39,336 bases of DNA. Source: Hydrogenophilales bacterium 16-61-112. GTDB taxonomy: Bacteria; Pseudomonadota; Gammaproteobacteria; Burkholderiales; Thiobacillaceae. The stretch is from contig NCHD01000020.1 in NCBI GenBank assembly GCA_002257045.1, positions 1-39,336 of the forward strand, read 5' to 3'. Positions 1 to 39,336 of this stretch are shown in pieces. A program made the translations under genes and the position numbers. The notes under the pieces are model-generated. The model was given only the letters and a program-made list of their open reading frames with translations. It had not been told where the DNA came from and did not search any database. Numbering within the stretch: the stretch's first letter is position 1; the number at the start of each line of letters is the position of its first letter.

Positions 1-1
1 G

Positions 2-823
2 ACGGCTGAGCACAGCAGCAACGACGGCTCGGTGATTTTTTTCGAGGACTCTGCCGACGTCGTGTTCGAGCGTGCCGCGCAAGAGCCGGTCGCGGTTCCA
101 TCTACCGAAGATAGCGATGCCGCCCACGACGAGGGCGCGGCAGCCGGCCTGATAGGCGATCTGTTTTCCGGCGCGACTCGCGCAGTGACGTCGCTGCTCA
201 ATCTCACCACCTATTACGAAATGAAAAAGCGCGCCGGCACCGTAGGGAAAAACGGTGTCGCGCCGCTCATCGATGGGCTGGACGGACAACTGGGAAAGCT
301 GAACCGGATCCACCTGATCGGGCACAGTTTTGGCGGACGACTGGTCACGGCTGCCGCCGCCAATGCGATGACTGACAAGATTTATAGCCTGGTTCTGCTG
401 CAGGCCGCTTTCTCACACAACGGTTTCTCAAAAACCCAAAACGGCTTTTTTCGCAGCATGGTCGACAACCAGCGCATCAAGGGACCTATTGTCGTCACCC
501 ATACCCGAAACGATACGGCTGTGGGTCGCGCGTACCCGCTCGCCTCGCGGATCAGTGGCGTCAACGCGGCGAGCTTGGGCGATGCCAACGACGTCTTCGG
601 CGGAATCGGCAGCAATGGCGCGCAGCGAATGGAGGACGGCGAGGTCGTGGGCGCAATCAATGCGTTGCTCCCATCCGGCCAGGCATACGCGTGGCAACCG
701 GGCAAGTTCCACAATTTGGAAAGCAGCGCGTTCATCGTCGACCCCAGCGGCGGTGACGCTCACGGTTTCGTTTACGTGCCTCAAGTCGCCTGGGCAATCA
801 GCCGGGTGATTGTGTCAGCGTAA
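2..823 (+). CDS. alpha/beta-hydrolase-fold protein, 5' end outside window
   Basis: The reading frame is open to the left edge of the window, so the N-terminus is missing. The visible part has a nucleophile elbow (GHSFGGR, codons near 320-340) followed by a helix rich in small residues, as in serine hydrolases of the alpha/beta fold. A downstream NDTAVG segment and a DAHGF segment near the C-terminus are placed where the catalytic Asp and His would lie. The first visible ~60 residues are acidic and low in complexity and look like a linker. The substrate cannot be told. No partner gene is visible; the next gene is on the opposite strand. The fold is fairly sure, the enzymatic function is not. 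Confidence 0.6.
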   Translation, partial: TAEHSSNDGSVIFFEDSADVVFERAAQEPVAVPSTEDSDAAHDEGAAAGLIGDLFSGATRAVTSLLNLTTYYEMKKRAGTVGKNGVAPLIDGLDGQLGKLNRIHLIGHSFGGRLVTAAAANAMTDKIYSLVLLQAAFSHNGFSKTQNGFFRSMVDNQRIKGPIVVTHTRNDTAVGRAYPLASRISGVNAASLGDANDVFGGIGSNGAQRMEDGEVVGAINALLPSGQAYAWQPGKFHNLESSAFIVDPSGGDAHGFVYVPQVAWAISRVIVSA

Positions 824-898
824 AAGCAAGGAGGCGGTCGCTTACGCCCATCGTTGAAAGTTTAAGCGAAGCGGAAGGCTCGAATATAAAAGCCTGAC

Positions 899-1270
899 CT
901 ACCCCATTTTTCCGGGTTTGCCTCGATACACACACCCCGAATCGTGCGTCTCCATTACTTTTATTTGAGACAGGCCGGGCAACACGGGCTGGAGCTGCTG
1001 CCACAACCACACAGCCAGATTTTCACTGGTGGGATTTTCCAGCCCGGCGATGTCGTTGAGATTGCGGTGATCGAGCGCAGTGTGGATGGGTTGCCAGGCC
1101 GCTTCAATGTCGGCGAAGTCGAGCACCCAGCCCAGTTGGGGATCAATCTCGCCGCTGAGGGTGAGTTCGACCTGGAAGGAATGGCCGTGCAGGCGCGAAC
1201 ACGGATGCGAGGGAGGCAGTGCGGGCAGGCGCCGCGCGCATTGCAGGTGAAAGATGCGGAAAATATCCAT
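899..1270 (-). CDS. queD: 6-carboxytetrahydropterin synthase family protein (QueD), with one zinc ligand changed
   Basis: QueD converts dihydroneopterin triphosphate to 6-carboxytetrahydropterin in queuosine/7-deazapurine synthesis. The 123-aa protein has the family length and most signatures: Cys followed by RLHGHSF (two zinc His and the catalytic Cys region), GWVLDFADI, LDHRNLND, GLENPTSENLA and the C-terminal GCVYRG with the preceding conserved Glu. The first zinc ligand is unusual: where E. coli QueD has AAHRL (His16), this protein has CARRL, Arg at position 13. That would leave two of three zinc histidines, so activity is uncertain. The gene stands alone and diverges from the rhodanese genes. 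Family assignment is firm; function as QueD is not. Confidence 0.85.
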   Translation of the reverse strand: MDIFRIFHLQCARRLPALPPSHPCSRLHGHSFQVELTLSGEIDPQLGWVLDFADIEAAWQPIHTALDHRNLNDIAGLENPTSENLAVWLWQQLQPVLPGLSQIKVMETHDSGCVYRGKPGKMG

Positions 1271-1373
1271 GCGGCATTTTCGCGCAACTTGCCGATGCTG
1301 GCTATGCAGCAGCTATCGGGGTTCCATCCCAGCAGATACACTTCAAGCCATCCTGTTTTTCTTCGGAATCACC

Positions 1374-1820
1374 ATGTCTGCCCACCGCTTGCCGCTTGTC
1401 ACCCTTGCCGCGTTCATGCTGGTCACGCTCACTGCCTGTTCCCAGGACAGCGGCCCCACGCTCACGGCACCCGATGCCTATGCCAGGGCCCAAGCCGGCA
1501 CCCTCACGCTGATCGACATTCGCCACCCTGACGAATGGCGGCAGACCGGCGTGGCCAAAGGCGCGCTCCGCATCGACATGACAGACACGCAGGGCGAGGC
1601 TGGCTTTGTCCAGCGGGTGGCGACCAAAATGGGGGATGGGAAAAACGCACCGATCGGCCTGCTCAGCCTCGGCGGCAACCGCGCTGCCAATGCCCAAAAA
1701 GTGTTGCGCGAAGCGGGTTTCACCCAAGTTTATAACGTCAAGGAAGGCATGGACGGAAGCAGTGCCGGGCCGGGCTGGATTGCGCGCGGATTGCCCATGC
1801 AGCCCTGCGCGGATTGCTGA
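1374..1820 (+). CDS. rhodanese-like lipoprotein, catalytic Cys replaced by Ser
   Basis: 148 aa starting at an ATG that gives a lipoprotein signal peptide (hydrophobic stretch, then LTAC at the lipobox), so the product should be exported and membrane-anchored. A single rhodanese-like domain follows (LIDIRHPDEW, then a C-terminal VYNVKEGM...GW segment). In the active-site loop the sequence is LLSLGGNR where the neighbouring copy has LICRTGNR: the sulfur-carrying Cys is Ser (AGC instead of TGC). It therefore should not have classical sulfurtransferase activity. It is the first of a tandem pair of equal length with the downstream gene at 1895, clearly a duplication. Confidence 0.8.
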   Translation: MSAHRLPLVTLAAFMLVTLTACSQDSGPTLTAPDAYARAQAGTLTLIDIRHPDEWRQTGVAKGALRIDMTDTQGEAGFVQRVATKMGDGKNAPIGLLSLGGNRAANAQKVLREAGFTQVYNVKEGMDGSSAGPGWIARGLPMQPCADC

Positions 1821-1894
1821 TGCGTGCCTTCCGCATGAGGGGGAGATGACGCAACGATGAACTGTCAAGATTGGTTTTTATTTCAGGAGTATTC

Positions 1895-2341
1895 ATGTTG
1901 ACGCAACGCCTTTCCCTCGCGACAGCGGCCGCATTCCTGCTGCTGTCGATCAATGCCTGTTCGCAGGACAGCGGCCCCACACTCACCGCACCCGATGCCT
2001 TTGCGCAGGCGCAAGCGGGCAAGCTGACGCTGATCGACATTCGCCGTCCGGACGAATGGAAACAGACCGGGGTGGCAAAGGGCGCGCTGCAAATCAACAT
2101 GGCGCATCCTCAGGGCGATGCGGGCTTTGTGTCGCAGGTGACAGCCGAGACCGGCGGTGACAAGAACGCGCCGATTGGCCTGATCTGCCGCACCGGCAAC
2201 CGCACCACGCAGATGCAGCGCGTGTTGACGGACGCGGGCTTCACCCAGATTTACAACATCAAGGAAGGCATGGCCGGCAGCGGCGCAGGGCCGGGTTGGA
2301 TCGCGCGCGGCCTGCCGGTGGAGGCGTGCGAACGCTGTTGA
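1895..2341 (+). CDS. rhodanese-like lipoprotein with intact active-site Cys
   Basis: 148 aa with a lipoprotein signal (INAC lipobox) and one rhodanese-like domain. The active-site loop CRTGNR holds the catalytic Cys and basic residues expected for a sulfurtransferase acting outside the cytoplasmic membrane. The start is supported by a CAGGAG ribosome site nine bases upstream. It is about the same along its whole length as the preceding gene (shared CSQDSGPTLTAPDA after the lipobox and PGWIARGLP near the end), so the pair arose by tandem duplication. The last residues, like those of its twin, end in a Cys-X-X-Cys pair (CERC / CADC). Substrate unknown. Confidence 0.85.
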   Translation: MLTQRLSLATAAAFLLLSINACSQDSGPTLTAPDAFAQAQAGKLTLIDIRRPDEWKQTGVAKGALQINMAHPQGDAGFVSQVTAETGGDKNAPIGLICRTGNRTTQMQRVLTDAGFTQIYNIKEGMAGSGAGPGWIARGLPVEACERC

Positions 2342-2354
2342 TGCGATGAAAAAA

Positions 2355-2381
2355 CCCCTGCCTCCGTAACGAAGGCAGGGG
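2355..2381 (-). terminator. terminator for the PEP-CTERM gene
   Basis: Perfect 9-bp stem CCCCTGCCT/AGGCAGGGG with a 9-base loop. The run of A on its left side is a T-run when read on the minus strand, the direction of the gene ending at 2441. Confidence 0.75.
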
Positions 2382-2390
2382 CCGGGTTCA

Positions 2391-2407
2391 GGCCGCGAGT
2401 TGCGGCC
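2391..2407 (+). terminator. candidate terminator after the rhodanese pair
   Basis: A GC-rich 6-bp stem (GGCCGC/GCGGCC, 5-base loop) is followed by TTGTTTTTGT on the plus strand, about 50 bases after the second rhodanese stop. It lies inside the convergent region shared with the minus-strand terminator at 2355-2381 and slightly before the end of the PEP-CTERM gene. Confidence 0.5.
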
Positions 2408-2440
2408 TTGTTTTTGTCTGGCAAAACCAGCGTGCGGCAA

Positions 2441-3040
2441 TCAAGCTGCGCGTCGCCGCACCGCGAAGCCAACCAGCCCCAACCCCGCCAGCAAACTGGC
2501 CGCAACGTCCGGCTCGGGAACCGGACTGGCGGACAGGCTGACCGACGGCGCTTGCGCCAGCACGTTCATCATGCCGGTGTCGCTGGCGTTGATGACCAGC
2601 GACGCGCCCCAGTTGGGGTCGGCCAGCAGGCTGTTATAGCTGCTGTCATACAACGACAGGCTGAATGCCGTGCCCGAACCGGATGCGTTCGGTATCGGCT
2701 CGTTGATGTCGACCCGGAAACTGATGGCTGTTCCAAACGTGACGCCCTGCAGCCAGTCGTTGAAATCCTGGCTGTTGCCCAGCGTGAGCGTGCCATCCAG
2801 ACTGCCGCTCACATCGCCTGAAAAGGTTGGCATCGGCTGCAACAAGCCGGTGGAGCTAAAAGACATGATGGTGGCGGAAGCCGCCGGCGCGAAGGCATCG
2901 GCAGGATTGAACTGGAAATCCAGCCAGCCGCTTTGACCGGAAAGCGCGCTGGTATCGACGTTGACGTACCAGGTATCAGCCAGGGCCGCGTGGTTGCCCA
3001 ACAGTGCCAGCAGGCTGGCGGCGAGAATTTTTCTGATCAC
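2441..3040 (-). CDS. PEP-CTERM sorting domain protein
   Basis: 199 aa, GTG start with AAGGA seven bases upstream. An N-terminal signal peptide (cleavage near ALA-D at ~22) is followed by a beta-rich, Ser/Thr/Gly-rich domain with no motif I can name. The C-terminus has the sorting signal: VPEP, a hydrophobic helix (SLLAGLGLVGFAV) and an RRR cluster. Such proteins are exported, cut by an exosortase and linked to extracellular polymers; no exosortase is in the window. It lies downstream of the phosphoesterase gene on the same strand, but a hairpin with a T-run (3067-3100) sits in the 66-bp gap, and I see no clear promoter there. Confidence 0.85.
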   Translation of the reverse strand: MIRKILAASLLALLGNHAALADTWYVNVDTSALSGQSGWLDFQFNPADAFAPAASATIMSFSSTGLLQPMPTFSGDVSGSLDGTLTLGNSQDFNDWLQGVTFGTAISFRVDINEPIPNASGSGTAFSLSLYDSSYNSLLADPNWGASLVINASDTGMMNVLAQAPSVSLSASPVPEPDVAASLLAGLGLVGFAVRRRAA

Positions 3041-3066
3041 GGTGCATTCCTTTTTGAAGATAAAAA

Positions 3067-3100
3067 CGGGCGACCCGCTACTTGCGCAACAGGTGACCCG
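3067..3100 (-). terminator. terminator or attenuator between phosphoesterase and PEP-CTERM genes
   Basis: Eleven-position stem with one mismatch (CGGGTCACCTG / CGGGTCGCCCG on the minus strand, 12-base loop) followed by TTTTT. It lies just after the phosphoesterase stop and 27 bases before the PEP-CTERM start codon. Confidence 0.7.
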
Positions 3101-3106
3101 AAAGAC

Positions 3107-5185
3107 TTACACGCCGCCGGTGTAGGCTGCCGGCGAGTAGATGATCGTGCCGGACGTCTTCCTGAACTGCACCAGCACGCTCTGACTGCTCCCGGGCGCA
3201 AGACTGCCGCTCAGTTTCAGATAGGGCTGGCTGTAATAGCTGCCCGCTGCGTTGACCACCGTGACGCCCGCAGGCAAGCCTTCCAGCACCACCTTGAGCG
3301 GCGCCTGCAGCGGCACGGCGCCGGTGTTGGTGAGCGTGATTTGCGCGGTGTAGATTTGCGTCCCGGCGTTGAAGACCAAACCGGATTTGGACAGTTTCGC
3401 GCCTGCGGTCACGCGCACGGCAAGCGGCTGGACAAAGGGCTGCTCGGGCCAGGCCGGGGTCGCTGCGGCATCCGCAATATTGCGCTGCGTGCTATCCGCC
3501 AGCCAGCCTTGCGACAAGGCGGTACTGAACAACTCCTGCGGGTACCAGGGATTGCCGGTCGCCGGATTGAGCAGTGACGTGACGTTGCTGAAGCCCGCGA
3601 AACTACACAATACCGTCCCGCTGCCATCCGCCGTGTCGGTGGGACGCAGGCAGCCCGTCGCGCTCAGGGTGTCGGCATCCGCCATCGGCGTGCCATCGAG
3701 ATAGCTGATGGACTGCACCCTGTGTCCATCCGGTTGCGACAGGTCAACCTTGATGTTCAAGCCAGACCAGCCATTGAGCCAGCCCCCAGCCTGCGAAAAA
3801 CTGTTGAGCGAATACACGGCCGTCAAATCGCTTTCGATGATGGATTTGATGGTTGAGGCCTGGACCGTCCCCGTCCCGAGGGTATAGGGCACGGGAATGT
3901 AGCGGTACACGTCCTCAATGGTCAGCGCGCCGTCCGCAATGTGATTGTCTTCGTAGAGCGTGCCCGCAGCAGGCGTCGGGCCATCCATGCGCAGGCCGGG
4001 CGTCAGCGCGATGGCCGTTCCGGTTTGCTGGCGCAAGGTGTCGGTCCAGGCATGATTGAAAGTCGATTCCAGCGCGTCTTCACGGTCCAGCGGCGCATAC
4101 ACGTGACCGAGCACGGTATTGATGGGCTGCGTCAGCTTGAGCGTCATGCCCGACATGGGAACCGTCATGTTGGGGTTGGCGACGAGGAAGGGCGCGCGCG
4201 CCGCATCGACCAGGGACTTCATCGCAGGATCGTCAGGAATGCTCGAATCCACCGGCAGCAGCGTCCAGTTGAATACCGGCGCCTGACCGCTGACGATATC
4301 GACATCCATCCGCCCCAGCCAGCCGTCATGACCCGCTTCGACCACCAGCGCGCCGCTCTTGGTCTTGAGCGGAGCGAAAATCGTGTCATGAGTATGCGCC
4401 GAGAAAAACACATCGACGGCGCCCGCGTTGATCACATCCGCCAGGCGGTAATCCTTTTGCAGGCCCAGTTCGCTCATCACCATCACCAGTTGCGCGCCCT
4501 GGCTGCGCAGGGTTTGCGCCTGCGCGTTGACCAGGTCGCGATAGGCCGTCTCGCCCTGGGTGAACGACAACCCGGCTGCCAGCACAGTGTCCATCTGTGC
4601 AACGATATCGGAGGTCAGGCCGATGAAGCCGACCTTCACGCCGCCCACGGTTTTGGTAAACGTGCCTGGCAGCAACAGGCTGCCCGAATTGGCGCCTGCC
4701 GTGGATTGCATATTGGCCGCGATGTTGGGGAACGCCGGGCGTTTGATCATGAGGCTCACCGTGCTCTGGAGCAGATTCCTTTGCACATTCGTCAAGGTAT
4801 TGACGTAGCGCAGGCGCAGTACATTGGGGCCGTAGGCAAAATCCCAGTTGCCCGGCACGCCCACATCCACGCCCAGCGCGTTAAGCGGATCGACCACCGC
4901 ATTGCCCAGGGTATACAGCGCCTCGACGCCGCCGTGATAGGTGTCGCCCACGTTCATCAAGACCGTATTCGGATTTTGCGCACGGATCTGTTTCACCAGC
5001 GTGGCGACGCGCGCCAGGCCGCCCCGCGATTCGTAGACCACCTGGCCGTTCTTCACCACCTTGTCCAGATGGGGCGTCAGGTGCGCGTGCAGATCGTTGT
5101 TCTCGATAAACGTCAGGGTGACGGCGCCGGCCTGCGTGGAGAACAGGACGGCAATCAGCAACAATGGGATCGGGGTGACTTTCAT
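3107..5185 (-). CDS. secreted 5'-nucleotidase/SoxB-like metallophosphoesterase with C-terminal Ig-like domain
   Basis: 692 aa from an ATG giving a clean signal peptide (cleavage after ~20, QAGA); the frame stays open further upstream but that part does not look like protein. Metallophosphoesterase motifs: D31-x-H33 (NNDLHAHL), GD81, GN113W114DF and H264-T-H266. A 5'-nucleotidase C-terminal-type domain follows (~310-580), then an Ig/CARDB-like beta domain (~595-692). Two usual residues differ: the catalytic-dyad His of GNHEF is Trp, as I recall for SoxB-type enzymes, and the SHxG metal His is Glu (SELG, E239). It diverges from a two-component system. Likely periplasmic or extracellular hydrolase of a phospho- or thio-ester; substrate unknown. 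Confidence 0.75.
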   Translation of the reverse strand: MKVTPIPLLLIAVLFSTQAGAVTLTFIENNDLHAHLTPHLDKVVKNGQVVYESRGGLARVATLVKQIRAQNPNTVLMNVGDTYHGGVEALYTLGNAVVDPLNALGVDVGVPGNWDFAYGPNVLRLRYVNTLTNVQRNLLQSTVSLMIKRPAFPNIAANMQSTAGANSGSLLLPGTFTKTVGGVKVGFIGLTSDIVAQMDTVLAAGLSFTQGETAYRDLVNAQAQTLRSQGAQLVMVMSELGLQKDYRLADVINAGAVDVFFSAHTHDTIFAPLKTKSGALVVEAGHDGWLGRMDVDIVSGQAPVFNWTLLPVDSSIPDDPAMKSLVDAARAPFLVANPNMTVPMSGMTLKLTQPINTVLGHVYAPLDREDALESTFNHAWTDTLRQQTGTAIALTPGLRMDGPTPAAGTLYEDNHIADGALTIEDVYRYIPVPYTLGTGTVQASTIKSIIESDLTAVYSLNSFSQAGGWLNGWSGLNIKVDLSQPDGHRVQSISYLDGTPMADADTLSATGCLRPTDTADGSGTVLCSFAGFSNVTSLLNPATGNPWYPQELFSTALSQGWLADSTQRNIADAAATPAWPEQPFVQPLAVRVTAGAKLSKSGLVFNAGTQIYTAQITLTNTGAVPLQAPLKVVLEGLPAGVTVVNAAGSYYSQPYLKLSGSLAPGSSQSVLVQFRKTSGTIIYSPAAYTGGV

Positions 5186-5290
5186 GGTGTGCTCCAAAAT
5201 TTGATCGGCGGCAGCGACCGGCCGATGGAGCGCAGTATCCCGGCGAACCGTGACCTGCTCATGTCTGGGGCGTGATCGTTGATGACGAGG

Positions 5291-5307
5291 TGTGACAATC
5301 TGTGACA
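5291..5307. promoter_or_regulatory. direct repeat TGTGACA-N3-TGTGACA, candidate response-regulator site
   Basis: Two perfect 7-bp copies spaced 10 bp start-to-start lie in the 162-bp divergent region between the phosphoesterase (minus) and the response-regulator gene (plus). Direct repeats with about one helical turn are what OmpR-family dimers bind, so autoregulation and control of the divergent gene are plausible inferences. Confidence 0.4.
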
Positions 5308-5347
5308 GGGCTTCGCGCCCCTGGCGGCACGGTGATAGGCTCACCCC

Positions 5348-6034
5348 ATGGAAAACGCGCGCATTTTGATCGTCGACGATGACATCGAGTTGTCGTCCAT
5401 GCTGGCGACTTATCTGAGCGGGCATGGCCTGTTGGTCACCGTGCTGAACCATGGCGGTGGGGTAGACGCGGCGCTGGCGCAGGCTGCGCCCGACTTGCTG
5501 ATCCTCGACGTGATGCTGCCGGGCGAAGACGGCCTGTCGATTGCCCGCCGCCTCGCCGGCACACTGCCGATCCTGATGCTGTCGGCCAAGGGCGAGGACA
5601 TCGACCGCATCCTCGGGCTCGAATTCGGCGCCGACGATTACCTCGCCAAGCCCTTCAACCCGCGCGAACTGCTGGCGCGCGTCAAGGCCCTGCTACGCCG
5701 CAGCCACAAGCACGCAGGCAACAGCACACTCCGCTTTGGCGACTATCTGCTCGACCTCGAACGCCGCAGCCTGCACCAAAACGGCACGCCGGTCGCACTC
5801 ACCAGCGCCGAGTTCGCTCTGCTCAAAATACTCACCCGCCACCCCGGTCGCGTGTTCACGCGCGATGATCTGGTGACTGCCGCCAGCAGCGGTCCCGACC
5901 GCCTGCCGTTCGACCGCTCGATCGACGCCCGCGTAGCGCGCCTGCGCAAAAAGCTCGGCGACGATCCAGACGCGCCGCGCTATATCCGCACGGTGTGGGG
6001 CGCGGGCTACGTTTTTGTCGGCCATGAAGAATGA
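5348..6034 (+). CDS. OmpR-family two-component response regulator
   Basis: 228 aa. The receiver domain (1-~118) has the acidic pocket D10-D12, phospho-acceptor D54 (LILDVMLP), S79 and K101 (KPFNP). The C-terminal winged helix (~130-225) shows the OmpR/PhoB pattern (LTSAEFALLKIL, RSIDARVARLRKKLGDD, IRTVWGAGYVF). It is translationally coupled to the sensor kinase: the stop overlaps the kinase start by four bases (ATGA). By its sensor it resembles the OmpR-EnvZ / RstAB type rather than PhoB. The target genes are unknown, but a phosphoesterase gene diverges from it and a PhoX-like gene follows it. Confidence 0.95.
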   Translation: MENARILIVDDDIELSSMLATYLSGHGLLVTVLNHGGGVDAALAQAAPDLLILDVMLPGEDGLSIARRLAGTLPILMLSAKGEDIDRILGLEFGADDYLAKPFNPRELLARVKALLRRSHKHAGNSTLRFGDYLLDLERRSLHQNGTPVALTSAEFALLKILTRHPGRVFTRDDLVTAASSGPDRLPFDRSIDARVARLRKKLGDDPDAPRYIRTVWGAGYVFVGHEE

Positions 6035-7323
6035 AGACGCCCTCGCTCAAGCGCAGCGTGGCGCGTACCTTTGTCGCCTGGATCGCGCTGTTTCAGCTGG
6101 TGGTGTTCTGCCTGTCGGCCTGGTGGGTGGCGTGGCCGCTGCTGCGCGCCGCCTCGAACGACTTCGCCGCGCTCATCGTGCTGTCGGCGCAAACCTGGGT
6201 GGAGCTGCCGCCCGGACGGCGTGACGCATTGCAGGTTGCGCTGTCGGCCGATCACGGTCTGCAACTGGTCGCGGCCACCGCGCCGCTGCCGGATCAAACC
6301 AGCTACCTGCCTTTCGTCCATCTGCTGCAGAAACGGCTCACCGAGCTATCCGGACAACCTGCCCAGGTGGTGTGGGATGAAACCGGACATCGCTATCTGG
6401 CCGACCTCCGGCTCGGCAACACGCAACTGCGCTTTGCCTTCGCACGCCAGCGCATCGGCACCAATCCGCCGCTGGCGATCCTCGCCATCCTGTTCGCCAG
6501 CCTCAGTCTCGCCCTGCTGGTTGCCCACCTGGTCTCGCGCCGCCTGACCCGCCCACTCATCCGCCTCGAACACGCGGTGCAGGCGATGGGGCGCGGTGAA
6601 ACCCCCGCCCTGCCCGTCGAAACCGGGGTGCGCGAGCTGAACGGGCTCTCCCGCGAATTCAACGACATGGCGCGCCAGGTGCAGGCGCAAGCGCACACCC
6701 GCACCACCCTGCTGGCAGGGGTATCGCACGATCTGCGCAGCCCGATCGCGCGCCTGCGCATGGCGCTGGAGCTGGCGCGCGATCAGCCCGCCCCGCTGCT
6801 GTTCGACAGCATGGAACGCTATCTGGAACAGATGGACAGTCTGATCGGCGACTTTATTGACTATGGCCGCGCCAGCAGCCAGCGTGAGCTGCAATCGCTG
6901 GCGCTGGCGCCATGGCTTGCCCAACTGGCAAACGAACACCAGGCTGATCTGGGTCCCTGTCACAAAGTCACCCTGCTCACCGACCCGACAGCACTCGAAC
7001 GCGTGCTCGGCAACCTGCTGGAAAACGCCCTCCGCCACGCACCTGTCAGCCCGCCACAGATTCGCTGCAATGCCAGCAAGCACGAAATCAGCATCGCCAT
7101 CCTGGATCGTGGCCCTGGCATTCCCCCCGCGCTACTGGCGCAAGTGTTCGACCCGTTCTTTCGCATCGACCCCGCGCGCCAACCGCCGGGCAGCGGACTC
7201 GGGCTGGCCATCGTGTGGGAAATCTGCCGCGCCCATAGCTGGCGCATCAGCTTGTCCAATCGCGACGAAGGCGGACTACAGGCGAATCTCGTCCTGCCTC
7301 TTGGCAGCACAGGGCAAGCCTGA
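6031..7323 (+). CDS. EnvZ-type sensor histidine kinase
   Basis: 430 aa inner-membrane sensor. TM1 at ~16-42, a periplasmic domain of about 105 residues, TM2 at ~150-170, HAMP (~170-222), then the kinase: H-box VSHDLRSPIARLR with phospho-accepting His near 233, N-box NLLENALRHAP (~326), G1 DRGPGIP (~359) and G2 GSGLGLAIV (~388). The H-box sequence HDLRSPIARLR is the EnvZ/CpxA-like type. It overlaps the response regulator by four bases and must pair with it. The periplasmic signal cannot be read from sequence. Confidence 0.95.
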   Translation: MKTPSLKRSVARTFVAWIALFQLVVFCLSAWWVAWPLLRAASNDFAALIVLSAQTWVELPPGRRDALQVALSADHGLQLVAATAPLPDQTSYLPFVHLLQKRLTELSGQPAQVVWDETGHRYLADLRLGNTQLRFAFARQRIGTNPPLAILAILFASLSLALLVAHLVSRRLTRPLIRLEHAVQAMGRGETPALPVETGVRELNGLSREFNDMARQVQAQAHTRTTLLAGVSHDLRSPIARLRMALELARDQPAPLLFDSMERYLEQMDSLIGDFIDYGRASSQRELQSLALAPWLAQLANEHQADLGPCHKVTLLTDPTALERVLGNLLENALRHAPVSPPQIRCNASKHEISIAILDRGPGIPPALLAQVFDPFFRIDPARQPPGSGLGLAIVWEICRAHSWRISLSNRDEGGLQANLVLPLGSTGQA

Positions 7324-7546
7324 CAGCCAGCCGCCCTACCGCGCGAGATCATTCATTTCCGGCCGCTTGAAACGAAGCTGACATGTTGGCCCGATAGGAT
7401 GCACCGCGTACCGGATCGATACCGGGCGCACGCGCAGGAATCCTGGCTTCCGCTTCGCCGGACAGCCGGATCGCTCCGGGTCCGCCGCGCGGTCTCGTCG
7501 ATTGCGTACGTCTTGCCCCCTGCAACTCACTTAAGGAACGTCTGCC

Positions 7547-8935
7547 ATGACACTCAACAAGCTTTCACTCGCAATCGGCCTGCTTTTGGCCGGCTCTTCG
7601 GCCTTCGCCTCCGGCACATCTTTTGAAGACTTCACGCCGATGGTGGGCGATACCGTTGCCGGCTCGCTGCCCGAGTCCGCACCCTACAAACTGTCCTCGC
7701 CACACTTCAGCCAGATGACCATCGTGGCGCGTGACACGGCCCAGACCAGCCGTTTCGACAGCGGCAACTACGACATGCACACCGCGAACGAAACCGGCCC
7801 CGACGCCGGCCGTTATCTTTTCACTGTGTACGAAACCAGCCAGGCCGGCATCCAGCGCACCGACCTGCGCACCATGCAGACCACCACCATCTGGAACAGC
7901 CCGGCTGTTTCCCCCGCACTGGACAGCCATAAATCGTTTGACGCTTCGCGCTGGACCCCGTGGGGCACATTCCTCACCGCCGAAGAGTCATGGAGCGACC
8001 CGTACGCCGTCCCCACCAGCCATTACGGCCGCCTGTTTGAAGTGACCAACCCGCTGGCCGCCCCCGCCGACATCGTGATCAAGCACCGCGACATCCTGCC
8101 GCGCGTCTCGCACGAAGGTCTGGCGTTCGACAAGCAAAACAACCTGTACTTCATCGACGAGCGCAACGACAGCCATATCTTCAAGTTCACCTCGGCCAAC
8201 CCGCAGGCTGACAACGGCGACGACTTTTTTGCTGCCGGCCAGACTTTCGTGCTGCGCGTAGGCGACGGCAAGACTGAAGAAGCCACCGGCGCCGCCACCT
8301 GGATTCCGCTGACCGACATGAACGGTGTTGCCCTGCCCGGCGCCGTGGTCGTCACCGACCCCAACGGCCTGACCGCCATCGACGGCCGCGCCACGCCGAA
8401 CCTGCCTGCCTTCCTCGGCACCAACTTCGACCGTCCCGAAGATCTGGAAATCAAGACGCTGAAGAACCACAAGCAAATGCTGTTCGTGGCCACCACCACC
8501 AACCACAAGGTGTTCTCCATCGACCTCGCCACCGACACGGTCAAGCTGTTCGCCAGCCGCGACACGAAAGACATGGCGACCGGCGCCCCCGTCGGCGAGC
8601 AGTTCACCAACCCCGACAATCTGGCGATCGACGCTGACGGCAACCTGTACATCGTCGAAGACCAGCCGGGCGGCAAGCAGGACACCTGGTTCGCCAAAGA
8701 CGACAACAACGATGGCGTCGCAGAAGCCGTCGGCAAGTGGGCCAGCCTGACCACCGTCGGTGCGGAAAGCACCGGCCTGTACTTCGACAAGTTCAAGTCG
8801 AATACCGCCTACATCAACGTGCAGCACCCCAGCAGCAAGGTCGATCGCACCATCATGTTCACCACGCCTTGCCAGAAAACCCAGGGCGACAATGGCCATC
8901 ATTACGGTTACGACAAAGGTCACGACAAGGACTGA
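7547..8935 (+). CDS. secreted PhoX-like (DUF839) protein
   Basis: 462 aa, ATG with AAGGA upstream, Sec-type signal peptide (cleavage near AFA-S at ~22) rather than the twin-arginine signal typical of classical PhoX. The body shows PhoX/DUF839 beta-propeller features: ESWSDPY, LPRVSHEGLAFD, FDRPEDLEI and NPDNLAIDADGNLYIVED, with many Asp/Glu loops suited to calcium binding. PhoX enzymes are calcium-dependent phosphomonoesterases; whether this one is active is not shown. The His/Asp-rich tail (GHHYGYDKGHDKD) is unusual. It lies 223 bp after the sensor kinase on the same strand and has its own terminator. No clear Pho box was found upstream. Confidence 0.8.
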   Translation: MTLNKLSLAIGLLLAGSSAFASGTSFEDFTPMVGDTVAGSLPESAPYKLSSPHFSQMTIVARDTAQTSRFDSGNYDMHTANETGPDAGRYLFTVYETSQAGIQRTDLRTMQTTTIWNSPAVSPALDSHKSFDASRWTPWGTFLTAEESWSDPYAVPTSHYGRLFEVTNPLAAPADIVIKHRDILPRVSHEGLAFDKQNNLYFIDERNDSHIFKFTSANPQADNGDDFFAAGQTFVLRVGDGKTEEATGAATWIPLTDMNGVALPGAVVVTDPNGLTAIDGRATPNLPAFLGTNFDRPEDLEIKTLKNHKQMLFVATTTNHKVFSIDLATDTVKLFASRDTKDMATGAPVGEQFTNPDNLAIDADGNLYIVEDQPGGKQDTWFAKDDNNDGVAEAVGKWASLTTVGAESTGLYFDKFKSNTAYINVQHPSSKVDRTIMFTTPCQKTQGDNGHHYGYDKGHDKD

Positions 8936-8997
8936 ATCCGGGCTGATCCAGCTGGCCGGCTCAACGTAGCCCGGACGGTCAGCGGATAAAAAACCAG

Positions 8998-9023
8998 GCC
9001 CCGCATGCGCAAGCGTGCGGGGC
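8998..9023. terminator. bidirectional terminator after the PhoX-like gene
   Basis: 11-bp stem GCCCCGCATGC/GCGTGCGGGGC (one G-T pair) with a GCAA tetraloop, TTTTT to its right and a run of A to its left. Confidence 0.9.
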
Positions 9024-9153
9024 TTTTTCAATCGGGCAACGTGTTGGCCCACCCGCAACAAAAAGAGGCCGCATTCGCCCCATGCTGGTGCACGGGGCGT
9101 GGAGCGCACGCCACCAACCCTCATCCAGTATTGTTTTACCGGGATTTTTCAAC

Positions 9154-9170
9154 CTGGCATAGAGGCTGCT
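9154..9170 (+). promoter_or_regulatory. candidate sigma-54 promoter for the ATP-grasp/alpha-E operon
   Basis: CTGGCATAGAGGCTGCT matches the -24/-12 consensus (YTGGCACGRNNNTTGCW) at the GG and GC invariants with exactly ten bases between them. The predicted start near 9181 gives a ~60-base leader to the ATG at 9243. The stretch 8936-9242 holds only this site and the terminator at 8998-9023. No enhancer-binding regulator gene is nearby. Confidence 0.5.
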
Positions 9171-9242
9171 CAGTAACCCGGCAGGCCCAAACACAACCGC
9201 GACCACTGCAAATAATAAAGGTGCGCGAAGATCGGAGACCGG

Positions 9243-10712
9243 ATGATGAAGATTGACTGCGACAGTTATCCGCTGCTGGGCGGATACGACGAATTGCTGG
9301 AAGCACCAGGCAAGCCGCGCGCGGGCGCCGGCGGCCTGTGCGACTACTTTGCCGAGCTGCCGACCGACGAACTCGAAGCGCGCCACCGCGCCGTGGACGC
9401 CGCGATCATGGCGGCAGGCATCACCTTCACGGTGTATTCAGAAGCCGGCAACATTGACCGCGCGTGGCCGTTCGACGTGGTACCGCGCATTATCGAAAAA
9501 GCCGAATGGGACCGCATCGAGGCCGGGCTGAAACAGCGCCTGCAGGCGCTCAACCGCTTCATCGACGACATCTACCACGATCAGGCCATCGTCAAGGACG
9601 GCGTGTTTCCCGCCGCGGTACTGGCCGACTCGAAGAACTTCCGCGCGGCCTGCGTCGGCGCCAATCCGCCGTTCGGCGTGTGGGCGCACATCTGCGGCAC
9701 CGACCTCGTGCGCGACGGCGACGGCACGGTCTACGTGCTGGAAGACAACCTGCGCGTGCCGTCCGGCGTGTCCTACATGCTGGAAAACCGCCAGCTGATG
9801 AAAAAGCTGTTCCCCGAGCTGTTCACGCGCTATGACGTACTGCCGGTCGACGACTACACCGCGCAGCTGTACGACATGCTGGCCGCGCTGTCGCCACGCG
9901 CGGGCGAGCGCCCGGAAATTGCCGTGCTCACCCCCGGCGTCTACAACTCGGCGTATTTCGAGCATTCGTATCTGGCGCAGCAAATGGGCGCGCATCTGGT
10001 CGAAGGCTCCGATCTGGTGGTGCTCGACAACGACTGCGTCTACATGAAAACGATCGAAGGTCTGACCCGGCTCGATGTCATCTACCGCCGCGTCGACGAC
10101 GACTTCATCGACCCCGAAGTATTCCGTGCCGACTCCGCGCTCGGCGTGCGCGGCCTGATGCGCGCCTGGAAAGCCGGCAAGGTCGGCATCGCCAACGCGC
10201 CCGGATCAGGCGTCGCCGACGACAAGGTGGTGTACGCCTACGTGCCGCAGATGATCGAGTACTACCTGGGCGAAGCAGCCATCCTGCCCAACGTGCCAAG
10301 CTACCTGTGCATGCACAAGGAAGACTGCGACTACGTGCTGGCGAACCTGGACAAGCTGGTGGTGAAGCCGGCCAACGAATCCGGCGGCTACGGCATGCTG
10401 ATCGGCCCCAAATCGACGCCTGAGGAACAGGCGGTCTTCGCCGAACTGATCAGGGAAAACCCGCGTAACTACATGGCGCAACCCACGCTGTCGCTGTCCA
10501 CCGTACCAACGCTGTGCGACGGCCTGATCGAGCCGCGCCACGTCGACTTGCGGCCGTTCATCCTGCAGTCGAAGGACACCTACGTCACCCGCGGCGGCCT
10601 CACCCGCGTGGCCTTGCGGCGCGGCTCGCTGGTGGTGAACTCATCACAGGGCGGCGGCAGCAAGGACACCTGGGTTGTGCAGGGAGAGGCTGATGCTGGC
10701 GCGCGTAGCTGA
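9243..10712 (+). CDS. circularly permuted ATP-grasp protein (DUF404/DUF407 type)
   Basis: 489 aa, cytoplasmic. It has the family hallmarks: RFIDDIYHD and an N-terminal region leading to LEDNLRVPSGVSYMLENR, DVIYRRVDDDFIDP, KPANESGGYGM (nucleotide-binding loop) and the C-terminal RGGLTRVALRRGSLVVNSSQGGGSKDTWV. Proteins of this type are predicted peptide- or amide-bond-forming ligases (Iyer and Aravind's amidoligase survey) and are nearly always next to an alpha-E protein, as here. The ATG at 9243 is followed at once by a second ATG; GGAG lies just upstream. The end overlaps the next gene by 20 bases. The ligated substrate is unknown. Confidence 0.9.
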   Translation: MMKIDCDSYPLLGGYDELLEAPGKPRAGAGGLCDYFAELPTDELEARHRAVDAAIMAAGITFTVYSEAGNIDRAWPFDVVPRIIEKAEWDRIEAGLKQRLQALNRFIDDIYHDQAIVKDGVFPAAVLADSKNFRAACVGANPPFGVWAHICGTDLVRDGDGTVYVLEDNLRVPSGVSYMLENRQLMKKLFPELFTRYDVLPVDDYTAQLYDMLAALSPRAGERPEIAVLTPGVYNSAYFEHSYLAQQMGAHLVEGSDLVVLDNDCVYMKTIEGLTRLDVIYRRVDDDFIDPEVFRADSALGVRGLMRAWKAGKVGIANAPGSGVADDKVVYAYVPQMIEYYLGEAAILPNVPSYLCMHKEDCDYVLANLDKLVVKPANESGGYGMLIGPKSTPEEQAVFAELIRENPRNYMAQPTLSLSTVPTLCDGLIEPRHVDLRPFILQSKDTYVTRGGLTRVALRRGSLVVNSSQGGGSKDTWVVQGEADAGARS

Positions 10713-11667
10713 AAACCTCTACTGGATGGCGCGTTATCTGGAACGCGCCGAAGACACCGCCCGCCTGATCAACGCCACCACCATGCTGCTGATGGACATG
10801 CCGCGCGGCGCCAGCTTCGGCTGGGACGACCTGCTGCGCGTGGTGGGGCTGGACAAGGCGTTCCACCAGTATCACGACGAGGCGAGCGAAACCGCCGTGA
10901 TGAGTTTTCTGATCCAGGACGAGCGCAATCCGTCGTCGATCTTTGCCTGCGTGCGCCTGGCGCGCGAGAACACCCGCACCTTCCGCGAGGTGTTGCCGCG
11001 CGAATCGTGGGAATGGGTCAACGAGCTCTATCTCTACACCAGCACCCACCTGACCAGCGCGCTCGACCGCCGCAAGCGCTTCGACGTGCTGAACGAAATC
11101 ATCCGCCGCCGCCAGGCCGTGGTCGGCCTGCTTGCCGGCACCATGAGCCGCGACGAAGGTTTTCAGTTCATGCGGCTGGGGCGCAACCTCGAACGCGCCG
11201 ACATGACCACGCGCGTGCTCGACGTCAGCCATGCGATCAACGTGCCCTACCAGAGTAGCGAGGCGGCCCTGCAGCTCAACCTGCCCGACCTGATCTGGAT
11301 GAGCGTGCTGCATGCACTGTCGGCACACCAGATGTACCGCCGCCACGTCAGCGTGCACGCGCGCGGCCACAAGGTGCTTGCGTTCTTGCTCAACGACCCG
11401 CTGTTTCCGCGCAGCGTGCGGCACTGCCTGCATGAAATCCAGTTTGCCCTGGGCGAACTGCCGGGCGTCGAACCGATGCGCCACCTGCAGGGCATGCTCG
11501 ACCAGGTCGACCACGCCAATTACCGCGCGCTGGCCAACAGCGGGCTGCACGCCTTCTGCGACGACATCCAGGCGCGGCTGGCCGAGCTCAACGCCGTCAT
11601 CGCCCAGACCTTTTTTCGCGCGGCGCATTCGCACAACATGACCCAATCGCAGTTCAGCCTGGTTTGA
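10693..11667 (+). CDS. alpha-E domain protein
   Basis: 324 aa, all-helical. The start (ATG with GGAGAGG upstream) gives the typical N-terminus MLARVAENLYWMARYLERAEDTARL, and the repeated RxxxxRExxR and GRxLERADM-type helices fit the alpha-E family. The start lies inside the end of the ATP-grasp gene, so the two are translationally coupled. The role is inferred from genomic association only: these proteins accompany circularly permuted ATP-grasp ligases and are thought to serve the same pathway. The usual third and fourth partners, a transglutaminase-like protein and a proteasome-like (Anbu) peptidase, do not follow here. Confidence 0.9.
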   Translation: MLARVAENLYWMARYLERAEDTARLINATTMLLMDMPRGASFGWDDLLRVVGLDKAFHQYHDEASETAVMSFLIQDERNPSSIFACVRLARENTRTFREVLPRESWEWVNELYLYTSTHLTSALDRRKRFDVLNEIIRRRQAVVGLLAGTMSRDEGFQFMRLGRNLERADMTTRVLDVSHAINVPYQSSEAALQLNLPDLIWMSVLHALSAHQMYRRHVSVHARGHKVLAFLLNDPLFPRSVRHCLHEIQFALGELPGVEPMRHLQGMLDQVDHANYRALANSGLHAFCDDIQARLAELNAVIAQTFFRAAHSHNMTQSQFSLV

Positions 11668-11671
11668 CGAG

Positions 11672-12904
11672 ATGACCGCATCACTCAGTTTTCCCCGCGT
11701 CGGCGACAAGCAGAACTCGTTGCAATTTGAAGACTATCTGGGCCGCCTGCTCGACGAGCGCGACCGCATCGGGCTGACCGACGCGATCCGCCAGATCGAC
11801 GCCCTGATGATCACCGTCGAGCCCAGCCACGCAGTCGCCTACGTTGCCGAACTGTGCGTGATGACGCCGTATCACTACCTGGTCACGCTGGAAACCGAAA
11901 CCCATTTCACCCACATCCTGCGCATCGACATGCACGCGCCCGATCTCCTGGTGCGCGAGGTGAAAGACCCCAACGTGCGCGGTATCTTCCGCAGCCTGAA
12001 CGAGGTCTACCCGATCGGCGCGGTCAAGCCCAACTCGCGCTACATGGGCGAAGTGCTGCGCGTGACCGATGCCCACGCCGTGGTCGACATGCAGAAGGCG
12101 CGCGACATCCGCTTCTTCAACCAGGAACAGATACGCAAGCTCGAGCTGCCCGGCAACCTGGCCGTGGTCAAGCCCAGCCCCTACACCCACAACATCGTCG
12201 CCTACTGGGAGCGCCCCGAGTCAGACATCCGCGTCTACGCCCTTGGCTGGAGCAGCATCCGCGACGACCTGCAGGCCGCGTACGAAGCCGCCAAGACGAC
12301 GCAAAAGCGGCTCGGCATCGACGACCTGCTGCTGCCGATCGACCACCTGGCCACCCGCCTCTACAGCCAGAACCGCGAATCCGCCATCCTCGAATACCTG
12401 ACGCTGACGAGCTACTACTTCTGGGGCGCCTACGACATCGAAGACCAGAACTCGTCGACCAACGTCACCAAGAGCGTGCACTACGCCAACGAACTCGAAT
12501 CGCCGGCCAAGGTGTTCACCGCTGCCAACCACCCCTACTTCATGAACCACCTGCTGACCGAATCGCCGACCGAAGCCTTCGTGCGCAACTTCGGCCCGCG
12601 CCTGCATCACATTGCCGTCGCGGTGAAAGACGGCGAAACCGCCGCGCTCGCCAACATCGACCATGTCGTCAACGCGCTGCGCGATTGCGGGCAGAGCTTC
12701 CTGCTCGATGTCATCGGATCGAAGGAAGCGGGACTCAAGCAGATCTTCTCCAGCGCCTCGGAATACTCCTCGCTGATCATCGAATACGTGCAGCGCTTCG
12801 GCGGCTTCGAGGGCTTTTTCACCAAGGACAACGTCGCCGAACTGACCCAGGCCGCCGGCGCAGAAGAATCGCTCCGCGCGCTGCAGGAAGCCGCCCAGGC
12901 CTGA
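11672..12904 (+). CDS. HPPD-like VOC-fold protein, putative non-haem Fe(II) dioxygenase
   Basis: 410 aa beginning five bases after the alpha-E stop. The C-terminal half (~215-395) aligns by eye with the catalytic domain of 4-hydroxyphenylpyruvate dioxygenase: PIDH225LA, RLHH313IAVAV, LKQIFSS and IIE371YVQRFGGFEGFF. These supply the two His and one Glu that bind iron in HPPD and other vicinal-oxygen-chelate enzymes. The first ~210 residues do not resemble the HPPD N-terminal domain and I do not recognise them. Given the operon, the likely substrate is the product or precursor of the ATP-grasp ligase, but that is inference. I have no gene symbol. It is not expected to be the tyrosine-degradation enzyme. 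Confidence 0.65.
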   Translation: MTASLSFPRVGDKQNSLQFEDYLGRLLDERDRIGLTDAIRQIDALMITVEPSHAVAYVAELCVMTPYHYLVTLETETHFTHILRIDMHAPDLLVREVKDPNVRGIFRSLNEVYPIGAVKPNSRYMGEVLRVTDAHAVVDMQKARDIRFFNQEQIRKLELPGNLAVVKPSPYTHNIVAYWERPESDIRVYALGWSSIRDDLQAAYEAAKTTQKRLGIDDLLLPIDHLATRLYSQNRESAILEYLTLTSYYFWGAYDIEDQNSSTNVTKSVHYANELESPAKVFTAANHPYFMNHLLTESPTEAFVRNFGPRLHHIAVAVKDGETAALANIDHVVNALRDCGQSFLLDVIGSKEAGLKQIFSSASEYSSLIIEYVQRFGGFEGFFTKDNVAELTQAAGAEESLRALQEAAQA

Positions 12905-13005
12905 CCCATCCAGAACTGAAATTTCAGGGCATACAGGCTCAAGTTTGGTAACACGCAACCGTATCAATCAGTATTCAATTAAATTCTTATACAGCGGAGA
13001 AACGC

Positions 13006-13299
13006 ATGGACCGGGAAACCCTGAACGAGATGGTGAAATTGAAATTCGCCGCGCGCAAAGCCGACGGAATGGTCATCGACCTGGTCAAGCTGGCAGCCGA
13101 TGCCGACTACGCCGACGCCGTCCTCAGCGCGGTTGAAAACCTGCCAGACGAATCCCTGGTCCTGCTGGCGATGACCCTGCGCGACAAGTTCGGCCTGCTG
13201 TCGGCGCAGCCCGCAACCCCGCTGCGCGAAGCCGCGCCGGCAGAGAAAAAATCCGCAGCACACGCTACCGAGCGCTACACCTACGGCGCGCGCAGCTAG
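13006..13299 (+). CDS. small protein of unknown function in the ATP-grasp operon
   Basis: 97 aa, ATG at 13006 with GGAGA six bases upstream. Residues 1-65 are predicted helical and amphipathic (MDRETLNEMVKLKFAARKAD, LPDESLVLLAMTLRDKFGLL); the tail is a Pro/Ala-rich linker ending in an Arg/Tyr-rich stretch. No signal peptide, no membrane segment, no Cys. The 101-bp gap from the dioxygenase-like gene contains a perfect 12-bp palindrome (12916-12927) and AT-rich sequence that could hold a separate promoter, so it may be co-transcribed or independent. I do not recognise the family. Confidence 0.6.
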   Translation: MDRETLNEMVKLKFAARKADGMVIDLVKLAADADYADAVLSAVENLPDESLVLLAMTLRDKFGLLSAQPATPLREAAPAEKKSAAHATERYTYGARS

Positions 13300-13704
13300 G
13301 GGTCTGTTCGCGAAAAGGGTCAGGCGGATTCAGCATCGTGATGCAGCCTGGATTTGCGTGTGAGTGGGGGAGCGGTGAGAGCGCGCGGGTTGCTGAACCC
13401 CAATAAAAAACACCTGCAAAATCGCAGGCGTTCAGTTACCGGATCAACCCCGCCTTCCCCCGCAGCCCCGTTCCAGCAACAGGCCCGCAGTGAGCTTGCG
13501 TTTGTGGCGGCAATCGGCGGCAGATTCAACCGGTGGAGGCATGTTCGTCTAAAGTCTGTTCACCGGCAGATAGCGGTCATCCTTAAATGGGGGCTCAAGT
13601 TTCAAGCGTCAGAATGCTTGGGTTGCAGCCAGTTTGATTGTGGGGTTTTCCCGGGGGAAGGGGGATTACCGAAATTTGTTGGTGGGTGTTGGGGTGGCGG
13701 CGGT
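13300..13704. other. 405-bp stretch without a gene
   Basis: Nothing here reads as a convincing gene on either strand. A weak hairpin (CCTGC/GCAGG, 13413-13428) with a T-run on the minus strand could end the TonB-receptor transcript, about 280 bases after its stop. The rest has irregular composition with G-runs around 13650-13700. Confidence 0.4.
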
Positions 13705-15855
13705 TTAAAACCCGTAGCGGGCGCCCACTCCAGCCAGCCAGTTGCGGCCGGGAGCCGATTCGTAATAGCGCTGGTTGCCGTCGCCGACGATCACTGAACC
13801 GACGTAGCTGCGGTCGAAGAGGTTATCGACGCGCACGAACTCCTTCAGTTTCCAGCCCGCGCGGTGTTGTTCAAAGCCAAAGCGCAGGTTGGCAAGCGTG
13901 TAGGCCGGCGCCGCCTGCTGCCGATTGCTGTCCTCGACATAGATCTGGCTGCGGTAGATACCCTCCACCGCCGCGCTGAAACCGGAAGCCGGATGCTTCC
14001 ACGCCAGCTCGCCGAACAGCGTGGTCGCCGCCACGCCCGGTATATTGTTGCCGGCCGCCACGCTCACGCCGGGGGTGCCGCTGCTGAAGGTTTCATCGTA
14101 AACGGCGCGCAGGTGGCTCAGTGCAAGGCGGGCGGTGAGGTCGTGATGCCACGCCGTATCGAGCGCCAGCTCGACGCCCTGACGCAGCGTCCGGCCGGCG
14201 TTCTTGTAACTGGTACGGCCGTTGGTCGAGTCATTGACCACCAGTTCGTCCTGCGTGCGCACCTGGAACACCGCGAGATTGGCGCGGCTGTCATTGCCGA
14301 TGATCGCCTTGGCGCCGGCCTCAAGGTGGACGCTGCGCGCCGGCTGCAACCTGAAGTTGAAACCGCCGCCAGCAGCCGAATAGAACATCTCGTTGAAGGT
14401 CGGCGCCTCGAAGCCGTGCGCCGCGCTGAGGTAAAGGTTGAGCTCCGGCGCGGCCTTGTACAGCACGCCCAGCACCGGCGTCGTGCGGCGGTAGCTGACC
14501 CGGCCGCTATCGTCGCCGTTGGCTGAACCGACGTTGAAATGGTCGGCCACCCGGAAATCCAACCGGCTGTGGCGCAGCCCGGCGCTGAGTCCCCAGCGGC
14601 CCGACTGCCATTCCGTCTGGACATAAGGATCGAAGCTAGACACCGTATCCCGCTCGTCACGTCGCAGTCTGCCCTTGACGCCGTTGACGTTGTCGTAACC
14701 CAGGCGGTCATCCACCGAACGCTCGTAATCGAAACCGGCGGTGCTGGTCAGGCTGCCGCTCCCAAGCTGCCGCACCGCAATCCAGCGCGCGCCGACGCCG
14801 CTGAACGCCCGGTCGAACGCCACCACCCCGCCGGAAGTCCGCGAGTTGACCGGCAAGGCGACGGAGGAAATCGACTGGTACTGGATCACCTGGCGCGTGC
14901 CGGTGTAGGCGGAAATTTGCAGCCGGTCCTCGCCGAAGCGTCGCTGGTACGTGGCGCCGCCCTGAACGTGGTCGATGCGCTTGCGCGTATTGAAACTCTC
15001 GGCCACCGCCGCCACCGAGCGTGGGCTGGACTGGAAAGCGGCCCAGGTCAGCCCCAGCGGATCCTGTGTGTCGTGTTGCCGCAGGCCATTGGCCAACAGC
15101 GTCAGGCGGCTGTCCGGGTCGAGATCGGCGGAGAGCTTGACCATCGCCTGATCGCGCGTCGCCGCGCTGTGATCGCGGTAGCCGTCGGTGGAAAAACGCG
15201 AGGCGTCGAGCACGTAACCGACGCCGCCGGCTTTCCCCTGGGCAGCGGCATCGGCTTTCCAACTGCCGTAGCTGCCGCCGGACAGCGTGGTTTCAAGCGA
15301 CGGCGCGCCCTCGCCCTCACGCGTAAAGAGCTGGATCACGCCGCCGGCGTGGTTGCCGTAGATGGCCGAAAACGGCCCGCGCAGCACCTCGATGCGCTCG
15401 GCCTGATCGAGATTGAAGGTCGCCGCCTGCCCCTGCCCATCCGGCATGCTGGCCGGGATGCCGTCGGCGATCAGCTTGATCCCGCGCACCCCGAAGGCGG
15501 AGCGGGCACCGAAACCACGCGACGAGATCTGCAGATCCTGCGCATAGTTCTGGCGATTCTGGATCGTGATGCCCGGCACCGCCACCAGCGCCTCGGAGAG
15601 ATTGACGCGCGCCTGGCCCTCGGTGATGCGGGCCCGATCCACCACATCGATCGCTGCCGGCAGATCAAAGCTCGAATGCTCGACGCGGCTGCCGGTCACG
15701 ACCAGCGGACTCAAAACCGGCACGCCGACGTCGACGCTTACCGCGGAATCAACCGATTCGGCGGCGCCGGCCGGCATGACCAGCAGCGCGGTAAGCGCCG
15801 AAACCAGCACTGCGGACAGATGCTGAGCAGGCGTCTTGTGGCGCATACAAATCAT
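13705..15855 (-). CDS. TonB-dependent outer-membrane receptor
   Basis: 716 aa from the ATG at 15855, which has GGGAGGAG just upstream. Signal peptide (~1-30, ending PAGAAES), plug domain (~50-160: VVTGSRVE, IDVVDRARI, SEALVAVPGI, ISSRGFGARSAFGVRGIKLIADGIP, AERIEVLRGPFSAIYGNHAGGVI), then a 22-strand-type barrel ending with the C-terminal Phe (GVGARYGF). It imports a metal complex or similar substrate using TonB energy. The PSMPDGQGQ segment in the plug is common in receptors annotated for iron-type transport, but substrate cannot be decided. It stands alone; no cobalamin riboswitch or clear Fur box was seen upstream. Confidence 0.9.
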   Translation of the reverse strand: MICMRHKTPAQHLSAVLVSALTALLVMPAGAAESVDSAVSVDVGVPVLSPLVVTGSRVEHSSFDLPAAIDVVDRARITEGQARVNLSEALVAVPGITIQNRQNYAQDLQISSRGFGARSAFGVRGIKLIADGIPASMPDGQGQAATFNLDQAERIEVLRGPFSAIYGNHAGGVIQLFTREGEGAPSLETTLSGGSYGSWKADAAAQGKAGGVGYVLDASRFSTDGYRDHSAATRDQAMVKLSADLDPDSRLTLLANGLRQHDTQDPLGLTWAAFQSSPRSVAAVAESFNTRKRIDHVQGGATYQRRFGEDRLQISAYTGTRQVIQYQSISSVALPVNSRTSGGVVAFDRAFSGVGARWIAVRQLGSGSLTSTAGFDYERSVDDRLGYDNVNGVKGRLRRDERDTVSSFDPYVQTEWQSGRWGLSAGLRHSRLDFRVADHFNVGSANGDDSGRVSYRRTTPVLGVLYKAAPELNLYLSAAHGFEAPTFNEMFYSAAGGGFNFRLQPARSVHLEAGAKAIIGNDSRANLAVFQVRTQDELVVNDSTNGRTSYKNAGRTLRQGVELALDTAWHHDLTARLALSHLRAVYDETFSSGTPGVSVAAGNNIPGVAATTLFGELAWKHPASGFSAAVEGIYRSQIYVEDSNRQQAAPAYTLANLRFGFEQHRAGWKLKEFVRVDNLFDRSYVGSVIVGDGNQRYYESAPGRNWLAGVGARYGF

Positions 15856-16066
15856 GGCTCCTCCCTGAGGAAAATCAAAGAAGGCTCGGAATAAATTGTC
15901 GACGAATCCCAACATTCTAGAGCCTGAAACCAGATAGCGTCCGTTTATATATGGCCGCTATTCGCTGCTAAACAGACCTTCGGCAAACATGCCTCGACCA
16001 TCTTCTCAGGGTCGATTTCAGCCCCCTGGCTTTGGCTTAAATATCAAACGTCTGGCCACGAAAAAA

Positions 16067-16090
16067 CGCCCCCGAATTGCTCCGGAGGCG
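16067..16090 (-). terminator. terminator of tcdA
   Basis: Stem CGCC-CCG/CGG-GGCG with one internal mismatch, followed on the minus strand by TTTTTT; about 34 bases after the tcdA stop. Confidence 0.8.
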
Positions 16091-16123
16091 CCAAATCGCA
16101 ACACGATTACTTAACGCCTAGTG

Positions 16124-16879
16124 CTACCCGGCAACCGCCACCGCTTTCGGCGCTTCCAGCAACTGCTGCACCACCGCGCCCGCGAGCATCAAGCCAAACA
16201 GGGGCGGCATATAGCTGATGGTGCCGTTGACGGCGCGCGCGCGGCCGCGGCCTTCGACCGGCTCCGGCGGCAACGGCGCCCGGCCGGGCTCATCCGAAAA
16301 CACCGTCAGCACGCCCTTGGGAATGCCGCGTTTGCGCAGGCGCTTGCGCATCACGGAGGCGAGCGGGCACATGCTGGTTTTCGAAATGTCGGCAAGCTGG
16401 ATGCGGCCGGGGTCGAGCTTGTTGCCCGCGCCCATGCTCGACGCCACGCGCAGGCCGCGCTCGACGCTGCTGGCCACCAGTGCGACCTTGCAGTTGAGTG
16501 AGTCAATGCAGTCGATGACGTAATCGACATCGGCGGGAACGATGTCGGCCACGGTTTCGGGCACCAGAAATTCGCGGATGACGGTCAACTCGCAGGCAGG
16601 GTTGATGTCGCGGATGCGCGCCGCCATCAACTCGGCCTTGGGCTGCCCCACCGTAGACAGCAGCGCGGGCAACTGGCGGTTGATGTTGGAAATGCCGACG
16701 ACGTCGTGGTCGATCAACGTGAGCCGCCCCACGCCCGCGCGCGCCAGCGCTTCGGCGCAGTAGGAGCCGACGCCGCCCAGCCCGGCCACCAGTACATGCG
16801 CATGCGCCAGGCGCGCCAGTTCGCTGACGTCCAGCAATATCCGGGTGCGTTCAAATTGCGGCGGCTGGGAAGCGTCCAT
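16124..16879 (-). CDS. tcdA: tRNA threonylcarbamoyladenosine dehydratase
   Basis: 251 aa E1-like adenylating enzyme that cyclises t6A37 of ANN-decoding tRNAs to ct6A. The nucleotide-binding loop VAGLGGVGSYCAEALARAGVG (~31-51), the DHDVVGISNINRQ segment and the D(Y)VIDCIDSLNCK region are typical of the TcdA/CsdL branch. A Pro/Arg-rich insertion (PGRAPLPPEPVEGRGRA) precedes the C-terminal NGTISYMPPLFGLMLAG. It is divergent from the DUF2905 gene with only 16 bp between start codons, so the promoters must overlap the genes. Confidence 0.9.
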   Translation of the reverse strand: MDASQPPQFERTRILLDVSELARLAHAHVLVAGLGGVGSYCAEALARAGVGRLTLIDHDVVGISNINRQLPALLSTVGQPKAELMAARIRDINPACELTVIREFLVPETVADIVPADVDYVIDCIDSLNCKVALVASSVERGLRVASSMGAGNKLDPGRIQLADISKTSMCPLASVMRKRLRKRGIPKGVLTVFSDEPGRAPLPPEPVEGRGRARAVNGTISYMPPLFGLMLAGAVVQQLLEAPKAVAVAG

Positions 16880-16895
16880 CGGCTAAAATTCCTTC

Positions 16896-17096
16896 ATGAT
16901 TAAATGGCTGTTGACGCTGCTTGCGGCATTGTTGGTTCTGGGCTTGCTCACGCCGTGGCTCAGTCGTCTGGGGCTGGGCCGTTTGCCCGGCGACGTGCGG
17001 GTCAAACACAAGCGCGGCGTATTTTACTTCCCCTTCACCAGCGTCATTCTCACGTCGCTGCTGCTTTCCCTGCTTGCTTACCTGTTGGGCCGATGA
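16896..17096 (+). CDS. DUF2905 family small membrane protein
   Basis: 66 aa with two membrane helices (~3-23 and ~46-64) joined by a short basic loop GRLPGDVRVKHKRGVFYFPF, the signature of DUF2905. Inner-membrane, function unknown in the family. The stop overlaps the greB start (ATGA), so the two are translationally coupled. Confidence 0.85.
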   Translation: MIKWLLTLLAALLVLGLLTPWLSRLGLGRLPGDVRVKHKRGVFYFPFTSVILTSLLLSLLAYLLGR

Positions 17097-17653
17097 ACAA
17101 AGCCTTTGTTAAAGAATCCGACGCGGCGGACGACGAGGACGAGGACTTTGCCATCCCCGCCCTGCCGGCCGGTTCAAAGAATTACATGACGCCCGCAGGC
17201 TACGCGCGACTCGATGCCGAATTCAATGCGCTGTGGAAGGTCGAGCGCCCCAAGCTGGTGGAAACGATCTACTGGGCCGCCAGCAATGGCGACCGCTCGG
17301 AAAACGGCGACTACATCTACGGCAAAAAACGCCTGCGTGAAATCGACCGCCGCATCCGCTTTCTGTCCCAGCGCCTGGAACACGCCGTGGTGGTCGACCC
17401 CGCCACCCGCGAGGACACCGACCAGGTTTTTTTCGGTGCCACCGTTACGGTTGCCGATCAGGACGGCAGCGAATCCACCTATGCCATCGTCGGCACTGAC
17501 GAAACCGACCCCGGGCGCGGCCACATCGCCTGGATTTCACCGATGGCACGCGCGCTGCTGAAAGCGCGCGAAGGCGACACTGTCAGCGTGCAGACGCCGG
17601 ACGGGCGGCGCGAAGTGGAAATCGTCGCGGTGCGCTACGTCGCGCTGGATTAG
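17093..17653 (+). CDS. greB: transcription elongation factor GreB
   Basis: 186 aa. GreB rescues backtracked RNA polymerase by stimulating transcript cleavage. After an acidic N-terminal extension (~1-25) comes the coiled-coil domain with KNYMTPAGYARLDAEFNALW, the tip region NGDRSENGDYIYGKKRLREIDRRIRFL (acidic tip residues plus the GreB-type YIYGK) and the C-terminal FKBP-like domain (VFFGATVTVADQDG, ISPMARALLKAREGDTV). The YGKKRLREID pattern marks GreB rather than GreA. The start ATG overlaps the upstream DUF2905 stop by four bases. Confidence 0.95.
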   Translation: MNKAFVKESDAADDEDEDFAIPALPAGSKNYMTPAGYARLDAEFNALWKVERPKLVETIYWAASNGDRSENGDYIYGKKRLREIDRRIRFLSQRLEHAVVVDPATREDTDQVFFGATVTVADQDGSESTYAIVGTDETDPGRGHIAWISPMARALLKAREGDTVSVQTPDGRREVEIVAVRYVALD

Positions 17654-17729
17654 GGGTCAGGGATTGGGGTGGCCCAGCGCATTCAAAACAGCGCGGCTTC
17701 GCCCCCCTGAATTCTGGCCCCTGACCCCT
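17652..17729. repeat. 78-bp element bounded by 11-bp inverted repeats
   Basis: AGGGGTCAGGG at 17652-17662 is the exact reverse complement of CCCTGACCCCT at 17719-17729. It fills the gap between the convergent greB and cnoX genes. There is no T-run, so it is a poor classical terminator; it could be a small repeat family member or a hairpin ending both transcripts. Confidence 0.5.
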
Positions 17730-17733
17730 GCTT

Positions 17734-18576
17734 TCAATTCAGCGTAGTGGCCAGCAACCGCCGGTAGCGGCTCACCAGTTCGCCGCCCCCCAGCAGGTTG
17801 AACACGGACAACAGCGTCACGCGCCCGATGTCATCCTGAAAACCGCGGTCGCGACGCACGATTTCCAGCAACTGCTCCATGCCGTCCTCGTAGCGCTGCC
17901 CGGCGATTGCCAGGTTGGCCAGCGCAAGCCGTGCTTCGAGGTCATTGCTGTCTGCGGCGATACGCGCCTGCAGCGCTGCTTCGTCGGCATCCGCCGCGCC
18001 CAGAAACTGCAGCCGCGCCTTGAGTTGCGCCACGCGCGGATCGGCGTCGTCGGCCACGCTGCCGAGCAGGCGCTGCGCCTCGTCGGCTTCTTTCAGGTCG
18101 AGCATGATTTCGGCCGCATCGAGCCGGATGCCGACGTGCTGCGGGTCGAGCTTCGAGGCATCGGCCAGCAACTGCAAGGCTGCGCTAGGGTCGCCAGCCG
18201 CGCGCGCGGCTGCAGCCTGCGCGCGCAGTTCCTCGGCCGGGCCGGGAATCAGGCGGTCGAGAAATGCGCGCACGTCGGCCTCGGGCAGCGCGCCGGAAAA
18301 TTCGTCGACCATTTCACCGTCGACGAAGGCCTTGACTGCGGGAATACCGCGCACGCCGTACTGCTGCGACAGCGCCTGGTTGTCGTCGGCGTTGACCTTG
18401 ACGAGGCGGAACTTGCCGCTGTATTCGGCTGCGAGTTTTTCCAGGATGGGCTTGAGCGACTTGCACGGCCCGCACCACGGTGCCCAGAAATCGACCACGA
18501 CCGGGCGGCTGCGGGATTCGTCGAGGACGGCCGCCTGGAAGTCGGGAAGGTTAACGTCGAGATCAAAATCAGACAT
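17734..18576 (-). CDS. cnoX: thioredoxin-domain co-chaperone CnoX (YbbN)
   Basis: 280 aa: an N-terminal thioredoxin fold (~5-108, WAPWCGPCK with C35 and C38, cis-Pro in GIPAV) followed by TPR-like helices (~115-280). This is the CnoX/YbbN architecture, a chaperedoxin that protects proteins from oxidative aggregation and hands them to DnaK/GroEL. Unlike E. coli CnoX, which lacks a working redox pair, this protein keeps the full CGPC site, as in many other proteobacteria. It lies downstream of purB on the same strand with a 12-bp gap. Confidence 0.9.
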   Translation of the reverse strand: MSDFDLDVNLPDFQAAVLDESRSRPVVVDFWAPWCGPCKSLKPILEKLAAEYSGKFRLVKVNADDNQALSQQYGVRGIPAVKAFVDGEMVDEFSGALPEADVRAFLDRLIPGPAEELRAQAAAARAAGDPSAALQLLADASKLDPQHVGIRLDAAEIMLDLKEADEAQRLLGSVADDADPRVAQLKARLQFLGAADADEAALQARIAADSNDLEARLALANLAIAGQRYEDGMEQLLEIVRRDRGFQDDIGRVTLLSVFNLLGGGELVSRYRRLLATTLN

Positions 18577-18588
18577 GCCGGTTTCTCC

Positions 18589-19977
<1,389 letters not shown>

Positions 19978-19989
19978 TTATTGGATTGG

Positions 19990-20583
19990 TTAAACCGTAC
20001 GCCGATCACGCACGGCCTGCGCCAGCGTACCGCTGTCCACGTATTCGAGTTCGCCGCCCACCGGCACGCCGCGCGCGAGGCGGCTGACTTTGAGGCCGCG
20101 CGCCTTGAGCAGCTCGCCGATGGTGTGCGCGGTAGCTTCGCCCTCCGGGGTGAAGTTGGTGGCGAGCAGCACTTCCTCGACCACGCCATCGAGCGCACGG
20201 CTAATCAGCCGGTCGAGATGGATCTCGCGCGGGCCGATGCCGTCGAGCGGGCTCAGCCGCCCCATCAGCACGAAATACAGGCCGTTGTAGCTTTGTGTGG
20301 CCTCCATCATGTTGAAGTCGGCAGGCATTTCGACCACCGCCAGTTGCCGCTTGTCGCGGCGCGGGCTGGTGCAGACTTCGCACACTTCGGCCTCGGAAAA
20401 ATTGTTGCACAGACGGCAATGATGCAGATGCGTCAACGCGTGATTGAGCGCTCCAGCCAGCGATTCGGCGCCGCGTCGGTCGCGTTGCAGCAGATGGTAG
20501 GCCATGCGCGCGGCAGACTTGGGGCCGACGCCGGGCAGCACGCGCAGCGCACTGATCAGGTTTTCCAGCGCGGCCGGTTGCAT
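19990..20583 (-). CDS. recR: recombination mediator protein RecR
   Basis: 197 aa. RecR loads RecA with RecF/RecO at gaps. An N-terminal helix-hairpin-helix ([20 protein letters not shown]), a C4 zinc motif (C56, C59, C68, C71) and a Toprim domain ([10 protein letters not shown]..., [14 protein letters not shown]) with the Walker-like C-terminus ([18 protein letters not shown]) are all present. It follows ybaB in the usual dnaX-ybaB-recR order. Confidence 0.96.
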
Positions 20584-20595
20584 TGCGGTTGCGCC

Positions 20596-20890
20596 TTAGA
20601 AAGGCAGCTTCATCCCGGGCGGAATCGGCAGGCCGGCACTCGACCTTGCGCACCGCGTCGTTGACGGCAGCGGCCACCAGGTCTTCGAGCATTTCCTTGT
20701 CGTCGCCCATCAGGCTGGGGTCGATTGTGATGCGGCGCACGTCGTATTTGCAGGTCATCGTGACCTTGACCATGCCGGCACCGCTTTGGCCCTCGATTTC
20801 GATTTCAGCCAGCTTGGCCTGCATTTTGGCCATGTTTTCCTGCACTTGCTGAACCTGCTTCATCATGTTGCCAATGCCGCCCTTCATCAT
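20596..20890 (-). pseudogene. ybaB: YbaB/EbfC nucleoid-associated protein gene with frame-breaking internal deletion
   Basis: The first ~83 codons encode a normal YbaB ([20 protein letters not shown]..., [28 protein letters not shown]). The family's C-terminal tail [13 protein letters not shown] plus stop is present too, but one base out of frame: at about 20638-20645 roughly 10-11 codons plus a frame-shifting base count are missing. In the shifted frame translation would run on to 20201, deep into recR, giving a 229-aa chimera that is not protein-like after residue 83. The start overlaps the dnaX stop (ATGA). Real mutation and assembly error are both possible. Confidence 0.8.
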
Positions 20891-22641
20891 GTCGATTCTC
20901 CTAGAGGTTGTATGGTTGAGGCGTCGACCTGGCCGCCAAACTGCTCGACCAGCTCACGCACAAATGGGTCGGACTCGATGGCCGCAACGGCCTCGGCCTG
21001 GCGTTCATCCTTGATGCGGGTGCGCACCTGCTGCGGTGTTTTTGCGACGGCCGCGCCCAGTTCGACCGTGACCTTGAGGCTTGCGCCGTACTTGTCGTGC
21101 AGGGCCGCAATCAGCTTGTCCTGATAGGCGCGGTCGAGCAAGTGCTTGTCTGCTTCGGCGAGGCGCAGCGTCACTGCGTCGTCGGTCTGTGCCACCAGCT
21201 CGCAATGGTCGGCCAGCATCTTGGCCATGCCGCCGAGCCGCAGCGAGGCGACCACGGCGAGCCAGTCCCAGGCGCCCTGCGGCGTCGACTCGCTGGCGAC
21301 CATGGCGGGGGCAGATGAAGCGGCCGGAAAACGGGCGCTATCAGGTGGGGGCTCAGGCGGTGTATCGGGCACGGCAACCGGGGCCGGCACTGCTGCGGGT
21401 GGGGCCGTTTCCATTGCGGCGACCGGCTTGGGCGGCGGCATCGTTGCACGCGGCGCCGGCTCTGCCTGCGGGATGGCCCGGGCGGGCGCCGGCGGGGCTT
21501 GTGCCACGCGCCCGCCCGAACCCGGCGCAAACGCCAGCATCCGCAATAGCGTCATGCAAAAGCCCGACACCTCGTCCGGCGCATACGGCAGATCACGCCG
21601 GCCATTCAAAGCAATCTGGTAGTACAGCTGCACGGTTTCGGCATCGAGACGGCTTGCCGCCGCCTGCATCCGCTCACCTTCACCACCGGCTTCCCCTGTA
21701 CCGCTTTTATGTAACGCGGGCGCATGCAGCATCAAGGCCAGTTGCGTCAGCAGGCTGCCCATGTCCTGCAGCGCGGCATCGAATGCCATGCCGCCCTCGG
21801 CAAGCTGCTGCGCTTGCTGCATCAGGCTGTCGGCGTCGTTTGCCGCCAGCGCGTCGAGCAGATCGAACAAATAATCGCGGCGCACCGTGCCGAGCATCGC
21901 CTCGACGCCGACCGCTTCGATGGCGCCGCCGCCGTAGGCGATCGCCTGATCGGTAAGCGAGAGCGCATCACGCATCGAGCCTGCGGCAGCGCGCGCCAGC
22001 AGGTTCAATGCTGCGGTTTCAGCGTGAACGTTTTCTTCGGCCAGCACTTCGGCCAGATGCTGCGCCACCAGCACGGGCGGCATCGGCTTCAGGTTGAATT
22101 GCAGACAGCGGCTCAACACCGTCACCGGAATTTTTTGCGGGTCGGTGGTGGCGAGGATGAATTTGACGTGCGCGGGCGGCTCTTCCAGCGTCTTCAGCAT
22201 CGAGTTGAACGCCGGCTTCGACAGCATGTGCACTTCGTCGATGATGTAGACCTTGTAGCGCCCGACCGTCGGCGCGTATTGCGCGTTATCGAGCACTTCG
22301 CGCATGTTGTCGACGCCGGTATTCGACGCCGCGTCGAGTTCCAGCAGATCGACAAAGCGCCCGGCATCGATCTGGGTGCAGGACGAGCACACGCCGCATG
22401 GCGTAGCGGTGACGCCGGTTTCGCAGTTGAGACACTTGGCCAGAATCCGCGCCAGCGTGGTCTTGCCCACCCCGCGCGTGCCAGTCAGCAGATAGGCGTG
22501 ATGCAGCCGGCCCTGCGTCAGCGCGTTGGAGAGCGCGCGCACCACATGTTCCTGCCCCTTGAGATCGGCAAACGCACGCGGCCGCCACTTGCGCGCCAGC
22601 GCCAGTGCGGGAGAAGCGGATTCGCCGAAGAGATCAGTCAT
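20887..22641 (-). CDS. dnaX: DNA polymerase III subunit gamma/tau
   Basis: 584 aa clamp-loader ATPase. Walker [10 protein letters not shown] (K60), zinc-binding Cys cluster (C70, C82, C85, C88), [22 protein letters not shown] (Walker B and following helix), sensor 1 region ([18 protein letters not shown]) and sensor 2 are present; the Pro/Ala-rich linker (~375-450) leads to the tau domains that bind helicase and the polymerase alpha subunit. I saw no A-rich slippery site for a separate gamma product. It heads the dnaX-ybaB-recR group. Confidence 0.97.
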
Positions 22642-22663
22642 GGGTTATGTAAGAAGGCGGGAA

Positions 22664-22771
22664 CCATTCCAGGCGGCTTTCAAGCGAAGACAAGGCGGCG
22701 AGCCGCAGACAGTACCGTAAGTACGGCAAGGCTCAACAACGCAGTATTCGTTTGAAAGCCGCCTGGAATGG
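22664..22771. repeat. 108-bp foldback (long palindromic) element next to the SRP RNA gene
   Basis: A perfect 20-bp inverted repeat (22664-22683 and 22752-22771, beginning CCATTCCAGG) flanks an interior with nested arms GAGCC/GGCTC and CCGTA/TACGG. The whole stretch folds into one branched hairpin. The right arm ends at the last bases of the SRP RNA, the left arm 23 bp before the dnaX start. There is no open frame, so it resembles a non-autonomous repeat (MITE- or REP-like). It could also serve as the 3' end structure of the SRP transcript. Confidence 0.7.
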
Positions 22772-22863
22772 CGAGCCTGACCCCGGCACTGGCGTCACTC
22801 GCTGGGGCTGCTTCCTTCCGGACCTGACCCGATTCACGAACTAGCCATGCGGGGAGACCCGCC
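22770..22863 (-). ncRNA. ffs: signal recognition particle RNA (4.5S)
   Basis: The minus strand carries the conserved SRP core GGTCAGGTCCGGAAGGAAGC and the partner strand GCCCCAGCGAGTGACGCC. The ends pair: GGCGGGTC with GCTCGCC through the long helix of the small (Alu-less) bacterial SRP RNA, ~94 nt. TAAAAT seven bases upstream of the predicted 5' end (22863) is a good -10 box. It binds Ffh and guides membrane-protein targeting. Confidence 0.93.
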
Positions 22864-22933
22864 GCGTGCATTTTAACGCAGATGCGCGGCGCGCCCTATA
22901 GAAAAACAGGGGCACACGCGCTGGATCGACGCT

Positions 22934-24010
22934 TTACTCCTCGTCCGCCGGCAGCGTCAGCCGCCGCTTCTTCACCGCATCCGCCAGCATTCGCAGCAAC
23001 GGCACGGTGTCGTCCCAGCTGATGCAGGCGTCGGTGATGGACTGCGCGTAGGCCAGCGGCTGGCCGGGAACGAGGTCCTGGCGCCCGGCAGTCAGATGGC
23101 TTTCGATCATCATGCCAATGATGCGGGTGTCGCCACCTGCCACCTGCGCGGCCACATCGGCGCCGACATCAATCTGGCGCTGGTACTGCTTGCTGGAATT
23201 GGCGTGGGAGAAGTCGATCATCACCTGCTGACGCAAACCGGCGGCGGCGAGTTCCTTGCATGCGGCATCGACACTGGCGGCATCGTAATTGGGTGTTTTG
23301 CCGCCGCGCAGGATCACGTGGGTATCCTCGTTGCCGGAGGTGCTGAACACGCCAACGTGGCCCGATTTAGTGATCGAGATGAAGTGATGGCGGGCCGCGG
23401 CAGCCTTGATCGCATCGGCGGCGATGCGCAGGCTGCCGTCGGTGCCGTTCTTGAAGCCGACCGGGCACGACAGGCCGGACGCCAGTTGGCGGTGCGACTG
23501 CGACTCGGTGGTGCGCGCGCCAATGGCGCCCCAGCTCACCAGGTCGGCGATGTATTGCGGCGAGATCAGGTCAAGAAACTCGGTGGCACAGGGCAGGCCG
23601 ATTTCGTTGATTTCGAGCAGCAGCTTGCGCGCCAGCCGCAGGCCTTCGTTGATATCGAAGCTTTCGTCCAGATGCGGGTCGTTGATGAGGCCTTTCCAGC
23701 CCACGGTAGTGCGCGGTTTTTCGAAATACACGCGCATGACGACGACGATTTCGTGCGCCAGTTCGTCGGCCAGCGGTTTCAGCCGTTTCGCATAATCGAT
23801 GGCGGCAACCGGGTCGTGAATCGAACAGGGGCCGACGACGATGAACAGCCGGTCATCGGCGCCGCGCAGCACGTCGTGAATGGCGCTGCGCGCGTGCGCG
23901 ACATGCGACAGCACGGTTTCGTTGGCGCGGAGTTCCCGCATGATCTGCATCGGGGCGAGCAGTTCGCCGCTTTGCTCGATGCGGGTGTCGTCGGTGCGGG
24001 TGGTCGTCAT
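22934..24010 (-). CDS. aroG: 3-deoxy-7-phosphoheptulonate synthase, class I (AroG type)
   Basis: 358 aa from the ATG at 24010, which has AGGAG eight bases upstream; an upstream in-frame extension is not protein-like. DAHP synthase joins phosphoenolpyruvate and erythrose 4-phosphate, the first step of the shikimate pathway. Motifs: VGPCSIHDPVAAIDYA, MRVYFEKPRTTVGWKGLINDPH, GARTTESQSHRQLASGLSCPVGFKNGTDG, HVILRGGKTPNYD, DFSHANSSKQ, GMMIESHL. It is preceded by a Phe-containing leader peptide and a terminator hairpin (24051-24163), so transcription attenuation by aromatic amino acid supply is likely. Confidence 0.96.
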   Translation of the reverse strand: MTTTRTDDTRIEQSGELLAPMQIMRELRANETVLSHVAHARSAIHDVLRGADDRLFIVVGPCSIHDPVAAIDYAKRLKPLADELAHEIVVVMRVYFEKPRTTVGWKGLINDPHLDESFDINEGLRLARKLLLEINEIGLPCATEFLDLISPQYIADLVSWGAIGARTTESQSHRQLASGLSCPVGFKNGTDGSLRIAADAIKAAAARHHFISITKSGHVGVFSTSGNEDTHVILRGGKTPNYDAASVDAACKELAAAGLRQQVMIDFSHANSSKQYQRQIDVGADVAAQVAGGDTRIIGMMIESHLTAGRQDLVPGQPLAYAQSITDACISWDDTVPLLRMLADAVKKRRLTLPADEE

Positions 24011-24050
24011 CTTGTGGCTCCTGAGGTTGTGCCGCGGCGGCTTAAACAAA

Positions 24051-24074
24051 AAACCGCCAGCGGGCTGGCGGTTT
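24051..24074 (-). terminator. attenuator terminator in the aroG leader
   Basis: 10-bp stem AAACCGCCAG/CTGGCGGTTT, CCCG loop, then T-run on the minus strand, lying 41 bp before the aroG start codon and after the leader peptide stop. The upstream GGCGGT in the end of the leader peptide can pair with ACCGCC of this stem as an antiterminator. Confidence 0.75.
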
Positions 24075-24094
24075 CGTCAAGCGTCCTGAGCAAT

Positions 24095-24163
24095 TCAGCG
24101 CCTCCCGACCGCCTGGGGCGAGGGATAACAGCAGCTAAAAAAGGACAGCGTGGCCGGGGTCAT
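24095..24163 (-). CDS. aroG leader peptide (22 aa, Phe-Phe and Tyr codons)
   Basis: A short open frame, ATG to TGA, contains SFFSCCYPSP: two adjacent TTT Phe codons, two Cys and a TAT Tyr codon in the middle of the peptide. It is followed by a pause-type hairpin (CTGA/TCAG at the stop), an antiterminator segment and the terminator at 24051-24074. An extended -10 (TGATAGACT, 24171-24179) with TTGTCT 18 bases further up would start transcription at or one base before the ATG, so the peptide may be read from a leaderless message. The amino-acid content fits control of DAHP synthase by Phe/Tyr-tRNA charging. Inference from layout; not proven. Confidence 0.6.
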   Translation of the reverse strand: MTPATLSFFSCCYPSPQAVGRR

Positions 24164-24255
24164 GCTTGCCAGTCTATCAAAACCCGTCGGCCTCAGACAA
24201 CCGCAGGCACATCAGACCACGCCGCTTCCCCCCTTCTAACCCGGGCGCCCCACCC

Positions 24256-24261
24256 TATAAT
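24256..24261 (+). promoter_or_regulatory. -10 box TATAAT of the PilZ-DUF1631-GGDEF-EAL gene
   Basis: Perfect TATAAT 34 bases before the start codon; no good -35 was seen. The predicted leader is about 20 bases. Confidence 0.5.
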
Positions 24262-24290
24262 CGGGCAAACTCAAGCGGACAGAGGGAATG

Positions 24291-27200
24291 ATGGACAACA
24301 ACATCGACAACCAGCACGCCGGACAGGAATTGCGGCGCGACAAGCGTTTTCAGGTCTCCCAGGCAGCCATCATCTCGCAAGCCGGGTATCCCGAAATCGC
24401 CTGCGAGATTCGGGATTTCTGCGTAGGCGGTCTTTTCCTCAAATTCACCGCCCCGGAAGCAGCCATCACCGCCCTGGCCAAACGCGTCAACGCCGAAGTG
24501 GAAATCGTCTTCACCTCGGCCTCCAGCAGCAGCACGCTCAACTTTCAGGTGCCTGCGCTGCTCAAGCGGCTGAGTCCGCTGGGCGTCGGCGTCTCGTTCA
24601 TTCGCCCGCCGCTCGATGCGCTGCGCGCGCTGCAAAAGCTGCGCATGGCGGGCCACCGGCAAAAACTTGCCGCGCTGCCGACCTCGAAGGCTTTCCCCCA
24701 TCTGCGCCAGGCCAGCACCACGCTGCTGAATGAAACTCTGCTGCATGCGCACGGCCAGATGATGCAGGTGCTGGGCGACAAGCTCGGCGCGGCAGCGACA
24801 CAGGCGTCCGGCATCGCCGAACATAGCGGCTTGCTGAGCGCGATGCATGAAATCAGCCAGCAGTCCGCCGCGGTGCAAACCCGCTTCGTGCAGCAGGTGA
24901 TTGACGCGCTGAAGCAAGACAACGCGGTGCGGCGCCAGGTCAAGTCAGGCACCAGCGACGGCGGCCTGGCGCTGGTAGACGAACTGGATTTTGAAGATTG
25001 GCTCGCCACCTCGACCGAAGTGCACAGGCTGGAAGAACAGTTTCGCGAACAGCTGGCCGACATCGAGCCGCGCATCGGCCAGTTGTTCGGCTTTGCCTGC
25101 GACCACAGCACCAACCCGTTCGGTCCCGGCGTCATCGGCCATGCTTTCCGCAGCGCACTGCAGGATGTTCCAGTGTCGGCGCGCGCACGGCAGGTGGCCT
25201 ACACCACCCTGCGCGAAGCCCTGTCCGACCAGCTGGCGCCGCTGTATTCGGAGTTGCTGGCGATGCTGCCGGTTTCGCAGGCAGAAACCCAGTCGCAGCC
25301 AACGCCCTCGGCTGCGCCGCCGTCGCCTGCCGACGCCAACCAGGTCGCACCCGACCGGCCCGAGCCCGACCCGGCCGGCACCTCGCCTCCCCAAAGCACG
25401 CTCAGCCGCCTGACCAGTTCCCTGATGGATTTTTTCCAGGGCAATCAGGGCGGCCCGCGCAACCCGGCCAACGCCGCAGGCGCGCCGATGCCTTCGGGCG
25501 CTGCGGCGCCGCAATCCGGCCCGGCAGGCTACTCCCAGCAGCCTGCCGGCGCGGCGGGGCCGGGTGTGGCGCATTCGCCGGTGTTGCAGCGGCTGGCGGC
25601 AGCCGGCGCCTTGCCGCCCGCCGTCACACACGAGATGCAGCGCTCGGTCGACATGTTCGGCGCGCTGTTCGACACCATGCACGCCGAAAAAACGGTCAGC
25701 GAAAGCATGCGGCCGTTTTTCCAGCAGCTCGAAACCAACCTCATCAAGCTGGCGATGTCCGATCCGCAGTTCCTCAATTCGCCCAGTCACCCGGCGCACA
25801 AGGTGCTGAACACGCTCGACCGCATCAGCATGGTGGCGGGCGACGACGGCAAGATAGGCGACGCGCGGCTGATGCGGCTGATGAGCCGCTGGACCGACCG
25901 CATCAACCTCGAAGCCGACAAGAACCCGGGGGTGTTCGAAGAAGCGCGCACCCAGCTCGAACGCGTGGTCAAGCCACTACTCTCCGAGCGGGCCGCGCGG
26001 GTATTCCGCCTGCAGGAAATGTGCGAAGGCCGCCAGAACGCCGAGATCATTAAGCAGCGCATCCTGCGCGAACTGCTGGCTCAGCTTGAGACCCAGCCGG
26101 TGCCCAACGCCGTGATCGAGTTGCTCAACGGCGGCTGGCGCAATGTGCTGTTCACCACCGAAATGCGCCATGGCGCCGAAAGCGACGACGCGCGCGAAGC
26201 CTGGCAAGTGCTGCGGCAACTGTGCGGCTGGCTCGACCCGGAGCTCGCCGAGCCACCATCGGCCAGCGATGTTCAGGCCTTGCTGCAACGCATCGACCAT
26301 GACCTCACCCAGGTGTGCGCCGACAAGTTCGCGCAGGACCGCATCGTCGACCAGCTCGCCACCACCCTGTTCGAAACCAACAAAACCCAGCACCCGCGCA
26401 CCGCGATTGCCGCCCGCCTGATCGACGCCGGCAGCGAACCACTCACCGAAGAGCAGGACAACCTGGCCGAACGCCTGCGCGTCGGAGACTGGCTGCAATT
26501 CAAATCGCAGGACACCCCGCTCAATCTGATCTGGATCGGCGACCAGCCGCACGTGTACGTGTTCGCCAACTATCGCGGCATCAAAAAACTCGACCTCAAG
26601 CGACCGGAGCTGCTGCAAGCACTGGAAGCCGGCGAAGCGCAATGGACCGAAGACCTCGAGTTGCCGCTGATGGATCGCTCCTACAGCGCGATGATCCAGA
26701 AAATGCAGCGCGACCTGCTGTGGCAGGCCTCGCACGACTCCGCCACTGGCCTGGCCAACCGCAAGAGCTTCTTCCGCGCGATCCGCCGCGCCTGGCTGCG
26801 CAGCCAGGCCACCGCAGGCGGCTATGCCGTCGGCGTCATCCAGTTCGACATCAGCAATCCGGCCGGCGAGGCTGCGGGGAGCGACATCCGCACCCCCATC
26901 CTGCGCGAACTCGCCCAGCTGCTGCCCACGCTATTGCCGGCCAGCGCCCAGTTGGCGCGCGCCGGCGAGTCCGGTCTCGCATTCTGGATCGAGGCCGCCG
27001 ATGGCGACGCCGCCCAGGCGCAGGCCGAGGCGCTGCTCGGCACACTGACCGCCCACCCGCAGGAAGTCCATGGCATACGCTATCGCGTGCAGATGGCGGC
27101 CGGCCTGATGTGGGCAAGCGACTGCCTCAGCCCGGAAACCTATTTCGACAACGCCAACGCTGCCAGCGCCCGCGCGCGTGAATCCGGGCAAGCGGTTGTG

Positions 27201-27992
27201 CAATACAGCAGCGAAGTCAACGACAGCGGCGTGCTGGCCTTGGCGCAATGGGCGCACGAACTGACCTCCATCCTCGCCCACAACCAGCTCAGCCTCAACT
27301 GCCAGCCGGTGGTGGCCGCGGCTGATGTCGCGCGCACCCCGCTGTATTACGAAGTGCTGCTGCATCCCACCGCGCATGACGCACGCGCCATCTCCACCGG
27401 CGACCTGATCGACGTCGCCGCGCGCCTGCAACGCATCACCGAAATCGATCGCTGGGTGGTGAAAACCGTCCTGCACTGGATGCGCGAGCACGCTGACACC
27501 GTGGGATCGATTGGCGGCCTGTCGATCAACCTGTCCGGCCAATCGGTCACCAATCCGCTGTTTCTGAAGTTTTTGCTGGCGGAACTGGCGCGCGGCGATC
27601 TCCCCGGGAACAAGCTCATTTTCGAAATCAGCGAAGCCGATGCCGTCGAGGGCCACGCCCAGACCCAGCTGTTCATGCGCCAACTCCAGCGCCACGGCTG
27701 CCGCTTCACCCTCGACGACTTCGGCATCGGCAGCAGCTCCTATACCAGCCTGAAGAGCATGAAGCTCGATTACCTGAAAATCGACCGCAACCTGGTGCGC
27801 GAAATCGGCACCAGCATGATCGACGAAGCCCTGGTGCGTTCCATCCTCGAAACCGGCAGCTTCCTCGGCATCAAGACCGTGGCGGGCTTCATCGAAGACC
27901 CCGATTTCCTCGCCACACTGGTCGAAATGGGAGTCGATTGCGTGCAGGGGTATTTCATCGGCGAACCGCTGCCGTTGGATAGCTTGGAATAA
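24291..27992 (+). CDS. PilZ-DUF1631-GGDEF-EAL multidomain c-di-GMP protein
   Basis: 1233 aa (ATG at 24288 is also possible; AGAGG spacing favours 24291). Domains in order: PilZ-like (~12-115; RRDKRF and the DFCVGGLFLKF strand), DUF1631 (~125-760, with a Pro/Ala-rich linker near 345-425), degenerate GGDEF (~800-955) and EAL (~985-1230). The GGDEF part keeps the HDSATGLANRKSF start but has RAGESGLAFWI at the signature, so it should not make c-di-GMP. The EAL part has YEVLLHP instead of EAL/ExL yet keeps the catalytic-type residues NLSGQS, ISEADAVE, DDFGIGSSS and KIDRNLV, so phosphodiesterase activity is possible. Cytoplasmic, no membrane segments. Likely binds and perhaps degrades c-di-GMP; the target process is unknown. 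Confidence 0.85.
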   Translation: MDNNIDNQHAGQELRRDKRFQVSQAAIISQAGYPEIACEIRDFCVGGLFLKFTAPEAAITALAKRVNAEVEIVFTSASSSSTLNFQVPALLKRLSPLGVGVSFIRPPLDALRALQKLRMAGHRQKLAALPTSKAFPHLRQASTTLLNETLLHAHGQMMQVLGDKLGAAATQASGIAEHSGLLSAMHEISQQSAAVQTRFVQQVIDALKQDNAVRRQVKSGTSDGGLALVDELDFEDWLATSTEVHRLEEQFREQLADIEPRIGQLFGFACDHSTNPFGPGVIGHAFRSALQDVPVSARARQVAYTTLREALSDQLAPLYSELLAMLPVSQAETQSQPTPSAAPPSPADANQVAPDRPEPDPAGTSPPQSTLSRLTSSLMDFFQGNQGGPRNPANAAGAPMPSGAAAPQSGPAGYSQQPAGAAGPGVAHSPVLQRLAAAGALPPAVTHEMQRSVDMFGALFDTMHAEKTVSESMRPFFQQLETNLIKLAMSDPQFLNSPSHPAHKVLNTLDRISMVAGDDGKIGDARLMRLMSRWTDRINLEADKNPGVFEEARTQLERVVKPLLSERAARVFRLQEMCEGRQNAEIIKQRILRELLAQLETQPVPNAVIELLNGGWRNVLFTTEMRHGAESDDAREAWQVLRQLCGWLDPELAEPPSASDVQALLQRIDHDLTQVCADKFAQDRIVDQLATTLFETNKTQHPRTAIAARLIDAGSEPLTEEQDNLAERLRVGDWLQFKSQDTPLNLIWIGDQPHVYVFANYRGIKKLDLKRPELLQALEAGEAQWTEDLELPLMDRSYSAMIQKMQRDLLWQASHDSATGLANRKSFFRAIRRAWLRSQATAGGYAVGVIQFDISNPAGEAAGSDIRTPILRELAQLLPTLLPASAQLARAGESGLAFWIEAADGDAAQAQAEALLGTLTAHPQEVHGIRYRVQMAAGLMWASDCLSPETYFDNANAASARARESGQAVVQYSSEVNDSGVLALAQWAHELTSILAHNQLSLNCQPVVAAADVARTPLYYEVLLHPTAHDARAISTGDLIDVAARLQRITEIDRWVVKTVLHWMREHADTVGSIGGLSINLSGQSVTNPLFLKFLLAELARGDLPGNKLIFEISEADAVEGHAQTQLFMRQLQRHGCRFTLDDFGIGSSSYTSLKSMKLDYLKIDRNLVREIGTSMIDEALVRSILETGSFLGIKTVAGFIEDPDFLATLVEMGVDCVQGYFIGEPLPLDSLE

Positions 27993-28369
27993 ACATTCAG
28001 ACAACCAGCAACCCGTGGCCTGCGCGACAGGTGACTGGCTGCATGGACAAGAGGGTTTTATGCTGGCCGGAAAGGCTTTGGTAAAAGGCCGAACAGCCAG
28101 ATGCCTTGGCAGGTATCGACCCTGAGGAGACGGTCGTGCCTTGCTCTCCGAACGTCCTTTAATTCAGCTTTCGCGGACGTTTAACTCATGTGTCGGCATT
28201 CTTTACGCACCACTTGCCCTTCGCGCTCTCTGCTTAATTAAAAGACATAATAATCAGCATCATACTTGTGTTGGCGTTGTTCTTGCTTGTAAGTTCACGC
28301 ACATTTTAAGAATGTGATACAGAGCCAGTCAGGCCACAAAACAATATTAAATGTATTAAGGGAAACTTA
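27993..28369. other. 377-bp intergenic region with consecutive hairpins and a sigma-54 promoter
   Basis: Three hairpins stand in a row: GGCTTT/AAGGCC (28074-28090), a two-tier stem GGCA-CGACC/GGTCG-TGCC (28108-28140) and AACGTCC/GGACGTT (28151-28181). They could be the 3' end of the upstream gene or a structured RNA; I cannot match them to a known riboswitch. The right half is AT-rich and holds the sigma-54 promoter at 28271-28287. No gene is seen. Confidence 0.5.
28271..28287 (+). promoter_or_regulatory. sigma-54 promoter of the second PEP-CTERM gene
   Basis: TTGGCGTTGTTCTTGCT has the invariant GG and GC with ten bases between and matches YTGGC...TTGCW. The predicted start near 28298 gives a ~72-base leader. 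PEP-CTERM genes in floc-forming betaproteobacteria are known to be controlled by PrsK/PrsR with RpoN, which this site fits. Confidence 0.6.
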
Positions 28370-29098
28370 ATGAAAAGTGTGATGCTTCTCGCTGCCCTTG
28401 GCGGCCTTGCTCTTATCCATCAAACCGAGCCTTTAGCCGCGGAGGCCACCAAGTTCGTCATCGATCCCGCTCACAGCTATGTCAAAGCGTACGTTTTCAA
28501 GGGCTGGGTAAATGATGGCGATACATGGGACAACTCTGGTGTGTCCTGGCGAGTTGACTGGACGCTTTCGACCTTCCAATTAACTGGCTCATTTACGGTG
28601 GAGACGATTCCTTCTGGGTCGAGCCCGGAATGGAATCGGCTCTATCTAGTTCAGAACGAGGTCGTGACTGACGCGCCGGAGTATGCATCTTTCTATTTGC
28701 CGGACTTCTTCTCTGTGTCGGGTGAGAGCGTGAGTTACTCGAGTCACCCCTGTTTTGACACGGGCTTTTACGCCCCGCCAGGCGAATACTGGTCCTGCTC
28801 GGGTGGGCAAAGGGGGATCAGCCGAGTAGACGAAGGTACGCTTATAAGCGGAGTGATGGTGCTCGAAGGTGCAATCTCGGATGATCAAAATTTCTGGGGC
28901 CCCAGTAGTTATGGCATCGTGTTGCCCTATGGCACAGAGCCCGATCCCGAACTTGCGATTGACTACAGCTACGTGAATGACTTGTTCCAGTACCACATGG
29001 TGGCAGTGTCCTCAGTTCCCGAGCCTGAACCCAGCTTGCTGATGCTGGCAGGGGTTGGCTTACTCGGTTACGTCGTCAGACGCCGAAAATTTGTATAG
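28370..29098 (+). CDS. PEP-CTERM sorting domain protein
   Basis: 242 aa, ATG with AAGGGA upstream. Signal peptide (~1-24), an acidic, Trp/Tyr/Ser-rich beta domain (~28-210) with two Cys in the middle (SHPCFD...WSCSGG), and the C-terminal sorting signal VPEPEP, hydrophobic helix (LLMLAGVGLLGYVV) and RRRK. Exported and expected to be processed by an exosortase outside this window and retained with extracellular polymer. Base composition is clearly lower in GC than the surrounding housekeeping genes, which hints at transfer or relaxed codon use. No relation to the first PEP-CTERM protein beyond the C-terminus. Confidence 0.85.
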   Translation: MKSVMLLAALGGLALIHQTEPLAAEATKFVIDPAHSYVKAYVFKGWVNDGDTWDNSGVSWRVDWTLSTFQLTGSFTVETIPSGSSPEWNRLYLVQNEVVTDAPEYASFYLPDFFSVSGESVSYSSHPCFDTGFYAPPGEYWSCSGGQRGISRVDEGTLISGVMVLEGAISDDQNFWGPSSYGIVLPYGTEPDPELAIDYSYVNDLFQYHMVAVSSVPEPEPSLLMLAGVGLLGYVVRRRKFV

Positions 29099-29282
29099 AT
29101 TCTATGAATTCAGGCATGTGGGAAAGTGCCCCCTCGCGCTGGTGGCTAACCGGCTTGGAGCGCCCCTCCAACTACACGTTGACTGTCCGCTTAGAGACGC
29201 CAGAGCCGACCTTTACAGTGATCACACCCACCGGCCGTTTCTGGCCGATTTCCGCCCTCCACGTAGCCAAAACCCTGCCTCC

Positions 29283-30224
29283 TTACCCATACAACTGAAC
29301 GGCGAATCCATCCCGCTCCCAGTCGCGAATCAGTTTCCAGCCAGCGCTTGCGGCGATGGCGCTGAATTCGTCGCCGCGAAACTTGTAGGAGTTTTCGGTG
29401 TGCAGCGCTTCACCCAGATTGAAATGAAAGCGCTGGCCCGCCACGCTGACGCTTTGCTCGATCAGACTGACCAGATGCATTTCGATACGCCCGGCGGTCG
29501 GATTATAGAACGCGTAGTGGCGGAACTGGCTGAGGTTGAAGTCGGCGTCGAGTTCGCGATTCAAACGCGCCAGCAGGTTGAGGTTGAATGCGGCGGTGAC
29601 GCCCGCGGCATCGTTGTAGGCGCGGTGCAGTTGGACCGGGTCTTTCTTCAGATCGAAGCCGATGAGCAACTGGCCCGGTTCGCCCGCCAGGCGGCGAAAC
29701 CGCGCCAACAAGGCGACGGCGTCGGTCGGCGCGAAGTTGCCGATGCTGGAGCCGGGATAGTAGATCAGCCGCCGGTCTGCCGTGAGGTAGGGCGCGGCGG
29801 CTTCCAGATTGTGAATGAAGTCCATCCCCAGTGCGGTCACCGCCACCCCGGGGGAGTCGGCGGCAAGCAGGCCGGCGGCGGCGGCGAGCGGCGCCCCGGC
29901 AATGTCCAGCACCACCAGTTGGCTGGGCCGCAAGGCATCGAGCAAGGTGCGGACTTTGATGCAGTCGCCCGCGCCCGGCTCGATGATGCAATCGACCGTG
30001 CCGATCGCGGCTGCAATCTCGGGTAGATGCGCCGCCATGAGCGCCTGTTCGGTGCGGCAGAGGACGTATTCGGGTTGTGCGCAAATAGCCTCGAACAGGT
30101 GGCACCCGGCTGCGTCGTAAAAATATTTGGGCGGAATGGCCCTGGGCTGCGCGGCCAGTCCCGCCAGCACGTCGGCGCGCAGGTCGTCGCGGGCAGCGGG
30201 AAAGTCAAAGAACTGCAGCGCCAT
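29283..30224 (-). CDS. egtD: L-histidine N-alpha-methyltransferase (EgtD)
   Basis: 313 aa SAM-dependent enzyme that makes hercynine (trimethylhistidine), the substrate for ergothioneine or selenoneine formation. EgtD marks: YFYDAAGCHLFEAICAQPEY, IEPGAGDCIKVRTLL (SAM loop), YYPGSSIGNF, DLKKDPVQL, AYNDAAGVTAAFNLNLL, RIEMHLVS and GEALHTENSYKF, in order and at the family length. It starts immediately after the selD stop with no gap, so egtD and selD form one unit on the minus strand. This placement next to selD and senA is the basis for the selenoneine reading. Confidence 0.93.
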   Translation of the reverse strand: MALQFFDFPAARDDLRADVLAGLAAQPRAIPPKYFYDAAGCHLFEAICAQPEYVLCRTEQALMAAHLPEIAAAIGTVDCIIEPGAGDCIKVRTLLDALRPSQLVVLDIAGAPLAAAAGLLAADSPGVAVTALGMDFIHNLEAAAPYLTADRRLIYYPGSSIGNFAPTDAVALLARFRRLAGEPGQLLIGFDLKKDPVQLHRAYNDAAGVTAAFNLNLLARLNRELDADFNLSQFRHYAFYNPTAGRIEMHLVSLIEQSVSVAGQRFHFNLGEALHTENSYKFRGDEFSAIAASAGWKLIRDWERDGFAVQLYG

Positions 30225-31230
30225 TCAGGCAACGACCGTCACGTTGGTTCCGGCGTGCAGGCTGCCGATTTCTACCGCGCCAGCAAAGCCGTGCCGATGG
30301 AACACGTCGAGCACGGCCTGACGGAATTCAGGCGCGCAACTCACCAGCAGGCCGCCGCTGGTTTGCGGGTCGCTCAGAATCGCCTGCTGCCAGTCGGCGA
30401 TGCCCTCAAACAGGCTGACTTCAGCGCCGTAGCCCGCCCAGTTACGCTGGCTGGCGCCGGTGACATGGCCCGCCTGCGCAAGCTCGGCGACACCCGGCAA
30501 CAGCGGCAGGCGTGCGAGTTCAACGCGCGCGGCGAGCTTCGAGGCGCGGGTGATTTCGAGCAGGTGTCCGGCGAGGCCAAAGCCGGTTATGTCGGTGAGC
30601 GCGTGGACGCCATCGAGCCCGGCGAGATCGGTGCCGGCGGTGTTGAGCTGGGTGGTGGCGGCGATCATCGCAGCGTACTGGTCGGCGCTCAGCAGTTCTT
30701 TTTTCAGCGCGGCGCTGTAGATGCCGACGCCGAGCGGCTTGCCGAGAATCAGCACGTCGCCGTCCTGGCCGCCCGAATTTTTCTTGACGCGGCCCGGCGA
30801 TAGGAATGCCGGCCGCCTTGCACACCGCTTCGCCGCCCGCGAGAATCTGGCGGATGACGTCGTTGGACAGCTTGCCGATCGGCATGCCGACGATGGCCAG
30901 CGCGAACAACGGCCGGCCGCCCATGGAATACACATCGGACAGCGCATTGGTAGCGGCGATGCGGCCGAACTCATAGGGGTCGTCCACGATCGGCATGAAA
31001 AAATCGGTGGTGGCGACAATGGCCTGTTCGTCGTTCAGGCGATAGACCGCGGCGTCGTCGCCATGCTCGATGCCCACCAGCAAATCAGGATAGGCTGCCG
31101 CCAGATTCGATGTAAAAGGCGTGCCGGCGAGAATTTCGCGCAGCACGGCCGGCGCAATTTTGCAGCCGCAGCCGCCGCCATGCGAAAACTGGGTCAGGCG
31201 GATGGGGGGATTTGAAGTGACGTCGCTCAT
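30225..31230 (-). pseudogene. selD: selenide, water dikinase gene with frame-breaking internal deletion
   Basis: SelD makes selenophosphate from selenide and ATP. The N-terminal half is normal: the active-site loop GGGCGCK (C21, K24), [40 protein letters not shown] and GIPIAG. The C-terminal half is normal too ([53 protein letters not shown]) but lies in another frame. Between them, near 30790-30800, about 22 conserved codons (the GHSID...EPIYGL region) are missing with a frame change. As written the gene cannot make SelD. It is either a recent loss or a sequence/assembly error; the rest shows no decay. In selenoneine loci SelD (SenC) supplies selenophosphate. Confidence 0.85.
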
Positions 31231-31292
31231 GTTCAGAATTCACCTGTGGTTTAAATTGAAAGTGGCGCTTGAATTTACGGTATCTATATAGC

Positions 31293-32453
31293 ATGAACCT
31301 CGATCGCCCCGTCAGCGGCCACACGCCGGAACAGCTCATCGCCAGCCTGATGCAGGCGCGCGAACAACTGCAAGCGCTCGTTGCCTGCCTCCCGGCAGAC
31401 GGCTGGCTGGGGCCGCGTGACCCGTTCCTGAATCCGCCCCTGTGGGAGCTCGGCCACATCGTATGGTTCCAGGAACGCTGGTGTCTGCGCGCGCGGGCGG
31501 ATGGCAGCCTTGCCGACAGCCTGCTGCCGGGCGCCGATGCGCTGTACGACTCGTCTGCCGTGTCGCACGACACGCGCTGGGATCTGCCCCTGCTGCCACC
31601 CGCCGCGCTCGATGCGTATGCCGACCAGGTGACCGCAGCGGTGACGGCCCGACTGCGCAGCGCGTTCAGTCCTGCGCTGGCCTATATGGCCGAGCTGTGC
31701 CTGTATCACGAACTGATGCACATCGAGGCCTGGTGGATGGCTTTTCAGTACCTGGGTTATGCACCGCCCGCTGCACTGACGCTGCCGGACAACCTGCCCT
31801 TGCTTGCCACACGGCTGCCATTTGCCGAAGCCAAGGTGTGGCTGGGCAGCGGCACCCGTGAAGGTTTCATTTTCGACAACGAAAAATGGCGGCATACCCT
31901 CCACGTCCCGGCATTCGACATCGACGCGACCCCGGTGAGCGAAGCCGCCTTTGCGGCCTTCGTCGACGCCGGCGGCTACCAGCACCGCGCAGCGTGGTCG
32001 GAGGCAGGCTGGGCCTGGCGCACGGCCAGCGGCGCAAACCACCCGGTGTACTGGCGCAAGACGGATGACGGCTGGCAGGTGCGCCGCTTCACGCAATGGA
32101 CGCCGCTGCATGCGGGCGCACCCATGCTGCATGTGAATGGTTTTGAAGCCGAGGCCTGTGCCACCTGGCTGGGACGCCGCCTGCCCAGCGCAGCCGAATG
32201 GCAGCACGCGACCGGGTCGGCTGATTGTGTCTGGGGGGCGGGCTGGGAATGGACGCGCGATGCCTTCGCACCCTACCCCGGATTTGAGCCCGATCCGTAC
32301 CGCGACTATTCGCAACCCTGGTTCCACACCCATCGGGAATTGCGCGGCGGCGGGCCGCTGACCGATGCGCGGCTCAAACGCGCAGGCTTTCGCAACTTCT
32401 ATTTGCCACAGCGGCGCGATGCGTTTGCGGGCTTTCGAACAGCCAGCGTTTAG
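31293..32453 (+). CDS. senA: EgtB/SenA-type sulfoxide/selenoxide synthase (probable selenoneine synthase)
   Basis: 386 aa from the ATG at 31293. An N-terminal DinB-like helical domain holds the iron triad H55 (WELGHIVWFQERW) and H139/H143 (YHELMHIEAWWM); the C-terminal formylglycine-enzyme-like domain (~180-384) ends with the family signature GFRNFYLPQRRDAFAGFR. EgtB links hercynine to a thiol; SenA links it to selenosugar. The HELMHIEAWW segment and adjacency to selD favour SenA; EgtB remains the alternative. It diverges from selD-egtD (62 bp apart) and its stop overlaps the stop of hemW on the other strand. No senB-like gene is in the window. No good ribosome site is seen before the ATG. 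Confidence 0.7.
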   Translation: MNLDRPVSGHTPEQLIASLMQAREQLQALVACLPADGWLGPRDPFLNPPLWELGHIVWFQERWCLRARADGSLADSLLPGADALYDSSAVSHDTRWDLPLLPPAALDAYADQVTAAVTARLRSAFSPALAYMAELCLYHELMHIEAWWMAFQYLGYAPPAALTLPDNLPLLATRLPFAEAKVWLGSGTREGFIFDNEKWRHTLHVPAFDIDATPVSEAAFAAFVDAGGYQHRAAWSEAGWAWRTASGANHPVYWRKTDDGWQVRRFTQWTPLHAGAPMLHVNGFEAEACATWLGRRLPSAAEWQHATGSADCVWGAGWEWTRDAFAPYPGFEPDPYRDYSQPWFHTHRELRGGGPLTDARLKRAGFRNFYLPQRRDAFAGFRTASV

Positions 32454-33625
32454 GCCAGAAACAATTCCAGCAGGTCGTTTAAAAAATGCTGCCCGTGCAC
32501 GCTCGGCTGCAAGCGGGTGGCGCCGGGCAACAACAGGCCCCGCGCGCGCGCTTTATCAAGCGCGGCGGCGCACACGATCAGGGGCAGGCCGGTGCGTTCT
32601 TCGAACAGCGCCGCAGGCACGCCCTCGTTCAAGCGCAGCGCGTTCATCATGAACTCGAACGGCAGGTCGGTGCGCGTCAGGATACGGGTGTCGGCAAGGT
32701 GCGCGCCCTGCGCCACCGCATCCATGTATTGCTGCGGATGCTTGGTGCGCATCTGGCGAAGGATGCGGTCGTGGAAACTGAGCTTGGAATGCGCGCCCGC
32801 GCCGATGCCGAGATAATCGCCAAACTGCCAGTAGTTGAGGTTGTGGCGGCTGGCGTGGTGCGGCCGTGCATAGGTCGAGGTTTCGTAGTGCTGCATACCG
32901 GCCCCGATCAGCCGCGCTTCGACCGCCAGTTGCATGTCTGCCGCCGCATCGTCGTCCGGCAGATTGGCCGGCGCGGTGTGGCCGAACGGCGTATTGGGCT
33001 CGAGCGTGAGGTGGTAGGCCGACAGATGCGGCGGCTCAAAGCTGAGCGCGGTGTCGATATCGGCCAGCGCCTCGGCCAGCGTTTGCCCGGGCAGCGCAAC
33101 CATCAGGTCGAGATTGAAGGTATCGAAATGGGTCGCGGCAAGTTCAGCCGCGCGGCGTGCCTCCACGTCGTCGTGAATCCGCCCCAATGCCTGAAGGTGG
33201 CGCGGATTGAAACTCTGGATACCGAGCGACACGCGCGTAACGCCAGCCGCGCGGAAGCCGGCAAACTTGGTGGCCTCCACCGTTCCGGGGTTGGCTTCGA
33301 GCGTGATTTCCGCGCCGGGCAACAGCCGCGTCAGGGTCCGAACGCCGGTCAGGATGCGGTCGATCCCATCTGCCGAAAACAGGCTCGGCGTGCCGCCGCC
33401 GAAAAAAACCGTATGAACCGTGCGACCCCAGATATCGGGCAGCGCCTGTTCCAGATCGGCCAGCAGCGCATCGATATACGCGGCTTCCGGAATCGCTTGC
33501 GCCGCATGCGAATTGAAGTCGCAATACGGGCATTTCTTCACGCACCACGGCAGGTGGATATAGAACGACAGCGGCGGCGATACGGTCAACCCACCGCCGG
33601 CAAAGCGAATGACGGACTCAGCCAA
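32450..33625 (-). CDS. hemW: radical SAM heme chaperone HemW
   Basis: 391 aa. The iron-sulfur motif CVKKCPYC (~29-36) lies in FYIHLPWCVKKCPYCDFNSH; then FFGGGTPSLF, LEANPGTVE, GVTRVSLGIQSFNPRHLQALGRIH, NLDLMVALPGQT and HNLNYWQFGDYLGIGAGAHS follow. This is the CPO-like HemW, which delivers heme rather than oxidising coproporphyrinogen; it lacks the extra N-terminal Cys of HemN. The start overlaps the rdgB stop by 8 bases. Its stop overlaps that of senA (TTAG at 32450-32453). Confidence 0.93.
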   Translation of the reverse strand: MAESVIRFAGGGLTVSPPLSFYIHLPWCVKKCPYCDFNSHAAQAIPEAAYIDALLADLEQALPDIWGRTVHTVFFGGGTPSLFSADGIDRILTGVRTLTRLLPGAEITLEANPGTVEATKFAGFRAAGVTRVSLGIQSFNPRHLQALGRIHDDVEARRAAELAATHFDTFNLDLMVALPGQTLAEALADIDTALSFEPPHLSAYHLTLEPNTPFGHTAPANLPDDDAAADMQLAVEARLIGAGMQHYETSTYARPHHASRHNLNYWQFGDYLGIGAGAHSKLSFHDRILRQMRTKHPQQYMDAVAQGAHLADTRILTRTDLPFEFMMNALRLNEGVPAALFEERTGLPLIVCAAALDKARARGLLLPGATRLQPSVHGQHFLNDLLELFLA

Positions 33626-34208
33626 GCTGTTTCAGCTTGCCCACCAGATCGCGCAGCGCCTGGCCGCGATGGCTGATGCCGTTCTTGGTGTCTTCATCCA
33701 GCTCGGCACCGGTTTTGCCGAATGGCGGGACGAGGAAATACGGATCGTAGCCAAAACCATTTTCGCCGCGCGGGGTATCGATGATCTCGCCGTGCCAGCG
33801 GCCTTCCGAGATGATCGGCTCGGGGTCGTCGGGGTGGCGCACGTAGACCATGACGCAGGTGTAGTGGGCGCGGCGGTTGGCCTCACCGGCCAGCTCGGCG
33901 ATGAGTTTTTCGTTGTTGCGCTGATCGGATTTGGGTTCGCCGGCATAGCGTGCGGAAAACACCCCGGGCGCGCCGCCGAGCGCCTCGACGCAAATGCCGG
34001 AATCGTCGGCCAGCGCCGGCAGGCCGCTGTGCGCGCTGGCGTGGCGCGCCTTGGCCAGACAGTTCTCGACAAAGGTGATGTACGGCTCGGGGCATTCGGG
34101 CACGTTGAAATCAGATTGCGGCACCGCCTGAATGTCGAGCGGCGCGAGGATGCGGGCGATTTCACGCAGCTTGCCGGCGTTGCCTGAGGCGATGACGAGC
34201 TTGCTCAT
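33618..34208 (-). CDS. rdgB: XTP/dITP pyrophosphatase
   Basis: 196 aa Ham1/RdgB enzyme that removes non-canonical purine nucleotides. Motifs: [13 protein letters not shown] at the N-terminus, [38 protein letters not shown], and [14 protein letters not shown]. The start overlaps the rph stop by four bases (ATGA) and the stop overlaps hemW, making an rph-rdgB-hemW unit. Confidence 0.96.
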
Positions 34209-34942
34209 GCGTACAGCGCCGCGAGCTGGGCGGCGGTGATTTCCGTGATGCCCGCGCTCGCCAGGTCGATCAACGCGTCCATGTCGGCACGCGAGAACGG
34301 GGCGCCTTCTGCCGTGCCCTGCACTTCGACGATGCCGCCACTGCCGGTAATCACCACATTCATGTCGGTGTCGCAGCCGGAATCTTCCAGGTAATCGAGA
34401 TCGAGCACGGCCGCGCCTTGATAGAGGCCGACCGAGACGGCGGCGATGCTGTCGTTCAGCGGGGTTTCAGCGAGCTTGCCGTCGCGCAGCAGACCGGCGA
34501 CCGCATCGGCCACTGCGACGTAGGCGCCGCAAATGCTCGCGCAACGCGTGCCGCCGTCGGCCTGCAGCACGTCGCAATCAATTTGCAGCGTGCGTTCGCC
34601 GAGCTTTTTCAGGTCGACCACGGCGCGCAGGCTGCGGCCGATCAGGCGCTGGATTTCCTGTGTGCGGCCGGACTGCTTGCCGCGCGCGGCTTCGCGGTCG
34701 CTGCGGGTGTGGGTGGAGCGCGGCAGCATGCCGTATTCGGCGGTGACCCAGCCTTCGCCGCTGCCTTTTTTGTGCGGCGGGATTTTCTCCAGCACGCTGG
34801 CGGTACACAGCACGCGGGTGTCGCCCATGCTGACCAGCACCGAACCTTCGGCATGTTTGGTGTAACCACGGGTGAAGGTCAGGGCGCGCAGCGCATCGGG
34901 CGCGCGGCCGCTGGGGCGGGAAATGGCAGTCATGGCAGTCAT
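34205..34942 (-). CDS. rph: ribonuclease PH
   Basis: 245 aa from the ATG at 34942 (34933 is an equally usable ATG). RNase PH trims tRNA 3' ends using phosphate. Motifs: [46 protein letters not shown] (phosphate-binding Arg), [62 protein letters not shown]. An upstream in-frame extension to 35143 overlaps the phosphatase gene and is not protein-like. No strong ribosome site. Confidence 0.95.
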
Positions 34943-35015
34943 GGCAGCGGACAAAAATGGAAAGCGCGAGTTTACCGCGCCCCGGGCGTCCCGCTCACGC
35001 GCCGTGCATCCTGCG

Positions 35016-35924
35016 CTACTTGACCGAGATATTCTGGATTGCCTGCTGGATTTCAGCGATGGCGCGCTCGATTTCGTCGTCCGACACCGCGGCCGCGCCT
35101 GGCACCGAACGGTGCGCGTTAATCTGCGTGGTGACGCCGCCATCTGGCAGCGCCAAGGTGGAAATGGAGTCCTTGCTCGGCATGCGCGCCTCGCCCCAAG
35201 TCATGGCGATCAGGCTGAGGTTGTCGCCGTGCTCGCCGCCGCGAAACTCGGCATGGTCCATCAAATGGCGCACCGCGTCTTCCAGCGTGTAGGCATGCAG
35301 CAGCGCGGACAGTTCCTGGGCGTTGATCATGCCCCAGATGCCGTCGGTGCAAAGCAGCATGGTGTCGCCGTCGGTCAGCGGGAGCGGCGCATTGCATTCG
35401 ACCTGCGGAATGGCGTAGCCCCCCAGGCAGTTGGAGACCTTGTTGCGCTCCGGATGGTGACCGGCCTCCTCCTCGCTGATGATGCCGTCGCGCACCAGTT
35501 GCGCCACGGCGGTATGGTCTTCGGTGCGGGCGATCAGCGCGCCGTCGCTGAACAGATACAGGCGCGAATCGCCCACATGCGCCCAGTACGCGGTGCCATC
35601 CTGCACCACCGACGCCACCAGCGTGGTGTGCGGAATTTCAAGCAAATCCTGCGCGATGGCGTAGTCGTTGATCGCGCTATGCGCAAGCGCCGTCGCATCG
35701 GCCAGAAAGGCCATCGGATCGGACAAACGCGGCTTGGCCAGTTTCTGGAACAGGTCGGTCAGGGTCTGCACCGCGATCTGTGCGGCGATTTCGCCATACA
35801 GGTGGCCGCCCATGCCATCGGCTACCACCATCAACAAGGCATCGCGACTGTAGGAGTAGGCGACCCGATCCTGGTTGTTTTTACGGCCACCCTGACGTGA
35901 CGCCTGGTAAATGGTGAATTTCAT
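35016..35924 (-). CDS. PP2C-family Ser/Thr protein phosphatase
   Basis: 302 aa. Metal-binding residues D19 (KNNQDR) and D36 (VADGMGG) begin the PP2C pattern, followed by [37 protein letters not shown] and [12 protein letters not shown]-terminal acidic stretch (~255-302) lies beyond the catalytic core. The gene begins 10 bases after the kinase stop and must act on the kinase or its targets. Cytoplasmic, no membrane segment. Confidence 0.93.
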
Positions 35925-35934
35925 CGCGATAGCT

Positions 35935-36879
35935 TCAGAACAGGTCTTTGGTCAGTGAATGCTTGATGCTACTCAAAAACGAGGGCCGTGGCAGCGTCAT
36001 CGAACTGCTATCCATCAACACCTTTTGTAAACTAAACACACTTTGCGGACGTTCCATATAGTTCAGCTTGAGGCAGTGGTCGATGGTTTCCAGCAACTGC
36101 GCAGAATACGTACCGCGCCAGTTCACCCCTGCCGGCACCATTTTATCGTTGAGCAGGCGCGCGTCGGCCGCCTGCGGCGGGTAACCCGCCAGGCAGGCAT
36201 ACAGGCTGGCGCCCACGCTGTATATATCGCTCCAGGGGCCAAGCCGTTCGCGGTTGTGGTATTGCTCGGGCGCGGCAAAACCCGGGGTGTACATGGGTTG
36301 CAACTTGCTTTCTTCCTGGGTCAGCGTTTGTCGCGCCGCACCAAAGTCGATCAGCACCGGAGAACCGTCCAGGCGGATGTAGATGTTGGACGGCTTGATA
36401 TCGAGATGCAGCAGCTTGTGCGTATGCACTTCGCGCAGGCCGTTCAGCAGTTGCGCGAACACGCGGCGAATGAAGCTTTCACGTATGCTGCCGCGGTTGG
36501 CCTGGATATGCTGCTGCAGGGTCTTGCCGCGCTCGAAGCGCATCACCATGTAAACCGTGTCGTTGGCGCGGAAGAAATTGACCACGCGGATGACGTTGGG
36601 ATGATTGATGCACGCGAGCGCCCGGCCTTCTTCGAAGAAGCACTTCATGCCGTGACGGAAAATATTGTTGTTTTCGGTCGAATTGGCCTGCACGATGACC
36701 GAGCCTTCGGTGCGCAGCACCAACGCACCCGGCAGGTATTCCTTGATGGCCACCGGCTGGTTGGCATCATCGCGCGCCAGATAGACCAGGCTGAAGCCAC
36801 CGCCGCCAATTTTGCGGACAATGGTGTATTCGTTCAGCCGGTATCCGTTTGGAAGTGCCTGGTTGGGTTGAGTCGCCAT
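35935..36879 (-). CDS. Hanks-type Ser/Thr protein kinase
   Basis: 314 aa. Gly-rich loop IGGGGFSLVY (24-33), K46 (VAIKEY), E84 helix C, catalytic HLDIKPSN (D160), DFGAA (D178) and APEQ substrate loop (PGFAAPEQYHN), then DIYSVGASLYACLAGYPP. HLD in place of HRD marks a so-called non-RD kinase, so activation-loop phosphorylation may not be needed. No transmembrane or PASTA part. It pairs with the following phosphatase and shares a divergent region with yicC (100 bp). Confidence 0.93.
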   Translation of the reverse strand: MATQPNQALPNGYRLNEYTIVRKIGGGGFSLVYLARDDANQPVAIKEYLPGALVLRTEGSVIVQANSTENNNIFRHGMKCFFEEGRALACINHPNVIRVVNFFRANDTVYMVMRFERGKTLQQHIQANRGSIRESFIRRVFAQLLNGLREVHTHKLLHLDIKPSNIYIRLDGSPVLIDFGAARQTLTQEESKLQPMYTPGFAAPEQYHNRERLGPWSDIYSVGASLYACLAGYPPQAADARLLNDKMVPAGVNWRGTYSAQLLETIDHCLKLNYMERPQSVFSLQKVLMDSSSMTLPRPSFLSSIKHSLTKDLF

Positions 36880-36979
36880 AGTCGAACGTCTATCATCTTT
36901 TTCAGTTTACGGGTTGGCCTGCCATCAAATTACACCCGGCGGGTCGCCAGCCATCGCTTTAATCACTCGCACACCCATT

Positions 36980-37846
36980 ATGACCACCAGCATGACCGGG
37001 TTCGCCGCCCACAGCATCAACCTCGAGCATGCCAGCGTCAATATCGACCTGCGCAGCGTCAACCAGCGTTACCTCGAATTGCATTTTCGCCTGGCCGACG
37101 AAGCACGCAACCTGGAACCGCAGTTGCGCGAATTGATCCAGCAGCGGCTGACGCGGGGCAAAGTGGAATGCCGCATCAGTCTCAATCCGGGTTCCACCAC
37201 CACGCCCCATAACGGCTTAAACCCGGCGATTCTTGAATGTCTGGCGCGGTGGCAGGCCGACGTGCAACAGCGTCTGCCCGGTAGCGCGCCGCTCAGCGTC
37301 AACGACATTCTGCACTGGCCTGGCGCGGTACCCGCCGTCAGCCAGCCGCAAGATACGCTGAACGAAACCGTGCTGGGCGGAATGCGGGTCACGCTTGACG
37401 AGATGGTAGAAAGCCGCCAGCGCGAAGGCGCCAAGCTCAAGCAGCACATTCTGGACCGTCTTGCCGCCGCCGAATCCGAGGTGAAAACCCTGCGCCCCTT
37501 GCTGCCGGCCCTAATCGCCGCCCAGCGCGACAAGCTGACCGAGCGCCTGCACGAAGCGCTGGGCGAGGCCGGGCATGAGCGTCTGGCGCAGGAAATCGTG
37601 CTGGCGGCGCAAAAGGCCGATATCGACGAAGAGCTTTCGCGCCTGAGCACCCACTTTGCAGAAGTTCGCCGGGTCCTGGACCAACCCGGCGCAGTCGGCA
37701 AACGACTCGATTTCCTGATGCAGGAACTGCATCGCGAAGCCAACACGCTGGGCTCCAAGTCGGTGGCCGTTGAAACGTCGCGCGCCTCGCTCGAACTCAA
37801 GGTCCTGATCGAGCAAATGCGTGAACAAGTGCAAAATATCGAATAA
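36980..37846 (+). CDS. yicC: YicC family endoribonuclease
   Basis: 288 aa; the start at 36980 gives the family N-terminus MTTSMTGFA. YicC is an endonuclease linked to RNA turnover. Conserved parts: the N-terminal SVNQRYLELHFRL, the central DEM-rich helix and the C-terminal HREANTLGSKSVAVETSRASLELKVLIEQMREQVQNIE. It is followed by gmk after 28 bp, the usual neighbour. Confidence 0.93.
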   Translation: MTTSMTGFAAHSINLEHASVNIDLRSVNQRYLELHFRLADEARNLEPQLRELIQQRLTRGKVECRISLNPGSTTTPHNGLNPAILECLARWQADVQQRLPGSAPLSVNDILHWPGAVPAVSQPQDTLNETVLGGMRVTLDEMVESRQREGAKLKQHILDRLAAAESEVKTLRPLLPALIAAQRDKLTERLHEALGEAGHERLAQEIVLAAQKADIDEELSRLSTHFAEVRRVLDQPGAVGKRLDFLMQELHREANTLGSKSVAVETSRASLELKVLIEQMREQVQNIE

Positions 37847-37874
37847 GCAGAAACCGAGAGACCCTGAAACAGCC

Positions 37875-38504
37875 ATGAATTCCCACTCCCCATCCGGCGT
37901 GCTCTACGTCGTCAGCGCCCCGTCCGGTGCAGGCAAAACCAGTCTGGTCAAAGCGCTGCTCAAGGTCGACCCGGCCATTCGCCTGTCGGTCTCCCATACC
38001 ACCCGCGCGCCGCGACCCGGCGAAACCAACGGGCGAGACTACCATTTTGTCAGCCGCGAACAGTTCCAGATCATGCTGGCTGAAGGCGAATTTCTGGAAC
38101 ACGCCGAGGTGTACGGCAACTTCTACGGCACCGCGAAAGGCAGCATCACGCACGACCTCAACGCTGGCCACGACGTGTTGCTGGAAATCGACTGGCAGGG
38201 CGCCGGACAAATCAAGCAGCATTTCCCGCACTCCGCGTCGATCTATATCCTGCCGCCCTCGTTCAACGTGCTGCGTACCCGGCTGGCCGGACGCGGGCAG
38301 GACAGCGACGAAGTGATCGAGCGCCGCCTCGCCGCCGCGGCCCACGATGTCGCTCACGCCGATGCGTTCGACTATATAATCGTCAACGATGATTTCGAGC
38401 ACGCCTCACAAGATCTGCTCGCCATCACCCGCAGCATTCGCCTCGAAACGGCGCGCCAGCTGGTTCGGCATACCGCCCTTTTCGAGGAATTCAGGCGTAT
38501 CTGA
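37875..38504 (+). CDS. gmk: guanylate kinase
   Basis: 209 aa. P-loop APSGAGKTS (K21), SHTTRAPRPGETNGRDYHFVS (GMP-binding), EFLEHAEVYGNFYGT, EIDWQGAGQIK and RRLAAAAHDVAHADAFDYIIVNDD. It converts GMP/dGMP to the diphosphate. The product of the neighbouring rpoZ-spoT pair links it to guanine nucleotide balance and the stringent response. Confidence 0.97.
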   Translation: MNSHSPSGVLYVVSAPSGAGKTSLVKALLKVDPAIRLSVSHTTRAPRPGETNGRDYHFVSREQFQIMLAEGEFLEHAEVYGNFYGTAKGSITHDLNAGHDVLLEIDWQGAGQIKQHFPHSASIYILPPSFNVLRTRLAGRGQDSDEVIERRLAAAAHDVAHADAFDYIIVNDDFEHASQDLLAITRSIRLETARQLVRHTALFEEFRRI

Positions 38505-38525
38505 TTGATCCACAATCAATTTTTT
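38504..38525 (+). terminator. weak terminator after gmk
   Basis: Six-base-pair AT-rich stem ATTGAT/ATCAAT, loop CCACA, then a T-run; it overlaps the end of gmk and may only reduce read-through into rpoZ. Confidence 0.4.
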
Positions 38526-38601
38526 CGGCTCGATTTGCCCCTTTATTTGATTGAACCCACACCCCCTGGCGCACCCGCGCCAGCAGAGCAGGAGTAGCCC
38601 T

Positions 38602-38805
38602 ATGGCCCGTATTACCGTTGATGACTGCATTCCGATGTTTCCCAACCGCTTCGAGCTGACGCTCGCCGCGACCTACCGCGCCCGTCAACTGGTGCAAGGC
38701 TCGCAATCTATGGTCGACTCGACCGACAAGGCCGTGGTGACCGCCCTGCGCGAAATCGCCGCCGGCAAAGTCGGTCCTGAAATTCTCAATCGAGGCCGTG
38801 CCTGA
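38602..38805 (+). CDS. rpoZ: RNA polymerase omega subunit
   Basis: 67 aa, ATG with CAGGAG upstream. N-terminal [25 protein letters not shown] and the [15 protein letters not shown] segment are omega. It helps assemble RNA polymerase and forms ppGpp site 1, which fits its position before spoT. The stop overlaps the proposed spoT start by 8 bases. Confidence 0.95.
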
Positions 38806-39336
38806 GAATCAGCCCGTCCCTCAACCGGCGCACCCGCACCGTGCGCCGACGTTGACGCACGAGTTCGACTCGCTGCGTCCCAAGCTGGCGTATCTCACGC
38901 CGGACGAAATCAGCACCCTGGAAGTTGCCTACGAATTCAGCCGTAGTGCCCACGAAGGCCAGTTCCGCAAAAGCGGCGAACCCTACATTTCCCATCCGCT
39001 GGCGGTAGCCGGCATCCTGGCCGAATGGCATCTGGATGCACAAACCCTGGCCGCGGCCCTGCTGCACGACGTAGTGGAAGACACGCCGGCTACAGCGGGA
39101 GAAATCGAAACGCGGTTTGGCAAGGCAGTCGCCTTGCTGGTCGACGGCGTATCGAAGCTCGACAAGCTGGCATTTGCCTCCGAGCAACACGCGCAGGCCG
39201 AGAACTTCCGCAAAATGCTGCTGGCGATGGCACAGGATGTGCGGGTCATCCTGGTCAAGCTGGCCGACCGCCTGCACAACATGCACACCATGGATTCGAT
39301 GCCGGTTGAAAAGCACCGCCGCATCGCCACCGAAAC
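38798..39336 (+). CDS. spoT: SpoT/RelA bifunctional (p)ppGpp synthetase/hydrolase, 3' part outside window
   Basis: The first 179 residues, read from GTG at 38798, run off the window. After a Pro-rich start they show the metal-dependent HD hydrolase domain: SHPLAVA (H66), LLHDVVEDT (H90, D91, E94, D95), VSKLDKL and [10 protein letters not shown]. The intact HD motif means ppGpp hydrolase activity, so this is the SpoT/Rel type rather than synthetase-only RelA. Downstream synthetase and regulatory domains are not visible. Confidence 0.9.

Follow-up and report, generated by a model that had tools for sequence, protein, structure and literature searches.

The window, a stretch of 39,336 nucleotides from Hydrogenophilales bacterium 16-61-112, carries an operon in which a circularly permuted ATP-grasp (CP-ATP-grasp) gene and an alpha-E gene are followed by a gene for a VOC protein. 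The features of the locus are these:

9076..9092, + strand: NtrC-like palindrome CGCCCC-N5-GGTGCA (10 of 12 consensus positions)
9155..9170, + strand: sigma-54-like −24/−12 element, TGGCATAGAGGCTGCT (match to consensus; conserved in relatives)
9243..10712, + strand: CP-ATP-grasp protein (PF14403, E 9.2e-166)
10693..11667, + strand: alpha-E protein (PF04168, E 2.6e-85)
11672..12904, + strand: HPPD-like VOC protein of 410 aa, probable Fe(II) oxygenase
12344..12346, + strand: codon for His225 in IDHLATR, the first of three presumed metal ligands (no variation among 61 members)
12608..12610, + strand: codon for His313 in RLHHIA, the second of them (no variation among 61 members)
12782..12784, + strand: codon for Glu371 in QIFSSASEYSSLIIEYVQR, the third of them (no variation among 61 members)
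13006..13299, + strand: small lineage-specific protein of 97 aa (kept in 11 of the 14 Thiobacillus-type loci)

The operon itself (sigma-54-like site, CP-ATP-grasp gene, overlapping alpha-E gene, and VOC gene) is confirmed as real. The alpha-E start lies within the end of the ATP-grasp gene, and the VOC start follows the alpha-E stop after 4 bases. This supports the single operon proposed in an earlier, sequence-only reading, which placed the VOC gene correctly beside alpha-E but described it as five bases on. The start region of the ATP-grasp gene is kept among aligned relatives, and its conserved start is probably at 9246; for alpha-E, the listing of open reading frames offers an alternative TTG start at 10675. 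Searches of the draft genome found a single place for each of these two genes.

The small downstream gene is present where the earlier reading put it, but stands apart, beginning 101 bases past the VOC stop; in 4 of its 11 Thiobacillus-type loci it lies instead upstream of the ATP-grasp gene. It was found in Thiobacillus-type loci only, and in one of 369 genomes of the class, namely its own. Its product matches no Pfam or NCBIfam profile up to E 1. Given this narrow distribution and varying position, we set it low as a component: it probably lies outside the system proper.

Promoter-like sites were scored against the sigma-54 and NtrC consensus sequences. In the sigma-54-like element, TGGCA and TGC are invariant in the window and in 11 of 11 aligned relatives, while the flanks diverge. 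The shared sigma-54 site suggested previously is upheld as a conserved sigma-54-like element and putative promoter. Of 38 ATP-grasp starts, a set that includes many close relatives, 28 have a similar site upstream, as against 3.4% of random windows, which were drawn from any position of the loci, intergenic or not. NtrC-like palindromes in the window (four found, 3.64 expected) are alone no better than chance; several relatives have better versions at a comparable upstream distance.

Partners of the VOC gene

The window operon contains neither a transglutaminase-like gene nor Anbu, and the VOC gene had been taken to stand in their place. However, both kinds of partner are encoded elsewhere in the same genome, unlinked to the operon: a DUF2126-transglutaminase; a transglutaminase of 286 aa; and, on contig C184, an Anbu of 259 aa that matches the solved Anbu at E 3.6e-79. 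(The transglutaminases are two Bact_transglu_N proteins; two frames on contig C161 are presumably HslV and HslU.) The search recommended by the sequence-only reading therefore recovers every partner, and rules out their loss from the genome. The idea that, in this pathway, the VOC protein supplants transglutaminase and Anbu draws on the gene content of the operon; it is contradicted as stated by the rest of the genome, and is barely credible. Moreover, in related genomes the VOC gene accompanies the transglutaminase and Anbu genes rather than replacing them.

Co-occurrence was assessed in an even sample of 369 genomes of the class: 30 with the VOC protein and 339 without. Alpha-E, present in 106 of the 369, occurs in 28 of the 30 VOC genomes and in 78 of the 339 others (Fisher p 1e-14); the corresponding counts for DUF2126 are 24 of 30 and 41 of 339 (p 4e-15). 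One of the two VOC genomes that lack alpha-E is 99% complete. Clusters of an amidoligase type that join ATP-grasp, alpha-E, and DUF2126 were reportedly described by Iyer et al. in 2009; the DUF2126-transglutaminase is found likewise in this genome and, within the stretch read, at 27 of 65 VOC loci.

Physical linkage is less uniform. A system gene is linked to the VOC gene in 15 of the 30 VOC genomes of the even sample, and none was seen in the flanks read in the other 15; in another set, of 30 VOC loci, a system gene is linked in 25. By our own count, the VOC gene sits beside system genes in about ten arrangements. These include ATP-grasp>alpha-E>Anbu>VOC, with the VOC gene directly behind Anbu (loci L083 and L086), and VOC>DUF2126. 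Outside the Thiobacillus type, the neighbouring ATP-grasp proteins form three groups by identity to that of the window: 63–69%, 50–53%, and, for the fused ones, 34–38%. The VOC protein itself is 61–98% identical in the linked relatives compared and 37% identical in one distant homologue, and its frame is therefore genuine. In the tree of VOC proteins, the label "linked" switches at least 8 times, although labels were set by hand, some "unlinked" rows are on short contigs, and locus L093 is unlabelled even though its genome, G048, is elsewhere counted as linked.

Thus, the association with CP-ATP-grasp and alpha-E envisaged earlier recurs in other genomes. The accompanying worry, that the VOC gene might be found mostly in unrelated contexts, receives a divided answer: half of the VOC genomes show linkage, and co-occurrence with alpha-E is strong.

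These data bear on a different explanation, in which the VOC protein works independently as an enzyme of the nitrogen-starvation response (for example, one that degrades an aromatic or keto acid after removal of the amino nitrogen) and lies next to the system through shared conditions of use. The 15 genomes with no linkage in the flanks read favour this explanation, as do the two that lack alpha-E. Against it stand the operon-like neighbourhoods, which come in numerous arrangements and involve ATP-grasp proteins of several kinds, and the co-occurrence in 28 of 30 genomes. Promoters weigh in the same direction. Of 37 VOC genes that do not immediately follow alpha-E, 9 have an upstream sigma-54-like site and 28 have no strong one, so that shared sigma-54 control alone cannot explain the link between VOC protein and system. 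Overall, we consider a separate enzyme unlikely.

The VOC protein and its possible kinship to HPPD

Profile searches assigned the VOC protein to no Pfam or NCBIfam family, and its relatives fared no better in Pfam. The single Pfam match is Glyoxalase_4, below threshold (E 0.014), as in 18 of 30 family members (best E 0.007).

Two results suggest that the protein is distantly akin to HPPD. In Foldseek, the best matches to its model are HPPD and hydroxymandelate synthase (E 1e-6), with a top TM-score of 0.33 of the query. In addition, a hidden Markov model made from five HPPDs ranked VOC-family frames in 44 of the top 50 places among 7798 frames; ten column-shuffled controls placed 0–5 such frames there, and one reversed control placed none. 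The sequences so ranked are, however, kin to one another, and their E-values are weak: 0.00087 at best, for two copies of one fragment, and 0.067 for a full-length member.

Other sequence comparisons were not significant. Alignment of the VOC family with the five HPPDs in hhalign gave a probability of 0.5; hmmsearch of PDB sequences with full-length and C-terminal VOC profiles returned no HPPD; and pairwise Smith-Waterman alignment of C-terminal halves gave Z-scores of 0.7 to 5.3, which are not decisive. The motif used to look for diverse HPPD frames in loci L121–L123 found none, and Foldseek comparison of the VOC model with viral structures gave 0 matches at E ≤ 0.001. The label "HPPD-type", applied earlier from sequence, therefore holds for fold and profile ranking, with these reservations, and finds no echo in the other tests.

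The model is uneven. Much of residues 41–220 is well modelled, whereas the C-terminal half lies mostly below pLDDT 50; modelled alone with AlphaFold, this half has a mean pLDDT of 46.1. The N-terminal half, formerly called an unrecognised domain, is thus the better modelled one, and the model that contains it has HPPDs as its best fold matches. The presumed metal ligands sit in the poorly modelled half.

The VOC protein was compared with the motifs and metal ligands of HPPD, and its ligand roles were assigned by eye from the HPPD motif. This places a putative 2-His-1-Glu site in the C-terminal half, with His225, His313, and Glu371 as the presumed iron ligands; His312 and Gln357 are likewise invariant in all 61 members. 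By eye, DH, HH, and QIF...E segments follow in the same order in both proteins. The HPPD profile aligns only the last of these alike, pairing the Glu371 stretch with the QIF...FFEFIQR segment at weak scores in the four examples printed; the His312/His313 stretch is aligned instead, in four printed examples, to the N-terminal HPPD repeat.

Catalysis is sometimes lost in VOC domains, and the protein might accordingly sense iron or oxygen, or act as a scaffold to ATP-grasp and alpha-E. His225, His313, Glu371, and Gln357 are nevertheless kept throughout the family, as for an active site, and we regard a non-catalytic role as quite improbable. Fe(II) binding and use of O2 are predicted for the protein.

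Could the protein simply be these organisms' own HPPD, with a role in routine tyrosine catabolism? Fold and profile ranking are compatible with this, and no HPPD exceeds the family cut-off in 25 of the 26 VOC genomes examined (out of the 30). Yet the NCBIfam HPPD profile (4HPPD, TIGR01263) does not match the VOC protein up to E 1, and the gene clusters with the amide-ligase system, a context different from that of HPPD. This explanation seems very improbable.

Hydroxyglutarate synthase (HGLS; 2-oxoadipate dioxygenase/decarboxylase) is another VOC-type iron enzyme. It was rejected as a relative: Pfam family PF07063 gave no match up to E 1, and in the ranking by a profile of two HGLS sequences, the top 50 held 0 frames of the VOC family.

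A probable oxygenase in the Anbu system

In Pseudomonas putida, PP_2685-PP_2688 encode ATP-grasp, alpha-E, transglutaminase, and Anbu. The adjacency of CP-ATP-grasp and alpha-E is common to that operon and the window operon; here, however, transglutaminase and Anbu are unlinked and an HPPD-like VOC gene is added. In the portions available of three papers on the P. putida operon (PMC7801951, PMC8050072, PMC6376114), induction by nitrogen limitation is reported, control by NtrB/NtrC is proposed, and no HPPD-like VOC gene is named. PMC7801951 also reports that an rpoN mutant retained 14- to 20-fold induction of PP_2686-PP_2688 and that Anbu (PP_2685) rose just 1.12-fold in the wild type; PMC8050072 describes a PP_2685 promoter that was nitrogen-agnostic in a reporter. 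According to PMC6376114, purified Anbu had no peptidase activity, and the role of the system was without experimental confirmation at that time. The conserved sigma-54-like site here, near an NtrC-like palindrome, fits the induction seen in P. putida, although the P. putida data conflict over rpoN, one data set showing induction that did not depend on it.

The system of ATP-grasp, alpha-E, transglutaminase, and Anbu is already known; the VOC family has no name in the databases searched (Pfam and NCBIfam), and a literature search for a VOC or oxygenase partner of the ATP-grasp/transglutaminase system gave none among the matched titles listed. To judge from its sequence, the VOC protein is most likely an Fe(II) oxygenase added to that known system. 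In fuller form, the protein would be an Fe(II) oxygenase with two domains and a likeness to HPPD; the ATP-grasp/alpha-E/transglutaminase/DUF2126/Anbu system would have it as an optional additional enzyme, in one pathway of nitrogen limitation. We lean modestly toward this proposal, for which the sequence support comprises gene order; co-occurrence; the conserved promoter-like site; the ligand-like pattern; and distant kinship to HPPD.

Under this proposal, ATP-grasp, alpha-E, and oxygenase would be switched on together when nitrogen is limiting, with NtrC and sigma-54 as the probable route. A carboxylate would be converted by the ATP-grasp protein, working with alpha-E, to an acyl phosphate and then to an amide. 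Amide transfer or hydrolysis in the same pathway would fall to Anbu and the transglutaminase-like proteins, whose genes lie elsewhere in this genome. The oxygenase, with O2 and Fe(II), would attack a chelating group, alpha-keto-acid-like or other, on a pathway substrate or product; presumably it acts on what the ATP-grasp step yields. The outcome may be a matured product or released nitrogen; that the product is peptide-like and oxidised is a guess.

The Anbu/ATP-grasp/alpha-E system is widespread, reported to be induced by nitrogen starvation, and poorly understood. A recurrent oxygenase-like partner limits its possible chemistry. It also offers an assay (Fe(II), O2 uptake) that requires no guess at the substrate of Anbu. 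More tentatively, the system in a range of Proteobacteria (Thiobacillus and Methylomonas, for example) may include an O2-dependent step, in which an HPPD-like iron oxygenase oxidises the amide that the other proteins make or remodel. If so, that step would represent a previously undescribed oxygenase family, and would give a first handle on the product of the pathway.

The window operon and its scattered partners

Gene calls and Pfam searches bear out the operon claimed by the sequence-only reading: three genes lie head to tail, from 9243 to 12904, on contig C134 of a draft genome (2.9 Mb, 94% complete) whose nearest named relatives are Hydrogenophilales and Thiobacillus.

Features of the window operon and its surroundings
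7547-8935 (+): PhoX-like protein (PF05787, E 4.5e-22), just 5' of the operon; in the same place in loci L002-L005
9155-9170: sigma-54-like element TGGCATAGAGGCTGCT, matching 9/11 positions of the sigma-54 consensus
First gene, from 9243: circularly permuted (CP) ATP-grasp protein (PF14403, E 9.2e-166)
Second gene, overlapping the ATP-grasp end: alpha-E protein (PF04168, E 2.6e-85)
Third gene, 11672-12904, starting 4 bases past the alpha-E stop: VOC protein, 410 aa
13006-13299: small frame, 101 bases past the VOC gene

The sole Pfam match of the VOC protein is Glyoxalase_4, below threshold, and NCBIfam returns none up to E 1. The small protein turned up in 1 of 369 class genomes, namely its own. 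Among the 14 Thiobacillus-type loci (L002-L015) its gene is present in 11, four of which have it upstream of the operon, and it is taken as a lineage-specific neighbour.

PF04168 and PF14403 each match one place in this genome, the window operon. A PF01841 search identified three transglutaminase-core places. On contig C38 it hit a 1114-aa Bact_transglu_N/Transglut_core/DUF2126 protein, and on C162 one of 286 aa with Bact_transglu_N and Transglut_core; the third, 358 aa long and next to a DsbD gene on C172, has only the core. PF00227 matches two places. That on C161, judged from translations, is presumably HslV beside HslU; the other, a 259-aa protein on C184, resembles Anbu of known structure (E 3.6e-79 at best). 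The VOC protein had been read as standing in for the transglutaminase and peptidase, with a search for these elsewhere in the genome proposed as a check; that reading was wrong. Both were found on other contigs (the DUF2126-transglutaminase, the 286-aa transglutaminase, and Anbu), and therefore the parts of the system are present but scattered.

Spread and neighbourhood of the VOC gene

A contig scan found 30 VOC loci, in Thiobacillus/Hydrogenophilales, Methylomonas, Methylobacter, Acidithiobacillus, Chromatiales-type MAGs and others, with a distant copy (37%) in Crenothrix. One Thiobacillus-type locus copy (L010, 89% VOC identity) comes from a record titled Rhizobium sp., perhaps a mislabelled MAG. 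Profile searches of evenly drawn genomes found the VOC gene in 30/369 of the class sample and 7/398 of the phylum sample, 5 of these 7 in one family outside the class.

The class sample carries alpha-E in 106/369 genomes and DUF2126 in 65/369. In tests that count every genome as independent, relatives included, alpha-E is present in 28/30 VOC genomes versus 78/339 others (Fisher p 1e-14), and DUF2126 in 24/30 versus 41/339 (p 4e-15); among alpha-E-bearing genomes alone, DUF2126 accompanies 24/28 with the VOC gene versus 41/78 without (p 0.0014). The two VOC genomes lacking alpha-E, G280 and G318, are 99% and 79% complete. Three Acidithiobacillus-type loci (L018, L028, and L081, the last from G280) are exceptions, having a VOC gene and no ATP-grasp/alpha-E in the stretch read.

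Whether the VOC gene adjoins CP-ATP-grasp/alpha-E in many genomes, another check proposed, has a divided answer. One or more genes of the system (ATP-grasp, alpha-E, DUF2126-transglutaminase, the 286-aa type) are linked in 13/29 class-sample loci (12 genomes), and in 15/30 genomes once this draft genome, G048 and G264 are counted, the latter two on cut VOC fragments sharing a contig with alpha-E (that of G264 weak, E 3.9e-8, with an internal stop). No system gene was seen near the VOC gene in the other 15/30, though several of those contigs are short or break off at that gene. Linkage is found in 25/30 loci of the contig scan and 3/6 phylum-sample loci. Within the stretches read, DUF2126 lies in 27/65 VOC loci and Anbu homologues in 10/65. 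The arrangements are diverse:

Gene orders around VOC genes
ATP-grasp>alpha-E>VOC
ATP-grasp>alpha-E>VOC, then DUF2126
VOC divergent from ATP-grasp/alpha-E
VOC>DUF2126>fused ATP-grasp-alpha-E>transglutaminase
DUF2126>Anbu>transglutaminase>VOC
ATP-grasp, alpha-E, Anbu, VOC (L083, L086)

Neighbouring ATP-grasps of the Thiobacillus type are 88-98% identical to that of the window; others are 63-69%, 50-53% or, when fused, 34-38% identical, and the VOC proteins of these same non-Thiobacillus-type loci are 61-73% identical. A tree of 61 VOC proteins requires 12 changes of the linked label (set by hand, with some rows on short contigs), at least 8 of them forced by well-supported branches. The association was probably retained or re-formed on many occasions, and the VOC protein very probably belongs to the ATP-grasp/alpha-E system.

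In L080 (G081:C39, ~7500-9171), split ATP-grasp/alpha-E genes, in several frames and apparently broken, lie by an open VOC frame; a fused ATP-grasp-alpha-E gene and a DUF2126 gene, both open, are nearby. Convergent with its VOC operon, L009 also carries another ATP-grasp/alpha-E pair that is less close to the window's (65% and 43% identity).

An HPPD-like protein

The AlphaFold2 model (30 sequences; mean pLDDT 58.6) renders much of residues 41-220 well and the C-terminal half poorly. Foldseek against the PDB ranked 4-hydroxyphenylpyruvate dioxygenase (HPPD) and hydroxymandelate synthase best (E 1.2e-6, TM-score 0.33 of query). An HMM of five bacterial HPPDs was searched against 7798 six-frame ORFs from the loci, 66 of them VOC-family: these frames, which are kin of one another, took 23 of the top 25 places and 44 of the top 50, versus 0-2 and 0-5 for column-shuffled controls (n=10). 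A reversed HPPD profile (n=1) and a hydroxyglutarate synthase profile (2 sequences) each recovered 0. In the four alignments printed, HPPD LLLQIF...FFEFIQR falls on VOC LKQIF...IIEYVQR, placing Glu371 on the HPPD glutamate; His225 and His313 were equated with HPPD ligands by eye. His78, His225, His312, His313, Gln357 and Glu371 are invariant in 61/61 VOC sequences.

Because the HMM E-values are weak (the top value, 0.00087, belongs to a fragment present twice, and no full-length member does better than 0.067), the VOC RLHH stretch aligns to the N-terminal HPPD repeat rather than the C-terminal (same four alignments), VOC profile-profile and PDB-profile searches gave nothing significant, and modelling did not yield the C-terminal fold, we call the protein HPPD-like, not HPPD. 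It is likely an iron oxygenase. No HPPD over the cut-off was found in 25 of 26 VOC-bearing genomes examined (26 of the 30).

Possible nitrogen control and a proposed role

The weight of the sigma-54-like element comes from its conservation, not from rarity of the bare pattern (2 found versus 0.59 expected): TGGCA and TGC are invariant, amid diverging surroundings, across 12 aligned promoters (the window plus 11/14 Thiobacillus-type loci; L008, L010 and L011, omitted, also have the site). Sites scoring at least 9/11 precede 28/38 ATP-grasp starts versus 3.4% of random 220-base windows. For NtrC-like palindromes nearby, the counts are 14/38 versus 3.5% at a score of at least 10/12, and 24/38 versus 23% at the looser score of 9. 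Among 37 VOC genes not directly behind alpha-E, a strong sigma-54-like site is present in 9 and absent in 28. In L095 (G156:C16), an 11/11 site precedes a VOC gene in two overlapping frames (frame change).

PMC7801951 calls NtrB/NtrC control of the homologous Pseudomonas putida operon, PP_2685-PP_2688, probable, and reports an 11- to 15-fold rise of PP_2686-PP_2688 in nitrogen-limited wild type; PMC8050072 gives PP_2685 and PP_2688 as up ~2^4 on nitrate versus ammonium. Anbu is described as highly expressed in nitrogen starvation (PMC6376114). However, Table 2 of PMC7801951 also has PP_2686-PP_2688 induced 14- to 20-fold in an rpoN mutant, where the urt genes likewise keep their induction by nitrogen limitation, and PP_2685 rises only 1.12-fold in nitrogen-limited wild type (same source). 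In promoter reporters, PP_2685 was unresponsive to nitrogen and PP_2688 rose 3.7-fold (PMC8050072). The flat PP_2685 and the rpoN-mutant induction weigh against the sigma-54 reading, the latter being at odds with simple sigma-54 control.

According to PMC6376114, ATP-grasp enzymes form amide bonds via acyl phosphates, a Yersinia homologue frees phosphate from ATP, and specific mutual interactions among that operon's proteins were not detected. Under nitrogen limitation, ATP-grasp/alpha-E, the transglutaminase-like proteins and Anbu might make and remodel a small amide. The VOC protein would then use Fe(II) and O2 to oxidise a chelating group, perhaps that of an alpha-keto acid, in this pathway, leading either to product maturation or to nitrogen release. 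That it acts on the pathway's own product is a tentative suggestion; we lean modestly towards the whole proposal, a VOC oxygenase in a nitrogen-limitation amide pathway, our confidence lowered slightly by the P. putida rpoN result (PMC7801951).

Together, these results place an oxygenase-like protein, to which neither Pfam nor NCBIfam gives a name, in recurrent company with a nitrogen-starvation system already described, though of obscure function.
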